Assembly (NCBI GenBank): GCA_015180985.1
Contig: CP054185.1
Coordinates: forward strand, 2,169,225-2,233,224
DNA from: Flammeovirgaceae bacterium
GTDB taxonomy: Bacteria; Bacteroidota; Bacteroidia; Cytophagales; Cyclobacteriaceae
Reading direction: 5' to 3'
Length of the DNA: 64,000 nucleotides
A program made the position numbers and the translations under genes. The notes beneath the pieces are model-generated. The model saw nothing but the letters and a program-made list of their open reading frames with translations. It ran no database searches and was not told the origin of the DNA. Within the stretch, counting starts at the first letter, position 1, and the number at the start of each line of letters is the position of its first letter. Positions 1 to 64,000 of the stretch are shown one piece after another.

Positions 1-2
1 TT

Positions 3-491
3 GGGTTGCCCGCCTCAGTGATTAAGGTGGGTGTATTCGTAGATGAAGATCCCGTCCGTATAAAAGAAATTGTTCAGCGTTCTGGCCTTAATGCAGTTCA
101 GCTGCATGGAAATGAATCACCGGCAACATGTGCTTTGTTAAAAGAACAGGTTCCGGTTGTAATTAAGTCGTTTGCCGTTGATGACGCTTTCTGTTTTGAT
201 AACACCCGCGCATACACCAGGTCGGTTGACTACTTTCTGTTTGATACCCGTGGCGAAAAACCCGGGGGCAATGGACTGACTTTTAACTGGAGCGTATTGA
301 AAAATTACCGGTTTCATACACCGTTTTTTCTGAGTGGCGGCATTCATCCAAACAACATTTCACAAGTAAGTGCTCTAAAACATCCCCGGCTTGCCGGAGT
401 CGATCTGAACAGCGGATTTGAAGTAAGACCCGGCAAGAAAGATCCGGATGCTTTGCGCAGCGCTTTTCATCTGTTAAACAAAGAAATATGA
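3..491 (+). CDS. trpF: Phosphoribosylanthranilate isomerase, 5' partial
   Basis: Third step of tryptophan synthesis: Amadori isomerisation of N-(5'-phosphoribosyl)anthranilate to CdRP in the cytosol. The frame is open to the window edge. The visible part starts inside the family's KVGVFV strand, so roughly the first 45-50 residues lie upstream; the in-frame TTG at 6 is only a leucine codon. Visible family marks are VQLHG, the phosphate-binding LSGGI stretch near the C-terminus, and GVDLNSGFE, where the aspartate matches the catalytic Asp region. The stop overlaps the trpB start by 4 nt (ATGA), which indicates translational coupling. Identity is firm from motifs and trpB/trpA context. Confidence 0.93.
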
Positions 492-1675
492 TGCGGTACA
501 ACGTTGATATAAACGGATATTACGGAGATTTTGGTGGTGCTTTTATACCTGAATTACTGCACGCTAACATCGAAGAACTCAGGCAAAACTACCTGACCAT
601 AGTGAATGACGAATCGTTTAGCACCGAGTTTACTCGGCTGTTACACGATTATGCCGGCCGTCCTACACCTTTATACTTCGCTTCGCGGTTATCGGAAAAA
701 TACCATGCGCGTATTTACCTGAAGCGTGAAGATCTGTGCCATACCGGTGCGCATAAAATCAATAACACCATCGGGCAGATACTGTTGGCCAGGCGCTTAA
801 ATAAGCAGAAGATAATTGCTGAAACAGGTGCCGGCCAGCACGGTGTAGCCACCGCCACGGTATGCGCATTGATGGGAATGCCCTGCACCGTGTACATGGG
901 GCAACTGGATATGGAACGGCAGCGGCCCAATGTAGAACGAATGAAATTGCTGGGCGCACTGGTAGTGCCGGTCACTTCCGGTAACAAAACCCTTAAAGAT
1001 GCTACCAATGAAGCCCTGCGCCATTGGATTGGCCATCCTAAGGACACGCATTATATAATCGGGTCAGTGGTAGGTCCGCACCCGTATCCGGATATGGTTG
1101 CCCGATTTCAATCGGTAATCAGTCATGAAATGAAGTACCAGTTAATCGAAAAAGAAGGTAATCCTTACCCCGATTATGTAATTGCCTGTGTTGGCGGAGG
1201 CAGCAATGCGGCCGGTTGTTTTTATCATTACCTCGATGATGAGCCTGTTAACCTGGTTGGCGTTGAAGCAGCGGGAAAGGGCGTTGATACGGGGCAGTCG
1301 GCTGCAACCACGGTACTTGGCCGACCCGGCATTTTACATGGCAGTAAAACGCTGCTTATGCAGACCGATGATGGCCAGGTGGTTGAGCCATATTCCATTT
1401 CGGCAGGCCTTGACTATCCGGGCATTGGCCCGCTTCATGCTGAGTTGCACAGAAATGGCCGTGTTACGTTTATCCATGCATCTGACGATGAAGCGATGCT
1501 TGCCGGCCTGGAGCTTTGCCGGATGGAGGGTATTATACCGGCTATTGAAAGCGCGCATGCGCTTGCGGCATTAGCGAAACTTAGTTTTGATAAAGATGAC
1601 GTAGTAGTTGTCAATCTATCAGGAAGAGGAGATAAGGATCTGGAAACCTACATCCGGTGGAATGATGAAAAATGA
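488..1675 (+). CDS. trpB: Tryptophan synthase beta chain
   Basis: PLP enzyme that condenses indole and L-serine to tryptophan, working as an alpha2-beta2 complex with TrpA. The length of 395 aa is normal. The PLP lysine is Lys90 in HTGAHKINN, followed by the [10 protein letters not shown] stretch near residue 115. The glycine-rich phosphate-binding loop [10 protein letters not shown] lies near residue 230, and SAGLDYPG and the C-terminal NLSGRGDKD are present. The start is ATG at 488 (a second ATG follows at 491), overlapping the trpF stop. In most operons trpA follows directly; here a DUF1684 lipoprotein gene lies between. This is a TrpB1-type sequence, not the stand-alone TrpB2 form. Confidence 0.98.
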
Positions 1676-1750
1676 GTATGCAGTAATCTGTTGTAGAATG
1701 AGTTATGTTTGCTTTCTTCTTTCCGTTTTATAATTAAAATATTTTATAGT

Positions 1751-2665
1751 ATGGATTCTAATAAATCATTTCTTTTTTACCTGGTGGTAGGTATGCTTAC
1801 GGGCTGCAGCGGCCCACAAAAGCAAAATGAAACCACGTTTGATGTTGAGGCTTACAAAAAAGAAATTGCAGGCTGGCAACAGCAACGCAATGCTTACCAG
1901 GTTAGTGAAAACGGCTGGGTGAACCTGGCCGGGTTGTTTTGGTTAAAGGAAGGCATTAATTCATTTGGAAGCGCAAAATCAAATGACCTGGTATTTCCTC
2001 AGGGTAAAATTCCTGAACAGGCGGGCTATTTTGTTGTGCAAGGTAATACAGTTACGGTAAACGGAAACAACGGAGTTATTTTCACGCGTAACGGAAAGGA
2101 AAGCAATGGCGGCATTTTGTTTCATCCGGATTCAGCGCAGATTACCATGGCCTATGGGCCCCTGCGCTGGTTTGTAATTAAGCGGGAGGCTAAACTGGGT
2201 ATACGCCTGCGTGATCTTGAACATCCGCTGCTGAAAGAGTTTAAGGGAATTGAGTTTTACCCAGTTGATCCGGCCTGGCGCCTGGAGGGAACGGTAGAGT
2301 GGGCCGATTCGTCACGAACTATTGAAATCACCAACGTATTGGGTCAAACACTGCAGCAACGATCGGTAGGAACCTTGGTATTCGATTATGCGGGAGCAAC
2401 CTACCGCCTGGATGCGCTTGATGAAGGCAACAATGAATTCTTCATCATTTTTGGCGATGAAACAAACGCCCGCGAGACCTATGGTGCCGGCAGGTACCTG
2501 TATGTGCCGCTGCCCGACAGTACCGGCCGGGTAGTTATTGATTTCAACAGAGCATACAACCCGCCTTGTGCCTTTACCGAGTTTGCCACATGTCCTTTGC
2601 CTCCGAAACAAAACATATTGCCTTTTCCTGTAAAGGCCGGTGAAAAGAATTATGGTGATCACTAA
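1751..2665 (+). CDS. DUF1684 family lipoprotein within the trp operon
   Basis: About 304 aa. The ATG at 1751 is chosen over an upstream TTG because it begins a lipoprotein signal peptide: a hydrophobic run followed by the lipobox LTGC. The mature protein should therefore be a membrane-anchored periplasmic or outer-membrane lipoprotein. The body matches DUF1684: a W-rich N-terminal part (NGWVNLAGLFWLKEG), the central FKGIEFYPVDPAWR, and the C-terminal RAYNPPCAFTEFATCPLPP with its conserved NPPCAF and CPLPP pieces. The biochemical role of the family is not established. It sits 75 nt after trpB and overlaps the trpA start, so it is probably co-transcribed with tryptophan genes although no tryptophan-related function is evident. 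Confidence 0.85.
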   Translation: MDSNKSFLFYLVVGMLTGCSGPQKQNETTFDVEAYKKEIAGWQQQRNAYQVSENGWVNLAGLFWLKEGINSFGSAKSNDLVFPQGKIPEQAGYFVVQGNTVTVNGNNGVIFTRNGKESNGGILFHPDSAQITMAYGPLRWFVIKREAKLGIRLRDLEHPLLKEFKGIEFYPVDPAWRLEGTVEWADSSRTIEITNVLGQTLQQRSVGTLVFDYAGATYRLDALDEGNNEFFIIFGDETNARETYGAGRYLYVPLPDSTGRVVIDFNRAYNPPCAFTEFATCPLPPKQNILPFPVKAGEKNYGDH

Positions 2666-3431
2666 ATTTCAAAATCGCCTGGATGAACTGTTTTCCACCA
2701 GGAAGCAGGGCATTCTTTCCGTTTTTTATACAGCGGGGTTTCCCCGGCTGGACGATACAGTGCGAATTGCCCGTGAACTTGAGCAGGCCGGTGCTGATAT
2801 GATTGAAATCGGAATACCCTTTTCGGACCCGATAGCCGATGGACCGGTTATTCAACACAGTAATACTATAGCGGTTGGTAATGGTATAACGCTAAGCACA
2901 ATTTTCCGGCAGGTTGAAGTCATCCGCAACACCGTACAACTGCCGATTGTACTGATGGGTTACCTGAACCCGGTTATTCAGTTTGGGATGGAACTTTTTG
3001 TTTCCGAATGCTCCCGTACCGGAGTTGACGGTGTTATCCTTCCGGATTTGCCGCTTGATGAATACTTGGCCCGGTATCAGGAATTATTCGGGCAGCACAG
3101 GGTTTATTTGTCGTTTCTTATTACTCCGACAACACCCCCGGATCGAATACGGCTGCTGGATGAGTTTAGCAGTGGTTTTATTTATGCCGTTGCAGCTTCC
3201 GGCACAACCGGAGCAAGAGCGTTATTTAGTGCTGATCAGCTAACGTATTTTCAGCAATTAAAGGATATTAACCTTAAAAACCCTTTCCTCATCGGCTTTG
3301 GTATATCCAATCAGGCAACTTTTAGGGAGGCTTGCCGCTATGGAGCAGGTGCTATCGTTGGAAGTGCGTTTATTCAGGCACTTTCAGAGAATAAGCAGAT
3401 TGACAAATACATTAAATCCATGAGGAGCTAA
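2652..3431 (+). CDS. trpA: Tryptophan synthase alpha chain
   Basis: TIM-barrel subunit that cleaves indole-3-glycerol phosphate to indole and glyceraldehyde-3-phosphate and channels indole to TrpB. With the ATG at 2652 it has 259 aa. A GTG at 2640 is an alternative start, but 2652 fits the short N-terminus normal for the family. The catalytic pair is visible: Glu52 in MIEIGIPFSDP and Asp63 in PIADGP. The phosphate-binding region GFGIS and the late GAGAIVGSAF are intact. The start lies 14 nt inside the DUF1684 gene. A terminator follows 3 nt after the stop, so trpA ends the operon. Confidence 0.97.
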   Translation: MVITKFQNRLDELFSTRKQGILSVFYTAGFPRLDDTVRIARELEQAGADMIEIGIPFSDPIADGPVIQHSNTIAVGNGITLSTIFRQVEVIRNTVQLPIVLMGYLNPVIQFGMELFVSECSRTGVDGVILPDLPLDEYLARYQELFGQHRVYLSFLITPTTPPDRIRLLDEFSSGFIYAVAASGTTGARALFSADQLTYFQQLKDINLKNPFLIGFGISNQATFREACRYGAGAIVGSAFIQALSENKQIDKYIKSMRS

Positions 3432-3434
3432 ATA

Positions 3435-3462
3435 AAAAGTCCCGGGTAGCTCCGGGACTTTT
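3435..3462 (+). terminator. Terminator of the trp operon
   Basis: Perfect 11-bp stem (AAAAGTCCCGG, 6-nt loop, CCGGGACTTTT) directly after the trpA stop codon. The A-rich and T-rich ends make it usable in both directions, although no convergent gene lies close enough on the other side to need it. Confidence 0.88.
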
Positions 3463-3565
3463 ACGATGTGCAGCAGTACCGTAAAAACGTTTCGGGTTTG
3501 TTGTTGCAGGTCTTAAAGAGCCTTGAAGAAAACGTTTCGGCTAACAACTGCTTCAGGTACCCGCC

Positions 3566-4003
3566 TTAGTGTACTTCAATGGCTTTCGGTTTTACCTTGG
3601 CCTCCACTTCTTTTGGAAGTACGAGACGGAGAATGCCATTTTCATACCGCGCATCAACTTTATCGGTCTTCACATTTTCAGGTAATGTGAAAGAACGGCT
3701 GAACTTGCTGTAGTTGTACTCTTTGCGGGTGTAGTTCTTTTCTTTGCTTTCTTTTTCCATTTCCTTTTCGCAGGCGATGGTCAGAACGCCATTTTCCACC
3801 GTAATGTTGAAATCTTTTTTGTCGAGACCAGGCGCAGCCAGTTCAATCTCAAACTCCTTTTCTTTTTCAACAACATTAACAGCAGGTACAACGTGCATCC
3901 GCTTCATCCAGTCGGCATCGAAGAAGCGATCGTTGTCAAAGAAGTCGGTCAGCCAACCTTCGTTAAACAGCGAAGGAAATCCGGTTCTTTTCATCAGTGT
4001 CAT
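3566..4003 (-). CDS. Hsp20/alpha-crystallin small heat shock protein
   Basis: ATP-independent holdase chaperone of 145 aa that keeps unfolding cytosolic proteins soluble. The start is the ATG at 4003 (RBS GGAGGA a few nt upstream, unusually strong for this genome); longer in-frame starts would add residues unlike the family. The order is a short N-terminal arm with FF/W-rich residues (LTDFFDNDRFFD), then the alpha-crystallin domain from about residue 35 (AVNVVEKEKEFEIELAAPGL) to the end. The signature NGVLTIACEK and the C-terminal ENGILRLVLPK, with a GxLxLxLPK-like strand, are visible. It stands alone, with the trp operon convergent from the left and a repeat block upstream. Confidence 0.95.
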   Translation of the reverse strand: MTLMKRTGFPSLFNEGWLTDFFDNDRFFDADWMKRMHVVPAVNVVEKEKEFEIELAAPGLDKKDFNITVENGVLTIACEKEMEKESKEKNYTRKEYNYSKFSRSFTLPENVKTDKVDARYENGILRLVLPKEVEAKVKPKAIEVH

Positions 4004-4109
4004 ACTTCCTCCTTTTTTTAATTTGTGGTATGAAGTAAAAACCGGATTACAAGAAATGCCATGACTCACAACATATCCGGTGGCTGATATTTATCAGGTT
4101 TTTTGTGAT

Positions 4110-4520
4110 CTACGTACTTGTTAAGGTTTATTTAATTAAGAGGTCCTTCGCCACGCTTTTGGGCGTGGCTCACGACTATAATTCGTTTCGTTATGCTGAG
4201 CGCAGCGAAGCATCTGTTGTTTTCATGACCCAACTATGAGGTCCTTCGCGCAGCTCAGGACTACAATTTGTTTTGTTATATTGAACGTGGCGGAACATCT
4301 CTTATTCTGTATTCAATTTAAAAGGGCCTGACTTCATTTTTTTTGTTATGCTGAGCCGCGCTCCGGGCGTGGCGAAGCATCTCCTACGTACTTGTTAAGG
4401 TTTATTTAATTAAGAGGTCCTTCGCCACGCTTTTGGGCGTGGCTCAGGACAGCAGTATGTTTTTTGCAATGTTGACCCACGCGCCAACGTGGCGAAGCAT
4501 CTCTTGTTTTGTTGCACCTG
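4110..4520. repeat. Intergenic block of dispersed hairpin repeats
   Basis: Gene-free stretch between hsp20 and the M14 gene, filled with two kinds of short imperfect palindrome: GTCCT...AGGAC units and ATGCT...AGCAT units, both with a centre like TTCGCTGCGCTCA. A 63-bp segment at 4110-4172 is repeated exactly at 4384-4446. The part 4211-4355 recurs almost unchanged at 7177-7324. No open frame of note is present. The units look like REP/MITE-like intergenic elements; their mobility or function is unknown. Confidence 0.8.
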
Positions 4521-4555
4521 CCTGCAAACAGGCCTCAGCGGTAAGGTTAACGCAT

Positions 4556-7102
4556 TTACTCTGAAGGGCTAAAGTTAGGCACCGTAATAACCGGCCCGAA
4601 GAACAAAGCGTTCAGAAACAGTTTATTGGTACCATACCAGGTGCCTCTGAAATTCGGGTTATCCGAAAACATGATGATCCGACCCTGGCCATCGCCACTT
4701 AAAAGAATGGCGGCCGAATTGGCTACTTTGGGTGCTGTAGCTTTATGCAGGTAGCCGCCAATCAATGGGTTGGCCTTGTATTTTGCTACCGTGGTGTATG
4801 GGTTTTTGCTGGGTTGCAGAAAGGTTAAGCCATTACGGTAAACAGCTACATTTCGATCGGTGTATCCAAAGCCAATCGGGTTGGTAATGTCCAGGTCAAC
4901 CTGAAAGATGGAGCCACCAATATTACGTGCTCCTTCTTTATTGGCAGCATCTTCATAATTAACACGCGGCTTGTTTTTAACCGTATCGGTGGGCACCAGC
5001 TTTTCTTTGGTAAGCCCCTGTTTAATGGCCCATTCGCTGGCGGTTTTAAAAGTGATGAGTGTGCCTCCGTTTTGTATCCAGGTTTTAAACTTATCGACCG
5101 TGGGCTTATCAGTAGGATAAGTTCCGCTTACCATTACCACTACATTGTAGTCATTCCAGTTTACCCGCCCGATGTTTGAAACGTCAACTTTGGTAATCGG
5201 CATCCCAATGCGTTGGTCAAGCAGGTGCCACACTTCTCCCGCTTCATAGCCAGAAACGCCATTACCAATAAGCATGGCTGCGCTAATTTTTTTTAACGGA
5301 ACGGCAAACCCCGAACCCAGGTCAATGCCTTTAACATTGTACCCGGTTTCAACCGAATAAACTTCGGTAGCGCAGGCAGTGCTTACTTGCTTCATCCGGT
5401 CGTAAAGCTGGTCGGCATTTAGTGCTTGCTGCTGCACCGGTATGATAAATGTGCCTTGACGGAAATTTTTTTCCTTTCCGTTAATAAGTGCGCTAAATGA
5501 TTTAAAAGCAGTTTTAACAATTACGTGATGCTGCTGGAGTTGATGCAGTACTTTATGGGCCTGGTAATCGGTTTGCTCTATCAGGTAGGCGTAGTTGCTC
5601 CGCGTGACCGGTGCCGCAGTTTTTTCCAAATCTTTTGCAATGCGCTCTCCTTTTGTAACCGGTCCGCGAATTTCACTATGTGGCATATTAAAAGCGTGCA
5701 CCAGCGACCAGGTGGAAGCATCGTAAAAAATACTATCGGTATAGGTAATGTCTTTTTCAAAAGCCGAGCGTACCATGATGTAGTTGGGTTGTTCGGTGGG
5801 CACGATGTAGGCTTTTCCTTTTTCAAAGCTTTTGCCTGCTATGGCCATATCGCGTTGCAGGTCGTACACTTCGATGTCGTGCATGCGAAGCAGGTTAACA
5901 AAGGCAAAGGTTCGGTTTATGTCGCTGGCATCGCCAAACACATAGCCCTTAACCGGGTTGGCTTTGGCTTGATTGGCCGTTGTACGGAAGAAGTTTAACC
6001 GGAGGTTGATTAGCGTTTCTCGTTCGGCCAAAGAGGCACGGATGGTTGCCAGTGAAGCAACAAATTGATTTCGGATGGTAAATGCAAACGTAATCGGAAT
6101 GGTGGTTGTTTCCTGCAAGTGTCCGCGGGAACTGGCCTGCTCGAACAGAAATCCGGCACCTCCGTAAAAGTTTACATAGCTGGAACCATAACCCGGATAG
6201 AGTTTGTCGAAGGCTTCCTTTGTAAAGTATTGCGAGCCGATGCCATCCATGGCTTTGGCAAAGTATTCACCAAATTTCGGATACAGCACATCGTAAAGTT
6301 GGGCAGGAACAATAGGGTTGTTGCTGCTGTATTTTCCGGGGTCAAAATAAAAGGTGGAGTTGGTGCCCATTTCATGGTGGTCGGTCATCACGTAAGGTCG
6401 CCACTGGTGAAAGAGTTTCAGCCGGTTACGGCTTTCGGGATGCACACCCAGAAACCAGTCGCGGTTCAGATCAAACCAGTAGTGATTGGTTCGGCCCCCC
6501 GGCCACACTTCATTGTGTTCACGATCCAACGGATCGCCAACCAATGCAGAGGCTTTATGCATGTTGGCCCAATGGCTGTGTCGGTCACGGCCATCGGGAT
6601 TATAAACCGGGTCGAGCAGAATAACCATGTTCTTCAACCAGTTCAGTGTTTCTTCATCTTCGCTTGCGGTGAGGTAATAAGCGGTAAGCATGGCGGCTTC
6701 GGTGCTGGATGGTTCGTTACCGTGCACGTTGTATCCCAACAATATGATCAGCGGAACATTGTTGTGCTGTGTTGATGTATTTCGCTGCAGGTGCTTTTGC
6801 CGGATATCTTCCAGGTTCGCATGGTTTTCGGGTGAGGTGATGATGGCTGTGATTTGCGGGCGGTGTTCGTAGGTTTTTCCGATTTCCAGTAGTGTCATCC
6901 GGTTGGAGAGGGCATCCAGGGTTTTAAAGTACTCGACCACTTTATCATGACGAGTATGATGGCTGCCGATCGGGTAGCCGAGAAATTGCTCCGGAGCAGG
7001 AATCTGGCTGTTTAGTTTTTGAGCTTGTGGATAGAAGTAGCCCGGCTGGGCAACAGCAACATAAATAATCAGTACAAAAGTTATGGTTAGTAAGTGCCTC
7101 AT
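4556..7102 (-). CDS. M14-family zinc carboxypeptidase-like exported protein
   Basis: 848 aa with an N-terminal signal peptide (hydrophobic to about residue 18, then AQPGYF), so exported. The M14 peptidase domain covers roughly residues 40-360. The zinc ligands HxxE are His127/Glu130 in HGNEPSS, with the third ligand in TDHHEMG (His242 or His243). NPDG (about 168) and FDLNRD (210-215) are family marks, and FEQASSRG carries the likely catalytic glutamate. The C-terminal half (about 560-800) resembles a GATase1-like flavodoxin fold (KVDVSNIGRVNWNDYNVVV, FKTWIQNGGTLI), a common add-on in large Bacteroidota M14 proteins. Probably a periplasmic peptidase; substrate unknown. It stands alone between repeat blocks. 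Confidence 0.9.
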   Translation of the reverse strand: MRHLLTITFVLIIYVAVAQPGYFYPQAQKLNSQIPAPEQFLGYPIGSHHTRHDKVVEYFKTLDALSNRMTLLEIGKTYEHRPQITAIITSPENHANLEDIRQKHLQRNTSTQHNNVPLIILLGYNVHGNEPSSTEAAMLTAYYLTASEDEETLNWLKNMVILLDPVYNPDGRDRHSHWANMHKASALVGDPLDREHNEVWPGGRTNHYWFDLNRDWFLGVHPESRNRLKLFHQWRPYVMTDHHEMGTNSTFYFDPGKYSSNNPIVPAQLYDVLYPKFGEYFAKAMDGIGSQYFTKEAFDKLYPGYGSSYVNFYGGAGFLFEQASSRGHLQETTTIPITFAFTIRNQFVASLATIRASLAERETLINLRLNFFRTTANQAKANPVKGYVFGDASDINRTFAFVNLLRMHDIEVYDLQRDMAIAGKSFEKGKAYIVPTEQPNYIMVRSAFEKDITYTDSIFYDASTWSLVHAFNMPHSEIRGPVTKGERIAKDLEKTAAPVTRSNYAYLIEQTDYQAHKVLHQLQQHHVIVKTAFKSFSALINGKEKNFRQGTFIIPVQQQALNADQLYDRMKQVSTACATEVYSVETGYNVKGIDLGSGFAVPLKKISAAMLIGNGVSGYEAGEVWHLLDQRIGMPITKVDVSNIGRVNWNDYNVVVMVSGTYPTDKPTVDKFKTWIQNGGTLITFKTASEWAIKQGLTKEKLVPTDTVKNKPRVNYEDAANKEGARNIGGSIFQVDLDITNPIGFGYTDRNVAVYRNGLTFLQPSKNPYTTVAKYKANPLIGGYLHKATAPKVANSAAILLSGDGQGRIIMFSDNPNFRGTWYGTNKLFLNALFFGPVITVPNFSPSE

Positions 7103-7109
7103 AATTGGT

Positions 7110-7440
7110 TGATTAAAGTTTTTTTGTCATTCTGAGCGTAGTATTTTGTTATTGCTTCGCCACGCTCCGGGCGAAGCATCTCTTGTTTTCATGACCCGAA
7201 TATGAGGTCCTTCGCGCAGCTCAGGACTACAATTTGTTTTCTTTATATTGACCGTGGCGAAACATCTCTTATTCTGTTAGTCAATTTAAAAGGTCCTGAC
7301 TTCATTTTTTTTGTTATGCTGAGCACAGCGAAGCATCTCTTGTTTTCATGACCCGAATATGAGGTCCTTCGCGCAGCTCAGGACTACAATTAGTTTTGTT
7401 ATATTGAACACGCTCCGGACGTGGCGAAGCATCTCTTGTT
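7110..7440. repeat. Second intergenic block of dispersed hairpin repeats
   Basis: Gene-free region between the M14 and M20D genes. It holds several units of the same two palindrome types as the 4.1-4.5 kb block. Positions 7177-7324 are a near copy of 4211-4355, and a third, shorter copy starts near 7329. Copies differ by point changes and small indels, so they are not from a recent single duplication. No promoter or gene is evident inside. Confidence 0.8.
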
Positions 7441-7457
7441 TATCCAAACGGGACTTT

Positions 7458-8888
7458 TTACTTCCCAACCGGAGGCGGCCCGGGAGGAATCAGCCCGCTG
7501 TACACATGGTCGCCTTTGCGTTGTTTAAACTCCGCTTTCACGGCCTCCACTTTCTTTGGGTCTTCAAACAAATCCACCATCGTTAACGCCAGCGTTTTTG
7601 ATGCGTGCATCATGCCCTTATGCCCGATGGACATACCACCACAGGCCACTACAGCCCACGAATGCCACGGTGTTCCGATGGGCGCGGTGGCTGCACTTAG
7701 GCGTATGGTGGGCACTACCCAACTCACATCGCCTACATCGGTACTGCCGCCACCCGCATTCGGGTCTGTTGCTTCCAGAGGCTCAACTTTACTGTGTAAT
7801 CCCACTTGCGGTTTGCCGGTAGCCTCCTGAATTTGTTTAGCAAAGGCAACTTCAGTATCGGTGTACGTTATCGGACCGAGATACTCCAGGTTTTTTTGGA
7901 TCAGTTCAGCGCCAGTGCGGTTAACCAGAATTTCATAAATGCCCGATACCAGGCTGACCTTGTACTCCACGTTGGCCATGATTGCCGCACCTTCGGCCAT
8001 TTTCATCACACGTTGGTACACGTCATTCATGGTTTCGCGTTTCGGATCGCGTACACGCACCCATAAGCGCGCGTAATCAGGCACCACATTCACCACCTGG
8101 CCGCCATCCTGAATATGGTAGTGAATGCGGGTACTGGGGCGGATGTGTTCGCGGTAGTAATTTATCCCTGACGTATATAATTCAAGCGCGTCTGATGCGC
8201 TTCGGCCATTCCACGGATCGGCTGACGCATGGGCTGCCTGGCCGTAAAACTCAACAATAAAATCAACCAGCGACAAACCGGTTTGTACCGCAGCCTTCGT
8301 TTCGGCTCCCGGATGCCAGTCGAGGCACACATCTACATCTTTGAACAGCCCGGCACGGATCATCCACAACTTGCCGAAGAATTTTTCCTCTGCGGGTGTT
8401 CCGAAAAACTTTATCGTACCCTTCAACTTACCCTGTTCAATTAACTGCTTAATGGCAACAGCCGCGCCCAAGCTGGCAGTACCAAACAGGTTGTGCCCGC
8501 AGCCATGGCCGGGCTCTCCTTTTTCCAGCGGATCCTTGGTTGGAACAGCCTTTTGTGATAACCCGGGCAGTGCATCAAACTCACCCAGAATGCCGATAAC
8601 CGGACTGCCGCTTCCGTAGGTGGCTACAAAGGCGGTGGGTATCTCAGCCACACCCCGCTCCACTTTAAAGCCGTTGGCTTCCGCATAATCGGCCAAAAGT
8701 TTCGCAGATTGGTTTTCATTAAATGCGGTTTCAGCAAATGCCCATATCTGGTTGCTGGTGCTAATCATCTTATCCTGTTGGCTTTCAACAGCCTGAACAA
8801 CAAGCCGTTTATTGGGCGACACTTTTTGACCGGGGGCAAACAGGCTGAGCGTACACAGCAAAAGGGTAAGGGTTACAATCCGAATCAT
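7458..8888 (-). CDS. M20D-family amidohydrolase (AbgB-like), exported
   Basis: 476 aa from the ATG at 8888, which begins a signal peptide (MIRIVTLTLLLCTLSLF) and is preferred to an in-frame start 14 codons upstream. It belongs to the M20D metallo-amidohydrolases related to p-aminobenzoyl-glutamate and indole-acetyl-amino-acid hydrolases. Family marks are GEFDALPG, the metal-binding GHGCGHNLFG, the glutamate pair PAEEKFFGK, the dimerisation-domain motif YGQAAHASADPWNGRSA, and a late GGSTDVGDVSW with metal-ligand positions. The C-terminal HSW motif of the AbgB group is present. The signal peptide suggests periplasmic hydrolysis of N-acyl or amide-linked amino acids; the substrate cannot be told from sequence. 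Confidence 0.92.
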   Translation of the reverse strand: MIRIVTLTLLLCTLSLFAPGQKVSPNKRLVVQAVESQQDKMISTSNQIWAFAETAFNENQSAKLLADYAEANGFKVERGVAEIPTAFVATYGSGSPVIGILGEFDALPGLSQKAVPTKDPLEKGEPGHGCGHNLFGTASLGAAVAIKQLIEQGKLKGTIKFFGTPAEEKFFGKLWMIRAGLFKDVDVCLDWHPGAETKAAVQTGLSLVDFIVEFYGQAAHASADPWNGRSASDALELYTSGINYYREHIRPSTRIHYHIQDGGQVVNVVPDYARLWVRVRDPKRETMNDVYQRVMKMAEGAAIMANVEYKVSLVSGIYEILVNRTGAELIQKNLEYLGPITYTDTEVAFAKQIQEATGKPQVGLHSKVEPLEATDPNAGGGSTDVGDVSWVVPTIRLSAATAPIGTPWHSWAVVACGGMSIGHKGMMHASKTLALTMVDLFEDPKKVEAVKAEFKQRKGDHVYSGLIPPGPPPVGK

Positions 8889-9037
8889 AGCTATTTTTTT
8901 ACAACCTATCGATTTCCGGGTAAGCTTCAAAATATCTTAACCTGTAAAAAAGGTTTCTTGATGCATGGTTGCTTTAATTTAAAAGCGGTTTTAAACATTC
9001 TTGTAATGTTTTGTGTTTACCGGCTACAAATGCGCGT

Positions 9038-11419
9038 ATGCGAGTTACTTTAACGTTGATTATGCTGGTGCTCAGCATGGTCATTGCTTATAGCCAGGAC
9101 AAGGCCACACTGAGTGGTTACTTAAAGGATGCATCGGATGGTGAAGCGCTTATCGGGGCTACTGTCTTCGTTCCTTCGCTCAATACCGGCATAACCACCA
9201 ATTCGTACGGATTTTATTCAATTACACTCACCAAAGGCACGTACGAGGTTGTGTTTTCTTATATCGGGTATGCTAAAGAATCCCGAACGGTGGATCTGCA
9301 GCAAAACGTGCGGCTGGATATCGAACTGAAATCACAGAGCAGTCAACTGCAGGAGGTGATTATTTCGGGGGCAGCGGAGAAATCTGCGGTGCAGTCGGTT
9401 GAGATGAGCGTGAATAAAGTTGACATTACCACCATCAGTAAAATTCCGGCCTTTCTGGGCGAGGTGGATGTTATAAAAAGTTTACAGCAGTTGCCGGGTG
9501 TGGCTACCGTAGGGGAGGGTGCATCAGGTTTTAATGTGCGTGGCGGAAATGTGGGACAGAACCTCGTGTTGCTGGATGAAGCGGTTGTGTACAACTCGGC
9601 TCACTTACTGGGTTTCTTTTCGGTGTTTAACCCCGATGCGGTAATGGATGTAAAACTTTTTAAGGGCGCCATACCGGCACCGTATGGCGGACGCATTGCG
9701 TCATTACTGGATGTCCGGATGAAAGAAGGGAACAATAAAGAATATGAAGTAAATGGCGGCATTGGCACCATCTTTAGTCGGTTGGCATTTGAAGGACCAG
9801 TACGCGAGGGTAAGGGCTCATTTATCGTGGCGGGTCGCAGATCATACATCGATATTTTAGCCCGGCCGTTTGTTGATGTGCTGCAGGATGGCGCCAAACT
9901 TAACTTTTACGACTTGACCGGTAAAGCCAACTTTAACATTAACAGCCGTAACCGGTTGTTTCTATCGGGTTACACCGGCCGCGATGTATTTTTCTTTGAT
10001 GCCAACCAGGGCTTTTCGTGGGGCAACAACACGGCTACGCTGCGCTGGAACTCCATTATCAACGACCGCCTGTTTGCGAACTTTTCCGGCATTTTCAGTA
10101 AATACGATTATGCCCTGCGCTTCGGTGAGGATGATCGGGATTATTTCAGATGGAATTCTTCCATCACAAACTTCACGTTTAAGCCGGCATTCAGTTACTT
10201 CATCAGCAGTAACAACGAATTAGCCTTCGGGGCTGAGGGTAATTACTACTCGTTTCAACCGGCCAACGCTTTGGGTGCATCCGGTGGTGAGGTGATTGAC
10301 ATCAGTCTTTCAAGAAAATATAACTTGGAAGCGGCTGTTTATATCAGCAACAACCAGCGCATTAACGAAACCTTTTCTGTAGAGTACGGTATCCGGTATT
10401 CACATTTTTGGGCTTTCGGACCCGGCAATCAATTCATTTATAACGACACCACAGCGGGGGTGCGCAGAACTGTTGTAAGCAGCAGAGCCTTTAGCCGTGG
10501 TGAGGTGATGACGGAATACGGAAATTTTGAACCGCGTGTGTCGGTGAAGGCGCAACTTACACCGTCCAGTTCCATTAAGGCGAGCTACATCCGAATGGCA
10601 CAGTACCTTCACCTGATTTCAAATACCACTGCGTCCAATCCGTTGGATGTGTGGACACCCAGTTCGAACAACATTAAGCCTGAATTGGGTGATCAGTACA
10701 CGGTGGGTTATTTCCGTGACATCGGCAAAAAGCAGGTTTATGAGTTTTCGGCAGAAGCCTATTACCGGTTAGCCAAAAACCAAATCGATTACATTGACGG
10801 GGCCGACTTGCTGATTAATGAATTTTTGGAGGGCGACCTGTTAACCGGAAAGGGCCGTGCTTATGGAATGGAATTGTATTTACAAAAGAAAACAGGTCGG
10901 TTTAATGGTTGGGTAGCGTATACCCTGGCGCGAACCGAATTGCAGGTAGAGGGTATTAATCGGGGCAAGTGGTATCCTACGCGGTTCGATCAAACGCATA
11001 ACCTTAAAGTCACCGGATTTTATGAGGTAAACAAGCGGCTTTCGTTGTCTGCCAATTTCACCTTGCTTTCAGGAACGCCCACCACCTTCCCTAACTCACG
11101 ATATGTTATTCAGGGTATTCTGATTCCTTACAATGAAACCGACTCCCGTAACAATTTCAGAATACCCGCTTTCCACCGCCTTGATATTTCTGCCCGGCTG
11201 CAGGGCCGCACAGTAAAGAAAAACGGTAAGGTCAGAAAGAATACTGATTACTGGGTGTTTGGCTTGTATAATGTTTACGCCCGTAAAAATCCTTTCTCCA
11301 TTTATTTCGCACAGGCCGATGATCGCACAGCGCCCGGTCAGGCCATAAACAGTCAGGCAACCCAACTGGCTATTATTGGCACTGTTATCCCTTCCATATC
11401 ATATAACTTTAACTTTTAG
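9038..11419 (+). CDS. TonB-dependent outer-membrane receptor with CarboxypepD_reg domain
   Basis: 793 aa. The ATG at 9038 starts a signal peptide (MRVTLTLIMLVLSMVIAYSQ); the upstream TTG is not needed. The order is a carboxypeptidase-regulatory-like beta domain at about 22-105 (GYLKDASDGEALIGATV), a plug domain at about 115-220 (LPGVATVGEGASGFNVRGG), then a 22-strand-type barrel to the C-terminus, which ends in an aromatic residue (YNFNF) as outer-membrane barrels do. It imports a ligand across the outer membrane with TonB energy. The next gene, 4 nt downstream, is a DUF4249 lipoprotein, a pairing recurrent in Bacteroidota. No substrate-specific enzymes are nearby; siderophore, peptide or other small ligands are all possible. 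Confidence 0.93.
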   Translation: MRVTLTLIMLVLSMVIAYSQDKATLSGYLKDASDGEALIGATVFVPSLNTGITTNSYGFYSITLTKGTYEVVFSYIGYAKESRTVDLQQNVRLDIELKSQSSQLQEVIISGAAEKSAVQSVEMSVNKVDITTISKIPAFLGEVDVIKSLQQLPGVATVGEGASGFNVRGGNVGQNLVLLDEAVVYNSAHLLGFFSVFNPDAVMDVKLFKGAIPAPYGGRIASLLDVRMKEGNNKEYEVNGGIGTIFSRLAFEGPVREGKGSFIVAGRRSYIDILARPFVDVLQDGAKLNFYDLTGKANFNINSRNRLFLSGYTGRDVFFFDANQGFSWGNNTATLRWNSIINDRLFANFSGIFSKYDYALRFGEDDRDYFRWNSSITNFTFKPAFSYFISSNNELAFGAEGNYYSFQPANALGASGGEVIDISLSRKYNLEAAVYISNNQRINETFSVEYGIRYSHFWAFGPGNQFIYNDTTAGVRRTVVSSRAFSRGEVMTEYGNFEPRVSVKAQLTPSSSIKASYIRMAQYLHLISNTTASNPLDVWTPSSNNIKPELGDQYTVGYFRDIGKKQVYEFSAEAYYRLAKNQIDYIDGADLLINEFLEGDLLTGKGRAYGMELYLQKKTGRFNGWVAYTLARTELQVEGINRGKWYPTRFDQTHNLKVTGFYEVNKRLSLSANFTLLSGTPTTFPNSRYVIQGILIPYNETDSRNNFRIPAFHRLDISARLQGRTVKKNGKVRKNTDYWVFGLYNVYARKNPFSIYFAQADDRTAPGQAINSQATQLAIIGTVIPSISYNFNF

Positions 11420-11423
11420 CAGG

Positions 11424-12359
11424 ATGAAAGCCGTAACGAAAATAGCATTGCTAGCTGCTGCTGCGATTTACTGGGCGTGCGAAACCGTGGTTTTCCCGGA
11501 TCTGAATCCAGCCACACCAGTTTTGGTTGTCGATGCCTGGATTACCAACAAGGCGGAATCCCAGCTTATTAAACTAACTAAAACCCAACCGTATTTTGAA
11601 AACACCCTGCCGCCCGGTGTAAGCGGAGCACAGGTGGAAATTGAAGATAATGAAGGAAACCTTTTTGTATTTGAGGAGAGCGACACACTGGCCGGGCTGT
11701 ATGTTTGGACACCCGGCTCCGGTGAAGTGTTTGGTGAAACCGGGCGCACCTACACCTTGCGCATCACGGCCGAAGGCGAGACGTATACATCTATTACCCG
11801 GATGGGGCGCGTGCCGCCCGTTGATAGCATTACGTTTCGGAAAGAACCCGGCAATCAATTTGTGACTGATTTATACCTGGCCGAGTTTTGGGCAACTGAT
11901 CCGCTTGAGTCGGGAGATACTTACTGGATTAAAACCTATAAGAACTCAACGTTGCTGAACAAACCTTCTGAACTTAACCTGGCCTATGATGCTGGTTTTT
12001 CAAAAGGGGGGAATTTCAGCGGGTTGGTTTTTATTGCTCCTATCCGTACAGGCATTAATCCTTTCGACCAGGATGAAAAAGGTTCTATTTTATCTCCGTA
12101 TGTGGTTGGCGATTCACTTTATGTTGAAATTCATTCCTTGTCGGAGGCTTCCTTCGATTTTCTTAACCAGGTAGCGTTGCAAACCGACCGGCCCGGTGGT
12201 TTTGCAGAATTGTTTGCAACTCCGCTGGCCAATGTTTCAACCAATATTAATAATGTCAATCCTACCGGTATGAAGGCCGTGGGATTTTTTAATGTTGCGG
12301 CCGTATCGGGGTTGGGAAGAAAGTTTGCCAGCCTGGACGATGTAACCGACCCAGATTAG
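11424..12359 (+). CDS. DUF4249 domain lipoprotein paired with the TonB receptor
   Basis: 311 aa from the ATG at 11424, 4 nt after the receptor stop; longer in-frame starts overlap the receptor gene and are rejected. The N-terminus is a lipoprotein signal (MKAVTKIALLAAAAIYWAC) with the Cys at residue 19. The body has the DUF4249 pattern: an early PVLVVDAWITN segment, a GAQVEIEDNEGN carrier-like strand, and repeated beta-sandwich segments (TYTLRITAEGETYTS). DUF4249 proteins are thought to be surface lipoproteins acting with a TonB receptor, analogous to SusD but unrelated in sequence; this role is inferred from neighbourhood. Co-transcribed with the receptor. Confidence 0.87.
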   Translation: MKAVTKIALLAAAAIYWACETVVFPDLNPATPVLVVDAWITNKAESQLIKLTKTQPYFENTLPPGVSGAQVEIEDNEGNLFVFEESDTLAGLYVWTPGSGEVFGETGRTYTLRITAEGETYTSITRMGRVPPVDSITFRKEPGNQFVTDLYLAEFWATDPLESGDTYWIKTYKNSTLLNKPSELNLAYDAGFSKGGNFSGLVFIAPIRTGINPFDQDEKGSILSPYVVGDSLYVEIHSLSEASFDFLNQVALQTDRPGGFAELFATPLANVSTNINNVNPTGMKAVGFFNVAAVSGLGRKFASLDDVTDPD

Positions 12360-12445
12360 ATTCAAGAAATTATTAACACCGCCACGTCTGAAGCCTCTGC
12401 ATTTTTAAATTCCTTATCTTTCGACAACACAACCATCGGTTGATT

Positions 12446-14545
12446 ATGGATGAATTGGAAAGTGTGACGAAGAAGGGTATTTCAAAAAGAGCTGGTATTG
12501 AGCAGGCTGTTTTGTGTAAAGCTTACGAACTGATGTGTACGGCCAGGCGCATGGCCGATTTGTACGATGAAAACCGGGAGGTTTGCAGTAAGTATGTGCA
12601 TAGCACGTCACGGGGGCACGAAGCCATTCAGTTGGCAGCCGGGTTGCAACTTAAGCCGTGGGACTATGCCTCGTTGTATTACCGCGATGAATCGATGCTA
12701 TTAGGCATGGGGTTGGAACCTTACGACCTGATGCTTCAATTAATGGCCAAACGCGATGATCCGTTTTCGGGCGGGCGCACATACTACGGCCATCCATCGC
12801 TTAAACGGGACGGTTATCCAACTATTCCACACCAAAGTTCAGCCACCGGCATGCAGGCCATTCCGGCAACGGGCATGGCACACGGTATTGCCTACCTCGA
12901 ATCGCAAGGATTGCTCAAAGGAAAAAATAAGCCGGTCGTATTGTGTTCATTAGGCGATGGGTCGGTAACAGAAGGTGAGGTAGCCGAGGCTTTTCAAATG
13001 GCCGTGCTTAAGAAGTTGCCAATTATTTACCTGGTACAGGACAACGACTGGGGTATTTCAGCTACCGGGTCTGAAATGCGTGCCATGGATGCGTACGACT
13101 ATGCCGCAGGATTTAAAGGCATGGAACGGGTGCGAACAGATGGTTCCGATTTTGTCAACTCATACGAAGTTCTTGAAGAGGCCATTCAGTTTGTAAGAAC
13201 AACACGTGCACCTATTCTTATTCATGCCAAATGCCCGCTGCTGGGGCATCATACCTCGGGCGTTCGTAAGGAATGGTATCGCGGTGACGACCTTGCTGTT
13301 CATCAGCAGGAAGATCCGTTGGTGAAACTCCATCAATATCTTATCGAGCAGGGCGTTTCTGAAAAAGAGTTGAATGCCCTAAAGAAACGAGCTGCCCTTA
13401 AGGCTGAAAGTGACTATGCGAAAGCGTTGGCTGCGACTGATCCGGATCCGGAAGATTTCAATACGCATGAGTTTGCGCCTACACCCATAATTGAGGAAAG
13501 AGGCACCCGTAAACCAAAGGGCTCAGAAAAAGTTGTGATGGTGGATGCAGCCCTGCATGCGGTAGATGAAATTTTGAAAAAACACCCCGAAGCGTTGTTC
13601 TATGGGCAGGATGTGGGGCGCAGGCTTGGCGGTGTTTTTCGTGAAGCCGCCACGCTTGCACAAAAGTATGGCGATGAACGGGTGTTTAACACACCCATCC
13701 AGGAGGCCTATATTGTCGGTTCAACAGCCGGCATGTCGGCCGTGGGGGCAAAGCCAATTGTTGAAATTCAGTTTGCCGATTACATCTGGCCGGGTATCAA
13801 CCAGTTGGTTGAAGAACTTTCAAAAAGTTGTTACCTGTCAAAAGGCAAGTTCCCGGTGCAGGCGTTGATACGGGTGCCCATTGGTGCCTACGGAGGCGGG
13901 GGGCCGTACCACTCCGGTAGTGTTGAATCTGCATTACTTACTATCCGTGGTATTAAGGTGGTATACCCAAGCAACGCGGCCGATATGAAAGGACTTCTAA
14001 AAGCCTCGTTTTATGACCCGAATCCGGTTGTATTGCTTGAACATAAGGGACTGTATTGGAGTAAGGTGGCCGGCACAGCCGATGCAAGAACGGTTGAGCC
14101 GGATGAAGACTACATTATTCCTCTTGGTAAAGCCAATTCCGTGCTAAAAGCCGATAATCAAAAAATCAAATCGGGCGAAACGGTTGTTGTTATTACCTAT
14201 GGCATGGGCGTTTACTGGGCCGGGCAGGCTGCCAGGAATTTTGACGGGCAGGTTGAGATAATTGATTTACGGACCCTCAATCCACTTGATTGGCAAGCCG
14301 TTGTTTCATCGGTAAAAATACATGGTCGTGTTCTGGTGTTAACAGAAGAACCGCTATTAAATTCCTTTGCCGAATCGCTTGCCGGCAGAATTCAAAAGGA
14401 ATGTTTTCAATACCTTGATGCCCCGGTATGGACGCTGGGTGCAGCAAACCTTCCTGCCGTGCCGCTTAATGTTGAACTGGAAAAGATGATGCTGCCCAGC
14501 GTAGATAAAGTACAGGCGGCCCTGCGCGATTTAATAGCCTATTGA
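12446..14545 (+). CDS. 2-oxoacid dehydrogenase E1, fused alpha and beta subunits
   Basis: 699 aa with both E1 subunits in one chain. The alpha part (about 1-340) binds thiamine diphosphate: GDGSVTEG near residue 170 with the paired NDWGIS. The beta part starts near 360 (VVMVDAALHAVDEILKKHPE) and includes GQDVGRRLGG, TPIQEAYIVG and the transketolase C-terminal domain near 580-699 (EIIDLRTLNPLDW). It performs oxidative decarboxylation of a 2-oxoacid and acyl transfer to lipoyl-E2. The alpha part resembles branched-chain 2-oxoisovalerate dehydrogenase, but pyruvate or other acids cannot be excluded. No E2 or E3 gene is adjacent. ATG 12446 is chosen over TTG 12440. The convergent TamL-like gene ends 3 nt away. 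Confidence 0.9.
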   Translation: MDELESVTKKGISKRAGIEQAVLCKAYELMCTARRMADLYDENREVCSKYVHSTSRGHEAIQLAAGLQLKPWDYASLYYRDESMLLGMGLEPYDLMLQLMAKRDDPFSGGRTYYGHPSLKRDGYPTIPHQSSATGMQAIPATGMAHGIAYLESQGLLKGKNKPVVLCSLGDGSVTEGEVAEAFQMAVLKKLPIIYLVQDNDWGISATGSEMRAMDAYDYAAGFKGMERVRTDGSDFVNSYEVLEEAIQFVRTTRAPILIHAKCPLLGHHTSGVRKEWYRGDDLAVHQQEDPLVKLHQYLIEQGVSEKELNALKKRAALKAESDYAKALAATDPDPEDFNTHEFAPTPIIEERGTRKPKGSEKVVMVDAALHAVDEILKKHPEALFYGQDVGRRLGGVFREAATLAQKYGDERVFNTPIQEAYIVGSTAGMSAVGAKPIVEIQFADYIWPGINQLVEELSKSCYLSKGKFPVQALIRVPIGAYGGGGPYHSGSVESALLTIRGIKVVYPSNAADMKGLLKASFYDPNPVVLLEHKGLYWSKVAGTADARTVEPDEDYIIPLGKANSVLKADNQKIKSGETVVVITYGMGVYWAGQAARNFDGQVEIIDLRTLNPLDWQAVVSSVKIHGRVLVLTEEPLLNSFAESLAGRIQKECFQYLDAPVWTLGAANLPAVPLNVELEKMMLPSVDKVQAALRDLIAY

Positions 14546-14548
14546 AAC

Positions 14549-17026
14549 CTAGAATGGAAAGCCGACCCCAATATTGTAAATGACGGGTTCGCGGTTAATA
14601 CCAAACGGCCCGAGGAATTTGATTTTGTTGAGTACAAAACGGTCGCCTTCCGGGCGGGCCGGGTCATACACTTTCATCCCGACATCAAACCGAAGGATGA
14701 GGAATGAAAAGTTAAAGCGGAAACCAAAACCGGTACCTATGCCGAACTCTTTATAAAATTCAGTGAGTTTAAATTGTGAATTCCCGTTTTCAACTACGTT
14801 ATCATTTTCATCAAGTTTAACGCGGGGTTTAAAAGTCCATACGTTGCCTATATCAAAAAATATGGCGCCTTCAAAAAATCCAAATAATTTCCTTCGCAAC
14901 TCTACGCTGTTTTCCAGCAGGATTTCTCCGGGAACTTCAAACCGGTAACTATACAAGCCGTCTTTTTCCGGGTTGGTGCTTTCATCGGGCCGGTAGCTAC
15001 CGGGCCCGAGCCTTCGTGGGCGCCAGGCCCGTACACTGTTACTTCCACCGGCAAAGAAATATTTTTCGTATGGCAATGCCTGATTATCTCCATATGAATA
15101 ACCCACTCCGGCATTAAACCGGAAAGCCAGGGTTGTGTTTTTATTTATAATGGTAATCCGTCTGATGTCGGCATTAAACCGGAGGTATCGAAAAGTTTGA
15201 AGGTTACGGTTTTCAATAACCGGAAAGGTATAAAGGCCTTGAAAAGTACCACCGCTTTCAACGGCCCACCGGAAATAAATTGAATTTTCTTCCAGGTTGC
15301 CGTAGTTGTTGTGATTCCACGACATGGCAAATCCGGTACTGCTTACAAATGACGGATCAAAACTAAACTTTAGGGTGTTGCCCTGGTAGACGAACAGGCT
15401 GTCCAGCAGGTTGTCAAAATCGGGCCTTAGTTTTGAGTTGATGATGCTGAGGCTGGCAAAGGTGAAGTCGAACCTGCGGATGCGGGAATTGTCCCAACTA
15501 TAGGTGTAGGTAAAAGAGGTGTTCGATCGCTGGTATTCAGGGCGGTCGGTATAATTAAAACCGAGTTGGGCCTTGGTGCGGGGGTTCAGTTTACCGAACC
15601 GGTACCGGGTTTCTTCCCGGAGCGGAATAAGAAATTGTGGAAAGGTAATGGAAGCATTAATGCCGGCATCAACGCTTTGATACACGCTGCCCAGTTCGGT
15701 GGCCGCAGCAACACCCTCATAGCCGATGCGGCCGTTCATTTCGAAATTTTCCAATCCCCTGAAAATGTTTCGCTTTTTGAAATTCAGGTTATAGTAAGGT
15801 CCCGGAAATCCTTGTGTAACACTAAGGCCTACCTCGTGCGACCACTGATACCTATCGAAGGTACTGGTAAAAATATTGGCGATAAACTGCCCGCCTGTAG
15901 TATCGAAATTTATATTAACAAATTTAAAGACATCCAGATTGGCCAGTTGTCGCTGTGTGTTGAAGGTATTGGTGCGGCTATAAGGTTTGCCTGGTTCAAT
16001 GAAAATACGCTGACTGAGAATTTTAATGTTATAGGAATTTTCGTAGCTGTTAAATCGGATGTTGCGAAAGGTTAGTTGCTTGCGGTTCATGCCGGGCACG
16101 GTAATGCCTGCATCGGTTGTAAAGTTAATTTCGGTGATATAGAATTTGCGGTGGTAGCCTCGTTTGGCCGGATCTTTTATACTTATTTTAACAATTATCC
16201 TGCGGTCCGGTAAGGAGGCGGTATCTACTTCATAAAGAATATATTGCCTGCTGAAATCATAGTACCCCTGGTCCTTCATCAACAGGTCAATGCGTTCACG
16301 TTCTTTGGTAAAATTTTCCTGGTTGTAACGCTCGCCTTTAACCAGGTAACTGTTGATGGAGTGTTTTCTCAGTAACTCCAGGATGGCCGTATCCCGTGCA
16401 TCAAATAAAATACTATCAATAACATAAGCTTTACCGGGGTTGGCGCGGTAGCGGATGTTGATACCGTTTTTTAACTGAAAGCCGAGCGGGGTTGCTTTTT
16501 CGGTTTCATACCGAACCACGTTATTAAAATAGCCGTTGGTAAACAGGTAGTCTTTAATCCGGTCTACGGCAAGATTTACTTTTGAAGTATCAAAAATGCT
16601 GAGTGGTTCGCCCCACTGCATAAACAGATTGCCGTTTTGCAGTCGGTCGTTGTATTTTTCAATTTTTTGCTGTTTGCGAAACTGCAGGTTGTTGATTCGT
16701 TTAAGCTTCGTTGTCCGGGCGATTTTAGTATCGAACTTTTTATTTTTTTTTTCTATTTTCTTTTCAAATTTTTCCGGTTTGAAATTACGCTTACCGGTGT
16801 AATACATCGACACCAGCAGGTGCATTGGCATAAAGAGAAGTTTCCGGTTGGTTTCAATGCCGGTAAGTTCTTCCAGCTTCGATCTGTTAATGTTTTTTGG
16901 TGCGGTTACCTTCTGTTTGTACAACAGCCGTTCGCCTTCTTTCAGATGCCGGGTACCCAAACAGCTTTGCAGCAGGATGGTGAAGAGAATAAAAAAATAT
17001 TTACTTTTCTTGCGGTTCAAAATCAT
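14549..17026 (-). CDS. TamL-like BamA/TamA-family outer-membrane lipoprotein
   Basis: 825 aa from the ATG at 17026. The start is fixed by a lipoprotein signal (MILNRKKSKYFFILFTILLQSC, Cys at residue 22). Lipidated TamA homologues (TamL) are typical of Bacteroidota and work with TamB in envelope assembly. After the anchor come a charged Lys-rich stretch (about 75-130) and POTRA-like repeats (about 150-380; YVIDSILFDARDTAILE). The rest is an Omp85 barrel with the conserved lid-lock region seen as FFAGGSNSVRAWRPRRLGPG (VRGW-like RAW), closing on a terminal Phe (GVGFPF). No tamB is in the window. Its start codon is only 6 nt from the divergent start of the RNA methyltransferase. Confidence 0.88.
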   Translation of the reverse strand: MILNRKKSKYFFILFTILLQSCLGTRHLKEGERLLYKQKVTAPKNINRSKLEELTGIETNRKLLFMPMHLLVSMYYTGKRNFKPEKFEKKIEKKNKKFDTKIARTTKLKRINNLQFRKQQKIEKYNDRLQNGNLFMQWGEPLSIFDTSKVNLAVDRIKDYLFTNGYFNNVVRYETEKATPLGFQLKNGINIRYRANPGKAYVIDSILFDARDTAILELLRKHSINSYLVKGERYNQENFTKERERIDLLMKDQGYYDFSRQYILYEVDTASLPDRRIIVKISIKDPAKRGYHRKFYITEINFTTDAGITVPGMNRKQLTFRNIRFNSYENSYNIKILSQRIFIEPGKPYSRTNTFNTQRQLANLDVFKFVNINFDTTGGQFIANIFTSTFDRYQWSHEVGLSVTQGFPGPYYNLNFKKRNIFRGLENFEMNGRIGYEGVAAATELGSVYQSVDAGINASITFPQFLIPLREETRYRFGKLNPRTKAQLGFNYTDRPEYQRSNTSFTYTYSWDNSRIRRFDFTFASLSIINSKLRPDFDNLLDSLFVYQGNTLKFSFDPSFVSSTGFAMSWNHNNYGNLEENSIYFRWAVESGGTFQGLYTFPVIENRNLQTFRYLRFNADIRRITIINKNTTLAFRFNAGVGYSYGDNQALPYEKYFFAGGSNSVRAWRPRRLGPGSYRPDESTNPEKDGLYSYRFEVPGEILLENSVELRRKLFGFFEGAIFFDIGNVWTFKPRVKLDENDNVVENGNSQFKLTEFYKEFGIGTGFGFRFNFSFLILRFDVGMKVYDPARPEGDRFVLNKIKFLGPFGINREPVIYNIGVGFPF

Positions 17027-17032
17027 TAAACA

Positions 17033-17782
17033 ATGCTTTCCAGGGCCCGGATTAAGTTCATCAAATCCTTGCAATTAAAGAAATACCGAAAACAGGAACA
17101 ATGTTTTGTGGTAGAGGGGGCCAAGGGTGTGCAGGAAGTTTTGCTATCGGATTTTAAGGTAGAACTACTGTTGGCTACCCTGCAGTTTCTGGATGAAAAC
17201 CGGAAGCTTACCGCGGGTTTTACGGGCGAACTGCTGGAGGTTTCGGTTGATGATTTACAAGGCTTGGGCGAGTATAAAACCAACCACTTGGCCCTGGCGG
17301 TGGTACGCATGCGCGAAATGAAGGCGCCAATCCTTAAACAAGGCCGGTTTTACCTTGTACTCGATGATATTCGCGACCCGGGTAATCTTGGCACTATCCT
17401 CCGCATAGCCGATTGGTACGGAATTACCGACATCATAGCTTCATCTGAAACGGCCGAGGTGTACAACAGTAAAGTTATTGCGGCCAGCATGGGTTCGTTT
17501 ACACGGGTAACGGTGTTCTATACCAACCTGGTTGAGTACTTAAGGAAAGTGAATATGCCGGTGCTGGGTACTTTTTTAACTGGCGAAAATATACATCACA
17601 TCAGTAAGCTAAATGGCGGTTTTATTGTTATCGGCAACGAAGCCAATGGTATTTCAAAAGAAGTAGAGACGCTGGTAACCAGACGGATTACCATACCCCG
17701 CTGCGGCAAGGCTGAATCGCTCAATGCGGCAGTGGCAACGGCTGTAGTGTGCGATAACCTTGTGCGCCTGTCAGGGTATTAA
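17033..17782 (+). CDS. TrmH/SpoU-family RNA 2'-O-ribose methyltransferase
   Basis: 249 aa SPOUT enzyme that methylates a ribose 2'-OH in tRNA or rRNA using SAM. The N-terminal substrate-binding domain (about 1-90) starts in the family way: SRARIKFIKSLQLKKYR and then FVVEGAKGVQEVL. The catalytic knot follows: motif 1 LDDIRDPGNLGTILRIADW near residue 110, motif 2 IVIGNEANGIS near 200, motif 3 IPRCGKAESLNAAVA near 225. The target nucleotide cannot be assigned; RlmB-like or TrmH-like are both possible. Its stop overlaps the stop of the convergent YhhQ gene by 4 nt. Confidence 0.92.
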   Translation: MLSRARIKFIKSLQLKKYRKQEQCFVVEGAKGVQEVLLSDFKVELLLATLQFLDENRKLTAGFTGELLEVSVDDLQGLGEYKTNHLALAVVRMREMKAPILKQGRFYLVLDDIRDPGNLGTILRIADWYGITDIIASSETAEVYNSKVIAASMGSFTRVTVFYTNLVEYLRKVNMPVLGTFLTGENIHHISKLNGGFIVIGNEANGISKEVETLVTRRITIPRCGKAESLNAAVATAVVCDNLVRLSGY

Positions 17783-18558
17783 AAGAATCCTTCGCTTTTA
17801 CTTGCAGCTTCTTCCGATATTTTTTCGGCTTCTTCTTTGCCAAGGTACCGGTCAATAAAAAAATGCCCCAGGTAAACCAAAGGCGTCATTGCGATGGCAG
17901 CAACAAATTTGAAGATGTAGTTGATTATGCCTACCGATAGCACCTGCAGAACCGACCACTTGCCAAAAATGTAAAATGCAATAAATAACACCACAAAGCT
18001 ATCAATCAGTTGCGAGAAGAGAGTGGACCCGGTTGCCCGCAGCCAGATCATTTTGGAGCCGGTTAACCTGCGCAGGCGATGAAACACATACACATCCAAA
18101 AACTGCCCGATCAAAAAAGCAGTAAGCGACCCGATAATGATGCCAAGCCCCTGCCTGAAAATGGTGCCGAAGGCCAGGTTAATATCCAGTCCCTCTTCGG
18201 CATAGAGGTCGACCCAAAAAGTTGCAGGAGGCAACAGAGTGGCTGCGCCTATAATAAAAAAAGCAAAAGCAATAAAACCGGCTGTTAAAAAACTAATTCT
18301 GCGTACGCCTTCTTTTCCAAAATATTCGTTGATGATGTCGGTAGTGACAAACACAAACGGCCAGATAACCACCCCGGCTGTCAGGTTGAAATCCAGCGTA
18401 TAACCGAACAGGTTCAGGTTGGCCGGTTCCATGCCCAATGTTCGTTCCAGTGAAAAGATTTTTGTTCCCACCATTTCGGCAACCAGGGCGCAGGTCAGGA
18501 AGTATCCGGACAGCATGATGAATAGTCTGTTTTTCTTTTCGTTTATAGAAGTATTCAT
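17779..18558 (-). CDS. yhhQ: Queuosine precursor transporter, VUT family (YhhQ-like)
   Basis: 259-aa integral membrane protein with about six hydrophobic segments, matching the VUT/YhhQ family that imports queuosine precursors such as preQ0/preQ1. Family features are an early Glu/Lys-containing segment after the first helix (MVGTKIFSL), the motif FVTTDIINEYFGK near residue 88, and a long WLRATGSTLFSQLIDS segment near 180, all conserved in these transporters. The tail is charged and cytoplasmic. It overlaps the end of rnz by 4 nt (ATGA), so the pair is translationally coupled; a link to tRNA metabolism (tRNA 3' processing and tRNA modification) is plausible. Confidence 0.88.
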   Translation of the reverse strand: MNTSINEKKNRLFIMLSGYFLTCALVAEMVGTKIFSLERTLGMEPANLNLFGYTLDFNLTAGVVIWPFVFVTTDIINEYFGKEGVRRISFLTAGFIAFAFFIIGAATLLPPATFWVDLYAEEGLDINLAFGTIFRQGLGIIIGSLTAFLIGQFLDVYVFHRLRRLTGSKMIWLRATGSTLFSQLIDSFVVLFIAFYIFGKWSVLQVLSVGIINYIFKFVAAIAMTPLVYLGHFFIDRYLGKEEAEKISEEAASKSEGFF

Positions 18559-19478
18559 TCAGGTATGGTAAAAATTTCGCCTTCGGTAGCGAGGTAAGTT
18601 TCAGGAAAAACGGCACGAGCCTCTGCCAGCAGGTGGTCCGGTTCACGGTACCGGGCTGAGAAGTGTCCTATCAGCAGCTTACCGGCATTTGCCTTCAATG
18701 CAATTTGCGCGGCCTCCAGCGAAGTGCTGTGCAGGGTTTCGGCTGCTTTGGATTTATCATCTTCAATAAATGTAGCTTCGTGATAGAGAACGTTTACTTT
18801 GCTGATTTGTTCAATAATGGATTCAGTATAGGCCGTGTCGGAACAATACGCATAGCTTCGCGATTGATGCGGTGGGAGTGTCAGGTCGGAATTTTTGTAC
18901 AACACGTTTCCGGCTTCGTCTTTGAGATCAAAGCCTGCCTTCAGTTCATTCATCCGGTAATGGGGTAAGCCTTCGGGCAACCGGTCCTTATCAATTCTTC
19001 TTGGTTTTTCTTTTTCCCGGAATAGAAATCCTGTACAGGGTAATTTATGGTACAGCGGGATGGTTTCAACCGTGAGCCATTTGTTTTCAAAAATTGTTTC
19101 CCGGCTGTCGGGGGAGAGTGTATGCAACCGGATGTTGAAATTGGGCACCGACCTGGAGTAGCGCAACTGTACTGTCATAATTTCGTGCAGGCCGTGTTGA
19201 CTGTAAATGTGGAGGTCTTTTTCGCGATGGTGCAGGTGCATGGTGAAGAGTAAACCCATCAGGCCGAGGTAATGATCGCCATGCAGGTGCGAGATGAAAA
19301 TATGATCAATGCGGTGGATATTACCATTAAAGCGAGCCAGTTGCATTTGTGCGCCTTCTCCACAATCCACCAGGAAATGTTCGTTTTGGATTTCTACCAA
19401 TTGTGCTGAGGGGTAACGCCCGTAAGCAGGCACGGCCCCGCTGGAACCGAGTATGGTGATTTTGAAGCTCACAGCCAA
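18555..19478 (-). CDS. rnz: Ribonuclease Z, tRNA 3' endonuclease
   Basis: 307-aa metallo-beta-lactamase-fold endonuclease that trims the 3' trailer of tRNA precursors. The zinc motif HLHGDH (about 63-68) is in SHLHGDHYLGLMG, preceded by LVDCGEGAQ with the Asp and family QxQ-like residues. The exosite arm region lies near 140-180. Later ligands are the Asp in CSDTAY (about 212), the HEATF segment, and GHFSARY with its His near 272. It is relevant here because the window's tRNA-Ser and tRNA-Arg genes do not encode CCA, so their 3' ends can be made by RNase Z plus CCA addition. Coupled to the downstream yhhQ-like gene. Confidence 0.95.
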   Translation of the reverse strand: MAVSFKITILGSSGAVPAYGRYPSAQLVEIQNEHFLVDCGEGAQMQLARFNGNIHRIDHIFISHLHGDHYLGLMGLLFTMHLHHREKDLHIYSQHGLHEIMTVQLRYSRSVPNFNIRLHTLSPDSRETIFENKWLTVETIPLYHKLPCTGFLFREKEKPRRIDKDRLPEGLPHYRMNELKAGFDLKDEAGNVLYKNSDLTLPPHQSRSYAYCSDTAYTESIIEQISKVNVLYHEATFIEDDKSKAAETLHSTSLEAAQIALKANAGKLLIGHFSARYREPDHLLAEARAVFPETYLATEGEIFTIPE

Positions 19479-19485
19479 AAATAAA

Positions 19486-19512
19486 AAACCAAAACCGGTT
19501 TGGTTTTGGTTT
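19486..19512 (-). terminator. Terminator of the purC-STAS transcript
   Basis: An 11-bp perfect inverted repeat built on AACCAAAACC / GGTTTTGGTT with a 5-nt loop. Read on the minus strand, the stem is followed by a T-run (TTTTTTATTTTT), so it works for transcription coming from the STAS gene. It separates STAS/purC from rnz. Confidence 0.85.
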
Positions 19513-19535
19513 GAACTACTTTATTTGGCGATGTT

Positions 19536-19916
19536 TTAGTTCCCGTCAGTTTTCTTAAGGTCGCGCTCAATTTCATGCATGAAAACGGCATCAATGGCTT
19601 CTTCCACGGTAGGCAGAATGTTCAGTACGCTGTCGAGTTGTGAAATCTTAATCAGTTTCATGGTGTGGTCGCTCAGGTGGGCGAGTATAAAAATTCCTCC
19701 GTCTTCCTGGACGATTCTATTACCAACCAGCAGTGCGCTAAGACCAGAAGAATCAGTGTATTTTACTTCAGCCAGATCTAAGATAATATTCCTTACACCT
19801 TCGGCATGCAGGGTGATCAATTCCGACTTCAGGCCGGGCGCCACGCTGCTGTCCATCTTCTCCTCGTGCAGGCGCAGCAAACTGTACTTTTCCTGTTTAT
19901 CAATCGTGTATTTCAT
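19536..19916 (-). CDS. STAS-domain protein, anti-sigma factor antagonist type
   Basis: 126 aa, a single STAS domain of the SpoIIAA/RsbV type. It has the N-terminal strand YSLLRLHEEKMDSSVAPGLK, then the central NIILDLAEVKYTDSSGLSALL. The serine in DSSGLS is at the position that is phosphorylated in SpoIIAA/RsbV to switch partner binding, so a partner-switch role is likely. No serine kinase, phosphatase or sigma factor lies nearby, so the partner is unknown. It lies 13 nt downstream of purC and upstream of a good terminator, so it is probably co-transcribed with purC. The C-terminal residues after 110 (ERDLKK) are charged. Confidence 0.9.
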   Translation of the reverse strand: MKYTIDKQEKYSLLRLHEEKMDSSVAPGLKSELITLHAEGVRNIILDLAEVKYTDSSGLSALLVGNRIVQEDGGIFILAHLSDHTMKLIKISQLDSVLNILPTVEEAIDAVFMHEIERDLKKTDGN

Positions 19917-19929
19917 CTTCTTTATCGTA

Positions 19930-20889
19930 TTAAACCTGTGCCTGCAAGTTAACGGAATTTAGCGAATTAAGGATATGCTGCTCAATCCGATCCGTGATGT
20001 TGTTGTAATTGATGGGTTCAAGATCTTCACCGGTTACCTGCCGGTACAATTCGCGGTATCGGTCGGAAATTGACTGCACAATCACAGGGGTCATTTCCGG
20101 AACGGTTTGCCCTTCTTTGCCCTGGAATCCGTTTTCGATAAGCCACTGCCGCACAAATTCTTTCGAAAGTTGTTTCTGTGGTTCGCCCTTTTGCTGGCGC
20201 CCCTCATACCCATCGGCATAAAAGTAGCGCGATGAATCGGGCGTATGCACTTCGTCAATCAGGTATATGGTGCCGTTATGTTTACCAAATTCGTATTTGG
20301 TGTCCACCAGTATAAGTCCGCGGGCGGCTGCCAGTTCGGTGCCTTTGCCGAACAGGGTAAGCGTGTATTCTTCAAGCTGCTGGTAATCGGATTCGGTTAC
20401 CAGTTTTCTCTTAATAATTTCTTCCCTCGAAATATCTTCGTCATGCCCTACATGGGCTTTGGTGGTAGGCGTAATGATTGGGTTAGGAAGTTTGTCATTT
20501 TCCTTCAGGCCTTCCGGTAGCGGCACCCCACACAACGTGCGTTTACCGGCTTTGTATTCGCGCCAGGCGTGGCCGGCCAGATAACCGCGCACAACCATTT
20601 CTACCGGAAAGGTTTCGCATTTAAAACCAATGGTTACGTTGGGATCGGGCGTGCTGATTACCCAGTTCGGCACAAGTTTTTTGGTAGCCAGCAGATTTTT
20701 TGCGGCAATCTGATTTAAGATTCTGCCCTTATCGGGAATGGCTTTGGGCAGGATAACATCGAAAGCTGAGATGCGATCGGTGGCCACCATTACCATAATG
20801 TTGCCGAAGTAATACACATCGCGCACCTTGCCGCGGTAAAAGCCGGTTTGACCGGGAAAACTGAAGTGGGTTTCTTTAATGGCCTGCAT
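19930..20889 (-). CDS. purC: SAICAR synthase (phosphoribosylaminoimidazole-succinocarboxamide synthase)
   Basis: ATP-dependent ligation of aspartate to CAIR in de novo purine synthesis, cytosolic. 319 aa, the longer form common in Bacteroidota. Recognisable parts are the N-terminal [10 protein letters not shown] (phosphate-binding loop), [12 protein letters not shown] near residue 38, [16 protein letters not shown] near 108, [30 protein letters not shown] (catalytic region near 180-200) and [11 protein letters not shown]. It is first in a short operon with the STAS gene. The region upstream (20890-21051) holds a hairpin repeat and no recognisable promoter box. Confidence 0.97.
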
Positions 20890-20963
20890 GGGCCTGCAAA
20901 ATAGCGCAGAAAGGGTAAAGCCTGAAATGAACGCAGGATAAAGTTTTACACTTCTGTCTGATA

Positions 20964-21025
20964 TGAGGTCCTTCGCGTTGCTCAGGACATCAATATGTTA
21001 TATTGAGCCAGGGCGAAGCATCTCC
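20964..21025. repeat. Isolated copy of the dispersed hairpin repeat
   Basis: Between purC and the MORN-repeat gene lies one GTCCT...AGGAC palindrome, then a degenerate GAGCCAGGGCGAAGCATCTC unit. It is the same family as the blocks at 4.1-4.5 and 7.1-7.4 kb, showing that the family is dispersed rather than a local array. Confidence 0.7.
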
Positions 21026-21051
21026 TGAGGCTAATCTAAGAAATAGCAAAG

Positions 21052-22359
21052 TTAATTTTCTTCAATCAGAATACCGGCTTTAAACACATAGGTTTTTACC
21101 AGGTTTCCTTTTTCGTCAAACTCCTTCCACTCTTTGTGTTTTTTGTCGGCAACGTATTCGCCCTGTTCTTTTACCTGGCCATTTTCGTAATAGGCTGTAA
21201 AGAGTCCGTGCTTACGATGTGATCGGCACTCTCCTTCGGATTGCAGTTTACCGGAGGGATAGTAAGTTTTAAACGGGCCATTCAGCAGATTGAATTTCCA
21301 GGTTTCTTCGCGGGCCGGTTTGCCATTGGAAAAGTATTCGTACCGCATGCCGTTCAGTTTTCCGGCTTCATAGGTCTCTTTCAGTTTTTCGGTTTTTCCG
21401 TCAGGGTAATAATACGTCCATTGCCCGTGTGGTTGCTGGTTGCGGTAGCGTTTCTCTGAAATGCGTTTGGCCGAATCGGTAAATTCTTCCGTTACCCAAT
21501 CAATACCGTTAAGGGCAAATTGTTCTTTTCGGGCAAGCACGCCATTCGGGTGATACGTTAGCCCTGTTCCGGTTTTAAAACCTTCCTTGTATTTAAAGCG
21601 GTGTTTAACCGTGCCGCTGGCATAGTAACCTGTATTGTCGCCATGGAGCCGGCCGTTCATAAAGTTTCCTTCCAGCAGTAAATGCCCTTCCTCATCGTAG
21701 TTTTTATACTGACCATTTTTTGATCCATCCTTCATGGTGGAAACAGTTTCAAGTTGGCCGTTGGGATAGTAGGTTTTGTAAAAGCCGGTGAGGATGCCGT
21801 TTTTATAGTTTGCTTCAATGGCTACGATGCCATCTTCATAAAAACTGCGGGTAATGCCGTTGGGTTTACCGTGTGCATACTGGATTTCTTTTTTTAATAC
21901 ACCGTGCGGATAGTACTCGCGCACCACGCCATCGGGTTTGCCTTTTTTAAAAACGGTTTCGCTTTTAATTACCCCGTTGTCGTAAAACGACTGTACACTA
22001 TCAACCAGAATATCGTTTTGATAGTAGGCCTTCTGAATTTTTTTACCCGATTCATCAAATACTTCTACAGGCCCGTGGCGCATGCCGTTAACATACACCA
22101 GTTTGCGGGCAGGCAGGCCGGTTTCGTGGTATTCGGTAAACACCCCCGACTTTTTCCCGTTTGAAAAGTTTCCTTCAACGGCCAGACGACCGTTGGGGTA
22201 GTAGCGCTGGTATTTGCCGATGATCTTTTCGTTATCGTCTTTGGCAACGGTATAAACTTCCTGCAGTTGGGTACGGCTGCCGTCATAATATGTGCGCACT
22301 TCGCGCTGGGCGGTGGCAGATGTACTAAGCAGAAGGAATGAGAAGATCAATCGGTTCAT
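21052..22359 (-). CDS. Exported MORN/YwqK-type repeat protein
   Basis: 435 aa with a signal peptide (MNRLIFSFLLLSTSATAQ). The rest is a continuous array of about 16-17 repeats of roughly 23 residues with the pattern YYPNG.L..E..Y..GK..G, the MORN-like repeat of the YwqK family. Databases often label such proteins as YwqK antitoxins, but in Bacillus that name refers to a specific LXG toxin partner. With a signal peptide and no toxin gene nearby there is no basis for an antitoxin role here. Likely a periplasmic or surface beta-sheet protein of unknown function. A terminator of the upstream thiolase gene lies just before it. Confidence 0.85.
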   Translation of the reverse strand: MNRLIFSFLLLSTSATAQREVRTYYDGSRTQLQEVYTVAKDDNEKIIGKYQRYYPNGRLAVEGNFSNGKKSGVFTEYHETGLPARKLVYVNGMRHGPVEVFDESGKKIQKAYYQNDILVDSVQSFYDNGVIKSETVFKKGKPDGVVREYYPHGVLKKEIQYAHGKPNGITRSFYEDGIVAIEANYKNGILTGFYKTYYPNGQLETVSTMKDGSKNGQYKNYDEEGHLLLEGNFMNGRLHGDNTGYYASGTVKHRFKYKEGFKTGTGLTYHPNGVLARKEQFALNGIDWVTEEFTDSAKRISEKRYRNQQPHGQWTYYYPDGKTEKLKETYEAGKLNGMRYEYFSNGKPAREETWKFNLLNGPFKTYYPSGKLQSEGECRSHRKHGLFTAYYENGQVKEQGEYVADKKHKEWKEFDEKGNLVKTYVFKAGILIEEN

Positions 22360-22378
22360 ACCTATTGTAAAACTAAAT

Positions 22379-22403
22379 CAGCCTTGCAAACAACGCAAGG
22401 CTG
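22379..22403 (-). terminator. Terminator of the thiolase gene
   Basis: A perfect 9-bp stem (CAGCCTTGC / GCAAGGCTG) with a 7-nt loop lies 30 nt after the thiolase stop on the minus strand, followed by ATTTAGTTTT. The T-run is imperfect, so efficiency is uncertain. Confidence 0.65.
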
Positions 22404-22433
22404 ACTGGTTTGTTGTATGGGCTTTTGAGAGCT

Positions 22434-23612
22434 TTACATCTTCTCAATCACCATGGCTGATGCACCGCCACCACCGTTGCAAATTCCGGCAACGCCTATG
22501 GCCGAATTATTTTGCTTCAGCACATTAATTAAGGTAGTAACGATACGCGCACCCGATGCACCCAGCGGATGACCGAGGGCCACGGCTCCGCCATTTACAT
22601 TGACCCGATCAGGATCCAGCCCGAGTTTAATGTTGTTGGCGATGGCTACGGCCGAAAAGGCTTCGTTGATTTCGTAGTAGCCCACATCTTTTTTATCAAC
22701 ACCTGCATGCTTTAACGCTTTTGGAATGGCCAGGGAAGGGGCAGTGGTAAACCACATCGGGTCCTGGGCGGCATCGCCAAAGCCAAGAATTTTGGCAATA
22801 GGTTTTAAGCCCAGTTCTTTTGCCTTTTCCTTACTTACCAAAAGCATAGCCGATGCGCCATCGTTAATGGTAGAGGCGTTTGCCGCAGTAACAGTACCGT
22901 CTTTCGTGAACACGGGTTTCAGGCCTGGTATCTTTTCAAAGTTTACATTTTTGTATTCTTCATCTTCTGAAAAGACAGTAACATTTCCTTTCCGGTCGGT
23001 AATTTCAACCCCTACAATTTCATCTTTAAATTTATCAGCGGCCCATGCGGCTGCCGAGCGCCTGTAGGAGTTGATGGCATAGTTATCCTGATCCTGCCGG
23101 GTGATGTTCATTTCTTTGGCGGTGTTATCGGCACACACGCCCATGGCGCAATGGTTGTACACATCGGTGAGGCCGTCATACGTTAGTCCGTCAATCACCT
23201 CACCGTTTCCATATTTGTAGCCGTACCGCGCTTTGAGCAGGTAGTACGGTATGTTGCTCATGCTCTCCATACCGCCTGCAATTATCACATCATTAACGCC
23301 CAGCATAATTGATTGTGCTCCGAGCATAACAGCTTTCATGCCTGAGGCGCATACTTTGTTAACCAGCGTACAGGGTATTTCGTAACCCAGGCCAGCGCCT
23401 ACGGCCACCTGTGTTGCAGGGGCCTGCTTTAAGCCGGCCGAAATAACATTGCCGATGTACAGTTCCTGTATTTGTTTCGGGTCGATGCCTGCTTTTTGAA
23501 TGGCTCCCTTAACGGCTATGGAACCAAGTTGTGTAGCAGGGATGGAGGCCAGGCTTCCGCCAAAACTTCCGATGGGGGTGCGTACGGCTGAGATGATGTA
23601 AACTTCTTTCAT
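22434..23612 (-). CDS. Acetyl-CoA C-acetyltransferase (thiolase II type)
   Basis: 392-aa thiolase, cytosolic, condensing or cleaving acyl-CoA. The order is family-normal: VRTPIGSFGGSL at the N-terminus; the nucleophilic Cys near residue 88 in NKVCASGMKAV; GGMESMSN near 115; NEAFSAVA near 318; the HPLGASGAR histidine near 349; and the C-terminal CNGGGGASAM with the second catalytic Cys. The biosynthetic acetoacetyl-CoA type is favoured by length and sequence, but degradative use is possible. Single gene with its own terminator; tandem TTACGGGT-like repeats lie directly upstream. Confidence 0.96.
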   Translation of the reverse strand: MKEVYIISAVRTPIGSFGGSLASIPATQLGSIAVKGAIQKAGIDPKQIQELYIGNVISAGLKQAPATQVAVGAGLGYEIPCTLVNKVCASGMKAVMLGAQSIMLGVNDVIIAGGMESMSNIPYYLLKARYGYKYGNGEVIDGLTYDGLTDVYNHCAMGVCADNTAKEMNITRQDQDNYAINSYRRSAAAWAADKFKDEIVGVEITDRKGNVTVFSEDEEYKNVNFEKIPGLKPVFTKDGTVTAANASTINDGASAMLLVSKEKAKELGLKPIAKILGFGDAAQDPMWFTTAPSLAIPKALKHAGVDKKDVGYYEINEAFSAVAIANNIKLGLDPDRVNVNGGAVALGHPLGASGARIVTTLINVLKQNNSAIGVAGICNGGGGASAMVIEKM

Positions 23613-23614
23613 AA

Positions 23615-23650
23615 TCGGGTTACGGGTTTCGTGTTACGGGTTACGGGTTA
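23615..23650. repeat. Short tandem repeat tract, TTACGGGT type
   Basis: Upstream of the thiolase start is a run of imperfect copies of (G)TTACGGGT. It is one of several low-complexity word-like tracts that sit at gene boundaries in this window. Function unknown. Confidence 0.7.
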
Positions 23651-23687
23651 AAACAATAATAGCGGTAACGTGTACCCCGCATTTTGT

Positions 23688-24506
23688 TTACCAGTCTGGT
23701 TTTCCTTTATCTTTTGGTTTTGTTGGTTTGCGTTTGTTTTGCTGAAGATACTGCATTTCCTGGTTCTTCATGGCCTCTAAAAGCATTTTGGCTTTTTCTT
23801 CACTGATCTTTAACTGTTCCAGTTTTTCGCTAACCGAAGAAGGGGCTTCTTTCTTTTCATTATCCTTTTTCTCTTCGGCTGACTGCTCTTCCTGTTTTTG
23901 CTCGCCCTGCTTTTTCTGTTCATCTTTTTTTTGCTGATCGCTTTTCTGATGATCCTGCTTTTGCTGGTTATCCTGATCTTTCTTCTTGTCCTGTTTCTCC
24001 TGTTTTTTCTGATCCTGCTGCTGGTCTTTCTGCTGTTGATTCTGATTTTGCTGCTGCTGTTGTTCCTGTTTTTTCTGTTCGTCCAGTTTCTTTTTCAGTA
24101 GTTCGTAATTATAGCGTGCATCATTGTTGTCGGTATTGGCTTTGAGGGCTTCTTTAAAAAAATTCAACGCTTCTTCGGCTTTCCCTGCCCGGTTGGCCAT
24201 CACACCCAATTGCTGCTGGGCGGTTGACCGGATGGAGGGTGTTGCACTGGCGGTTAATTGCTGATAGGTAGTCTTAGCGCGTGTAGTATCATTGAGTTGA
24301 AAGCGGGCATGGGCCAGATTTAAAAGCACTTCATCTTCCTGCACACCGAGCGAATCGGTAAGGTATTGGTACAGGGCGGCTGCAGTTTTATAATCGCCTG
24401 ATAGATAGGCGCTCCGGGCCTTTTCTTTGGTGCGGTTGATTTTCCCGATTTTTGCCGGGTCGGTTATTACCACCGCCAGGAACAATAAAACTGCAACGGG
24501 CTTCAT
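23688..24506 (-). CDS. batC: BatC-like TPR protein with Q/K-rich tail
   Basis: 272 aa. An N-terminal signal or anchor (MKPVAVLLFLAVVI) is followed by TPR-like helices at about 30-135 (AYLSGDYKTAAALYQYL, LNFFKEALKANTDNNDARYNYELL). Next comes a long low-complexity stretch of Gln, Lys, Asp and Glu (about 138-225) and a charged C-terminus. This is the BatC layout of Bacteroidota aerotolerance operons, where Bat proteins are envelope proteins tied to stress tolerance; the mechanism is unclear. The start overlaps the batB stop (ATGA), so the two are coupled. The repeat-rich DNA produces a leucine-rich shadow frame on the opposite strand that is not a gene. Confidence 0.85.
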   Translation of the reverse strand: MKPVAVLLFLAVVITDPAKIGKINRTKEKARSAYLSGDYKTAAALYQYLTDSLGVQEDEVLLNLAHARFQLNDTTRAKTTYQQLTASATPSIRSTAQQQLGVMANRAGKAEEALNFFKEALKANTDNNDARYNYELLKKKLDEQKKQEQQQQQNQNQQQKDQQQDQKKQEKQDKKKDQDNQQKQDHQKSDQQKKDEQKKQGEQKQEEQSAEEKKDNEKKEAPSSVSEKLEQLKISEEKAKMLLEAMKNQEMQYLQQNKRKPTKPKDKGKPDW

Positions 24507-25471
24507 ATCCGGATTGCTTTTACAGGTACTAACACATCAACGGCCAGTAAAATTACAGCCAGAGCCAGAAAGTAAAAATATTTATTGGCGGTTATATCAA
24601 TAAAACGTGCATCCATCAATTCGCCTTCAATCCGGTCGATAGTATTGATAAGCCGGGCGATATCGTTACGGTTTTCATTAATTTCAAAATACTGGCCACC
24701 GGTTTTACCGGCCAATGTTTTTAATGCATCCGGGTTTAGCCGCGTTACAACCGTATTTCCACTCCGGTCAGTTTTAAAGCCTGTACCGGTTCTAATCTGG
24801 CCGCCTTGTTTGGTGCCCACGCCAAGGGTAAATAGTTTATAACCTTTTTTTTCGATGTCTGCCAGGGCTGCATCGGTCTCGTCTCCGAAGTCCTCGCCAT
24901 CACTGATGAGCAGAATTACTTTTGAAGTAACTTCGCTGGCCCGGGTGTTATCTTTCTCCAGTTTATCCATGGCCATGCGCAGGGGAGGGCCAAAATCTGT
25001 TCCGCCTGATGGAACCAAGGCAGTATTCATTGCTTCAATAAAAAGATATAGCGCGGTTTGATCGTAAGTAAGCGGGCACTGCATAAAGGCTTCGGAAGAA
25101 AATATTATAATGCCCATGCGGTTTGAATTAAATGCCTGAACTACCTTCTTGAGTTCATTCTTTACTTTTTCCAGTCGGGTAGGGGCGATGTCCAGCCCGT
25201 CCATTGATTTAGACAAATCAACACAAATCATAATGTCTTTTCCGACTGATTTTACTTCGCGTTTATCCTCGCCAAAAGACGGGCCCAATAAGGCAGCTAT
25301 GAGTAACGCAAAGATGAGACTGCGCAGGATAAATTTTAAAAAGATGATTCCGAATGGTGATCCTATAGCGCGGGCAATACGGATTACCCGAAGGATATAC
25401 AGCAGGTAAAGCACACTAAATGCTGCAATGAAGATTATTTCCGTTAATCCGAATTCTCTGTACCAGCTCAC
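24503..25471 (-). CDS. batB: BatA/BatB-like von Willebrand factor A membrane protein
   Basis: 322 aa. There are two N-terminal membrane segments (about 8-30 and 45-65), a VWA domain at about 80-290, and a C-terminal membrane helix at about 298-318. The metal-ion-dependent adhesion site is complete: DLSKS near residue 89 (DxSxS), a Thr in PSGGTDFG near 158 and Asp in ISDGEDFGD near 190. The pairing with batC favours BatB over BatA, although the two are similar. The usual neighbours moxR, DUF58, batA and batD are absent on both sides. No obvious promoter box was found upstream. Confidence 0.85.
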   Translation of the reverse strand: MSWYREFGLTEIIFIAAFSVLYLLYILRVIRIARAIGSPFGIIFLKFILRSLIFALLIAALLGPSFGEDKREVKSVGKDIMICVDLSKSMDGLDIAPTRLEKVKNELKKVVQAFNSNRMGIIIFSSEAFMQCPLTYDQTALYLFIEAMNTALVPSGGTDFGPPLRMAMDKLEKDNTRASEVTSKVILLISDGEDFGDETDAALADIEKKGYKLFTLGVGTKQGGQIRTGTGFKTDRSGNTVVTRLNPDALKTLAGKTGGQYFEINENRNDIARLINTIDRIEGELMDARFIDITANKYFYFLALAVILLAVDVLVPVKAIRI

Positions 25472-25530
25472 ATCCTTACCTTAGTCAGGTTGCAAATAAC
25501 AATTAAGTAGGATTTCGGGCAAATACCTTT

Positions 25531-26400
25531 TTATCCGACCTTGAATGAGGTCATCGACACGGAACCCATAACCGTTTTATCGTTAAAGAAGGAAATGCTA
25601 TCCGTTTCGTCCTTCAGGCCAAGGATATAAATCATGGGTAAATAATGATCGGGAGTAGGAATAGCAAGTTGGGCAGCCTTGCCCAGCGACTCGTACCGGA
25701 GCAGCGGCTGATGGCTGTTTCGTTGAATGAAGTCCTTAAATTTTTCATTGGCTTCAATGGCCCAGTCGAACCCCGCATCAGGCAGGTTCCAGTTCATGAT
25801 GCGCAGGTTATGTACCATGTTGCCGCTACCAATGATGAGTACACCCTTTTTTCTGAGTTCACTTATTTCACGAGCCAGTTCGTAATGATATTCCGGTGGT
25901 TTGCTGGAATCAATACTCAACTGGAATACCGGTATTGTTGCTTCGGGGTACATCTGCCGCACCACCGACCAGGTGCCGTGGTCAAGTCCCCATTCATGAT
26001 CAAGCCCAACGGTTGTTTTTGTTACCCGGTTTGCGGTATGCCTGGCCAGTTCCGGACTGCCCGGGGCAGGATACTGAACATCGAACAGGGCTTTCGGAAA
26101 ACCATAAAAGTCATGGATTGTTTTTGGTTTTTCCATAGCCGTAACCCACGTACCCTTTGTGTACCAGTGTGCCGAAATGCAGAGCACGGCTTGTGGTGCA
26201 GGAATTTCTTTTCCGATAGCGGCCCAGCCCCGGCTGAACTCATTGTCTTCAATGCCGTTCATCGGTGAACCATGACCGATAAACAGCAGGGGCATGGTTG
26301 TGTTTTCTTTGTAAAGTTTGTCAGTATATTTTTTCAGATCGTTTAGTGTGGCCATGCCCAATAATGAGGTTAACAGGTTAAGAAACTCAATCCGGTTCAT
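25531..26400 (-). CDS. ygiD: 4,5-DOPA dioxygenase extradiol-like protein (YgiD/LigB family)
   Basis: 289 aa, class III extradiol ring-cleavage dioxygenase fold. Metal-site candidates are visible: GHGSPMN near residue 43 (His), SAHWYTKG near 80 (His), GLDHEWGLDHGTWS near 135 (His residues) and GSGNMVHNLR near 195 (His). These match the zinc/iron-binding pattern of DODA-type enzymes such as E. coli YgiD. The physiological substrate in bacteria is uncertain. Monocistronic; a tRNA operon diverges from its upstream side. Confidence 0.92.
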   Translation of the reverse strand: MNRIEFLNLLTSLLGMATLNDLKKYTDKLYKENTTMPLLFIGHGSPMNGIEDNEFSRGWAAIGKEIPAPQAVLCISAHWYTKGTWVTAMEKPKTIHDFYGFPKALFDVQYPAPGSPELARHTANRVTKTTVGLDHEWGLDHGTWSVVRQMYPEATIPVFQLSIDSSKPPEYHYELAREISELRKKGVLIIGSGNMVHNLRIMNWNLPDAGFDWAIEANEKFKDFIQRNSHQPLLRYESLGKAAQLAIPTPDHYLPMIYILGLKDETDSISFFNDKTVMGSVSMTSFKVG

Positions 26401-26467
26401 TTTCAGGTTAAACAGGCGCTGTCAGGCCAAAGTTCATGATGTCATTCGGTAGAATGTTGTTAACCCT

Positions 26468-26475
26468 TATATTTG
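26468..26475 (+). promoter_or_regulatory. Promoter -7 box for the tRNA cluster
   Basis: TATATTTG fits the Bacteroidota TAnnTTTG consensus and lies 26 nt before the mature tRNA-Ser 5' end. The -33 element is weak (TTCG at 26445-26448, spacing 19). Position and match support a promoter for the three-tRNA transcript. Confidence 0.65.
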
Positions 26476-26501
26476 CAATTCTTTAAGCGGTTTATTCATC
26501 C

Positions 26502-26591
<90 letters not shown>

Positions 26592-26614
26592 AGGGTTTTT
26601 TATGACCCTTTTTT
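26592..26614 (+). terminator. Terminator-like hairpin after tRNA-Ser
   Basis: Short stem AGGGT/ACCCT followed by TTTTTTCT directly after tRNA-Ser. It may terminate or attenuate transcription before the intron-containing tRNA-Arg; no separate promoter box was seen for the latter, so partial readthrough is likely. Confidence 0.55.
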
Positions 26615-26660
26615 CTTTGACATAATGGTCCCGTAGCTCAATGGATAGAGCAACTGCCTT

Positions 26661-27298
26661 TAAGGATGGAGCCTCTTGTCAGAAACAAAATGACGGGAGT
26701 GGATGGCGCTGTTTCGGTGAACCCTTCGCGGGCTGCATGGCAACACCGAGGAAATTTCTGGTTTTCTTTATTTTTAATTTATGAAGAATCATCATACCAA
26801 AAGTAAAGGAGACCTGGGAGTGTTAAAGGCGCAAGCTGATTTATGTGCCAAGGGATTTTTAGTGTGTCTTGCCACTATCGGAGCATGCACCTTTTGATCT
26901 GGTGGCATATAAACAGGGGGTTTTTAAACGAGTTCAGGTTAAAGCACGGACAATCAAGAAAGGAAGAATTGACGTTAGATTTGAACACTCATATGCTGAC
27001 AGCCGGGGTGTTCATACGAAACGTGTAAATTTTAATGAATTTGATCTTTATTGTGTTTATTGTCTGGATAATGATACCTGTTATTATTTTAACCCCAGGT
27101 ATTTCTCAAAAAATATCTTCCTCAGTTTGCGGGTAGATCCTCCCAAGAATAATCAGAACCGGTTAGTTAACTGGGCCGATGATTATCGGGAAGTTCCGTA
27201 GAGACTATACGCGTCACACCTGAAATGGTGAAGATATAGTCCAGACCCCAAATCCTTTATTTTTAAAAAAAGGAGCGATGAAAATCGTAGTTGGTATG
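26661..27298 (+). ncRNA. Group I self-splicing intron in tRNA-Arg
   Basis: About 638 nt. Exon 1 ends in U and the intron ends in G, as the family requires. P1 can form from exon CTT (26658-26660) with GAG (26669-26671), giving the U.G pair at the splice site. P2 is a 9-bp hairpin, 26673-26681 with 26691-26699. P5 is CGGTG/CACCG (26715-26719, 26744-26748). P7 is GACTATA/TATAGTC (27203-27209, 27235-27241), including the hallmark AAGATATAGTCC. P8 is CACC/GGTG. P9 hairpins follow, one being CGAT-GAAA-ATCG with a GNRA loop. The insertion point matches that of cyanobacterial tRNA-Leu(UAA) introns. An endonuclease reading frame occupies the region between P5 and P7. Subgroup not assigned. Confidence 0.9.
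26781..27201 (+). pseudogene. Frameshifted PD-(D/E)xK homing endonuclease in the intron
   Basis: Reading from ATG 26781 gives KSKGDLGVLKAQADLCAKGFLV, then the frame breaks near 26863-26871. The +1 frame continues with LPLSEHAPFDLVAYKQGVFKRVQVKAR and runs to the TAG at 27199-27201, about 140 codons together. The join matches the group I intron endonuclease type typified by I-Ssp6803I (PDDEXK_5): N-terminal KGdxGE-like helix, P-x-E, central FDL aspartate, and QVK as the QxK variant of the active site. One extra base, for example the C at 26868, explains the break. In addition the expected glutamate of the GE motif is Val14 (GTG). The enzyme is probably dead; a sequencing error could explain the shift but not the substitution. 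Confidence 0.8.
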
Positions 27299-27357
27299 CT
27301 AAGCAGTAGGTTGCTGGTTCGACCCCAGCCGGGATCGCATAAAGATTGAAATGGATT

Positions 27358-27398
27358 GGAGTGCAGGTTTATATTTCTAATTTTGCACTCCTTTATTT
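27358..27398 (+). terminator. Hairpin between tRNA-Arg and tRNA-Pro
   Basis: Perfect 8-bp stem GGAGTGCA/TGCACTCC (27358-27365, 27384-27391) with an 18-nt loop, followed by TTTATTTTC. It could be a weak terminator or a processing structure. The T-run is broken and the loop is long, so readthrough into tRNA-Pro is expected. Confidence 0.5.
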
Positions 27399-27399
27399 T

Positions 27400-27473
27400 C
27401 GGGGTGTAGCGAAGCCCGGTATCGCGCTTGGTTTGGGACCAAGAGATCGTCAGTTCGAATCTGGCCACCCCGA
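27400..27473 (+). tRNA. tRNA-Pro (anticodon UGG)
   Basis: Acceptor CGGGGTG pairs with CACCCCG (27466-27472), discriminator A27473. The anticodon stem CTTGG/CCAAG encloses TTTGGGA, giving anticodon UGG. The T arm carries GTTCGAAT. The sequence continues CATTG, so CCA is not encoded. kdsC starts 25 nt downstream. Confidence 0.95.
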
Positions 27474-27497
27474 CATTGTTAACCTTATTTTGTTTCG

Positions 27498-28037
27498 TTG
27501 AAACAGATTCTTGAGCGCTACACAAAAGACCAGGTAAAAAAGGCCGCGCAGGTTAAAGCAATTTTTTTTGATGTGGACGGTGTGCTTACCGATGGGAAAA
27601 TCATTTACGATGACAGCGGCCGCGAAATCAAGGAATTCAATGTTAAAGATGGCCTTATCATCAGCCACCTGAAAAAAGCAGGCATTATTGCAGGGGCGAT
27701 TTCGGGCAGGGAGAGTGCGGCTGTTTCTAAACGTTGTGCCGAATTAAATCTTGATTTCTGCCATCAGGGTATACTGGATAAAGGATCGGTCTGCGAAAAA
27801 CTGATGGCGCATTTTAAACTCAAAGCAAAACAGGTTGCCTTTATTGGTGATGACATTAATGATCTGCCGGTTTTTAAGAAAGTAGGCTTTCCCGTTTGCC
27901 CGGCCGATGCCATGTTTTACCTTCATAACCGGGTCGCTTTGGTTACCTTTGCAAAAGGAGGCAAGGGTGTGCTGCGCGAAGTGGCTGATCTTGTACTGGC
28001 AGCCAAAGGTCAACTTAAAAGTTTGAACATAAAATGA
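27498..28037 (+). CDS. kdsC: 3-deoxy-D-manno-octulosonate-8-phosphate phosphatase
   Basis: HAD-superfamily phosphatase (179 aa) that dephosphorylates Kdo-8-P in Kdo synthesis for the lipid A core. The nucleophile motif [10 protein letters not shown] lies near residue 25. Motif II (GAISGRES, with the Ser) is near 67, Lys-containing segments follow, and the acidic motif [10 protein letters not shown] is near 117. There is no ATG in frame between the preceding stop (TAA at 27480) and the catalytic motif, so the start must be the TTG at 27498. It lies 25 nt after tRNA-Pro and overlaps kdsA by 4 nt, so it is probably read from the tRNA promoter or from one hidden in the tRNA region. Confidence 0.93.
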
Positions 28038-28873
28038 TGGAAAAGTTCAGGTCAGTTGTTTCGGTGACCGATAGCATAAGTCTTGGTTCTGATCGGCTTG
28101 TGCTTTTTGCAGGCCCGTGCGTTGCAGAGAGTTACGACATCTGTATGGAGACCGGTACACAGGTGAAGGCAAGCTGCGAAAAGCTGGGAATTGATTATGT
28201 GTTCAAAGCTTCGTTTGACAAGGCCAACCGGACTTCCGGTGGTTCATACCGGGGTCCTTCGGTTGATATGGGACTGGAGATCCTTGCTATGGTAAAAAAA
28301 GATTTGAAGGTCCCTATTGTAACGGATGTTCACGAATCCTATCAGTGTGCCGAAGTTGCATCGGTAGTTGATGTGCTTCAGATACCGGCATTTCTATGCC
28401 GCCAAACCGATTTACTGAAAGCCGCAGCCCGTACCGGCAAAGCTGTGAAGATTAAAAAAGGCCAGTTTATGGCGCCTGAAGACATGAAGTATGCAGTGGA
28501 TAAAGTTCGCAGCGAAGGCAATGATAACGTTTTTCTTACCGAACGTGGGGCGAGTTTTGGGTACCATACCCTGGTTGTTGATATGCGATCGTTGCCCATT
28601 ATGCGGCAGTTTACCCCGGTAGTTTTTGATGTGACACACTCGGTGCAGCAACCCGGGGGCAAAGGCGGCTCTTCGGGCGGACAGCGCGAGTTTGCTCCCT
28701 TTCTTGCCCGCGCGGCAGCAGCAGCCGGAGTAGATGGATTTTTTATTGAAACACACCCTAATCCCGAAAAGGCCCTCAGCGATGGCCCTAATATGATTCC
28801 ACTAAGCGAAATGGAAGAATTTTTGACCGTGTTGAAGAAGTTCTGGGATTTGAATAGGTCACTCACTCATTAG
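28034..28873 (+). CDS. kdsA: 3-deoxy-8-phosphooctulonate synthase
   Basis: Condenses PEP with arabinose-5-phosphate to Kdo-8-P, cytosolic. 279 aa, normal length. Family landmarks: [10 protein letters not shown] near residue 25, [12 protein letters not shown] near 57, [15 protein letters not shown]-type segment near 115 (here [13 protein letters not shown]), the [20 protein letters not shown] stretch near 165, [11 protein letters not shown] near 197, and [17 protein letters not shown] near 238. A Cys at the CVAES position and other metal-site residues are present, but the metal class is not assigned. Overlaps kdsC by 4 nt (ATGA), so kdsC-kdsA form a coupled pair. Confidence 0.97.
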
Positions 28874-28889
28874 AATTTCTTCTTACCTG

Positions 28890-28918
28890 TTGGCCATTGG
28901 GTACTTTTAGTATATTTG
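28890..28918 (+). promoter_or_regulatory. Promoter of the sulfate permease/assimilation genes
   Basis: TATATTTG at 28911-28918 matches TAnnTTTG exactly. TTG at 28890-28892 gives the -33 element with 18 nt spacing. Transcription should start near 28925. That rules out the upstream in-frame TTG (28916) as a start codon and favours the GTG at 28940. Confidence 0.72.
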
Positions 28919-28939
28919 ACTTTAAAATCTACCAATTTA

Positions 28940-30697
28940 GTGGAGTTCACAGTTCTTCAAGCCTATGTATTGGCCGTAGTGGTGCTGTTGATTGTGGCGC
29001 TGTACCGCGAATGGTTTAACCCGGCTCTTACCTTCTTCATTGCCATACTGGCATTTTTACTGGCCGGTGTTTTAACACCCCAGGAATTGCTTCGTGGACT
29101 AAGCAACCAGCAGATTATTTTGATATTTCTGCTTATTCTTATTACAGCCGGTATCCGATCGGTGTTTGGTGGTGCCTGGTTTGCAAACCTGTTCAGATCA
29201 AATCAAAGTCCGCGGAACTTTTTACTTAAGATGACGACCTTCTCGGCATCTGTTTCGGCATTCCTCAACAACACACCCATTGTTGCATTCCTGATTCCGT
29301 ATGTTAAAGATTGGGCCGACCGTACCGGTACACCGGCTTCCAAGTTGCTGATTCCGTTATCGTATGCTACCATCCTTGGCGGGATGATTACCGTTATCGG
29401 TACATCAACCAACCTGGTATTACTCGGACTTATTTCGCAGTATAACCTGCCCTTGCTGTCGTACCGTGATTTTCTGTTCCTGGGCATTATCGTCACCCTT
29501 GTCGGGATAGCCTACCTGTATTTCATCGGTTACCGGCTCCTGCCTGATCACGGCAGTAAACTCAGTGCGGTCCGTCAAAATTTAAAAGAATACCTTGTTG
29601 AAGCAGAAGTACATCCGGGCTCCTCGCTGATTGGTAAATCGGTGAAGGAGGCCGGTTTGCGTAACCTGAAAGATCTTTTTCTGGTTGAGATCATCCGGCA
29701 TGATGAAGTGATTTCACCGGTTTCGCCAGAAGAGGTGCTTGCGGCTGGCGACTCGCTTTATTTTTCCGGTAATACACAATCCATTTATAATCTTATCCGG
29801 CACGATAACGGTTTACGCATAGCCCAGGATGCCTCTGTTGAACAGTTCAATTTTGTAGAGGCCGTTATTCCGGCCAGTTCAACCCTGATCGGCATGCGAA
29901 TTAAAGATTCCGATTTCCGGAAGAAGTTTAATGCTTCAATTGTTGCAATTCATCGCGATGGCAAGCGCATTTCGGGCCGGATAGGCGAGAGGCAATTGAT
30001 GGGTGGTGATTTTCTGTTACTGCTATCGGGGAACCATCAGCACTCCGGTTTGCATGAGAAAGATTTGTTTTTTGTTTCGGCTCCAAAAAAAGTTGAGTCA
30101 AGTCGTTCCACACTACGCGTTGGAGTGGGTGTCGGAAGTGCCGCTTTATTGATAGCCGGTATTACCGGGCTTATTCCATTGTTTACCTCATGCCTGATTA
30201 TTCTTACGGCTATGATACTGTTTAAAATTCTTAATCTCGAACAAATTACCCGCAACCTCGATTTTAGTTTGCTCATGGTATTGGTGTGTTCGCTGGCCAT
30301 TGGTGTTGCTCTCGAAAAATCAGGAGCGGCAAATCTGGTTGCTGCGGGTTTAATTACTGTAAGCAAATCATTGGGTAGTGTGGGTGCGCTTACAGCATTG
30401 TTCCTTGTTACCACCCTGGTTACAGCGTTGGTTACCAATCCGGCAGCGGTATCCATTATGTTCCCTATAGCCATGGAGTTGTCAGGACAGTTGCAGGTAT
30501 CATCCACACCTTTTTTTGTGGCTATTGCCTTTGCTGCATCAGGCGATTTTATGACGCCCATTGGCTACCAGACAAACCTGATGGTGTATGGCCCGGGGGG
30601 TTATTCGTTTAAGGATTTTACCCGGGTGGGAACTCCCTTAACTGTATTGTACGCCACCATCTGCATTGTCTTTATTACCTGGTACTACCACCTATAA
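28940..30697 (+). CDS. SLC13-family anion permease with two RCK_C domains, probable sulfate importer
   Basis: 585 aa. The GTG at 28940 is chosen because a promoter box covers the upstream TTG. N-terminal membrane helices (about 5-215) include the FLNNTPIVAF loop typical of SLC13/DASS carriers, and GTSTNLVLLGL. A soluble middle (about 220-370) carries two RCK_C/TrkA-C domains (SLIGKSVKEAGLRNL, LIGMRIKDSDFRK). The second membrane half has the mirrored TNPAAVSIMFP and GDFMTPIGYQTNLMVYGPGGY motifs. Phosphate, dicarboxylate or sulfate are possible for the family; the following cysC-cysD-cysN-cysQ genes make sulfate the best guess. The RCK domains suggest ligand or redox gating, which is inference. 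Confidence 0.85.
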   Translation: MEFTVLQAYVLAVVVLLIVALYREWFNPALTFFIAILAFLLAGVLTPQELLRGLSNQQIILIFLLILITAGIRSVFGGAWFANLFRSNQSPRNFLLKMTTFSASVSAFLNNTPIVAFLIPYVKDWADRTGTPASKLLIPLSYATILGGMITVIGTSTNLVLLGLISQYNLPLLSYRDFLFLGIIVTLVGIAYLYFIGYRLLPDHGSKLSAVRQNLKEYLVEAEVHPGSSLIGKSVKEAGLRNLKDLFLVEIIRHDEVISPVSPEEVLAAGDSLYFSGNTQSIYNLIRHDNGLRIAQDASVEQFNFVEAVIPASSTLIGMRIKDSDFRKKFNASIVAIHRDGKRISGRIGERQLMGGDFLLLLSGNHQHSGLHEKDLFFVSAPKKVESSRSTLRVGVGVGSAALLIAGITGLIPLFTSCLIILTAMILFKILNLEQITRNLDFSLLMVLVCSLAIGVALEKSGAANLVAAGLITVSKSLGSVGALTALFLVTTLVTALVTNPAAVSIMFPIAMELSGQLQVSSTPFFVAIAFAASGDFMTPIGYQTNLMVYGPGGYSFKDFTRVGTPLTVLYATICIVFITWYYHL

Positions 30698-30702
30698 CCG
30701 CG

Positions 30703-30739
30703 AACAACTAAGAACCAAGAACCAAGAACTAAGAACTAA
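30703..30739. repeat. Tandem AAGAACCAAGAACTAA tract before cysC
   Basis: Four imperfect copies of an AAGAAC(C/T) word run up to the base before the cysC ATG. They replace any visible ribosome-binding site. Same class as the other word-like tracts at gene borders in this window. Confidence 0.7.
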
Positions 30740-31336
30740 ATGAACCTCCATCCCATTTCAACACGGGTCACCAAACCGGATCGCGAAAAGTTGCTGAATC
30801 AGCGGGCAAAAGTGATTTGGTTTACAGGCCTTTCCGGTTCGGGCAAATCCACGCTGGCCGTTCGGCTGGAAGCTCAGTTACATGAACGGGGATTTAAAAC
30901 CTACCTTCTTGATGGGGACACTATCCGTAGCGGATTAAATAACGACCTGGCCTTTGATGAAGCCGGCCGAAGAGAAAATATCCGCAGGATTGGCGAAGTG
31001 TGCAAGCTGTTTATGGATGCCGGAGTGATTGTGTTATCGGCATTTATCTCACCATTTAAATCCGACCGGGAGAAAGTCAGGAAGATTGTGGGTAACGAAA
31101 ATTACATCGAAGTTTTTGTAGATGCTCCGCTGGAGGTGTGCGAACAGCGCGATGTAAAAGGGTTGTACCGCAAAGCAAGAGCCGGGGAGATAAAGGAATT
31201 TACGGGTATTGATTCACCTTATGAGATCCCGGACAACCCCGACATTGTTTTGCAAACCCACAAGCTTACAGTTACCGATTCGCTGCAACAGCTTGAGCGC
31301 GTCATCCTTCCGAAAATCCGTCAATCATCAATCTAA
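30740..31336 (+). CDS. cysC: Adenylylsulfate kinase
   Basis: 198 aa. Phosphorylates APS at the 3' position with ATP to give PAPS, cytosolic. The P-loop GLSGSGKST lies near residue 31, with LLDGDTIRSGLNNDLAF (APS-binding) near 61, RRENIRRIGEV near 76, and the C-terminal YEIPDNPDIVLQT. It is the first of the sulfate activation genes cysC-cysD-cysN-cysQ. PAPS may serve reduction or sulfotransferases; no sulfotransferase is visible in the nearby polysaccharide cluster. The last codons fall inside a repeat tract (AATCTAAAATC words), so its C-terminus may have been set by the repeat. Confidence 0.96.
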   Translation: MNLHPISTRVTKPDREKLLNQRAKVIWFTGLSGSGKSTLAVRLEAQLHERGFKTYLLDGDTIRSGLNNDLAFDEAGRRENIRRIGEVCKLFMDAGVIVLSAFISPFKSDREKVRKIVGNENYIEVFVDAPLEVCEQRDVKGLYRKARAGEIKEFTGIDSPYEIPDNPDIVLQTHKLTVTDSLQQLERVILPKIRQSSI

Positions 31337-31355
31337 AATCTTCAATCTAAAATCG
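31322..31355. repeat. AATCTAAAATC word repeat across the cysC stop
   Basis: Imperfect repeats CAATCATCAATCTAAAATC and CAATCTAAAATC, spanning the cysC stop codon (31334-31336) and ending just before the cysD ATG. The cysC stop is supplied by the repeat. Confidence 0.65.
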
Positions 31356-31356
31356 A

Positions 31357-32262
31357 ATGAACCAGTACTACCTTAGTCACCTGCAGGAACTTGAAGCCGA
31401 AGCCATTTTTGTTATCCGTGAAGTAGTTGCCCAGTTTGAGCGGCCGGCTTTATTGTTTTCGGGAGGGAAGGATTCGATTGTGCTGGCATATTTATCGCGC
31501 AAAGCATTTTACCCGGCACGCATACCATTTCCGCTGGTGCACATTGATACCGGTCATAATTTTCCTGAAACCATGGAGTATAGGGATTGGCTGGTGAAAG
31601 AGTTGGGTGTGCAGTTGGTTGTCGGGTTGGTTCAGGAAAGTATCGATACGGGGCGTGTAAAAGAGGAGACAGGTTATTATGCAAGCCGGAATGCACTGCA
31701 AACCGTTACGCTGCTCGATACAATTGAAAAATACAAGTTTGATGCGGCCATGGGCGGGGCGCGCAGAGATGAAGAAAAGGCCCGTGCCAAGGAGCGTTTC
31801 TTTTCGCATCGCGATGAGTTTGGCCAGTGGGATCCGAAAAATCAGCGCCCGGAACTTTGGAATTTATTTAACGGAAGGAAAAATATGGGTGAACATTTCC
31901 GGGTATTTCCGATTTCGAACTGGACGGAGATGGATGTTTGGCAGTACCTGTTTACGGAGAACATACCGATTCCGAAGTTATACTATGCCCATGAACGTGA
32001 AGTGATTGAACGCGATGGCGTGCTGCTTTCCACATCACCCTGGCTGAAACTGAAGCCGGATGAAAAACCTGTGATAAAGCGTGTCCGGTTCCGCACCTGT
32101 GGCGATATGCCGATAACCGGGGCGGTGGAATCGGAGGCCGACACCATTGAAAAGATTATTGCCGAAGTGGCCGCTTCGCGTAAAACCGAACGGGGAACAC
32201 GGGCGGATGATAAACGCGGTGAAACGGCTATGGAGGACAGGAAAAGGTCGGGATATTTTTAG
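31357..32262 (+). CDS. cysD: Sulfate adenylyltransferase small subunit
   Basis: 301 aa. Forms APS from ATP and sulfate together with the CysN GTPase. It belongs to the PAPS reductase/ATP-pyrophosphatase fold: the PP-loop [10 protein letters not shown] near residue 33, [11 protein letters not shown] near 66, the [17 protein letters not shown] stretch near 132, and a C-terminal basic part ([27 protein letters not shown]) typical for CysD. All key segments are present. The following gene is not cysN but a four-helix-bundle gene, with cysN starting 470 nt later. Confidence 0.97.
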
Positions 32263-32286
32263 TCACCAGTTGCCGGTTACCGGCTC
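32263..32286. repeat. GGTTACCGG-type repeat, left of the four-helix-bundle gene
   Basis: The tract TCACCAGTTGCCGGTTACCGGCTC begins right after the cysD stop. It contains CCGGTTACCGG, which reappears in related form at 32694-32726, at 33985-34044 and inside the deacetylase gene at 59009-59053. Confidence 0.65.
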
Positions 32287-32306
32287 ATAAAACAAAACAT
32301 GGCTGT

Positions 32307-32675
32307 ATGAAAAGCTTTAGAGATTTAGAAATTTATCGGGAGTCGAAGAGACTGGCTATTGAGGTACATAAACTTTCCATACAACTTCCAAAGTTTGAGT
32401 TATACGAAGAAGGGAGTCAAATAAGGAGGTCTTCAAAGGCTGTAACTTCAGCAATAGTCGAAGGATATGGAAGGAGACGATATAAGTCGGACTACATCAA
32501 GCATCTAATCTATGCTCAATCAGAGTGTGATGAAACAATCATTCATCTGGATTTTTTATTAGAAACCGAATCACTAAACGATCAGAAGTTATATAAAAAA
32601 CTGACTGAGGAATACCAGGTTTTGAGTAAGAAGATAAATAAGTTTATTCAATGGGTTGAGAACAACATGGAATAG
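32307..32675 (+). CDS. Four-helix-bundle protein (S23 / rRNA-intervening-sequence family)
   Basis: 122 aa and entirely helical in appearance. It carries the family pattern: [23 protein letters not shown] at the N-terminus, then [30 protein letters not shown] with the conserved QIRRSS...I.EGYGR block, and a third/fourth-helix [16 protein letters not shown]. Family members occur inside rRNA intervening sequences in some bacteria and as lone genes in Bacteroidota; relatives of the fold (bAvd) bind nucleic acid in diversity-generating retroelements. Function here is unknown. It interrupts the cysD-cysN pair, is flanked by GGTTACCGG-type tracts, and looks more AT-rich than its neighbours, suggesting later insertion (inference). 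Confidence 0.88.
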
Positions 32676-32693
32676 ACTTAAAGTTTAATTTAA

Positions 32694-32726
32694 ACAGGCA
32701 ACCAGAAACCAGTAACCGGTAACCAA
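32694..32726. repeat. GGTAACC-type repeat, right of the four-helix-bundle gene
   Basis: The tract GGCAACCAGAAACCAGTAACC continues into GGTAACC and ends just before the cysN ATG. CCGGTAACC here is the exact reverse complement of GGTTACCGG in the left-hand tract, so the four-helix-bundle gene sits between inverted, related repeats. Confidence 0.65.
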
Positions 32727-32732
32727 TTAAGC

Positions 32733-33977
32733 ATGAACCAACTCCTCCGTTTCACTACAGCCGGCAGCGTTGACGATGGTAAAAGCACATTGATCGGTCG
32801 GCTGCTGTACGACAGTAAATCTATTTTTGAGGATCAACTCGAGGCCGTGCAGGCTTCCAGTTCGAAGAAAGGCTTTGATTATGTGGATCTTTCATTGCTT
32901 ACAGACGGCCTGCGTTCCGAACGCGAACAGGGTATCACCATTGATGTGGCGTACCGCTATTTTGCTACCCCCAAACGAAAATTTATTATTGCCGATACAC
33001 CCGGGCACACTCAGTACACCCGCAACATGGTAACAGGCGCCTCAACGGCTAACCTGGCCCTTATACTAATTGATGCCCGCAAAGGATTGGTAGAACAAAC
33101 CTACCGCCATTCGTTTATAGCTTCATTACTGAAAATACCGCACATCATTGTATGTGTAAATAAAATGGATCTGGTGAATTACGATGAGACGGTATTTGAC
33201 AAAATTGTTCACGACTATAAAGCATTTTCTTCCAAGCTGGAAGTTTCCGATATCCAGTTTGTGCCCATCAGTGCCCTGCATGGCGATAACGTGGTGAACC
33301 GGTCGGAGAATATGCATTGGTACCAGGGGGCTACGTTGCTGCACATGCTGGAGACTGTGCACATCGAAAGTGACTATAACCATATTGATGCCCGCTTTCC
33401 GGTCCAACAGGTTATCAGGCCGCACACAACCGAACATCAGGATTTCCGCGGCTATGCCGGCCGGGTGGCCGGAGGCATTTTCAGAATTGGCGATGAGGTA
33501 TTGATTTTGCCTTCGGGCTTTTCGTCACGCGTCAAATCCGTTCAACTGGGTGATCAGCAGCTATCTGAAGCTTTTGCACCGTTGTCGGTGGTAATCGCTC
33601 TGGAGGATGAACTGGATATCAGCCGGGGTGATCTCATCTGTAAGCCCAACAATCAACCGCAACTTACGCAGGATGTTGACCTGATGCTGTGTTGGATGAA
33701 CCAGCGCCCGGTAAATCTTAATTCAAAATTTGTTGTTCGGCACACCACACTGGAGACCAGAGGTGTATTGAAGGAAATTCAGTATAAACTGGATATTAAT
33801 ACCTTGCAGCGGATGGAAGGGGTTGAGCAATTGGTGATGAACGATATAGCCCGGATTAAGATTCGTACAGCAAAAGCTATTGCCTGCGACAGTTACCGGA
33901 AAAACCGTATTACGGGAAGTGTTATTTTAGTGGATGAGGGAACCAATGAAACGGTGGCTGCAGGGATGATTGTGTGA
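32733..33977 (+). CDS. cysN: Sulfate adenylyltransferase large subunit, GTPase
   Basis: 414 aa, EF-Tu-like GTPase that drives APS formation by CysD. G1 is GSVDDGKST near residue 11, the switch segment is SEREQGITIDVAYRYF, G3 is DTPGH near 90, G4 NKMD near 145, G5 SALHG near 184. The beta-barrel domains II and III follow to the C-terminus. There is no CysC kinase fused at the C-terminus, consistent with the separate cysC gene upstream. A structured repeat region (33985-34044) separates it from cysQ. Confidence 0.96.
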   Translation: MNQLLRFTTAGSVDDGKSTLIGRLLYDSKSIFEDQLEAVQASSSKKGFDYVDLSLLTDGLRSEREQGITIDVAYRYFATPKRKFIIADTPGHTQYTRNMVTGASTANLALILIDARKGLVEQTYRHSFIASLLKIPHIIVCVNKMDLVNYDETVFDKIVHDYKAFSSKLEVSDIQFVPISALHGDNVVNRSENMHWYQGATLLHMLETVHIESDYNHIDARFPVQQVIRPHTTEHQDFRGYAGRVAGGIFRIGDEVLILPSGFSSRVKSVQLGDQQLSEAFAPLSVVIALEDELDISRGDLICKPNNQPQLTQDVDLMLCWMNQRPVNLNSKFVVRHTTLETRGVLKEIQYKLDINTLQRMEGVEQLVMNDIARIKIRTAKAIACDSYRKNRITGSVILVDEGTNETVAAGMIV

Positions 33978-33984
33978 GTTGCTT

Positions 33985-34044
33985 CAGGTTGCCGGTCGCC
34001 TGTCGCCTGTCGCTGGTAACCGGAGACCGGAAACATGCAACCTG
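33985..34044 (+). repeat. Foldable repeat between cysN and cysQ
   Basis: The outer arms CAGGTTGCCGGTC (33985-33997) and GACCGG...GCAACCTG (34025-34030 and 34037-34044) pair over 13 bp with a 6-nt bulge. Between them are tandem CGCCTGT words and GGTAACCGG. Translated as an extension of cysQ it gives an unlikely peptide, so it is treated as noncoding. Possibly an mRNA-stability element of the intergenic repeat family. Confidence 0.6.
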
Positions 34045-34054
34045 GATTTACAAA

Positions 34055-34816
34055 ATGAAAGGATTTGAATTATTAAAAGTTGGTATTCATGCAGCCGGAT
34101 GTGCCTGCAAGGAAATTCTGGAGATATATCATTCAGAAAACTTTAATACCGAACTGAAAGCGGACCGCTCGCCATTAACTATGGCCGACAAGCGGGCGCA
34201 CTCAACTATTCTTTCTGCGCTGGCCGAAGCCAACATACCGGTGTTGAGTGAGGAGGGAAAGGATGTTCCGTATGAGCTACGCAGAAACTGGGAATACCTT
34301 TGGCTGGTTGATCCACTTGATGGCACCAAAGAATTTTTAAAGCGCAATGGTGAGTTTACCGTAAACATTGCTCTTATACATAACCAGCGCCCGGTACTTG
34401 GTGTGGTGGCCGTTCCGGTAAGCGGAGATGTGTATTATGCAGCCGAAGGCAACGGAGCTTTTGTAAAGCGAAACGGAAAGGCCATTCAATTGCCAAAGAG
34501 GTCACCGGTTAACCTGATGCAACCCGGCATCCGGGTTGTGGCATCGCGGTCGCACCTGAATGATGAGACGAAAGCGTTTATTGATTCATTGAATAACCCC
34601 ACGCTGGTATCAAAAGGCAGCAGCCTGAAGTTTATGCTGCTGGCCGAAGGCATAGCCGATGTTTATCCGCGGTTTGCCCCCACGATGGAGTGGGATACTG
34701 CCGCAGCGCATACTATTGTGCGGGAGGTGGGCCTCTGCGTTCTTCAGAGAGATGCTGAGACGGAACTGGTTTACAATAAACCGGATTTGATAAACCCGCA
34801 TTTTATTTCTGCTTAG
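34055..34816 (+). CDS. cysQ: 3'(2'),5'-bisphosphate nucleotidase
   Basis: 253 aa, FIG superfamily. Removes the 3'-phosphate of PAP (and PAPS), preventing PAP build-up in sulfate metabolism. The metal-binding motifs are DRSPLTMADKRAH near residue 36, SEEGKD near 65, and the catalytic WLVDPLDGTKEF near 84-95. The C-terminal DVYPRFAPTMEWDTAAAHTIV matches the family WDxAA motif. ATG 34055 is used; the longer frame from 33974 runs through the repeat. Its stop overlaps that of the convergent PIN gene by 4 nt. Confidence 0.95.
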   Translation: MKGFELLKVGIHAAGCACKEILEIYHSENFNTELKADRSPLTMADKRAHSTILSALAEANIPVLSEEGKDVPYELRRNWEYLWLVDPLDGTKEFLKRNGEFTVNIALIHNQRPVLGVVAVPVSGDVYYAAEGNGAFVKRNGKAIQLPKRSPVNLMQPGIRVVASRSHLNDETKAFIDSLNNPTLVSKGSSLKFMLLAEGIADVYPRFAPTMEWDTAAAHTIVREVGLCVLQRDAETELVYNKPDLINPHFISA

Positions 34817-35253
34817 GATACAAACGCCTCACAGAATTTTTCGGGAGTATATACAGGAAGTTCAGTCGCAGCAAATTTTCTGTAATCCCGAATGTTGCGG
34901 GTCAGGAAGAAATCTGCTGAGGCTTGTAATGCGGTAAAATACTGTAAACCATCTTCTTTGTCTTTAAAAGAGGATTCTAACGCGCGCAAAATACATGATT
35001 TGCCACTCTGAACTATTCCAGTGGCCTGAACAAAATCGATAAGTCTGGATTTTCCATCCTTGAGTTTGTATATGTCGAACGTTAAGTAAATAAGATTAGC
35101 AATACTGATCTCAGAAATCAGTAGCTGTACCCGGTGCTGTGCGGCCAGTTTGAGTACATTGACAGATGACTCAAAAAAAGGTTCACGCTTCGAAATGATA
35201 TCGAAGGCAACATCGGTATCAAGGAACACATCAGGAATACTTGCCGGCAACAT
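34813..35253 (-). CDS. PIN-domain ribonuclease, VapC-like toxin
   Basis: 146 aa PIN domain. Acidic residues expected of the Mg-dependent nuclease site are visible: Asp at DVFLDTDVAFD (residues 8-16), Glu near 48 in LISEISIANL, and the late FLTRNIRDYRK with DFFLTRN giving the third and fourth acidic positions. Such toxins cleave tRNA or rRNA. The start lies 23 nt inside the antitoxin gene, the normal antitoxin-first order. Neighbours belong to sulfate and polysaccharide functions, so the pair appears to be an independent insertion. Confidence 0.88.
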   Translation of the reverse strand: MLPASIPDVFLDTDVAFDIISKREPFFESSVNVLKLAAQHRVQLLISEISIANLIYLTFDIYKLKDGKSRLIDFVQATGIVQSGKSCILRALESSFKDKEDGLQYFTALQASADFFLTRNIRDYRKFAATELPVYTPEKFCEAFVS

Positions 35254-35479
35254 GTTTTCTAAGAAGTTCTTTATCCTTCAAAGATTTTACCGGTTTGGCT
35301 GCCTTAAGTCTTCGAAGAAGTCGTTCGGCTGCCCGTTGCGGCTCCGATTTTACAGAAGCCTGTCCGGTATCAAAAAAATCTTCAAAAAGCTGGGAGATGG
35401 ATTTTCCGGTACGCCTGGAATATCGCTTAGCTTGGTCAATAACACTTTTACGAACCGTTAAAGTTAATTTTGTTTTCAT
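35231..35479 (-). CDS. Antitoxin of the PIN toxin (ribbon-helix-helix-like, DUF6364 type)
   Basis: 82 aa from the ATG at 35479. The N-terminus KTKLTLTVRKSVIDQAKRYS is the strand-helix start of a ribbon-helix-helix DNA-binding unit, and GKSISQLFEDFFD completes the second helix. The C-terminal part is basic (LLRRLKAAKPVKSLKDKE) and probably binds the toxin. It overlaps the toxin start. A promoter and palindromic sites directly upstream fit autoregulation. Longer starts upstream run through the promoter and are rejected. Confidence 0.82.
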   Translation of the reverse strand: MKTKLTLTVRKSVIDQAKRYSRRTGKSISQLFEDFFDTGQASVKSEPQRAAERLLRRLKAAKPVKSLKDKELLRKHVAGKYS

Positions 35480-35482
35480 ACA

Positions 35483-35527
35483 ACACGTGTGGTAATCAAA
35501 TATACGTGTACCCATAACAAGGAGCAA
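35483..35527 (-). promoter_or_regulatory. Toxin-antitoxin promoter with candidate operator
   Basis: On the minus strand TATATTTG (35497-35504) matches TAnnTTTG, with TTG at 35525-35527 as -33 element 20 nt away. ACACGTGT (35483-35490), a perfect palindrome, lies between the box and the antitoxin ATG; a second ACGTGT-containing word TACGTGTA (35503-35510) overlaps the box. These are likely sites for autorepression (inference). Confidence 0.65.
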
Positions 35528-35568
35528 GACTGGCCGGGTTTTTCGTTCTGAGAATAACCCAAAACATG

Positions 35569-35576
35569 TACATTTG
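35569..35576 (+). promoter_or_regulatory. Promoter -7 box of the polysaccharide cluster, first gene
   Basis: TACATTTG matches TAnnTTTG, 20 nt before the ATG at 35596. A -33 element is poorly defined (TTCTG near 35546-35550). It overlaps the longer in-frame start at 35566, supporting the downstream ATG. Confidence 0.55.
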
Positions 35577-35595
35577 TGGGGTTTACTGCAAGAAT

Positions 35596-36588
35596 ATGGG
35601 TAAGAAGCAACGCGTTTTGATTACCGGTGGTGCCGGTTTCCTCGGCTCCCACTTGTGCGACCGGTTTATAAAGGAAGGTTTTCATGTCATCGCTATGGAT
35701 AACCTGATTACCGGTGACCTGCGAAATATTGAACACCTCTTTAAACATCCCGACTTTGAATTTTACCACCACGATGTCTCCACCTTTGTACACGTGCCGG
35801 GCGAACTGCACTACATCCTGCACTTTGCCTCACCGGCCAGCCCCATTGACTACCTGAAAATTCCTATCCAGACGTTAAAAGTGGGTTCGCTCGGAATCCA
35901 CAACCTGCTGGGTCTGGCGCGGGTAAAAAAATCACGGATACTGATTGCTTCTACCTCCGAAGTGTATGGCGATCCGCTGGTACATCCGCAACCCGAAGAG
36001 TACTATGGCAACGTAAACCCGGTTGGCCCCCGCGGGGTGTATGACGAAGCCAAGCGTTTTCAGGAGGCGATGACGATGGCGTACCACACCTTCCACGGAT
36101 TGGATACCCGCATCGCGCGAATCTTTAATACCTACGGTCCGCGTATGCGATTAAATGATGGCCGGGTATTGCCGGCATTTATAGGGCAGGCCCTGCGGGG
36201 AGAAGATCTGACTGTATTTGGCGATGGCTCGCAGACCCGATCGTTCTGTTTTATCGATGACCAGGTTGAAGGATTGTTCCGTCTGCTTATGTCGGACTAC
36301 CACCTGCCGGTGAACATCGGCAATCCGGAGGAGATCACAATTATGGATTTTGCAACGGAAATTATAAAGCTAACGGGTACACCCCAGAAAATTATCACCA
36401 AACCCCTCCCGGTTGACGACCCTAAGCAACGCCAGCCCGATATCAGCAAGGCAAAGGAAATTCTTGGTTGGGAACCCAAAGTATCGCGGGCCGATGGGTT
36501 GAGGATTACCTACGAGTTTTTCAAGTCGCTGCCCAAGGAGATTTTGTTTGAGCGGGAGAATAAGAGTTTTGAAAAGTATATAAGGTAA
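35596..36588 (+). CDS. UDP-glucuronate decarboxylase-like SDR epimerase
   Basis: 330 aa extended short-chain dehydrogenase. It has the N-terminal NAD site [14 protein letters not shown], the Ser/Thr of [10 protein letters not shown] near residue 120, and the catalytic YxxxK in [11 protein letters not shown] near 150. NTYGPRM near 177 and [14 protein letters not shown] near 215 follow. These segments match UXS, which converts UDP-GlcA to UDP-xylose; UDP-sugar epimerases are the alternative. It begins the run of plus-strand polysaccharide genes after a divergent toxin-antitoxin pair, and likely supplies a nucleotide pentose to the glycan. Confidence 0.88.
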
Positions 36589-36623
36589 TATTTCTCTGCA
36601 CATCAAATCATTGATTACCTCTC

Positions 36624-36659
36624 TTTGATGCCCCGAATTAAGGTATATTCCTATATTTG
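36624..36659 (+). promoter_or_regulatory. Promoter of the export/assembly genes
   Basis: TATATTTG (36652-36659) is an exact TAnnTTTG match, with TTTG at 36624-36627. The spacing of 24 nt is slightly long for the class. It lies 26 nt before the wza-like ATG. Confidence 0.6.
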
Positions 36660-36684
36660 TAGCTCAATTTTTAATAAGACCCTG

Positions 36685-37482
36685 ATGATGAGGATTTTTT
36701 GGTGGTTGTTTTGTTCCTCCCTGCTGTTCAGTTCCTGCGTTACCAACAAGAAGTACGTACTCCTGCAAAAAGATGATGTGAATAAAAAGGATTTACCCAA
36801 GGATACTGTGGTAAGGACATATGATTTAAAAATGTACGAATACCGTATTCAACCCGAGGACAATCTTTCAGTGAGGTTTGAGAGCCTGACGCCTGAAGAG
36901 TTCGATATTTTTAATCGGAGCATTCAAGGTAACACGAATTTCAATCTTACTCAGGGTAATGCCCTCCTGATAGGTGAATTGGTTGACCCGAATGGGGAGA
37001 TCAGTTATCCGGTTATAGGTAAAGTAAAAGTTGCAGGGTTAACCGTATATGAGGCACAGGATAAATTACAGAAACTGGCCGATGAATATCTCAAGTCTCC
37101 CGTTGTAAAAGTGCGACTGATAAATTTTCGTTTTACCATTCTGGGCGAGGTAAAACAGGAGGGTACTGTTACCCTTCCAAATAACCGCGTTAATTATATA
37201 GAAGCAATTGGATTGGCTGGGGGGCTTACCGACCTGGCGGATAAACGAAACATTAAACTTATCAGGCAGGTAAATGGAAAAGCAGAAGTACGCTATATTG
37301 ACCTACTGGATGAAGATTTTGTAAATAGACCGGAGTATTTCGTTTATCAAAATGACATACTTATTGTGCCCTCCCTGAGGCAGCGACCGTACCAGACTTA
37401 CTTTGGTAAGAATCTTTCATTATTCATATCCTCACTCTCATTGTTTCTTATCACTATAACATTAATTAACTCGATTGATTAA
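36685..37482 (+). CDS. Wza/BexD-like polysaccharide export lipoprotein
   Basis: 265 aa from ATG 36685 (ATG 36688 also possible). The lipoprotein signal FCSSLLFSSC gives an anchored Cys near residue 15. A Poly_export domain follows at about 45-140 (YRIQPEDNLSVRFESL, DPNGEISYPVIGKVKVAGLT) and a SLBB domain at about 145-235 (FTILGEVKQEGTVTLP, AIGLAGGLTDLADKRNIKLIRQ). There is a C-terminal membrane helix. It forms the outer-membrane or periplasmic channel for polysaccharide export with the Wzc-like kinase, whose ATG overlaps its stop (TAATG). Confidence 0.93.
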   Translation: MMRIFWWLFCSSLLFSSCVTNKKYVLLQKDDVNKKDLPKDTVVRTYDLKMYEYRIQPEDNLSVRFESLTPEEFDIFNRSIQGNTNFNLTQGNALLIGELVDPNGEISYPVIGKVKVAGLTVYEAQDKLQKLADEYLKSPVVKVRLINFRFTILGEVKQEGTVTLPNNRVNYIEAIGLAGGLTDLADKRNIKLIRQVNGKAEVRYIDLLDEDFVNRPEYFVYQNDILIVPSLRQRPYQTYFGKNLSLFISSLSLFLITITLINSID

Positions 37483-39836
37483 TGGCTGAGTCATTTTTAG
37501 AACAGGATATCCGTCAGTCCCCTCAAAGCACTACACTTGATTATAAGCGGGTGCTTTACCGGGCACTACAGTTTTGGTACCTAATTGTTTTATCTATTGT
37601 AGTAGCTGTTAGTATAGCTTTTTTATACAATCGTTACTCAGTACCTGTTTTTGAGATTAACGCGTCTATTATAATCCGAGAAACTCAGGAGCCCAGTGAA
37701 GGTAAATTTCTTTACAACAATCCAATTGTAAGTCCATACAGGAATTACTACAATGAGATTTATATCATTCGTTCTATTCCATTGATTGAACGGGTTATTG
37801 ATAGTCTTAATTTCGGGGTTCTCTTTTACCGTCAAGGTAAAGTTCTTACCATTGATGCCTATCACCATGTGCCCGTTGAAGCTAAAGTGATTGCAGGTGC
37901 AGAAAACGGATCGCACGCTTTTGATCTTACAATTATTAATGAAAGCCAATTTATTCTGTCCGTTGATAATCAGGTTACATATCAATTTGGTGATACAATA
38001 ACTATTGATAATTTGAAATTTATCATTGTTCGCAAAAATGGCCGTAAACTTGAAACCTATTATAACGATCCCTTTTTGTTAACTATCCACAGTACGTTGG
38101 CTGTTTCACGAAGCTATGCATCAAGGCTCGAAGCAAAATGGGCTGAACAAGGTGCTTCTGTAGTAAATCTGCGCATCCTGGGTCAGAACCAACAACGGGA
38201 ACTTGATTTTATGCGCGAACTTATTTCTGCCTATCAGTACTATGACCTTGAAAAGAAAAATCAAACAGCTACCCGAGCTATACGATTTATTGATCATCAA
38301 TTATCATCAATTCGCGATTCTTTGCGTTTTTTTGAGATACAGCTCGAAAAGTTTAAAGACAAAAATGTGGTTACTGACCTGGGCACGGAAGCCCTCAGGG
38401 TTTTTCAAAAACTTGAACAACTTGAAACCCAAAAAACAGCCATTTTGATAAATGAGAATTACTATAAATACCTTCGTGATTACCTAAGTAAGAGCACAAA
38501 TCATGATCAAGTAATTCTGCCAACTTCTGTTGGTATACAAGATCCAGTACTTACCAACCTGGTAGCCAGTATGGTTGAATTGCAACTCGAAGTTAAACTT
38601 TATGGTGATGTTGACCGTATGCGTAATCCATTTATTGCGGACAAACAGTCCCGGTTGAGCGCCATTAAAAGAGACATTCTGGAATCACTTGCCTCACTAG
38701 AGGCAACAGATAAAATCAAATCCGACCAGTTAAACAAGCAGATAAGTGATGCCGAGAAACAACTGGCCTACCTTCCCGCTGCCGAGCGGCAACTGGTTAC
38801 CATCCAGCGCAACTACACATTGCTTGAAAACCTATATGTTTTTCTGATGCAAAGAAAATCTGAGGCTGAAATATCCAAAGAATCTAACGTGACAGATATT
38901 CAGGTAGTAAATGACCCTCAGGTTAGCGGCCCTATTTCGCCTAAAAAAGTTCAGAATTATACAATTGCTTTTGCTGGCGGATTAATTTTGCCGTTTGCAT
39001 TATTCATACTGTTTGAAATTATGAATACTCGGGTTCAATCGAAAGAAGATATTGAGAAGATTACACACATGCCGTTTATAGGCGGAGTTGGCCATAATAC
39101 CACTGAAGGTAACCTGATTGTCTACGAGAAGCCAAAGTCTGCTGTGGCCGAATCATTCCGTGCACTCAGGTCCAACATTGGTTATTTTACAGGATACCAG
39201 GATAAAAAGATAATCCTCATCACCAGTTCTATCAGTGGTGAAGGCAAAACCTTTACATCCGTTAACCTGGCTACTGTGCTTTCACTTTCCGGAAAAAAAA
39301 CCGTTATTATAGGTGCCGATATGCGAAAGCCTAGGCTTTATACTGATTTTAAACTAGAGAACAATATCGGTTTAAGCAATTACCTTGCTGGTATAGCCAA
39401 TTTAAAAGAAATTGTTCAGCCAACACCTATTGAAAACCTGTACTTACTCAGCAGTGGCCCCGTGCCTCCCAATCCGAGTGAATTATTAATGCGCCCTAAA
39501 CTTGCTGATCTTTTCGGAGGACTTTTAAAGGAGTATGATTATGTGATTATTGATTCCCCTCCCATTAACCTGATTGCCGATGCTTTTGAATTGGCTAAGT
39601 ATGCGCACCATACTCTCTATGTAGTGCGTCAGAATTACACACCAAAGGAAGCACTAAGGATGGTTGCCGACTATTACGGAGATGGCCGGTTGAGAAATAT
39701 CAGTGTCGTATTGAATGATATTTTTAAATCAGGGCTAGGATACGGTTACGGATACGGTTATGGTTACGGCTATAGCTATAATTACTATGGATATGGTTAT
39801 CACAGTAAAGTCCAAGATAATTATTACGAAGATTAA
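37482..39836 (+). CDS. Wzc-like chain-length regulator and BY-type tyrosine kinase
   Basis: 784 aa. A first membrane helix (about 30-50) is followed by the Wzz periplasmic domain with coiled-coil segments (about 260-450), and the second helix at about 488-510 after PISPKKVQNY. A cytoplasmic kinase follows: Walker A SISGEGKTFTS near 580, Walker A' IIGADMRKPRL near 612, and Walker B YVIIDSPP near 690. The C-terminus is a striking tail with six consecutive Gly-Tyr pairs and 13 tyrosines in about 35 residues, the autophosphorylation cluster expected for BY-kinases. It controls polymer length and export with the Wza-like protein. Confidence 0.94.
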   Translation: MAESFLEQDIRQSPQSTTLDYKRVLYRALQFWYLIVLSIVVAVSIAFLYNRYSVPVFEINASIIIRETQEPSEGKFLYNNPIVSPYRNYYNEIYIIRSIPLIERVIDSLNFGVLFYRQGKVLTIDAYHHVPVEAKVIAGAENGSHAFDLTIINESQFILSVDNQVTYQFGDTITIDNLKFIIVRKNGRKLETYYNDPFLLTIHSTLAVSRSYASRLEAKWAEQGASVVNLRILGQNQQRELDFMRELISAYQYYDLEKKNQTATRAIRFIDHQLSSIRDSLRFFEIQLEKFKDKNVVTDLGTEALRVFQKLEQLETQKTAILINENYYKYLRDYLSKSTNHDQVILPTSVGIQDPVLTNLVASMVELQLEVKLYGDVDRMRNPFIADKQSRLSAIKRDILESLASLEATDKIKSDQLNKQISDAEKQLAYLPAAERQLVTIQRNYTLLENLYVFLMQRKSEAEISKESNVTDIQVVNDPQVSGPISPKKVQNYTIAFAGGLILPFALFILFEIMNTRVQSKEDIEKITHMPFIGGVGHNTTEGNLIVYEKPKSAVAESFRALRSNIGYFTGYQDKKIILITSSISGEGKTFTSVNLATVLSLSGKKTVIIGADMRKPRLYTDFKLENNIGLSNYLAGIANLKEIVQPTPIENLYLLSSGPVPPNPSELLMRPKLADLFGGLLKEYDYVIIDSPPINLIADAFELAKYAHHTLYVVRQNYTPKEALRMVADYYGDGRLRNISVVLNDIFKSGLGYGYGYGYGYGYSYNYYGYGYHSKVQDNYYED

Positions 39837-39849
39837 GTGCCCATTGTAA

Positions 39850-40680
39850 ATGGTTACGACCCTGATAAAGCGTCATAAGGAATTTATAAAATTGGTTTAT
39901 GTCCGTTACCGTAAACCAATTCTGGCCGTTTACCAGACACTTCACCGGTTTGGCAAAAGCCGAAAATGTTATGTTTGCGGAGAGACATTCGGGCGGTTTA
40001 CCCGATATAAAGGCGGTTCCGCTTTTTTTCCGGAATGGATATCCATGTTGCAAATGGTAGGTAGCGATGTAGATAATTTCGGCTGCCCGTATTGTAATTC
40101 TTTTGATCGGGAACGACATTTATTCATGTATTTCGATAATCTTAATTTGTGGCTTCAGATTAAGAACTGCAACGTACTACATTTTGCACCTGAAGCCCAT
40201 CTTTCTAAACGAATTGAAAGAGAAGGCCCTGCCATGTACATTAAAGCTGATTTGTTTCCTGCAAACGAGTCTATTAGCAAAGAAGATGCTACCGACATTT
40301 CGTTTTCAGACAATACGTTTGATATAGTAATTGCCAACCACGTTTTAGAACATATTCCTGATTATGAGAAGGCGTTAAGGGAAATTTGGAGAGTGCTTAA
40401 ACCGGGAGGTACTGCGATTTTGCAGACCCCTTTTTCAAATGTGCTAAAGAATAATTTTGAAGACGCGGGTATTAATACCCCGACCTTGCGGTCGTATTTT
40501 TATGCCCAGCATGATCACGTACGTGTATTTGGTAAAGTTCAGTTATTCAGGTCGATGAAAAAAGCTGGATTCATTTTTCGGATTGCCCACCATAATGACC
40601 TGTTTCGTAGTGAAGAGGCCTATTACTATGGGGTAAATGCCTTCGAAGACTTACTGAGGCTTGTAAAGCCGGAAAAATAA
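39850..40680 (+). CDS. SAM-dependent methyltransferase with N-terminal Cys4 zinc-ribbon
   Basis: 276 aa. The N-terminal part has two CxxC pairs (CYVC near residue 40 and GCPYC near 79), probably a zinc ribbon. The class I methyltransferase domain follows from about 100: VLHFAPEAHLSKRI (motif I variant), IKADLF, ATDISFSDNTFDIVIANHVLEHIPDY and VLKPGGTAILQTPF. Such proteins occur in glycan clusters, where the methyl acceptor is probably a sugar; acceptor not assignable. It follows the kinase gene by 13 nt. Confidence 0.85.
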   Translation: MVTTLIKRHKEFIKLVYVRYRKPILAVYQTLHRFGKSRKCYVCGETFGRFTRYKGGSAFFPEWISMLQMVGSDVDNFGCPYCNSFDRERHLFMYFDNLNLWLQIKNCNVLHFAPEAHLSKRIEREGPAMYIKADLFPANESISKEDATDISFSDNTFDIVIANHVLEHIPDYEKALREIWRVLKPGGTAILQTPFSNVLKNNFEDAGINTPTLRSYFYAQHDHVRVFGKVQLFRSMKKAGFIFRIAHHNDLFRSEEAYYYGVNAFEDLLRLVKPEK

Positions 40681-40711
40681 TTCAGCTACATTCTGATTGT
40701 AACTTGGAATT

Positions 40712-41398
40712 ATGAATATTGATCAGTTTCTTGTTAAAGTTAAATCAGCAATTCAGAAAAATCTGGAAGGTGTAATTGCGCTAAGAGACCGAAGATCGCT
40801 TAAAGATGATTTAAGTTATGTTACCGATGGCGATTTATTTGTTCAATCTCTTATTCTAGATATTCTAAAGGAGGAATCAAAGGTAACGATTGTAACAGAG
40901 GAAAGTCAAGCAGAGGTAAGCCACAAAGAGGAGGAGGGGTTTATTGTTGTAATTGATCCAATTGATGGAACAGAAAATTTTACCTCAGGATTAGCCGAAT
41001 GGGGGGTTTCGATTGCCTGCTTTTTGGATTACCAGCATGTCGGCTCACTTCTTGGTTGCCCTGAGTTGAACCTTTGGCTTAAGACGGGTGATAACGTTGA
41101 AAGGTTTAACTCCAGAATCCGGGGTTTATCTAGCTCCTTAACATTGGACGAACTTGTTAAAGCAACACAGGGTCACGAGTACAGAATCTTGGGTTGTTGC
41201 GTTTACAACATGATCAATGTAATTCGCGGATCGTTTTTATCTTTCGAAAATCCAAAAGGCGCAAATAGCTGGGATATCTTGGCAGGACTTAATTTAGCGT
41301 TAGAGAATAATTTAATAGTAGAAGTTGATGACAAGCCGTATACTGGAGAATATCTTCAGGCAAATAGAAAGTACCGATTCCGCGTGGAGCACCGATAA
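40712..41398 (+). CDS. Inositol monophosphatase/FIG-family phosphatase in the glycan cluster
   Basis: 228 aa. FIG-superfamily landmarks are LKDDLSYVTDGDLFVQSLI, EESQAE near residue 68, and the catalytic VVIDPIDGTENFTSGLAEWGVS near 85-100. The C-terminal SWDILAGLNLALENN gives the family WDxxAG motif. Family members hydrolyse phosphate from sugar or inositol phosphates. Next to NeuB-like and NeuA-like genes, a role as sugar-phosphate or nonulosonate-9-phosphate phosphatase is attractive but unproven. Its last 71 nt overlap the start of the NeuB fusion in another frame. Confidence 0.85.
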   Translation: MNIDQFLVKVKSAIQKNLEGVIALRDRRSLKDDLSYVTDGDLFVQSLILDILKEESKVTIVTEESQAEVSHKEEEGFIVVIDPIDGTENFTSGLAEWGVSIACFLDYQHVGSLLGCPELNLWLKTGDNVERFNSRIRGLSSSLTLDELVKATQGHEYRILGCCVYNMINVIRGSFLSFENPKGANSWDILAGLNLALENNLIVEVDDKPYTGEYLQANRKYRFRVEHR

Positions 41399-42905
41399 TG
41401 TATTCATTATCGGTAAAGGCCCAAGCATAGATGAACTGGAAGGTTTTGAACTACCACCCGGTTTAGTTATTAATATTAACGATTCTGAAAAGATCATTCA
41501 GGGGCATATTGGAGTTTTTAGCGCTAACTGGGTTCGTCACAGCCTAAAAGAACACGGGTTTAAATGTTGTTATTACCTTGCAGGAAAACCACTACCTGTT
41601 CAGGTTCCGCATGATTTGGTTTTACCTATCCCGCTTGAAATTGATTCGGAAGAATTGATTCTTTATCGTTTTGGAATGGAGGAGTATTATGATGAAGGAT
41701 TTGTTTTGCTTAATGCCCTTAAAATATGCCGGCAACTCTCCAGTCACTTTAAGAAGAAATTGAATATTTACCTGCTAGGATTTGATTTCTCAACAGCTAA
41801 AGGTGAAGTTAGTAAAAACCTTGGAGTTGATTATGCGAAAGAATCAGAGCCCGACAGGGAATTGGTAGTTCATTCGCAAGAATATGATTACCTGCAATTG
41901 GTGAAGTTCTTTCAGGATAATCCGGTACTTCATCTTTTACATGTGGGCAATAAGGAATATAGTAAATTGACAACTTCCCAGTTCAAAGAAAAATTCTCCT
42001 CGAGAATTGCAATACCTGCAAAAGCAGAAACTGAGCCGAAGCGAGTACCCGAGAATACCGTATTGATTGTGGCTGAACTAACCAATAATCACCTAGGTGA
42101 TACCCAGCGATTAGTGGAAATGGTTGAACGGGCAAAGGAGGCCGGGGCCGACTTGATAAAAATTCAGAAACGTGATGTGGATACATTTTATTCGGCTGAG
42201 AAATTAAGCAGTTATTATTGGTCTCCTTTTGGTAAAACTCTGGGCGATTATCGGAAAGGAGTTGAACTGGATGAAGAAAAATTAGAAATTCTAGATAAGA
42301 CCTGTCGGTCATTGAAGATTGACTGGTTCTGTTCGGTACTCGATTTTCCTTCATTTGAAATAATCAGGAAGTTTAACCCTAAGTTGATAAAAATACCCTC
42401 AACAATATCCAATCATCATGAATTTCACCAACAAGTTGCCCGTGCTTATAATGGACCCATCGTAATATCGACAGGGTATACCGATCAGCGGTATGAGGAT
42501 TATGTGCTAGAAACTTTTGCAGGTAATGAAAAAATTTACTTGCTTCATTGCGTTTCAGCATACCCAACCCCTCTTCACGATTGTAACGTTTCAGTTGTTA
42601 GGCACTATGCGGAGCTGGCCAAAAAGTACCCATCACTTATTCCTGGGTATTCAAGTCACGATATTGGATCGTTTGGTTCTATGCTCGCTGTGGCCAGTGG
42701 AGCAAAAATGATTGAAAAGCACGTAAAACTGGGAGATGTGAACTGGGTGCACTTTGATAAAGTAGCCCTTGATTTGAAAACGGATACCTTTAAAAAGTTT
42801 GTTAAAGACATCCGAAGCACTGAACTGGCGCTTGGCTCACCTGTTAAGAGGGTGCTTCCTTCCGAACATCATAAATATGAGGTGGTAAATCCTAAAAGGG
42901 TTTAA
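41328..42905 (+). CDS. Fusion of a GT42/DUF115-like domain with a NeuB-type synthase domain
   Basis: 525 aa from ATG 41328, which lies inside the phosphatase gene; no later in-frame ATG precedes the first domain. Residues 1-210 look like a GT42/DUF115-type Rossmann domain: VFIIGKGPSIDELEGF near 25 and YLLGFDFSTAKG near 148. Residues 245-505 are NeuB, which condenses PEP with an N-acyl hexosamine to a nonulosonic acid: AELTNNHLGD (249-258), IKIQKRD, HCVSAYPTP (407-415), PGYSSHDIG and EKHVKLGD (463-470). The C-terminal SAF (antifreeze-like) domain of canonical NeuB is missing. The NeuA-like gene follows 1 nt later. The function of the first domain is inferred. Confidence 0.82.
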   Translation: MTSRILENIFRQIESTDSAWSTDNVFIIGKGPSIDELEGFELPPGLVININDSEKIIQGHIGVFSANWVRHSLKEHGFKCCYYLAGKPLPVQVPHDLVLPIPLEIDSEELILYRFGMEEYYDEGFVLLNALKICRQLSSHFKKKLNIYLLGFDFSTAKGEVSKNLGVDYAKESEPDRELVVHSQEYDYLQLVKFFQDNPVLHLLHVGNKEYSKLTTSQFKEKFSSRIAIPAKAETEPKRVPENTVLIVAELTNNHLGDTQRLVEMVERAKEAGADLIKIQKRDVDTFYSAEKLSSYYWSPFGKTLGDYRKGVELDEEKLEILDKTCRSLKIDWFCSVLDFPSFEIIRKFNPKLIKIPSTISNHHEFHQQVARAYNGPIVISTGYTDQRYEDYVLETFAGNEKIYLLHCVSAYPTPLHDCNVSVVRHYAELAKKYPSLIPGYSSHDIGSFGSMLAVASGAKMIEKHVKLGDVNWVHFDKVALDLKTDTFKKFVKDIRSTELALGSPVKRVLPSEHHKYEVVNPKRV

Positions 42906-42906
42906 A

Positions 42907-43578
42907 ATGAAACGAAAAATTAAGGCATTGATTCCGGTGCGTTCAGGCTCGTTGCGTGTTGAAAATAAAAATATCAGGCCTTTTTGCGGAAGTACCTTGC
43001 TTGAAATCAGGGTAAGGCAATTGCTGTCTTTATCGTTTTTGGATGGCGTTGTTGTAAGTTCAAACGATTCAGAAATGCTCCGAATTGCCCGCTCAATGGG
43101 GGCAGAAACGCATCAACGTGATCCCTATTTCGCATCGAATACGGTGTCAATGAGTGAAGTGTACGAGAACATGGCATCAGCCATGCAGTGCGATGATATA
43201 CTTTACGCACTGGTTACTACACCACTGGTTAGATCCGAATCTTTTAATAAGGCGTTTGAGCTGTACCATACATTGCCGAAAGAGTATGATTCAATTACCA
43301 CCGTAGCTGATGTGAAGGAGTTCCTTATATTGAACGGTAAACCCTTTAATTATGATGGAAAAAAAATACCTCGTTCTCAGGACTTGCCTGATATTATGAA
43401 GCTTACATTTTGTATTTCTATCTTGCCCAGGGATATAATGATTGAGAAAAAAAGTTGTTTAGGCAAAAGTCCGTATTTCTTCCGTTTGCCGCAGGAAGAA
43501 TCCATTGATATTGACACGCCTTTTGATTTTAAAGTGGCCGAATTACTTTACGGCCATTTTTTCATTAATAATCAGTGA
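42907..43578 (+). CDS. CMP-nonulosonate synthetase (NeuA/acylneuraminate cytidylyltransferase family)
   Basis: 223 aa. The nucleotide-binding start ALIPVRSGSLRVENKNIRPF matches the family's P-A/V-R-GSxR-x-x-KN loop. VVSSNDSEMLRIARSMGAETHQRDP and the terminal SIDIDTPFDFKVAELL are also typical. It activates a nonulosonic acid (Neu5Ac, legionaminic, pseudaminic or Kdo-like) with CTP. The Arg/Lys-rich variant loop (GSLRVENKN) differs from the usual GSKRIPRKN, so the exact sugar is uncertain. It directly follows the NeuB fusion, and the next gene overlaps or abuts its stop. Confidence 0.87.
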   Translation: MKRKIKALIPVRSGSLRVENKNIRPFCGSTLLEIRVRQLLSLSFLDGVVVSSNDSEMLRIARSMGAETHQRDPYFASNTVSMSEVYENMASAMQCDDILYALVTTPLVRSESFNKAFELYHTLPKEYDSITTVADVKEFLILNGKPFNYDGKKIPRSQDLPDIMKLTFCISILPRDIMIEKKSCLGKSPYFFRLPQEESIDIDTPFDFKVAELLYGHFFINNQ

Positions 43579-43589
43579 ATAGATCGAAT

Positions 43590-44336
43590 ATGCTGAAGCA
43601 ATTCGTTAACAGTTTGTTTGGTTTTTTCGGATTGAAACTTTCCCGGCTTAATCGTGCACGCAAGTATCTGCCTAAACCAACAATTGACAATGTGGAGATT
43701 GTAGCCTGCTTATTGGCACTTACTGATAAAGAGATCACCCTTGTTCAGGTAGGTGCTTGTGATGGTGTTACCAGCGATTCTGTTTATCCTTATTTAAAAT
43801 CAGGGAGAATTCGTGGATACCTCATAGAACCGTCAACTGTGAATTTCGAAAAACTTGAGATATTTTATAAGGGCATAAAGAATGTAACATTGATAAAGGC
43901 GGCTGTAGCCGAAAGTAACGAAAACAGGTTACTTTATACCATTAAAGATGAAGGGCGATGGCAAAACAATGGATGGGCCCGTCAGTTAGCATCCTTTTAT
44001 AAGGACCATCTCTTAAAACATGGTATTCATGAGAATGAAATTCAGGCTGAAAGTACCACTTGTCTCACATTGAAATCAGTTATCGAGATTTATGGAATTG
44101 ACACTTTAGATATTTTGCTTATTGATACTGAAGGATATGATGGCGAGATTGTTAAAATGGCCCTGGAGAGTGGATTAAATCCGCCCTTCATTGCATTTGA
44201 AAATGCACAACTTGTGCAAAATTATTCGCAGGAACAATTAGACTCATTGTATAACATACTTGCATCATGCAAGTATGTTTGGACGCATGATCGCATTAAT
44301 ACTCTGGCCATCCGGAAAGATTTTTTAAAGGGGTAA
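43590..44336 (+). CDS. FkbM-family methyltransferase
   Basis: 248 aa from ATG 43590; a GTG at 43575, overlapping the previous stop, is the alternative. FkbM-domain features are TLVQVGACDGVTSDSVYPYL (SAM site), GYLIEPSTVNFEKLEIFYKG, VTLIKAAVAESNENR, and LDILLIDTEGYDGEIVKMAL near residue 180. FkbM enzymes O-methylate sugars or polyketides. Within this cassette it may methylate the nonulosonic acid or an adjacent residue. Acceptor unknown. Confidence 0.88.
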   Translation: MLKQFVNSLFGFFGLKLSRLNRARKYLPKPTIDNVEIVACLLALTDKEITLVQVGACDGVTSDSVYPYLKSGRIRGYLIEPSTVNFEKLEIFYKGIKNVTLIKAAVAESNENRLLYTIKDEGRWQNNGWARQLASFYKDHLLKHGIHENEIQAESTTCLTLKSVIEIYGIDTLDILLIDTEGYDGEIVKMALESGLNPPFIAFENAQLVQNYSQEQLDSLYNILASCKYVWTHDRINTLAIRKDFLKG

Positions 44337-44353
44337 ATGTGAAAAGTTGTATA

Positions 44354-45100
44354 ATGGATTTTATTATTAAACTTTTCCGTTTTGTTTATGGCCTTTTGCT
44401 TTTTTCTATTTTTAGGCGCACAATTAACCTGGAAAGGCTGTTACTTGGTAAGCGAGTTGCCATTATTGGAGCTGCAAACTCAGCCTTCCACACAGGTAAA
44501 GGTGAATACATTGATGGTTTTGATGTAGTAATCAGAGTGAATAAGGCTCCCTTATTGTTAAAACAAGGTGAATGGAAAGAGGATATCGGCACAAAAGCGG
44601 ACATTTTGTTCCATAGCTTTTACGAAAATGAGAGAAGCGGTGGCGGGCCGTTAAACCTTGCGCTTTATGATTCACTAAATATCCGATACTTGATAAATCC
44701 AATTTCAGAATTCAGTGGTTATCGGGTGATCTTTAATTTTTATAAAAAGTATTTATTGACCAGAACTGTTTTCACATTGCCCAGGAAACTATTTAAGAAA
44801 ATAAAATCTGATTTGGGTACATATAAGCCTACTATTGGGTTTTGCGCCCTTTACGCGGTACTTCATACCAATTTTTCCGAATTGTATATTACAGGCTTTA
44901 CATTCTTTAGAACTGCTTTCGGAGAAGGATATAGAAATGAAATGAGAGAGCCTGGCCAGGTCAGAGAATTTATAAAATCAGCAGGTTTACATGATCCCGA
45001 ACTTGAACTTGCGGTATTCAGCGCGCTTTTGCATAAAAATAGAAAAAAGCGAATTGTGCTTGATAGTAGTCTATCTGAAATCGTGAAATCAGCAGAATAA
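44354..45100 (+). CDS. GT29-like sialyltransferase
   Basis: 248 aa from ATG 44354 (GTG at 44339 possible). The first hydrophobic helix (about 5-25) suggests membrane attachment. A large-sialylmotif-like block spans residues 33-85: VAIIGAANSAFHTGKG, then YIDGFDVVIRVNKAP and DIGTKADILFHSF, corresponding to the D-x-V-x-R-x-N and G-x-K-x-D pattern of GT29. A small-sialylmotif-like block KPTIGFCALYAVLH lies near 158-171, followed by ELYITGFTFFR. GT29 enzymes use CMP-sialic acid; the nearby NeuB and NeuA homologues fit. Bacterial GT29-like proteins are little studied, so the donor and linkage are inference. Confidence 0.7.
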   Translation: MDFIIKLFRFVYGLLLFSIFRRTINLERLLLGKRVAIIGAANSAFHTGKGEYIDGFDVVIRVNKAPLLLKQGEWKEDIGTKADILFHSFYENERSGGGPLNLALYDSLNIRYLINPISEFSGYRVIFNFYKKYLLTRTVFTLPRKLFKKIKSDLGTYKPTIGFCALYAVLHTNFSELYITGFTFFRTAFGEGYRNEMREPGQVREFIKSAGLHDPELELAVFSALLHKNRKKRIVLDSSLSEIVKSAE

Positions 45101-45104
45101 TTTT

Positions 45105-46337
45105 GTGATTAAAACTTCAATTTTTATAGTTCCACGTCTAAGCACAGCATGGCAGGGTAACGAAGCCGGCTGGATTACTTCATCAGGTTGGGCAAGTGCC
45201 GGTGAACAGTTATGGGGAGAGGCTTTGGTTGCTACGGTAGATGGAATTTTTAATCCTGCTGAAGCAAGACTGTTTCCCAGGCCCGTTAGCTCCTCATTGA
45301 ACAAGGAGAATTATTCATTAATCAGAAAGTCCATTCCTGAATTTCTCATTACTGCATACAAGGACTGGCGTCTTTATCAATCCAAAAAAGGAGCTTGGCC
45401 AATTGAGAACGGAACAGTTTTATACAATAAGAAGGTTGTTTTGGTTTGGGAGCGCCATGATTTATTCCATGGGCCTGGAAGAAGTTTAGCTGATAAATTT
45501 AAGGCTCCTTTAGTTGTATCGGTTGAGGCACCTGTGGTTTGGGAGGCTGAAAAATGGGGTGTTAACAGACCGGGCTGGGGTAAGTGGCTGGAAACCAAGT
45601 TTGAGGCAAAATCATTAAAGAATGCTGACTTGGTTTCCTGTGTTTCGGATGAGGTAAAGCAAAAAGTAATTCAACTTGGCGTTTCTTCTAATAAAGTTAT
45701 TGTATCTCCCAATCGGGTAGATGGCAGTCTGTTTCATCCACAGGTGGATGGCAGTTTAATTGCTCAAAAGTTTAACCTCACAAACAAGCGTGTAATCGGG
45801 TGGACCGGAAGTTTCCGACCTTTTCATGGATTAGACACAGTAGTTAAGGCTTTTAAAATGGTTAATAACCGCTATAACGACACTGTGTTGATTCTTGTTG
45901 GTTCAGGGCAGGAGCATTCACGAGTTCAAAAATTGGTGTGTCGGCTGGGATTAGTTGACTCTGTAATCTTTACAGGTAGACAACCTTTTACGGTTATCCC
46001 TCAAATAGTAAGTAATTTTTATATCTCCATCGTTAGTGCGTCTTCTGCTGAAGGATTTCATTACTCCCCTTTAAAATTAAGAGAGTACCAGGCGGTAGGC
46101 AGTGCTGTTATTGCTCCGAAGGCTGGAAACCTTACCGAGTTATTTAGCGAGGGTCGTGATTTGCTTTTTTATAATGCCGGAGATGAGAATGACCTTGCTG
46201 AAAAGATTTTTTTGTTATTAGAGAACAAGACACTTCACAATTCGCTTGTTAAGAGAGGCACCCAGTTGATTGAAGAAGACGGTACTTGGTTGCATGAATT
46301 AAAAAGAGTAGCAAAATTACTCAACATTGAACAATGA
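45105..46337 (+). CDS. Glycosyltransferase family 4/GT-B protein
   Basis: 410 aa with a GTG start at 45105, 4 nt after the previous stop; no ATG precedes the first strand. The C-terminal half is a GT-B donor domain: VIVSPNRVDGSLFHP near residue 203, IGWTGSFRPFHGLDTVVKAF near 230, and ILVGSGQEHSRVQKLV near 265. SASSAEGFHYSPLKLREYQAVGSAVIAPKAGN (E-x7-E motif) lies near 315-345. Cytosolic or membrane-associated transfer of a nucleotide sugar to the growing lipid-linked unit. Its stop overlaps the wzx ATG by 4 nt. Confidence 0.9.
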   Translation: MIKTSIFIVPRLSTAWQGNEAGWITSSGWASAGEQLWGEALVATVDGIFNPAEARLFPRPVSSSLNKENYSLIRKSIPEFLITAYKDWRLYQSKKGAWPIENGTVLYNKKVVLVWERHDLFHGPGRSLADKFKAPLVVSVEAPVVWEAEKWGVNRPGWGKWLETKFEAKSLKNADLVSCVSDEVKQKVIQLGVSSNKVIVSPNRVDGSLFHPQVDGSLIAQKFNLTNKRVIGWTGSFRPFHGLDTVVKAFKMVNNRYNDTVLILVGSGQEHSRVQKLVCRLGLVDSVIFTGRQPFTVIPQIVSNFYISIVSASSAEGFHYSPLKLREYQAVGSAVIAPKAGNLTELFSEGRDLLFYNAGDENDLAEKIFLLLENKTLHNSLVKRGTQLIEEDGTWLHELKRVAKLLNIEQ

Positions 46338-47815
46338 GTCAGTTGAGGCAGAAAGCAACACAGTCTTTCCTTTGGGATATGCTCTCTATTTTTGCAAAAC
46401 AGGGGGTTTCCTTCATAGTTTCTGTTTTTCTTGCCAGACTTCTGCTTCCGGCTGAGTTTGGGTTGGCAGCCATGGCGCTTGTGTTCATAACCATCTCCCA
46501 GGTTTTTGCTGATTTTGGCCTGGCTTCTGCGCTTGTTCAGAATAAGGAAAACACCTCTCTAACTTATTCTTCAGTGTTTTACTTTAATCTGATTATTGGT
46601 CTTCTTCTGTTTGTATTTTTTTGGTTGCTGGCACCCTTCATCGCTGCATTTTATGATGATGCCCGAATCACCATGCTGGTTAGGTACCTGTCGCTCGGAT
46701 TTATAATTAATGGTTTTAACTTGGTGCAGCAAACCATTCTGCGTAGAAACCTGGAGTTTAAAAAAATTACTTTACGAGCATTTGTAGCTCAATTTATTAG
46801 TGGAAGTCTCGCAATAGTTCTTGCTTACCGGGGTTGGGGCGTGTATGCACTGGTGGTACAAAATTTAACGGGGGCGGCAATTGGTACAGCCCTGCTTTGG
46901 CAGGTTACCGAATGGAAACCAAAATTAGAGTTTTCATGGCCCGAAATAAAAAAGCTAAGTGGCTTCAGTACATATGTTTTTCTTAACCATGTAACCACTA
47001 AGCTTGCATCGCAACTTGATACGCTTGTAGTGGGTAAAGTATTTAGTGCAGCTACTCTGGGTTTTTACAGCCGGGCCACTTCACTTAATTCGTTGGTTAC
47101 CACGTTTTCTTCAACCAGCATCAGTCGGGTGTCATTTCCGGTATTAAGCAGGCTTCAGGATGATCCGCTGCGGTTTACCGGTGTTTATTTTAAACTATTA
47201 GAGTTTGTTGCGTTCGTATCGTTTGGGCTGAGTGGTGCCCTTATTTTTGCCGGTGGTGATCTGATAACCATATTGTTTGGTCGTAATTGGGAACCTTCCG
47301 TTATTATCTTCCAGGTATTGGTGTTAAAGTCCTTTACCTATCCTGTCAGTTTATTGATAGTAAGCGCATTTTGGGCCGCTGGCAAAGCAAAAGAAAGTTT
47401 TTGGTTTGGTAATGCAGGCAAAACCATCGGTTTACTACCTCTGGTGGTGGCGATTGTATGGGGCTTTACACCATTTTTGTACTCGGTAGTTGTGGCGTCC
47501 ATTTTAAGTTGGCTATTTTCCAACTGGTCGGTTACGTACTCTTTCCGAATATCCTTTATCCGGCAGTGTAAAATTATCGGTTTATATTTCCTGCTGTTTG
47601 CTAGTATCAGTCTTTTCATCTTTATGATTGTGGATTACGTTTTATCTCCGTTTGCGTTTCCGCTTTCTGGTATTCTTACAGGCGGTATATTTGCCGCTAT
47701 TTATATTAGTGTAAATTTTGCCCTCAAAACCGCGGGTCACCAAACAACAATGGAGTATTTATTACCGGTTTTAAAGCAGGCAGGTAATCGGTTATTTTTT
47801 ATTAACAAACGGTAA
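46334..47815 (+). CDS. Wzx-like polysaccharide flippase (MOP superfamily, WzxC type)
   Basis: 493 aa with about 14 hydrophobic segments. The N-terminal QKATQSFLWDMLSIFAKQGVSFIVSVFLARLLLPAEFG matches the Polysacc_synt family start, including the LARLLLP.EFG motif. A conserved NHVTTKLASQLDTLVVGKVFSAATLGFYSRATSL lies near residue 215. It flips undecaprenyl-linked repeat units across the inner membrane. It is the only flippase recognised in the window, so the cluster uses a Wzx/Wzy-type route, with the candidate Wzy at 57.6 kb. Confidence 0.92.
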   Translation: MSQLRQKATQSFLWDMLSIFAKQGVSFIVSVFLARLLLPAEFGLAAMALVFITISQVFADFGLASALVQNKENTSLTYSSVFYFNLIIGLLLFVFFWLLAPFIAAFYDDARITMLVRYLSLGFIINGFNLVQQTILRRNLEFKKITLRAFVAQFISGSLAIVLAYRGWGVYALVVQNLTGAAIGTALLWQVTEWKPKLEFSWPEIKKLSGFSTYVFLNHVTTKLASQLDTLVVGKVFSAATLGFYSRATSLNSLVTTFSSTSISRVSFPVLSRLQDDPLRFTGVYFKLLEFVAFVSFGLSGALIFAGGDLITILFGRNWEPSVIIFQVLVLKSFTYPVSLLIVSAFWAAGKAKESFWFGNAGKTIGLLPLVVAIVWGFTPFLYSVVVASILSWLFSNWSVTYSFRISFIRQCKIIGLYFLLFASISLFIFMIVDYVLSPFAFPLSGILTGGIFAAIYISVNFALKTAGHQTTMEYLLPVLKQAGNRLFFINKR

Positions 47816-47820
47816 GTATT

Positions 47821-48894
47821 ATGATTCAGGTAACCAAACCTTTTTTACCGCCCCGCGAAGAGTATGAGCGACTGTTGGAAGGCATCTGGCAGCGCAACAT
47901 CCTTACCAACAACGGCCCGCTGGTGGTTGAACTGGAGCAAAAATTAAAAGAGTACCTCGGTGTACCCTACTTATTATATGTAACCAACGGGACAATAGCA
48001 TTGCAACTTGCTATTAAAGCCCTGGGCCTGAAAGGCGAAATTATTACCACACCGTTTAGTTATGTAGCCACTACCAGTAGTATTGTGTGGGAAGGATGCC
48101 AACCGGTGTTTGTGGATATTGATGAACGTACATTAAATATTAATCCGGCTTTGATCGAGCAGGCCATTACCGAAAAAACATCAGCCATTCTGGCAACACA
48201 TGTTTATGGTAATCCTTGCGACATTGATACCATTGAGCAGGTGGCCAGGAAGCACAATCTGAAAGTAATTTATGATGCAGCTCATTGTTTTGGCACAAGT
48301 TATAAAGGTGAATCAGTCTTTGCTTATGGAGATATAAGCACTACCAGTTTCCATGCCACTAAACTATTTCATACCGTTGAAGGTGGAGCTGTTTTCAGTC
48401 GGGATGAGAAGTTGATTAAAAAACTTGATTTCATGCGAAACTTTGGACACAATGGACCAGAAGATTTTGCTGAAGTTGGGATCAACGGTAAAAACTCAGA
48501 GTTCCATGCCGCCATGGGATTGGTTAACCTGAATTTCATGCCTTTCGTCTTAAAAAAAAGGAAGCTCCAGTGGGTAATGTATGACAACCTTCTCAACCAT
48601 GTAAAAGTTCAGGCGTTATCAATAAATAAACTTGCCATATTCAATTATGCCTACTACCCGCTTATCTTGGAGAGTGAAGAGGTAACCCTCAGGATTTTAA
48701 ACAGGCTGCAGGCCAATCAAATTTTCCCGCGGAGGTATTTTTATCCAGCTTTAAATACAGTAAGACTTTATGCTTCGGGTACTTTGCCGGTTAGTGAATC
48801 TGTAAGCAGGCGGATACTTTGCCTTCCAATATTCCATGAGCTTGCAGATGCTGATATTGAACGGATTTGCAAGATGATTTGTAATGCGATTTAA
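47821..48894 (+). CDS. DegT/DnrJ/EryC1/StrS-family PLP aminotransferase
   Basis: 357 aa. The N-terminus VTKPFLPPREEYERLLEGIW...NNGPLVVELE is typical of nucleotide 4-keto-sugar aminotransferases. VTNGTIALQLAIKALGL (PLP phosphate site), TPFSYVATTSSIVWEGCQPVFVDID, YDAAHCFG near residue 150 (Asp binding pyridine N) and the PLP lysine in SFHATKLFHTVEGGAVF near 180 are visible. It makes a 4-amino or 3-amino sugar from a keto intermediate. WbqC follows 8 nt later, a frequent partner of such aminotransferases. Confidence 0.93.
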   Translation: MIQVTKPFLPPREEYERLLEGIWQRNILTNNGPLVVELEQKLKEYLGVPYLLYVTNGTIALQLAIKALGLKGEIITTPFSYVATTSSIVWEGCQPVFVDIDERTLNINPALIEQAITEKTSAILATHVYGNPCDIDTIEQVARKHNLKVIYDAAHCFGTSYKGESVFAYGDISTTSFHATKLFHTVEGGAVFSRDEKLIKKLDFMRNFGHNGPEDFAEVGINGKNSEFHAAMGLVNLNFMPFVLKKRKLQWVMYDNLLNHVKVQALSINKLAIFNYAYYPLILESEEVTLRILNRLQANQIFPRRYFYPALNTVRLYASGTLPVSESVSRRILCLPIFHELADADIERICKMICNAI

Positions 48895-48902
48895 CGGATA
48901 CT

Positions 48903-49604
48903 ATGAAGTTGGCCATTATGCAGCCTTACTTTTTCCCCTACATTGGGTATTTTCAGTTAATGAATGCTGTTGATCAATTTATTATTTATGACAATATTGA
49001 GTTCAGTCGCAAGGGATGGATCCATAGAAACAGGATTCTTATAAACAATAGTCCATCTTATATCAGCCTTCCTATTAAAAATGATTCGGATTACCTTTCC
49101 GTATGTGACCGCTACCTGGCTGAAAGCTGGCCTGTTGAGAAGAGTAAACTTATTAACCGAATTACAGAGGCTTATAGAAAAGCACCTTACTTTAAACCAG
49201 TAATGTCTGTAGTTGAGAGCAGCCTTGATTTTGATGATCACAATCTGTTCCGATTCATTTATCATTCTTTACAACAAATTAGGGCTTATTTGAATATTGT
49301 TACCCCAATGCAAATCTCCTCACAAATGGACATTGATCATTCGTTGAAGGCGCAAGATAAGGTCTTAGCATTGTGTAAAGCCAGTAGTACATCGGTTTAC
49401 ATAAATCCTATAGGAGGAGTAGATTTATATAGTCGCAGTCGTTTTGCAGAAGAGGGGATTGAACTTTTATTTCTTAAGGCTGATCCAATAACTTACAAAC
49501 AGTTTAGCGGTGACTTTATTCCATCCTTGTCTATTATTGATGTGATGATGTTTAACTCTGTTGATGAGGTGCGTAATTTTTTGATGCGGTTTTCTCTAAA
49601 TTGA
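48903..49604 (+). CDS. WbqC-family protein
   Basis: 233 aa. The N-terminus MKLAIMQPYFFPYIGYFQLMNAVD and the following FIIYDNIEFSRKGWIHRNRIL are the defining WbqC signature, with a late DPITYKQFSGDFIPSLSIIDVMMFN segment. WbqC proteins lie in O-antigen or EPS clusters beside amino-sugar genes, and an N-acyl or glycine transfer to an aminosugar has been suggested for relatives; the biochemical function is not settled. With the preceding aminotransferase gene it may decorate the amino sugar made there (inference). Confidence 0.9.
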   Translation: MKLAIMQPYFFPYIGYFQLMNAVDQFIIYDNIEFSRKGWIHRNRILINNSPSYISLPIKNDSDYLSVCDRYLAESWPVEKSKLINRITEAYRKAPYFKPVMSVVESSLDFDDHNLFRFIYHSLQQIRAYLNIVTPMQISSQMDIDHSLKAQDKVLALCKASSTSVYINPIGGVDLYSRSRFAEEGIELLFLKADPITYKQFSGDFIPSLSIIDVMMFNSVDEVRNFLMRFSLN

Positions 49605-49607
49605 TTT

Positions 49608-50567
49608 ATGTTTCGTTGGATAAAATTGGGAAGAATTTTTAATCCGCAGGAAGTTAAAGGTATAAATTGGTTGGCCGAGTTTGCCCAGGCGCCAAGTGTG
49701 TTGTTGTTTGATGACTTTGTGCGGGTGTATTTCTCGTGCCGGCCACCGGCAGATGAACTGGGAAGGTATGTAAGTTACACCGCCTACGTTGATTTAAAGA
49801 GGACTGACTTTTTCAAAGTTGTTGAACTTGCTAAACAGCCAGTAATGTCATTGGGTGAGCGGGGCACGTTTGATGAATTCGGTACTTACCCGTTTTCTGT
49901 AATTCGAAATGCAGATGAACTTTGGGGCTATTACGGGGGCTGGACACGTTGCGAATCGGTTCCGTTTAATGTGGCAATTGGGGTTGCCTGTAGTCGCGAC
50001 AACGGGAAAACTTTTATTCGGCTTGGGAAGGGGCCTGTATTGTCCTATTCTCCAGATGAACCTTTTATTCTCAGCGGGCCAAAAATAAGGCGCTTTAATA
50101 ATTATTTTGTGCTCTATTATATTGCCGGAAAAAAATGGATTTCTACTGAAAACAGGCCGGAACCTGTTTATAGGATAAGGATGGCAATATCTGATGATGG
50201 AATTAACTGGAAAAAACAAAATAGAGATTTAATTGATGTTCGCCTCGAAGAAAACGAGTGCCAGGCAAGTCCGGATGTATTCTATTCAAATGGTAGGTAC
50301 CACATGTTTTTTTGTTATCGGTACAGTTTGAATTATCGCTCAAAGACCGGAGGTTACCGGATAGGGTATGCCGTTTCAGATGACGGCTTTAACTGGACGC
50401 GCGATGATAATAAAGCCGGTATTGCTGTTTCCGAGGAGGGTTGGGACTCTGAAATGATCAGTTACCCACATGTTTTTGAATTAGACGGATCTATTTACAT
50501 GCTGTACCTCGGTAATCAGGTGGGTCGATATGGTTTTGGTTTGGCCCTGTTGGATGGATGTTTATAG
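49608..50567 (+). CDS. Beta-propeller glycosidase-like protein, copy 1
   Basis: 319 aa, no signal peptide. It has repeated propeller motifs typical of GH32/43/68/130-type five-blade folds: VYFSCRPP, GTFDEFGTYPFSVI, GVACSRDNGKTFIRLGKGPVL, AISDDGINWKKQ, AVSDDGFNWTRDD, GWDSEMISYPHVFELDGSIYMLYLG. The S-x-D-G-x-x-W/F blade pattern is clear and acidic residues (Asp/Glu in FDEFGTYP, ECQASPDVF, DSEMISYP) could form an active site. Cytoplasmic location makes degradation of the exported polymer unlikely; a transferase, phosphorylase or trimming role is possible. It is followed by a homologous gene, 2 nt away. Confidence 0.75.
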   Translation: MFRWIKLGRIFNPQEVKGINWLAEFAQAPSVLLFDDFVRVYFSCRPPADELGRYVSYTAYVDLKRTDFFKVVELAKQPVMSLGERGTFDEFGTYPFSVIRNADELWGYYGGWTRCESVPFNVAIGVACSRDNGKTFIRLGKGPVLSYSPDEPFILSGPKIRRFNNYFVLYYIAGKKWISTENRPEPVYRIRMAISDDGINWKKQNRDLIDVRLEENECQASPDVFYSNGRYHMFFCYRYSLNYRSKTGGYRIGYAVSDDGFNWTRDDNKAGIAVSEEGWDSEMISYPHVFELDGSIYMLYLGNQVGRYGFGLALLDGCL

Positions 50568-50569
50568 CT

Positions 50570-51526
50570 ATGAAATGGAAGAAAATCGGTAGAATTTTTA
50601 ATCCCTTTGATCATCCTAGTTTGAACGACTATGCAGGATATGCTCAATCGCCTCAGGCACTTCCGCTCGTTGACCGGGTGAGGATCTATTTTTCTATTCG
50701 AAAGAAGGATCAACAAGGCAAATTTACCAGCCACATTCTGTTTGCTGACTTTGATAAAGAGTTTAAAAAGATTTTGCAGATAAGTTCTGAACCCGTACTT
50801 GAACCAGGTAAACTCGGTGCCTTTGATGAACACGGAATTTTTCCGTTTAGCCCATTACATGATGGTCAGCGAATTTTAGCCTATACTTGTGGCTGGAGTA
50901 GACGGGTATCGGTGTCTGTTGAAACATCAACCGGATTGGCAATAAGTACGGACGGTGGCATTACTTTCAATCGATTGGGTGATGGTCCTATAATGAGTTC
51001 ATCTTTACATGAACCTTTTCTTGTTGGCGATTCGTTCGTTAGGAAGTACAGTAACCGATACCATATGTGGTATATATTTGGCACTAAATGGGTGCAGTTT
51101 GATGCAGGTGAATCCGCTGAAAGAGTTTATAAAATTGGGTATGCAGTATCAGATGATGGTATTAATTTTATGAGGGAGGGAAGAGCAATAATTAAGGATG
51201 TGATTAATGCAGATGAGTGCCAGGCACTACCCACGGTTATTCGGCAAAATGGAAATTATCACATGGTATTTTGTTTCAGGCATGTTAGGGGTTTTAGAAC
51301 AGATAAGACAAAATCTTACCGATTGGGTTATGCAATGTCTACCGATTTAATTAACTGGGATCGAAATGATGATTTGTTGAACTTGCCGGTTACTGAAAAC
51401 AGTTGGGATTCGGATATGATGTGTTATCCTAATTTGTTTGAATGGCAAGGTAGAACTTACCTCCTCTACAATGGAAACGAATTTGGTAAGTACGGTTTTG
51501 GATTGGCTGTGTTGGACGAGAATTGA
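50570..51526 (+). CDS. Beta-propeller glycosidase-like protein, copy 2
   Basis: 318 aa from ATG 50570, which aligns with the start of copy 1 (WKKIGRIFNP versus WIKLGRIFNP); an earlier ATG at 50558 overlaps copy 1 and is less likely. Matching blocks include GAFDEHGIFPFSPL, GLAISTDGGITFNRLGDGP, AVSDDGINFMREGR, ADECQALPTVI, NSWDSDMMCYPNLFEWQGRTYLLYNGNEFGKYGFGLAVLD. The same acidic positions are conserved in both copies, suggesting both are active. They are clearly diverged, so the duplication is old. Function unknown; probably acts on a glycan intermediate. Confidence 0.75.
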   Translation: MKWKKIGRIFNPFDHPSLNDYAGYAQSPQALPLVDRVRIYFSIRKKDQQGKFTSHILFADFDKEFKKILQISSEPVLEPGKLGAFDEHGIFPFSPLHDGQRILAYTCGWSRRVSVSVETSTGLAISTDGGITFNRLGDGPIMSSSLHEPFLVGDSFVRKYSNRYHMWYIFGTKWVQFDAGESAERVYKIGYAVSDDGINFMREGRAIIKDVINADECQALPTVIRQNGNYHMVFCFRHVRGFRTDKTKSYRLGYAMSTDLINWDRNDDLLNLPVTENSWDSDMMCYPNLFEWQGRTYLLYNGNEFGKYGFGLAVLDEN

Positions 51527-51531
51527 CTAAA

Positions 51532-51978
51532 ATGGATTACGAGTTTACTGAAAATCGTGCAGGCAAAGATGAAGTGTATGAACATTTAGTAAAATGTAAC
51601 AGATCATTTATCCCTGCTTTGAATTCGCGGGTAGATATTAAGCTTTATACCGAAAAGATTATGAATGGAGCCGTACGGTTTGAGGCGTGGTTTAATGACA
51701 GACTGATTGGGCTTGTAGCTGTTTATTTAAATGACAATACCCGTAAAGTTGCTTATGTGACCAATGTTAGCGTTGAGCCTGTCCATACAGGCAAAGGATT
51801 AGCAAAGAAACTAGTTATGAGGAGCATTAAAAGGGCTAGCCAAATGTCTTTTGAACAGCTGCAACTTGAAGTAAGTGTAAACAACCAACCCGCGGTTAAC
51901 TTATATAAAGACCTTGGCTTTAAAAAGATAGAGGATACAACGGATGAATCTTATAAATTGGCGCTTAAACTAAACTGA
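51532..51978 (+). CDS. GNAT-family N-acetyltransferase
   Basis: 148 aa from ATG 51532. The acetyl-CoA-binding motif A is VTNVSVEPVHTGKGLAKKLVMRSIKRA (R/QxxGxG/A type: HTGKGLAKKL) near residue 80. Motif B follows with LQLEVSVNNQPAVNLYKDLGFKKI. Likely N-acylates an amino sugar in the pathway, as the acetyltransferases of sialic-acid-like synthesis do, but GNAT substrates cannot be read from sequence. Its start sits 5 nt after the second propeller gene, and the next methyltransferase starts 9 nt after its stop. Confidence 0.9.
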   Translation: MDYEFTENRAGKDEVYEHLVKCNRSFIPALNSRVDIKLYTEKIMNGAVRFEAWFNDRLIGLVAVYLNDNTRKVAYVTNVSVEPVHTGKGLAKKLVMRSIKRASQMSFEQLQLEVSVNNQPAVNLYKDLGFKKIEDTTDESYKLALKLN

Positions 51979-51987
51979 CATTGCAAA

Positions 51988-52740
51988 ATGCCGCAAATAG
52001 AACGGGATTACGATAAGGAAATAAAAGACACGAAGGATCACCGGTATGCCTATAACTTTGATTTTGACGTTATGCATCCGTTTATGGTGCGTTCATTTGA
52101 GCCTTTTTTTAAGCCTGGTAATGTTTTGGAATTAGGCAGTTTTAAAGGTGACTTTACGCGGAGATTACTTCCATATTTTTCCGATATAACGTGTGTTGAG
52201 GCTTCCGGTGAGGCTATTAGTCAGGCAAAAGCCGAATTTGGCGATCACCTTAAGTTTGTACACGCTTTATTCGAAGAGGTAAGGCTTCCTGTAAAATATG
52301 AGAATATAATTTTAACCCATGTTCTTGAACACCTTGATGACCCGGTGAGGGTGATGAAGCGTGTTAACAATGAATGGTTAACAGATACCGGTAGGTTATT
52401 TTTGGTTTGCCCTAATGCAAATGCGCCCTCAAGACAGATAGCGGTAAAAATGGGATTGATTTCGCATAATAGTGCCATAACACCAGCTGAAAAGGAACAT
52501 GGACACCGTATTACCTATACGCTTGATACGTTAGAGCGGGATGCCAGGGCAGCTGGCTTAAAAGTTGTGCAAAGGTCCGGTATTTTCTTTAAAGCCCTTG
52601 CCAACTTTCAATGGGATCGATTGCTGAATACGGATATTATTTCAAAGGAGTACCTGGAGGGTTGCTATCAGCTCGGGCAAATTTACCCAGATTTGTGTTC
52701 TAGTATATTTTTGCTTTGTGAGAAAGGAGATAATAGATGA
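51988..52740 (+). CDS. Class I SAM-dependent methyltransferase
   Basis: 250 aa. SAM-binding motif I is VLELGSFKGDFTRRLLPYF near residue 48, motif II ITCVEASGEAISQA near 68, and a Methyltransf_23-like ILTHVLEHLDDPVRVMKRVNNEWL near 110. The FLVCPNANAPSRQIAVKMG and HRITYTLDTLERDARAAGL stretches are seen in glycan-cluster methyltransferases. Acceptor probably a sugar hydroxyl. Its stop overlaps the next glycosyltransferase start by 4 nt (ATGA). Confidence 0.9.
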   Translation: MPQIERDYDKEIKDTKDHRYAYNFDFDVMHPFMVRSFEPFFKPGNVLELGSFKGDFTRRLLPYFSDITCVEASGEAISQAKAEFGDHLKFVHALFEEVRLPVKYENIILTHVLEHLDDPVRVMKRVNNEWLTDTGRLFLVCPNANAPSRQIAVKMGLISHNSAITPAEKEHGHRITYTLDTLERDARAAGLKVVQRSGIFFKALANFQWDRLLNTDIISKEYLEGCYQLGQIYPDLCSSIFLLCEKGDNR

Positions 52741-53651
52741 ATGAACCATTGGTTTCTGCATGCTTGATAACCTATAATCAGATAAGGTACATTCGTCAAT
52801 CCATTGAAGGCATTCTGATGCAGCAAACAAATTTTCCATGGGAGTTAATTATTGCTGATGATTGTTCAACAGACGGAACTCAGGAAATATTGAAGGAATA
52901 TAAAAATCGCCATTCTGACAAAATTAAATTACTTCTGCAATCAAAGAATAAAGGAGCCATGTTAAACTGGATAGATTTGGTAACTACTCCACGATCCAGA
53001 TATATTACATTATGCGAAGGAGACGACTATTGGACTGATCCACTTAAGTTGCAGAAGCAGGTTGATTTTCTAGAATCCAACCCGGATTATGTTGCGTGCT
53101 TCCACTCGGTTATGGTTGTAGATGCCAATGGAAACGAAGTGCGGAAGTCAAAAAATTCATTTGTGCATAACCGTGATTTAACCAGGGAGGAACTTATCAT
53201 GGGCAGAGTAATGTCAACTCTTTCGTTGTGCTACCGTAATGTAATTACAGAGTTTCCAGAGGAATTTTACAAGTCTCCAACGGGTGATAACTTTCTTTGT
53301 TCGCTGTTGGGTAATTATGGCAAGGCGAAATTTCTGAAGGACATTAAGCCCTCGGCTTATCGTATGCATGCAGGTGGTTCGTGGTCTCTTCAGAATGAGG
53401 ATAAAAAGAAGATGACTTTGTTGTTATCTTATTTTTGGCTTTGGCAATACTATGCACGTATTGGCAGACCCGAATATGCACAAGGGTACTATCGTAAAAT
53501 TCTTTTGGAAGGGTTTTACTCAAATCCATTCAAGGTACTGGTACCCGCTTGGCTGGGTCGTGCGGAGTGGCTTACTATCAAAACCATTCGAAGAGTATTC
53601 AGATTAGTCAGAAACTTGTTTGGTATGAAGGCTCCCCTGGTGCCGAAGTGA
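52737..53651 (+). CDS. Glycosyltransferase family 2
   Basis: 304 aa, GT-A fold. VSACLITYNQIRYIRQSIEGIL at the N-terminus and LIIADDCSTDGTQEIL near residue 38 provide the nucleotide-sugar site. The DxD-like CEGDDYWTDPLKLQKQVDFL lies near 98-118, common in bacterial GT2 enzymes adding to the repeat unit. A C-terminal basic region (WLTIKTIRRVFRLVRNLFG) suggests membrane association. Donor and acceptor unknown. Confidence 0.93.
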   Translation: MNEPLVSACLITYNQIRYIRQSIEGILMQQTNFPWELIIADDCSTDGTQEILKEYKNRHSDKIKLLLQSKNKGAMLNWIDLVTTPRSRYITLCEGDDYWTDPLKLQKQVDFLESNPDYVACFHSVMVVDANGNEVRKSKNSFVHNRDLTREELIMGRVMSTLSLCYRNVITEFPEEFYKSPTGDNFLCSLLGNYGKAKFLKDIKPSAYRMHAGGSWSLQNEDKKKMTLLLSYFWLWQYYARIGRPEYAQGYYRKILLEGFYSNPFKVLVPAWLGRAEWLTIKTIRRVFRLVRNLFGMKAPLVPK

Positions 53652-53723
53652 GCCTTATTTCTTGTTCAGACGACAGATGAAAGTAGCGTTTTCATTGCTT
53701 AATTTTAACTGATTCATTTTTTT

Positions 53724-54368
53724 ATGCCAACCTCGTTTCTTCAGCCAAGTTGGGTTAAGAGTACAAAGTCTACTCGTTTTCAGCAACTTAAAAAGTTTTT
53801 TAATGGAAAAGATGTGCTGGATATTGGGTGTGCCGTAGGCTACCAAAAGGATGACTGGATGCATAAAAATATTGTATCTGTAGCCCGGTCGGTTTATGGT
53901 CTTGATTTAGATAATGACAGTGTTGAGGAAATCCGTAGGATGGGGTATGCTGTATGCCAGGGTAATGCCCAAAACTTTAGTTTGGATAGAAAGTTTAACT
54001 TGATACATGCTGGAGAGTTGATTGAACATCTGGATAACCCGGGTGGGTTTTTAGAATCTGTAAAGGAACACCTGACTGAGGATGGGGTACTGCTGATTAC
54101 TACACCCAATGCCCTGCGAGTAAGCAATTTTATTTATGCCGCCACCGGAGGGCTTAAGGTAAACGTGGAGCATACTTGTTGGTTTTGCGAAACAACCATC
54201 GCTACGTTACTTGAGCGCAAAGGATTTGAAGTTGTTGAGGTTGGATACCTGAAGCATGAGACATTCAATTGGCTTAGGAGAATGTTGCTTTCATTGCGTG
54301 CGTTACTGTTGCCCGATCGGGTAGCCTGGAATACATTGTATGTGGTGGCTAAGATTAAAGCATTTTGA
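53724..54368 (+). CDS. Class I SAM-dependent methyltransferase
   Basis: 214 aa. Motif I is VLDIGCAVGYQKDDWM near residue 32, then YGLDLDNDSVEEIRRMGY, AQNFSLDRKFNLIHAGELIEHLDNPGGFLESVKEHL, and DGVLLITTPNAL. It matches Methyltransf_11/23-type enzymes. The third methyltransferase of the cluster besides FkbM, suggesting a heavily methylated glycan. It ends overlapping the next gene start (TTGA). Confidence 0.9.
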   Translation: MPTSFLQPSWVKSTKSTRFQQLKKFFNGKDVLDIGCAVGYQKDDWMHKNIVSVARSVYGLDLDNDSVEEIRRMGYAVCQGNAQNFSLDRKFNLIHAGELIEHLDNPGGFLESVKEHLTEDGVLLITTPNALRVSNFIYAATGGLKVNVEHTCWFCETTIATLLERKGFEVVEVGYLKHETFNWLRRMLLSLRALLLPDRVAWNTLYVVAKIKAF

Positions 54369-55462
54369 AAATCATCCAGCTAATTCAAAAAAAACAACTC
54401 CGCGGAGCTGAGATTTTTGCCAGCCAATTGAGCAATCACCTGACCGCAACCGGACATGACGTATTGCTGGTCAGTCTTTTTCCGGGCGATGCTGAATTGC
54501 CGTTTACCGGTAAACATTTTTCACTGAACAGGCCATTGAGTAAACGATTTTGGGATTTTTTTGGATGGAGGTTATTATCTGAACAAGTCTGTAACTTTCA
54601 ACCCGATGTTGTGCAAGCTAATGCCGGAGATACGTTAAAGTTTGCCGTGATCTCAAAATTATTTTTTGGGTGGAAGGCAAAAATCATTTTTCGTAATGCT
54701 AACAAAGTCAGTGATTTTGTTACGTCCGTACCTAAGGTTTTGTTTAACAGGTTTTTGGTAAGGCAGGTTGATCAGGTTATATCGGTGAGCGAATTATGCC
54801 GAATGGATTTTATAAAAACCTATGGTTACCCATCACGCAAGGTAACCACAGTTCCTATCGGGTTAAACCTGGAGCCGGTAAGTCAATCTTTACCTCATGA
54901 TTTGGTTCAGTTCCTTTCATCCGGCAAGGTATTGGTCCACGTAGCCAGTTTTGTTCCTGAGAAGAATCATAAGGGACTTTTACGGGTTATACAAAAGCTT
55001 GTTGCTCAGGGAAAAGATGTAAAAGTTATTCTTATAGGTGATGGCAAACTCCGGCCTGAAGTTGAAGAGCAGATCAAAAATATGGCATTAACAGACCGTG
55101 TTTTGGTAGCAGGCTATCGCAGCGAGGTGCTTTCAATTATGGCTACTGCGCATATGCTTGTGTTGCCAAGTTTAATTGAAGGTTTGCCCGGGGTAGTCCT
55201 TGAAGCCATGTATTGCAGAATTCCCGTAGTGGCTTATAATGTTGGCGGTATCAGCGAGGTGGTGAAGCCGCAGGAAACCGGCTGGTTGGTAGAGAAAAAC
55301 GATGAGGCCGGTTTTATTGAAGCCGTAGTGGAAGTCTTGGAAGGAAGTAACGTTGAACGGATAACAGATAATGCATTTAATATGGTTGTTAATGATTTTG
55401 ATAACCGGGTGATCGCAAAACGATTTGAGAAAGTTTATAAGGAAGTGGTGGAGAGGATGTAG
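54365..55462 (+). CDS. Glycosyltransferase family 4
   Basis: 365 aa, GT-B. A TTG start at 54365 overlaps the previous stop by 4 nt; the first strand MKIIQLIQKKQLRGAEIFASQLSNHL needs it. The conserved G-A-E glycine-rich loop (RGAEIFA), VISVSELCRMDFIKTYG, HVASFVPEKNHKGLLRVIQKL near residue 198, LIGDGKLRPEVEEQI, and MLVLPSLIEGLPGVVLEAMYCRIPVVAYNVGG (E-x7-E motif) near 262-295 are all normal. Retaining transfer of a nucleotide sugar to the lipid-linked unit. Confidence 0.93.
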   Translation: MKIIQLIQKKQLRGAEIFASQLSNHLTATGHDVLLVSLFPGDAELPFTGKHFSLNRPLSKRFWDFFGWRLLSEQVCNFQPDVVQANAGDTLKFAVISKLFFGWKAKIIFRNANKVSDFVTSVPKVLFNRFLVRQVDQVISVSELCRMDFIKTYGYPSRKVTTVPIGLNLEPVSQSLPHDLVQFLSSGKVLVHVASFVPEKNHKGLLRVIQKLVAQGKDVKVILIGDGKLRPEVEEQIKNMALTDRVLVAGYRSEVLSIMATAHMLVLPSLIEGLPGVVLEAMYCRIPVVAYNVGGISEVVKPQETGWLVEKNDEAGFIEAVVEVLEGSNVERITDNAFNMVVNDFDNRVIAKRFEKVYKEVVERM

Positions 55463-55565
55463 CAGACTGCAGATTTGGGCTAACTGCTATTTGAAATAAT
55501 TTATGAGGAAGTGATCTGGGAAATCAGAAAAAATTTATTCTTGTATAAAGGCTGAAAACTTTTCT

Positions 55566-56678
55566 GTGCAACAAAAAATTAAAGTCCTTCATCTCATCAA
55601 ATCCCTGGGCAGGGGCGGAGCAGAGATGCTGTTGCAGGAAACCCTGAAACTGCATGATCAGAATATATTTGAATTTCATTATATCTACTTTTTACCCTGG
55701 AAAAACCAGATGGTGGATGCGCTTAAGCAGGCAGGTGGAAAAGTAACTTGCCTCGATGCCGCTAACAATATTCAGATCATCAGAAATGTTAACCAGGTTA
55801 AAAAGTACATTGTGCAACACAATATCGTACTGATACATTGCCATCTGCCGTGGGCAGGCTTTGTAGGAAGAATCATTCACCGTCAAATAGGAATACCGGT
55901 TGTATATACAGAGCATAATAAGCAGGAACGATATCACTTTGTTACACGCTGCATGAACAGGTTAACCTTCAACTGGCAAACAATGGCTGTGGGCGTCTCG
56001 GGCGATGTAACGGAATCGATTCAAAGGAATATTAAACCGCACATCCGGGTTGCAGAAATTCCCAATGGCGTCAATACGGAATTTTTTCAGCGGGATGAAA
56101 CAGCAAGACGGTTGACGCGGGAGCGCTTAGGCATACCTAACAATGCTATTGTAATAGGAACCCTGGCAGTATTCCGTTTTCAAAAGCGGTTAAAAGAGTG
56201 GCTTGATGTTTTTTACCAGGTTTCACAGGATAATCCTAACCTGTATGGGATCATGGTTGGAGACGGCCCATTGAAAGAAGAGTTGTTGGAGCATCGCAGG
56301 CGGCTGAACCTTGATAAGAAAGTTGTGATGCCCGGTTTGCAAACAGATGTTAAGCCGTGGTATTCAGCAATGGATATTTTTATGATGACCTCGGTATTTG
56401 AAGGTTTGCCTGTTGCCTTACTGGAAGCCATGAGCATGCAATGTGCTATTGCCACCACGAATGCCGGAGGAGTTAAACAGATTGTTTGTAACCACAAAGA
56501 TGGTATTGTAGTACCTGTGGAGGACTGGAAAGACCTCATAGAAGTGATTGAGCAGTTAGCTGCTAATGACGAAAAACGAATAGCATTAAGTAAAGCTGCC
56601 CGAGCACGAGTAACAGAAGCCTTTAATTTAAAACGAATGGTGTGGGAATTGGAAGATTTATACAGGTCGTTAACTTAG
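55566..56678 (+). CDS. Glycosyltransferase family 4
   Basis: 370 aa, GT-B. A GTG start at 55566; the protein begins VLHLIKSLGRGGAEMLLQETL after a few residues, as in family 4. PVVYTEHNKQERYHF, VAEIPNGVNTEFFQRDE near residue 160, IGTLAVFRFQKRLKEWLDVF near 195, MVGDGPLKEELLEHR near 225, and MMTSVFEGLPVALLEAMSMQCAIATTNAGG (E-x7-E) near 275-305 are visible. About 100 nt of non-coding, AT-rich sequence separate it from the previous gene. Confidence 0.93.
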   Translation: MQQKIKVLHLIKSLGRGGAEMLLQETLKLHDQNIFEFHYIYFLPWKNQMVDALKQAGGKVTCLDAANNIQIIRNVNQVKKYIVQHNIVLIHCHLPWAGFVGRIIHRQIGIPVVYTEHNKQERYHFVTRCMNRLTFNWQTMAVGVSGDVTESIQRNIKPHIRVAEIPNGVNTEFFQRDETARRLTRERLGIPNNAIVIGTLAVFRFQKRLKEWLDVFYQVSQDNPNLYGIMVGDGPLKEELLEHRRRLNLDKKVVMPGLQTDVKPWYSAMDIFMMTSVFEGLPVALLEAMSMQCAIATTNAGGVKQIVCNHKDGIVVPVEDWKDLIEVIEQLAANDEKRIALSKAARARVTEAFNLKRMVWELEDLYRSLT

Positions 56679-56719
56679 TGGTTTTAAGGTTAAGAGTTAA
56701 TTACATAGGTAATTCAGAA

Positions 56720-57628
56720 ATGGAAATCCGGCCAGCACAGGAGGGTGACATTCCCGCGATAGTTGAGTTACTAAAACTCAGCCTTGGTGAATCACGGATG
56801 CCTAAATCCGAGGCATTCTGGCGTTGGAAGCATCTTGAGAATCCTTTTGGTAAATCGCCTGTCTTACTGGCCATAGAGGGTGATAAGTTGATTGGAGTGC
56901 GAGCTTTTATTCGCTGGGAATGGAAACAGGGCGACAAAATTTACAAGACTGTACGGGCAGTTGATACAGCAACACATCCAGAACATCAGGGCAAGGGTAT
57001 ATTTAAGAAACTTACGCTTGACTTGGTGCATCAATGTCGTGAGGAAGGTATTGATTTTATTTTCAACACACCCAATACAAACAGTAAACCCGGTTATTTA
57101 AAGATGGGCTGGAGTGCATTAGGGCGACTAAACATTAATTTCCGACCTGTGTTCAGATTGTTAACCAGGACAGCGTCAGATTTTGAAGAACAGTTTAGAT
57201 GGAACGAAGAGGCAGTAAATCGGTTACAGTACTTGTCATCAAGCAATGTTATGGTAACCCATCATAAACCTGGATTTTTTCATTGGCGTTATGGGTCTAA
57301 TCCGAATGTGCGGTACTACATGGCTGGTAACGAGAAGGTCGGCTTGTATATTATATTCAGGATAAAACCAATCAGGTTAGGTACAGAGTTTAGGGTAGTT
57401 AATATGATAACGCCAAATGCAATAACAAAAAAACAGTTTGATGCAGTTCTGATGCCTGCTGTAAAACAAGTCGGCCCCTGTCTGATAACCTATGCAGGTG
57501 AGCAAATATTGCCAGGCTTTATTTCAATGAAAGTCGGTCCTGTGGTAACTATACATTCATTAAACATAGATAAACCATTATCTTTCGGTGTTTGGAAACC
57601 TTCGCTTGGGGACATGGAGGTGTTTTAA
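56720..57628 (+). CDS. GNAT-family acetyltransferase with C-terminal extension
   Basis: 302 aa from ATG 56720. A GNAT core occupies about 1-155: EIRPAQEGDIPAIVELLKLSLG, VRAVDTATHPEHQGKGIFKKLTLDLVHQ (acetyl-CoA motif QGKG), FIFNTPNTNSKPGYLKMGW. A further domain of about 145 residues (HHKPGFFHWRYGSNPNVRYYM) resembles the second lobe of FemAB-like or GNAT-tandem sugar N-acyltransferases. The likely substrate is an amino sugar or glycan. The stop overlaps the next gene (TAATG). Confidence 0.82.
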   Translation: MEIRPAQEGDIPAIVELLKLSLGESRMPKSEAFWRWKHLENPFGKSPVLLAIEGDKLIGVRAFIRWEWKQGDKIYKTVRAVDTATHPEHQGKGIFKKLTLDLVHQCREEGIDFIFNTPNTNSKPGYLKMGWSALGRLNINFRPVFRLLTRTASDFEEQFRWNEEAVNRLQYLSSSNVMVTHHKPGFFHWRYGSNPNVRYYMAGNEKVGLYIIFRIKPIRLGTEFRVVNMITPNAITKKQFDAVLMPAVKQVGPCLITYAGEQILPGFISMKVGPVVTIHSLNIDKPLSFGVWKPSLGDMEVF

Positions 57629-58857
57629 TGCTACTAGGAATTATTATCTGGCTCTTGACACTGCTGCTTACCTATTTGTTTTTGGGGGCCAGCAGTCAGC
57701 AGCATCCTTCATTAAATAAACGTTTCCTGCTTATTCTGTTTCTCTATCATTCTCTGCTTGCCATTGCTTATTACGCATATGCCTTAGGGAATCCATCCGA
57801 TTCAAAGGGGTATTATTTTAAGGCAAATACGAAGTTTCTGGGAGACGTCTGGTTCGATTACTTCGGAGTGAGCACATCCTTTATTGATTTTATAGCCTTC
57901 TTCCTTGTTAATCGGCTTGGCCTTAACTATGAGGGCAGCATGGTATTGTTTTCATGGTTTGGATATCTGGGCTTTGTTTTTTTCTATATTTTCTTTTCCG
58001 AAAGGATTAAAACCCGTCCTCGACTTTTTGGATTTAACGGAATACTAATTCTTTTGCTGCTACCCAATCTGCACTTCTGGTCTTCTTCACTTGGCAAAGG
58101 ATCATTAATCTTCTTGGGATTTGGAATGTTTTTTTACGGATTGAACAGACCCGGCATGCGTTTTTGGGCTTTGCTATTGGGCGGTTGGATTATCTTTCAA
58201 ATCAGACCCCACATTTTTTATGTTGTGCTAATTGCGCTGGGCTTGGGTTACACCTTTTCGACTCGGGGGGTAGCTTTTGGTTATCGGGTAATTATACTGA
58301 TCATAGCAGGATTTCTCTTAAATGCCATTTACCTTGATGTGATTAAACTAACCGGTCTTGAAGATGACTCTATGCTTGATCCGCTAATATCTCACCGGGC
58401 CCGGGAACTTACCAAAGCAACTTCCGGTATTGATATTACCAACTATTCATTTCCGGAAAAACTTTTTGCATTTTGGTTCAGACCCCTCTTTTTTGATGCA
58501 CCGGGAGCACTAGGATGGATAGTGAGTTTTGAAAACCTGTTTTACCTGGTTTTCTTTATGCGATTACTACAGCCCAAAGCACTTGCTTACCTGTTCAGAG
58601 CGGATGCCTTTGTAAAAACCTGTCTGTTAACTTTTGCAGGTGTGTCGGCCGCATTGGCTCAAATCAGCGGCAACCTCGGCCTTGCCATGCGGCAAAAAAG
58701 CCAGGTTATGATACTTATGCTATTTGTTATTCTGAAATACATGGATGAACGAAAAATAGTTGAGATGAAACTGATAACTCAACGTAAAAAATTGATAGCT
58801 AGCAGGAAGCAAAAACTTGAGTTGACTCAGACGTTAGACATAAGGCTTAAGACTTAA
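57628..58857 (+). CDS. Polytopic membrane protein, candidate Wzy polymerase
   Basis: 409 aa from ATG 57628 overlapping the previous stop (TAATG). About 9-10 hydrophobic segments with a large loop (about 230-290) and a cytoplasmic Lys-rich C-terminus. The segment LLPNLHFWSSSLGKGSLIFLGFGMFFYGL near residue 145 resembles a motif in Bacteroidota O-antigen/EpsG-like polymerases. No other Wzy or O-antigen ligase was found in the cluster, and a Wzx/Wzy route needs one. The assignment rests on topology and context, not strong family signature. Confidence 0.6.
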   Translation: MLLGIIIWLLTLLLTYLFLGASSQQHPSLNKRFLLILFLYHSLLAIAYYAYALGNPSDSKGYYFKANTKFLGDVWFDYFGVSTSFIDFIAFFLVNRLGLNYEGSMVLFSWFGYLGFVFFYIFFSERIKTRPRLFGFNGILILLLLPNLHFWSSSLGKGSLIFLGFGMFFYGLNRPGMRFWALLLGGWIIFQIRPHIFYVVLIALGLGYTFSTRGVAFGYRVIILIIAGFLLNAIYLDVIKLTGLEDDSMLDPLISHRARELTKATSGIDITNYSFPEKLFAFWFRPLFFDAPGALGWIVSFENLFYLVFFMRLLQPKALAYLFRADAFVKTCLLTFAGVSAALAQISGNLGLAMRQKSQVMILMLFVILKYMDERKIVEMKLITQRKKLIASRKQKLELTQTLDIRLKT

Positions 58858-58920
58858 GACATCAGACGTATGATGTAAGACGAGAGGCATAAGGCTCGGG
58901 ACATCGGAGGATACGTACAT
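58855..58920. repeat. Degenerate TAAGAC/GACAT word tract
   Basis: Between the membrane protein and the deacetylase lies a run of overlapping words (AAGACTTAAGACATCAGACG, TAAGACGAGAGGCATAAGGC). It is another of the word-like tracts near gene boundaries. No gene or clear regulatory site. Confidence 0.6.
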
Positions 58921-58933
58921 CTTACTATTAGGA

Positions 58934-59983
58934 ATGAAGGGGATATTCACCATATCACTTGACTTTGAACTACATTGGGGTGGCTTTGAGAAATGGCCCT
59001 TGCGGGGTCGTCAGTTATCGGTTGCTGGTAACCGGCTACCGACCACTGGTAGCTATGAGAAATATTTTCTCAATACCCGAAACGTAATACCCCGTATGCT
59101 TGAATTGTTTGAAAAATATGGAGTGCATGTTACATGGGCCGGAGTAGGAATGTTAATGCATACGAATCGGCAGCAACTCGAAGGAAATTTTCCTGCACTA
59201 AAACCAGGGTACAGTCTTAATACGTTGTCAGCCTATCATTACATTGACCACGTGGGGATAGGTAACAATGAAGAAGAGGATCCGTTTCATTATGCACATT
59301 CACTTGTTCTGCAAATTCTCAAAACGCCACACCAGGAGTTAGGGTCACATACATTTGCTCATTTTTATTGTAATGAAGAAGGTCAGACACTGGCTCAATT
59401 CCGTGAAGATTTGATGTCTGCCCAAAAAGCTGCTTCGGCTTATGGAGTTAAACTACGTTCACTGGTATTTCCCCGGAACCAATTCAATGATGCATACCTG
59501 AAGATATGTTTTGAAGCAGGATTTAACAGCGTGAGGTCAAATCCATCTGATTGGTTCTGGAAAATTGACAGTACACTGGATGAGGGTAAATGGAAACGGT
59601 TAACGAGGGGTATGGATGCTTATTTTCCAATTGGGAACAAGAACACCTATCCGATCTCTGCGCTCAAGGTTCGTTTCGGTTTTCCTATCTGTATTCCGGC
59701 CAGCAGGCTATTACGGCCCTACCGTCCAGAAGAATTATTTCTTAATGAAATGAAAATAAATCGAGTGTTGACTGAGTTGAAGTACGCTGCCCGGAAAAAT
59801 GAGATATATCATTTATGGTGGCATCCACATAATTTTGGCAATTATCCGGAAGAGAGTTTAAGGGGATTAGAAAAAATTCTTGCCGGATATGATTATTGCA
59901 GGCGTGAATTTGGTATGGCTTCCATGACAATGGGTGAGTTGACAGAGATGGTAATGGCATTACATGCGAATCAAATTGCTTAG
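58934..59983 (+). CDS. Polysaccharide deacetylase (NodB-like, CE4)
   Basis: 349 aa, no signal peptide, so cytosolic or membrane-associated. The N-terminal ISLDFELHWGGF carries the catalytic Asp region of the NodB fold, GSHTFAHFYC near residue 137 the metal-binding His pair, and LVFPRNQFN near 176 the FPR motif. LWWHPHNFGNYPE near 295 has the late His. Removes acetyl groups from an N-acetylated sugar or glycan precursor. Residues about 26-40 are encoded by a repeat tract unlike the rest of the gene (see the entry at 59009). The stop lies 20 nt inside the next glycosyltransferase. Confidence 0.9.
   Translation: MKGIFTISLDFELHWGGFEKWPLRGRQLSVAGNRLPTTGSYEKYFLNTRNVIPRMLELFEKYGVHVTWAGVGMLMHTNRQQLEGNFPALKPGYSLNTLSAYHYIDHVGIGNNEEEDPFHYAHSLVLQILKTPHQELGSHTFAHFYCNEEGQTLAQFREDLMSAQKAASAYGVKLRSLVFPRNQFNDAYLKICFEAGFNSVRSNPSDWFWKIDSTLDEGKWKRLTRGMDAYFPIGNKNTYPISALKVRFGFPICIPASRLLRPYRPEELFLNEMKINRVLTELKYAARKNEIYHLWWHPHNFGNYPEESLRGLEKILAGYDYCRREFGMASMTMGELTEMVMALHANQIA
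59009..59053. repeat. GGTAACCGG-type repeat inside the deacetylase gene
   Basis: The DNA reads GTTGCTGGTAACCGGCTACC with neighbouring CACTGGTAGC words, the same vocabulary as the intergenic tracts at 32.3, 32.7 and 34.0 kb. Here it stays in frame and encodes SVAGNRLPTTGSY. An in-frame repeat insertion is the simplest reading. Confidence 0.6.
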
Positions 59984-61121
59984 AATAACTACCGTTCCTG
60001 AGTCCCTTCATGTGTTACTGAAGGGTCAGCTTGAATACATGCAACACCATGGGTTTGACGTGCTCGCTGTGAGTAGTAAGGGCATACAGGTTGAAAATAT
60101 TATAAAAGCAGGCATTAACCATCGTTCTGTTTTATTTACACGCAGAATAACTCCTTTTACCGATCTTATTGCGCTTCTACAACTTGTCTGGATTATTATC
60201 CGTTTTAATCCGACAATCGTTCATACCCACACGCCCAAAGCCGGATTGTTGGGTATGATGGCCGCCTTGATTTGTCGCGTGCCCGTTCGCATGCACACGG
60301 TTGCCGGGTTGCCGTTGATGGAGGCTAAGGGAGCAAAACGATGGTTATTATACTTGTCAGAGAGAGTAACCTATTGTTGTGCGCACAAAATCTATCCTAA
60401 TTCTAAAGGATTGATGGATTACATCAACTTGCAATTCAAAGTTCAAGATTCAAAAATGAAAATCATCGGCCATGGCAGCAGCAACGGCATTGATGCACGG
60501 TACTTCAGTAAAACACCGGAATTAGAAAGGGAAGCAAAAAAGATCAGGGAGCAGTTGAATGTTGATCCTAATGGAATGGTTTTCGGATTTGTGGGAAGGA
60601 TTGTAAGAGATAAAGGATTGAAAGAATTAATAGCTGCTTTTCGGAATTTAAATAACAACCGGAATAAGCTCTATCTTCTTTTAGTTGGGCAGATGGAGGT
60701 TGACTTGGATCCGTTAGACGAAGTTGACAGGAGATACATTGATTCGGCTAACAATGTTTTTTTAGTTGGTTATCAAACAGATGTACGGCCTTGGATGATT
60801 GCCATGGATGTATTTGTATTTCCAAGCTACAGAGAAGGATTTCCCAACGTGGTAATGCAGGCAGCCTGTCTGGAGTTGCCCTGCATTGTTTCGGATATCA
60901 ATGGTTGTAACGAAATCATTCAGCATCAGGTAACCGGCATTGTTGTTCCAGTAAAGAATGTGGATGCACTGATTAAGCGGATGACAGACTTTATAAACTC
61001 CTCAGGCCTCTGGCATCAATTTGGCGTAAGGGCAAGGGAATTTGTAGTCCAACACTTTGAACAAAGGTTGGTCTGGGATAATTTGTTGAAAGAATACAAA
61101 TATCTGCTGGGCAATAAGTGA
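59964..61121 (+). CDS. Glycosyltransferase family 4
   Basis: 385 aa, GT-B. Start ATG 59964 overlaps the deacetylase by 20 nt. THTPKAGLLGMMAALICRVPVRMHTVAGLP near residue 87 and IYPNSKGLMDYI near 147 fit the WbpH/PglA-like branch of GT4 that acts early on undecaprenyl-linked sugars. GFVGRIVRDKGLKELIAAF near 210 and FVFPSYREGFPNVVMQAACLELPCIVSDING (E-x7-type) near 290-320 complete the donor site. It is next to the phosphoglycosyl transferase gene, so it probably adds the second sugar. Confidence 0.92.
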   Translation: MRIKLLRITTVPESLHVLLKGQLEYMQHHGFDVLAVSSKGIQVENIIKAGINHRSVLFTRRITPFTDLIALLQLVWIIIRFNPTIVHTHTPKAGLLGMMAALICRVPVRMHTVAGLPLMEAKGAKRWLLYLSERVTYCCAHKIYPNSKGLMDYINLQFKVQDSKMKIIGHGSSNGIDARYFSKTPELEREAKKIREQLNVDPNGMVFGFVGRIVRDKGLKELIAAFRNLNNNRNKLYLLLVGQMEVDLDPLDEVDRRYIDSANNVFLVGYQTDVRPWMIAMDVFVFPSYREGFPNVVMQAACLELPCIVSDINGCNEIIQHQVTGIVVPVKNVDALIKRMTDFINSSGLWHQFGVRAREFVVQHFEQRLVWDNLLKEYKYLLGNK

Positions 61122-61128
61122 ACTTTTT

Positions 61129-61737
61129 ATGATGTATGTCATTTTTGTAAAGCCATTTTTCGACAAAATAGCCGCTTTAATTATCTTATTAATAACAAGC
61201 CCTGTTATGTTGGTTGTTATTTCGGCATTAGCAATTGCCAACAAAGGGAAAGTGTGGTTTGTGCAGGAACGACCCGGAAAGGATGAGCGAATATTCAAGC
61301 TGATTAAATTCAAAACGATGCACGATGCCGTGGATGCTTCGGGTGTTCCATTGCCTGATGAATATCGGCTGACTTCACTCGGTAAATGGGTAAGGAAAAC
61401 CTCCATTGATGAGTTACCTCAATTAGTTAATGTCCTTTTGGGCGATATGTCAATTGTCGGGCCACGTCCTTTACTGACAGAATATTTGCCCTTGTATAAT
61501 GCTTCGCAACGAAGGCGGCATAAAGTTAAACCCGGTATAACCGGCTGGGCACAGGTGCATGGGAGAAACAGAGTGGTATGGCCCGACCGATTCAACTACG
61601 ATGTTTGGTATGTCGATCATCAATCCTTTTGGTTAGATTTGAAAATCCTGGCAATGACAATTATCAAAGTTTTAAAATCGGAAGGTATTGGAAGTGGTAC
61701 ATCCGACACAATGGAGAAATTCAAGGGTAACAATTGA
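61129..61737 (+). CDS. PglC-like phosphoglycosyl transferase (initiating sugar transferase)
   Basis: 202 aa, the small monotopic type. One N-terminal reentrant helix (KPFFDKIAALIILLITSPVMLVV), then the catalytic region: VWFVQERPGKDERIFKLIKFKTM near residue 42, STDELPQ-like SIDELPQLVNVLLGDMSIVGPRPLL near 95-120 with the Asp-Glu dyad, and KPGITGWAQVHGRN near 140. It transfers a phosphosugar from a UDP-sugar to undecaprenyl phosphate, starting the repeat unit. The neighbouring PglD-like and aminotransferase genes suggest a UDP-di-N-acetylbacillosamine-type donor (inference). Confidence 0.94.
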   Translation: MMYVIFVKPFFDKIAALIILLITSPVMLVVISALAIANKGKVWFVQERPGKDERIFKLIKFKTMHDAVDASGVPLPDEYRLTSLGKWVRKTSIDELPQLVNVLLGDMSIVGPRPLLTEYLPLYNASQRRRHKVKPGITGWAQVHGRNRVVWPDRFNYDVWYVDHQSFWLDLKILAMTIIKVLKSEGIGSGTSDTMEKFKGNN

Positions 61738-61748
61738 ATCAGACTGCT

Positions 61749-62363
61749 ATGGCCGAGAAGAAAATAATTTTACAAGGCGGAGGCGAACATGCTAGAGTTG
61801 TGCTGGATGCTTTGTTATCGGATAAATCAGAGGTTCTTGCGTTGTTTGACCCTAAGTACAATGGCCATTTGTTTGGCATACCACAGTTGGGCAAATATGA
61901 TCCTGGTTTTGAAACGGATGCCTTGGTAATAGTGGCTATAGGTAATAATAAAATCAGGAAGGAAGTTGCAGCTAAAACAAAACATAATTTTGCCAGGCTT
62001 ATTCACTCGACCGCGATAGTTTCTCCGTTTGCAGAAATTGGTAATGGTTCAATGGTTTTACATGGTGTTATCATACAAGCACAAACCCGTATAGGGAACC
62101 ATGTTATTGTTAATACAGGTGCCCGGGTTGACCATGATTGCTTGATTGATAACTACGTGCATCTTGCTCCGGGTTGTGTGCTTTGTGGCACTGTTCAGGT
62201 AGGTGAAGGAACATTGGTCGGAGCAGGCAGCACCGTCTTACCTGGAATCAAAATTGGTTCGTGGTCGGTTATTGGAGCAGGCTCGGTGGTGACCAAAAAT
62301 ATACCCGATGGTGTTGTTGTTGCCGGAAATCCAGCAAAAATTCTTAACTGTATTAATGAATAA
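61749..62363 (+). CDS. PglD/NeuD-family sugar O/N-acetyltransferase, copy 1
   Basis: 204 aa from ATG 61749; the TTG at 61734 is a less likely start. The N-terminal Rossmann-like lobe has IILQGGGEHARVVLDAL, then a left-handed beta-helix of hexapeptide repeats (about 95-200). The family His (VDHDCLIDNYVHLAPG; His near 124-135 region) is in the position of the PglD catalytic His. PglD acetylates UDP-4-amino-sugars with acetyl-CoA; NeuD relatives O-acetylate sialic acid. Between PglC-like and a DegT aminotransferase gene, the PglD role is favoured. Overlaps copy 2 by 8 nt. Confidence 0.88.
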   Translation: MAEKKIILQGGGEHARVVLDALLSDKSEVLALFDPKYNGHLFGIPQLGKYDPGFETDALVIVAIGNNKIRKEVAAKTKHNFARLIHSTAIVSPFAEIGNGSMVLHGVIIQAQTRIGNHVIVNTGARVDHDCLIDNYVHLAPGCVLCGTVQVGEGTLVGAGSTVLPGIKIGSWSVIGAGSVVTKNIPDGVVVAGNPAKILNCINE

Positions 62364-62979
62364 CCTGGTCTTATATGGCGCGGGTGGTCTTGGGCGGGAG
62401 ATTAAATCGCTGGTTGATGCTTTGCCGGAATGGCAGGTGATGGGTTTTTTCGATGATGGGGTGCCAGGGAGCACCGTGATTAATGGAGTACCCGTACTGG
62501 GCGGGTTTGATAGATTAAAGAAGATTAAAGACCTGAATCTTGTTCTTGCTATAGGCTCTCCAAAACTTAAATCAACTATACTGGTTCGCCTGGCTGGCTT
62601 AGATGTAACCTTTCCCATCCTTAAACATCCCTCTGTAATTATTCAGGATGTTGACCGGGTTAAAATCGGGACGGGCTGTGTTCTTACAGCGGGAGTTGTA
62701 GTAACTACGGATGTCGAAATTGGCCGGCATGTTCTGCTTAATCTAAATTGTACAATAGGTCATGATGTAAGAATTGGCGACTGCTCATCTATTATGCCGG
62801 GTGTAAATATTGCTGGCAATGTTGTAATTGGTAATAATGTACTGATTGGTTCAGGGGCAAATATTCTGAACGGTGTTCAGATAGACGATAATGCAACTGT
62901 TGGTGCCGGGGCAGTTGTTACACAAAATGTACCTGCGGGTAAAACAGTGGTTGGAGTGCCGGCCAAACCAATTAATTAA
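62356..62979 (+). CDS. PglD/NeuD-family acetyltransferase, copy 2
   Basis: 207 aa from ATG 62356, inside the last codons of copy 1. Same architecture: LVLYGAGGLGREIKSLVDAL at the N-terminus, hexapeptide beta-helix with CTIGHDVRIGDCSSIMPGVN (His in GHD) and GSGANILNGVQIDDNATVGAGAV. Sequence is clearly diverged from copy 1, so the two probably have different substrates, for instance one for the N-acetylation of a 4-amino sugar and the other for O-acetylation of a nonulosonic acid. This split is inference. Confidence 0.85.
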   Translation: MNNLVLYGAGGLGREIKSLVDALPEWQVMGFFDDGVPGSTVINGVPVLGGFDRLKKIKDLNLVLAIGSPKLKSTILVRLAGLDVTFPILKHPSVIIQDVDRVKIGTGCVLTAGVVVTTDVEIGRHVLLNLNCTIGHDVRIGDCSSIMPGVNIAGNVVIGNNVLIGSGANILNGVQIDDNATVGAGAVVTQNVPAGKTVVGVPAKPIN

Positions 62980-63004
62980 ACAGTTTGTGCATAGAATCAA
63001 AGAA

Positions 63005-63535
63005 ATGGTGAATGAATTCAAACCCGCAATTCTGTTTCTGGCAAAATTTGTCGGTATTTATCTGCTAGGTAATCTGCTTTACGGTTGGTACATAACTTCG
63101 TGGTATCCTGCACCTGACCCGGTGACCAGTTGGGTCACCCATCAGAGTGCAGATATTTTGAAACTTTTCGGCTGGGATACATCCACTTACAACCATATTG
63201 TTAAACCGACAACCTACATCGTGTATGATCAAAAATCAATCATTGCTGTATATGAGGGGTGTAATGGATTGAACGTGGTCATTATTTTTCTTGCTTTTCT
63301 GATTGCTTTCGGCCCAATATCGAAGAAGCTCATTTGGTTTGTTCCACTTGGTATATTTATCATTCATATCAGCAACCTTGCAAGAATCATTTTGCTTTTC
63401 CTGGTCTCCCTTAAACTCCCTGATTTCCTCTATTTTACCCATAAATATTTGTTCACTGCATTTATTTTTCTGTTTGTTTTCCTTCTCTGGTTGTGGTGGA
63501 TTTTTAAACTGAGCAAAAGCCGTGAACAAGTCTAA
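63005..63535 (+). CDS. xrtF: Exosortase family protein XrtF
   Basis: 176 aa from ATG 63005; longer frames run into the previous gene. Integral membrane protein with about 5 helices. The exosortase catalytic triad is in order: Cys86 in YEGCNGLN, Arg127 in SNLARIILLF, His146 in FTHKYLF. Exosortases are transpeptidase-like enzymes that cleave C-terminal sorting tags such as PEP-CTERM and attach proteins to the envelope or polymer. The short length and the partner gene downstream identify the Bacteroidota XrtF type. Placement at the end of a polysaccharide cluster fits the usual exosortase-EPS linkage. Confidence 0.9.
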   Translation: MVNEFKPAILFLAKFVGIYLLGNLLYGWYITSWYPAPDPVTSWVTHQSADILKLFGWDTSTYNHIVKPTTYIVYDQKSIIAVYEGCNGLNVVIIFLAFLIAFGPISKKLIWFVPLGIFIIHISNLARIILLFLVSLKLPDFLYFTHKYLFTAFIFLFVFLLWLWWIFKLSKSREQV

Positions 63536-63932
63536 GTCAATCCGCATACTTAAGATTGCAATGGCGCTGTTAGGTTTACTCGTTGTTTTCCTTTTTCAAC
63601 GTATTGAAATTGCCGGTGCTTTGGGTGTCCATGATAAGATGTGGCAATTCATCACCAACCGGTCCATTCGGTTCGTACTAAATGATTTGCTTTCATTGTT
63701 GCTGATTTACGCCTTATTTCCGAAAAGAAAATATGTTTTGTTTGCTTTGGCTGTACAGTTATTCGGAGTAATATTCATATTGCTGCCATACTTCTTCCTT
63801 AAACTTCAACATCCCTCCTATAACGGACCGCTGATTTCTTTTCTGCACAGATTAGTATTGAACCCATTGCTTATGCTGTTGCTCATACCTGCATTTTATT
63901 TGCAGGAAGAAAATAACCGGAGAGTCCGGTGA
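63522..63932 (+). CDS. Exosortase F system-associated membrane protein
   Basis: 136 aa with a GTG start at 63522, 14 nt inside xrtF; an ATG at 63561 would cut the first 13 residues. Four hydrophobic segments. The stretch NRSIRFVLNDLLSLLLIYALFPKRKYVLFA matches the small membrane protein that always accompanies xrtF. The role of the partner is unknown; genomic pairing suggests a complex with XrtF. Confidence 0.82.
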   Translation: MNKSKSIRILKIAMALLGLLVVFLFQRIEIAGALGVHDKMWQFITNRSIRFVLNDLLSLLLIYALFPKRKYVLFALAVQLFGVIFILLPYFFLKLQHPSYNGPLISFLHRLVLNPLLMLLLIPAFYLQEENNRRVR

Positions 63933-63950
63933 TGTTTTGCTCTGGAATTC

Positions 63951-63958
63951 TATCTTTG
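63951..63958 (+). promoter_or_regulatory. Promoter -7 box before the last aminotransferase gene
   Basis: TATCTTTG fits TAnnTTTG. The ATG follows only 7 nt after the box, so the transcript would be leaderless or nearly so. The -33 element is not clear, so confidence is limited. Confidence 0.45.
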
Positions 63959-63965
63959 AATGGGT

Positions 63966-64000
63966 ATGGATAAATCGAAAATCTGGCTGTCACCACCTCA
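63966..64000 (+). CDS. DegT/DnrJ/EryC1/StrS aminotransferase, 3' partial
   Basis: Only about 11 codons are visible: MDKSKIWLSPP. This start is characteristic of PglE-like UDP-4-keto-sugar aminotransferases (KIWLSxPHxxG). It fits the upstream PglC-like and PglD-like genes as the third member of a bacillosamine-type pathway. The gene continues beyond the window. Confidence 0.6.
   Translation, partial: MDKSKIWLSPP

Follow-up and report, generated by a model that had tools for sequence, protein, structure and literature searches.

A group I intron carrying a frame-broken homing endonuclease gene in the tRNA-Arg(UCU) gene of a Flammeovirgaceae bacterium, and endonuclease relatives linked to the same tRNA

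A tRNA gene within the 64,000-nucleotide stretch of DNA analysed here (the window) is interrupted in its anticodon loop by an insert far longer than the tRNA itself, which raises the question of what the insert is, whether the split gene can still supply the cell with its tRNA, and how such an insert came to lie in that tRNA. A preliminary description of the window had named the insert a group I intron in tRNA-Arg(UCU), with the break between nucleotides 34 and 35. That identification was upheld by the coordinates and length of the insert (638 nt), the cloverleaf formed by the exons, the match to a covariance model and the covariation presented below. On the content of the insert the description was right about the intron and had overlooked an endonuclease gene which fills most of it.

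The interrupted tRNA-Arg(UCU) gene and its intron

The tRNA-Arg(UCU) gene occupies positions 26627-27337 of the window, in a source genome of 3.38 Mb assembled as a single contig, and is interrupted 3' of U34 by the insert at 26661-27298. The gene and its neighbours are as follows.

26502..26591, + strand: tRNA-Ser(GCT), next gene upstream (arrangement shared by L056 and L057)
26627..26660, + strand: tRNA-Arg(UCU) 5' exon, through U34 (read from the sequence; query positions 1-38 match uninterrupted Arg(UCU) genes in relatives)
26661..27298, + strand: group I intron, 638 nt, last base G (exon/intron reading; same insert in G006 and G033)
27299..27337, + strand: tRNA-Arg(UCU) 3' exon, C35 onward (read from the sequence)
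27400..27474, + strand: tRNA-Pro(TGG), next gene downstream (arrangement shared by L056 and L057)

When the two exons were joined, ARAGORN returned a tRNA-Arg(tct) cloverleaf. The intron mode of the same program recovered the same 638-nt insert with its border one base off and called the gene Ser(gct). This reading was discarded, since its border violates the group I rule that a U precedes the intron and a G ends it; it is this rule that sets the border and makes the split gene UCU. With default settings ARAGORN did not detect the split gene in the window, nor those in L056 and L057. The same base of tRNA-Arg(UCU) holds an intron in the relatives G006 (85% identity) and G033 (71%), both of which keep the order tRNA-Ser(GCT), tRNA-Arg(UCU), tRNA-Pro(TGG). 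In the congeners G005 and G014 the Arg(UCU) gene is uninterrupted and again flanked by genes for Ser(GCT) and Pro(UGG) in the same order, and therefore the empty site is present within the genus.

The pairing elements of the intron were read in an alignment of 42 introns and are listed here with the evidence for each.

26658..26660, + strand: P1 exon strand CUU, pairing with GAG at 26669-26671 with a U34-G wobble at the 5' site (invariant in the 42 introns, exon CTT having formed part of the pattern that selected them)
26673..26699, + strand: P2 hairpin, 26673-26681 with 26691-26699 (changes on both sides in 9 of 9 pairs)
26705..26709, + strand: P3 5' strand, partner 27211-27215 (changes on both sides in 4 of 5 pairs)
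26715..26748, + strand: P4, 26715-26719 with 26744-26748, P5 lying between (99% paired; changes on both sides in 1 of 5 pairs)
26750..26753, + strand: P6 5' strand, partner 27194-27197, the loop containing the endonuclease gene (near-invariant, covariation uninformative either way)
27203..27241, + strand: P7, 27203-27207 with 27237-27241, enclosing the P3 3' strand (27211-27215) and P8 (covariation, leave-out model)
within 27203..27241, + strand: P8, 27217-27220 with 27227-27230 (covariation, leave-out model)
27276..27287, + strand: P9-region hairpin with GAAA loop (changes on both sides in 4 of 4 pairs)

Changes on both sides were also seen in this alignment at 2 of 5 P7 pairs and 3 of 4 P8 pairs, and the window's own pairs are standard throughout P1-P4, P6-P8 and the P9-region hairpin. 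The U-G wobble at the 5' splice site together with the terminal G (27298), and the covariation-supported P3/P7 pseudoknotted core with P8 and P9, are the features of a group I intron. Among 39 introns, 9 of the 13 pairs in P7, P8 and the P9-region hairpin had changed on both sides, and 99.8% of the cells in these elements were paired compared with 85.6% after shuffling (0 of 500 shuffles as high); when the pairing was slid it fell to 19-43%. The covariation set did not contain L084, L100, L136 and L140, which were not supplied, L079, L083, L095 and L107, which lacked the exon pattern, or L099, for which the 3' site had been wrongly picked; alignment A4 additionally left out the near copies L077, L090 and L091. 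The hallmarks given in the preliminary description (the U before the 5' site, the terminal G, P1 CTT/GAG, P2, P7, P8 and the GNRA-capped P9 hairpin, its loop being GAAA) are all in the sequence. P5, also named there, fared less well: as drawn in the present alignment it is 41% paired and probably in the wrong register, and it is not claimed here.

A covariance model of the 3' domain (R2) was trained without the window, L067 and L068, and gave a single match in the 64-kb window (111 bits, E 2.9e-26); because the model had been made without these sequences, this match argues that the intron is not a chance resemblance. The general Rfam model for group I introns (RF00028, Intron_gpI), which the preliminary description had proposed as a check, does not detect the intron, real as it is: it gave no match in 26300-27700 at E<=1, nor at the locus in a search across the source genome. 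At its gathering score it matched none of 16 relatives, and these negative results count against the group I reading. The ORF-less intron of L072, the one relative run at a low RF00028 threshold, was matched end to end (positions 1-253) with 33.4 bits and E 6.5e-7, the gathering score being 50. From its sequence and pairing the insert is confirmed as a group I intron in tRNA-Arg(UCU), and by its likeness to the Azoarcus and tRNA-Leu introns we presume that it belongs to subgroup IC3.

A DNA search of the source genome for Arg(UCU) returned this gene alone, and a pattern search of the same genome for an intact CTTCTAA tRNA, run without a positive control, gave no match. The 38 tRNA matches of the genome included Arg(CCG), Arg(CCT) and Arg(ACG) and no Arg(UCU), in a list that is possibly incomplete as 150 of 192 candidates were scored. 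A second intact Arg(UCU) gene together with an absence of splicing had been named beforehand as the sign that the split copy was a pseudogene; since these searches found none, the split copy is very likely the functional gene, and splicing of the intron would probably be essential for life, with no other AGA-reading tRNA found. The alternative is a dead tRNA gene in which the insert has lost splicing and AGA is read by another tRNA. Decay of this sort would sit well with the broken endonuclease frame described below, but the intron's pairs remain standard, the exons still form a cloverleaf, the order of the tRNA genes is retained in two relatives and the genome search disclosed no substitute, and we give the alternative very little credence.

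The endonuclease gene in the P6 loop

Most of the insert is taken up by a PD-(D/E)XK homing endonuclease gene of the I-Ssp6803I kind (PF11645), which lies in the P6 loop as two pieces.

26781..26897, + strand: endonuclease N-terminal piece, stop at 26895-26897 (PF11645 profile positions 1-26, 16.2 bits, below the cut-off of 26.1)
26869..27201, + strand: endonuclease C-terminal piece in another frame (PF11645 profile positions 27-137, E 4.6e-25, 88.7 bits, cut-off 26.1)

The pieces are in different frames, with a frameshift near 26866, and the gene cannot be read as a single frame; the TAG stop of the C-terminal piece falls between P6 and P7. A PF11645 match was found in 7 of 295 genomes of the window's own family, in five of them inside an Arg(UCU) intron (G000, G006, G033, G108 and G190).

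The endonuclease frames of the relatives L002 and L003 are uninterrupted. The endonucleases of G006 and L067 are identical, and comparison of the window copy with that of L067 gave a dN/dS of 0.064 over 110 codons with dS near 1. Because this ratio is low, the frameshift would be recent or else an assembly error. A sequencing or assembly error, which would leave the window's intron still mobile, accords with the whole frames in L002 and L003 and with strong constraint on the frame until very recently. However, long frames nearby in the window appear intact, and in a further relative (G108) the PF11645 match is likewise split in two, so breakage does occur; an error is a possibility of some weight, which we nonetheless rate as the less probable one. 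The frameshift is thus probably a genuine, recent change.

Residues E34, H35, D39, Q52, V53 and K54, among others, are invariant in 45 endonuclease sequences. D39, Q52 and K54 align with the D and QVK of I-Ssp6803I (PDB 2OST), giving the D...Q-x-K motif, and we take these three to be the catalytic residues. As 2OST was not a significant match in a sequence-only search of the PDB (E 0.23), a fold search was run. The intact L003 homologue was modelled with AlphaFold from the 45-row alignment (pLDDT 91.1), and the top PDB match of this model was 2OST (E 2.2e-10, TM 0.75). The endonuclease is thus predicted to have the restriction-endonuclease-like fold seen in 2OST, the model being that of the L003 protein as the window copy is frame-broken.

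We are highly confident in the overall reading of the locus: a group I intron after U34 of the sole Arg(UCU) gene found, with a frameshifted PD-(D/E)XK gene in its P6 loop, predicted to splice and not to move by itself. Following transcription the intron would excise itself through two guanosine-started transesterifications, in which P1 would place the U34-G pair in the active site, P7 would bind the guanosine and the terminal G would close the intron, leaving a mature tRNA that reads AGA. An intact endonuclease would cleave, within the anticodon, those Arg(UCU) genes that lack the intron, and repair would copy the intron into them. With the endonuclease frameshifted, the intron should still splice and would no longer move on its own.

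Endonuclease relatives inside and beside tRNA-Arg(UCU)

Relatives of the endonuclease were collected as the best 80 of 100 loci from an 84,980-species collection and as 21 loci from IMG/VR. A script found the endonuclease within an Arg(UCU) intron at 40 of these best 80 genome loci, next to a split Arg(UCU) gene at 4 and next to an intact one at 30, with 6 unscored; the viral loci comprised 1 inside an intron, 19 beside an intact Arg(UCU) gene and 1 unscored. Linkage to Arg(UCU) therefore amounts to 74 of the best 80 genome loci and 20 of the 21 viral loci, counts that cover near relatives of the query, chosen by likeness to an Arg-intron endonuclease, rather than the whole of PF11645, and that are not independent of each other as they include many near copies (Mycolicibacterium, phage contigs). 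The four loci beside a split gene are from Bacillota (L072, L075, L078 and L109) and have an ORF-less intron with an adjoining free-standing endonuclease. The 30 beside an intact gene are 28 from Actinomycetota, of which 27 appear in the tree below, together with L096 and L116. L166 was scored as lying beside Arg(UCU) at a distance of 462 nt with other tRNAs between. Among the unscored genome loci L079 lacks the 5' exon, L083 lacks the 3' exon, L084 and L140 are at contig edges, L136 contains Ns, and L080 adjoins a tRNA with the loop CTTCTAA that ARAGORN called Pyl (the viral L148 is the same record); none of the unscored loci indicates a different tRNA.

A PF11645-type match was present in 13 phage records, of which two were examined, the other 11 being at 27-32% identity. 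The endonuclease gene directly follows a tRNA-Arg of unstated anticodon in Synechococcus phage Sf-FR1 and tRNA-Arg(tct) in Acinetobacter phage Herod. A second model of the intron 3' domain (R1), built on Arg introns, which is a caveat to what it finds, matched 9 of 12 source genomes tried, with no match in those of L096, L111 and L112. The two Mycobacteriaceae genomes in this test gave no match to R1.

A tree of the endonucleases was built from 91 sequences and 138 columns, with several long branches, and leaves out 11 of the 101 loci, namely fragments at contig ends, near copies and a sequence containing a stop. On this tree, with architecture labels set by hand before a scripted count, the state of lying inside an intron changes at least nine times, six of the changes being forced by well-supported branches, and none of 500 shuffles gave a count as low. 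L096, beside an intact gene, is a neighbour of L092, inside an intron, and the four Bacillota genes standing beside split tRNAs are intermixed with Bacillota genes inside introns. The ORF-less intron of L109 contains 29 nt that match the endonuclease of the L108 intron (score 46, 0 of 200 shuffles as high). A remnant of this sort was clear in this one of the four ORF-less Bacillota introns, matches in L072, L075 and L078 being unconvincing. Because the L109 intron appears to retain an endonuclease remnant next to a free-standing gene, it would follow that an internal endonuclease has been lost at least once while another stands outside the intron.

As a separate observation, many of the tRNAs beside free-standing endonucleases have odd D-arms or anticodon loops; no control set was compared, and we note this as a lead on tRNA resistance.

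In eight phage contigs (L149-L152, L155, L157, L160 and L162) a cassette of tRNA-Arg(UCU) plus endonuclease is preceded by the 5' half of a second tRNA, which ends in TTCT (CTTCT in five), and followed by a tRNA 3' half beginning AAG. In L160 and L162 the two halves agree (acceptor 7/7, anticodon stem 5/5), and these two contigs differ from each other in a compensated manner, ACTGC/GCAGT versus ATTGC/GCAAT. L149, with its near copies L150 and L151, has an acceptor of 7/7 and an anticodon stem of 3/5; the acceptors of L152 and L157 do not fit (3/7), and L155 resembles L152. By these pairings two of the contigs appear clean, three decayed and three rearranged. The corresponding empty site is frequent in viral contigs (at least 120 matches), some of which can be aligned with the flanking sequences of L160 and L162. 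The cassettes break the tRNA at 35/36 or 36/37 and the introns at 34/35, all at the anticodon, a pattern that fits a short staggered cut there. Because some of the phage cassettes interrupt another tRNA-Arg in its anticodon, they point to the anticodon of tRNA-Arg as the candidate cut site of the endonuclease.

The proximity to tRNA-Arg(UCU) could in principle reflect common descent of one intron with the endonuclease as its passenger, and both the near copies among the loci and the manner in which the relatives were chosen lend something to such a view. Against it, in Actinomycetota and in phages such as Herod the gene adjoins an uninterrupted tRNA-Arg(UCU), R1 matched nothing in either of the two Mycobacteriaceae genomes searched, and the endonuclease tree calls for repeated changes of state, although its columns are few and some branches long. 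We consider passenger status highly improbable. We lean, with somewhat better than even confidence, towards a PD-(D/E)XK branch specialised on the tRNA-Arg(UCU) anticodon in at least seven groups (Bacteroidota, Rhodothermota, Gammaproteobacteria, Bacillota, Acidobacteriota, Actinomycetota and phages). Such a branch would have switched repeatedly among several states: free-standing by an intact tRNA, free-standing by a split tRNA, inside an intron, reduced to a remnant, or in a phage cassette whose replacement tRNA-Arg breaks the resident one.

Host tRNAs, known systems and significance

The preliminary description had held a UCU host to be uncommon in Bacteroidota and had proposed a shared origin with tRNA-Leu introns followed by a switch of host. 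Among 395 sampled Bacteroidota genomes R1, applied with strict filters, gave 39 matches in 27, with Arg(UCU) as host for 12 (in 12 genomes), Arg(UCG) for 1, Lys(UUU) for 8, Leu(UAA) for 8 and Met(CAU) for 10, the Met(CAU) host being tentative as it depends on the 3' exon reading and ARAGORN agreed in 1 of 3 tried. In view of the 12 Arg(UCU) genomes, and of Arg-TCT introns already in print (PMC4853749), the first of these statements does not stand.

The 5' end of the window's intron is of the tRNA-Leu-intron type, as had been said, with a 5' exon ending in CUU and a GAG guide (the Leu side of this comparison is partly from general knowledge). A 5' exon end of CTT is common to the Arg and Lys hosts and to those Leu hosts for which the script located the 34/35 split (L311, L316, L327 and L328); in the remaining Leu loci (L306, L308, L315 and L319) this split was not recovered by the script. 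Because this CUU end is common to Arg(UCU), Arg(UCG), Lys(UUU) and at least 4 of the 8 Leu(UAA) hosts, it suggests a simple rule for host switching, namely among tRNAs with C32-U33-U34.

A tree of the intron 3' domain was built from 71 rows and 106 columns; it has many open forks, its Leu rows are from Bacteroidota only, and L136, L079 and L083 were omitted. In this tree a separate group (98/90) unites the Leu with the Met introns. It also includes the viral L176 and a single Arg(UCU) intron (L303), whose genome carries a Leu(UAA) intron as well. The intron of Arg(UCG) falls among the Arg introns, as do those of Lys(UUU), which are on a long branch. Host switching among tRNA introns is thus likely from these placements. 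A short-pattern search for cyanobacterial Leu introns in viral contigs gave at least 120 mixed matches, and two (L222 and L176) of the 20 loci run against R1 matched it. For the window's own lineage, a recent arrival from a cyanobacterial-type tRNA-Leu(UAA) intron draws on the common 34/35 site and CUU/GAG pairing, on the presence of Leu(UAA) introns in Bacteroidota and on the position of L303; yet the window's intron groups with the endonuclease-type Arg introns, apart from the Leu and Met group, within the limits of 106 columns and Bacteroidota Leu rows. We judge a recent Leu origin to be improbable, and the host switch proposed for this lineage is not borne out. We retain the placement of the window's intron with the Arg introns.

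Several known systems resemble this locus in part. The tRNA-Leu(UAA) introns of cyanobacteria and plastids are inserted at 34/35 with a CUU/GAG P1, as in the window; they differ in host, and those of Bacteroidota form the separate group above. The introns of Azoarcus tRNA-Ile(CAU) and Agrobacterium tRNA-Arg(CCU) are small, belong to subgroup IC3 and have core letters similar to the window's; unlike it, they are inserted after the third anticodon base and are not known to carry an endonuclease. Collaborative homing, in which a free-standing endonuclease sits beside an intron-bearing gene, was reportedly described by Bonocora and Shub and by Zeng in 2009. The known cases are reportedly from phages. 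The four Bacillota loci are similar in combining an ORF-less intron with an adjoining free-standing endonuclease; they differ in being in bacterial genomes and, for L109, in an intron that retains a remnant of an internal endonuclease since lost. The homing endonuclease SegB of phage T4 lies in a phage tRNA cluster and is of the GIY-YIG type; the branch described here shares the association with phage tRNA genes and is instead PD-(D/E)XK and tied to Arg(UCU).

Arg-TCT introns of Beggiatoa and Thiomargarita have been published as putative group I introns, the tRNA being missing from the annotated genes (passages of PMC4853749). Thiomargarita nelsonii thus shares the host tRNA with the window, whereas its Arg gene spans 324 bp, with an insert of ORF-less size, and the organism belongs to Gammaproteobacteria; the passages of that paper assign the intron no determined structure or type and describe no endonuclease (PMC4853749). 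The tRNA-fMet intron of Synechocystis is alike in size (655 nt), in being group I and in encoding the 150-aa PD-(D/E)XK enzyme I-Ssp6803I, with the same predicted fold as here, and differs in host tRNA and in the low sequence similarity of its endonuclease to the window's at the E value of 0.23 given above (sections of PMC1995217; 2OST). In huge (Jug) phages 80 PDDEXK_5 genes, of the same Pfam family, are named homing endonucleases and are mostly stand-alone; the term tRNA-Arg is absent from that text, and its passages describe no link to a tRNA (PMC12393476). Members of PF11645 are also listed in phage-defence systems (PMC10952713), and single PF11645/PDDEXK_5 genes are given for a cyanophage (PMC10286775) and a marine virus (PMC10564846). 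In the portions of these four papers at hand PF11645/PDDEXK_5 is not tied to tRNA-Arg, and to judge from the stand-alone phage genes (PMC12393476) and the defence systems (PMC10952713) the family as a whole is broader than tRNA introns. Excerpts of PMC3984707 and PMC3943268 contain no case of an Arg(UCU) intron. The group I intron database of PMC11835236, as its excerpt states, starts from Rfam hits and GenBank annotation, and because of this the window's kind of intron may be thin in it. A literature search over titles and the starts of abstracts, in which subscription journals are thinly covered, returned no such endonuclease in or beside tRNA-Arg(UCU), which is weak evidence of novelty. The single locus adds to a known kind, and the newer part is the endonuclease branch, held to one tRNA in several architectures.

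If these readings are correct, genome annotations may miss an essential tRNA at such introns, since default ARAGORN (in the window, L056 and L057) and RF00028 at its gathering score (16 of 16 loci tried) fail on them, and Arg-TCT has been reported as absent from annotation (PMC4853749). With several arrangements of endonuclease and intron on one target, the order from beside, to inside, to decay becomes testable, and candidate organisms for the order of events are Exiguobacterium, Cytobacillus, Neobacillus and Fredinandcohnia, together with the phages Sf-FR1 and Herod. The branch would provide a natural, partly cellular series of homing endonucleases joining and leaving introns, and the phage cassettes would be homing elements that replace tRNA genes. 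Endonuclease relatives in and beside one tRNA across phyla and phages could show how selfish cutting genes team up with introns.

tRNA-Arg genes and the endonuclease in phages and Actinomycetota

Cassettes consisting of a tRNA-Arg(UCU) gene and a PF11645 homing endonuclease gene were found inserted in the anticodon of a second tRNA-Arg gene in eight phage contigs. A 9-nt inverted repeat, AGAACAACC / GGTTGTTCT, was present in all eight of these loci and flanked the cassette tRNA in three of them (L149, L152, L160). On a separate viral contig, L222 (6624-6734), another split tRNA-Arg(UCU) gene was observed, the intron of which measured 606 nt by script.

In Actinomycetota, tRNA-Arg(UCU) genes adjoining a free-standing endonuclease of the same type had the anticodon loop TTTCTAC together with an unusual D-arm in 12 listed loci, and tRNAs with these two features are possibly a cut-resistant form.

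Loci with tRNA-Arg(UCU) and the endonuclease
Phage cassettes: L149, L150, L151, L152, L155, L157, L160, L162
TTTCTAC anticodon loop, Actinomycetota: L111, L115, L119-L121, L127, L129, L133, L134, L139, L142, L146

Additional features of the window and its genome

Elsewhere in the genome that contains the window, locus L055 has a pair of tRNA-Ile(GAU)-like genes that are odd and score low; they are separated by approximately 1.36 kb and lie in near-identical surroundings. Within the window, a frame of 122 aa, which we take to resemble the four-helix S23 type, was flanked by cysD-like and cysN-like reading frames.

G000:C1:3052813-3052889 and 3054170-3054247: tRNA-Ile(GAU)-like genes
window 32307-32675: 122-aa frame

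Host tRNAs of related introns

Group I introns interrupted tRNA-Lys(UUU) between nucleotides 34 and 35 in eight loci of Bacteroidota family f56 and were also found in putative tRNA-Met(CAU) genes of Bacteroidota, where host identity was taken from the 3' exon only. In a tree of intron 3' domains the Lys introns (five of the eight loci included) were placed on a long branch amid the Arg introns, and the Met introns (three rows included) clustered with those of tRNA-Leu(UAA).

Intron loci in other tRNA genes
tRNA-Lys(UUU): L302, L304, L305, L307, L309, L310, L312, L314
putative tRNA-Met(CAU): L313, L317, L318, L320-L326

An endonuclease-bearing intron at L297 1350-1700, which fell within the Arg group, had tRNA-Arg(UCG) as its host instead of tRNA-Arg(UCU). 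Two Ectothiorhodospiraceae MAG loci (L079, L083) retained intron and endonuclease with one tRNA exon absent or cut, a loss which is due either to decay or to an assembly fault. In a single Bacteroidota genome, G677, tRNA-Leu(UAA) was interrupted by an intron (L319) and tRNA-Arg(UCU) by one of Leu type (L303), a pair that likely reflects an independent host switch.
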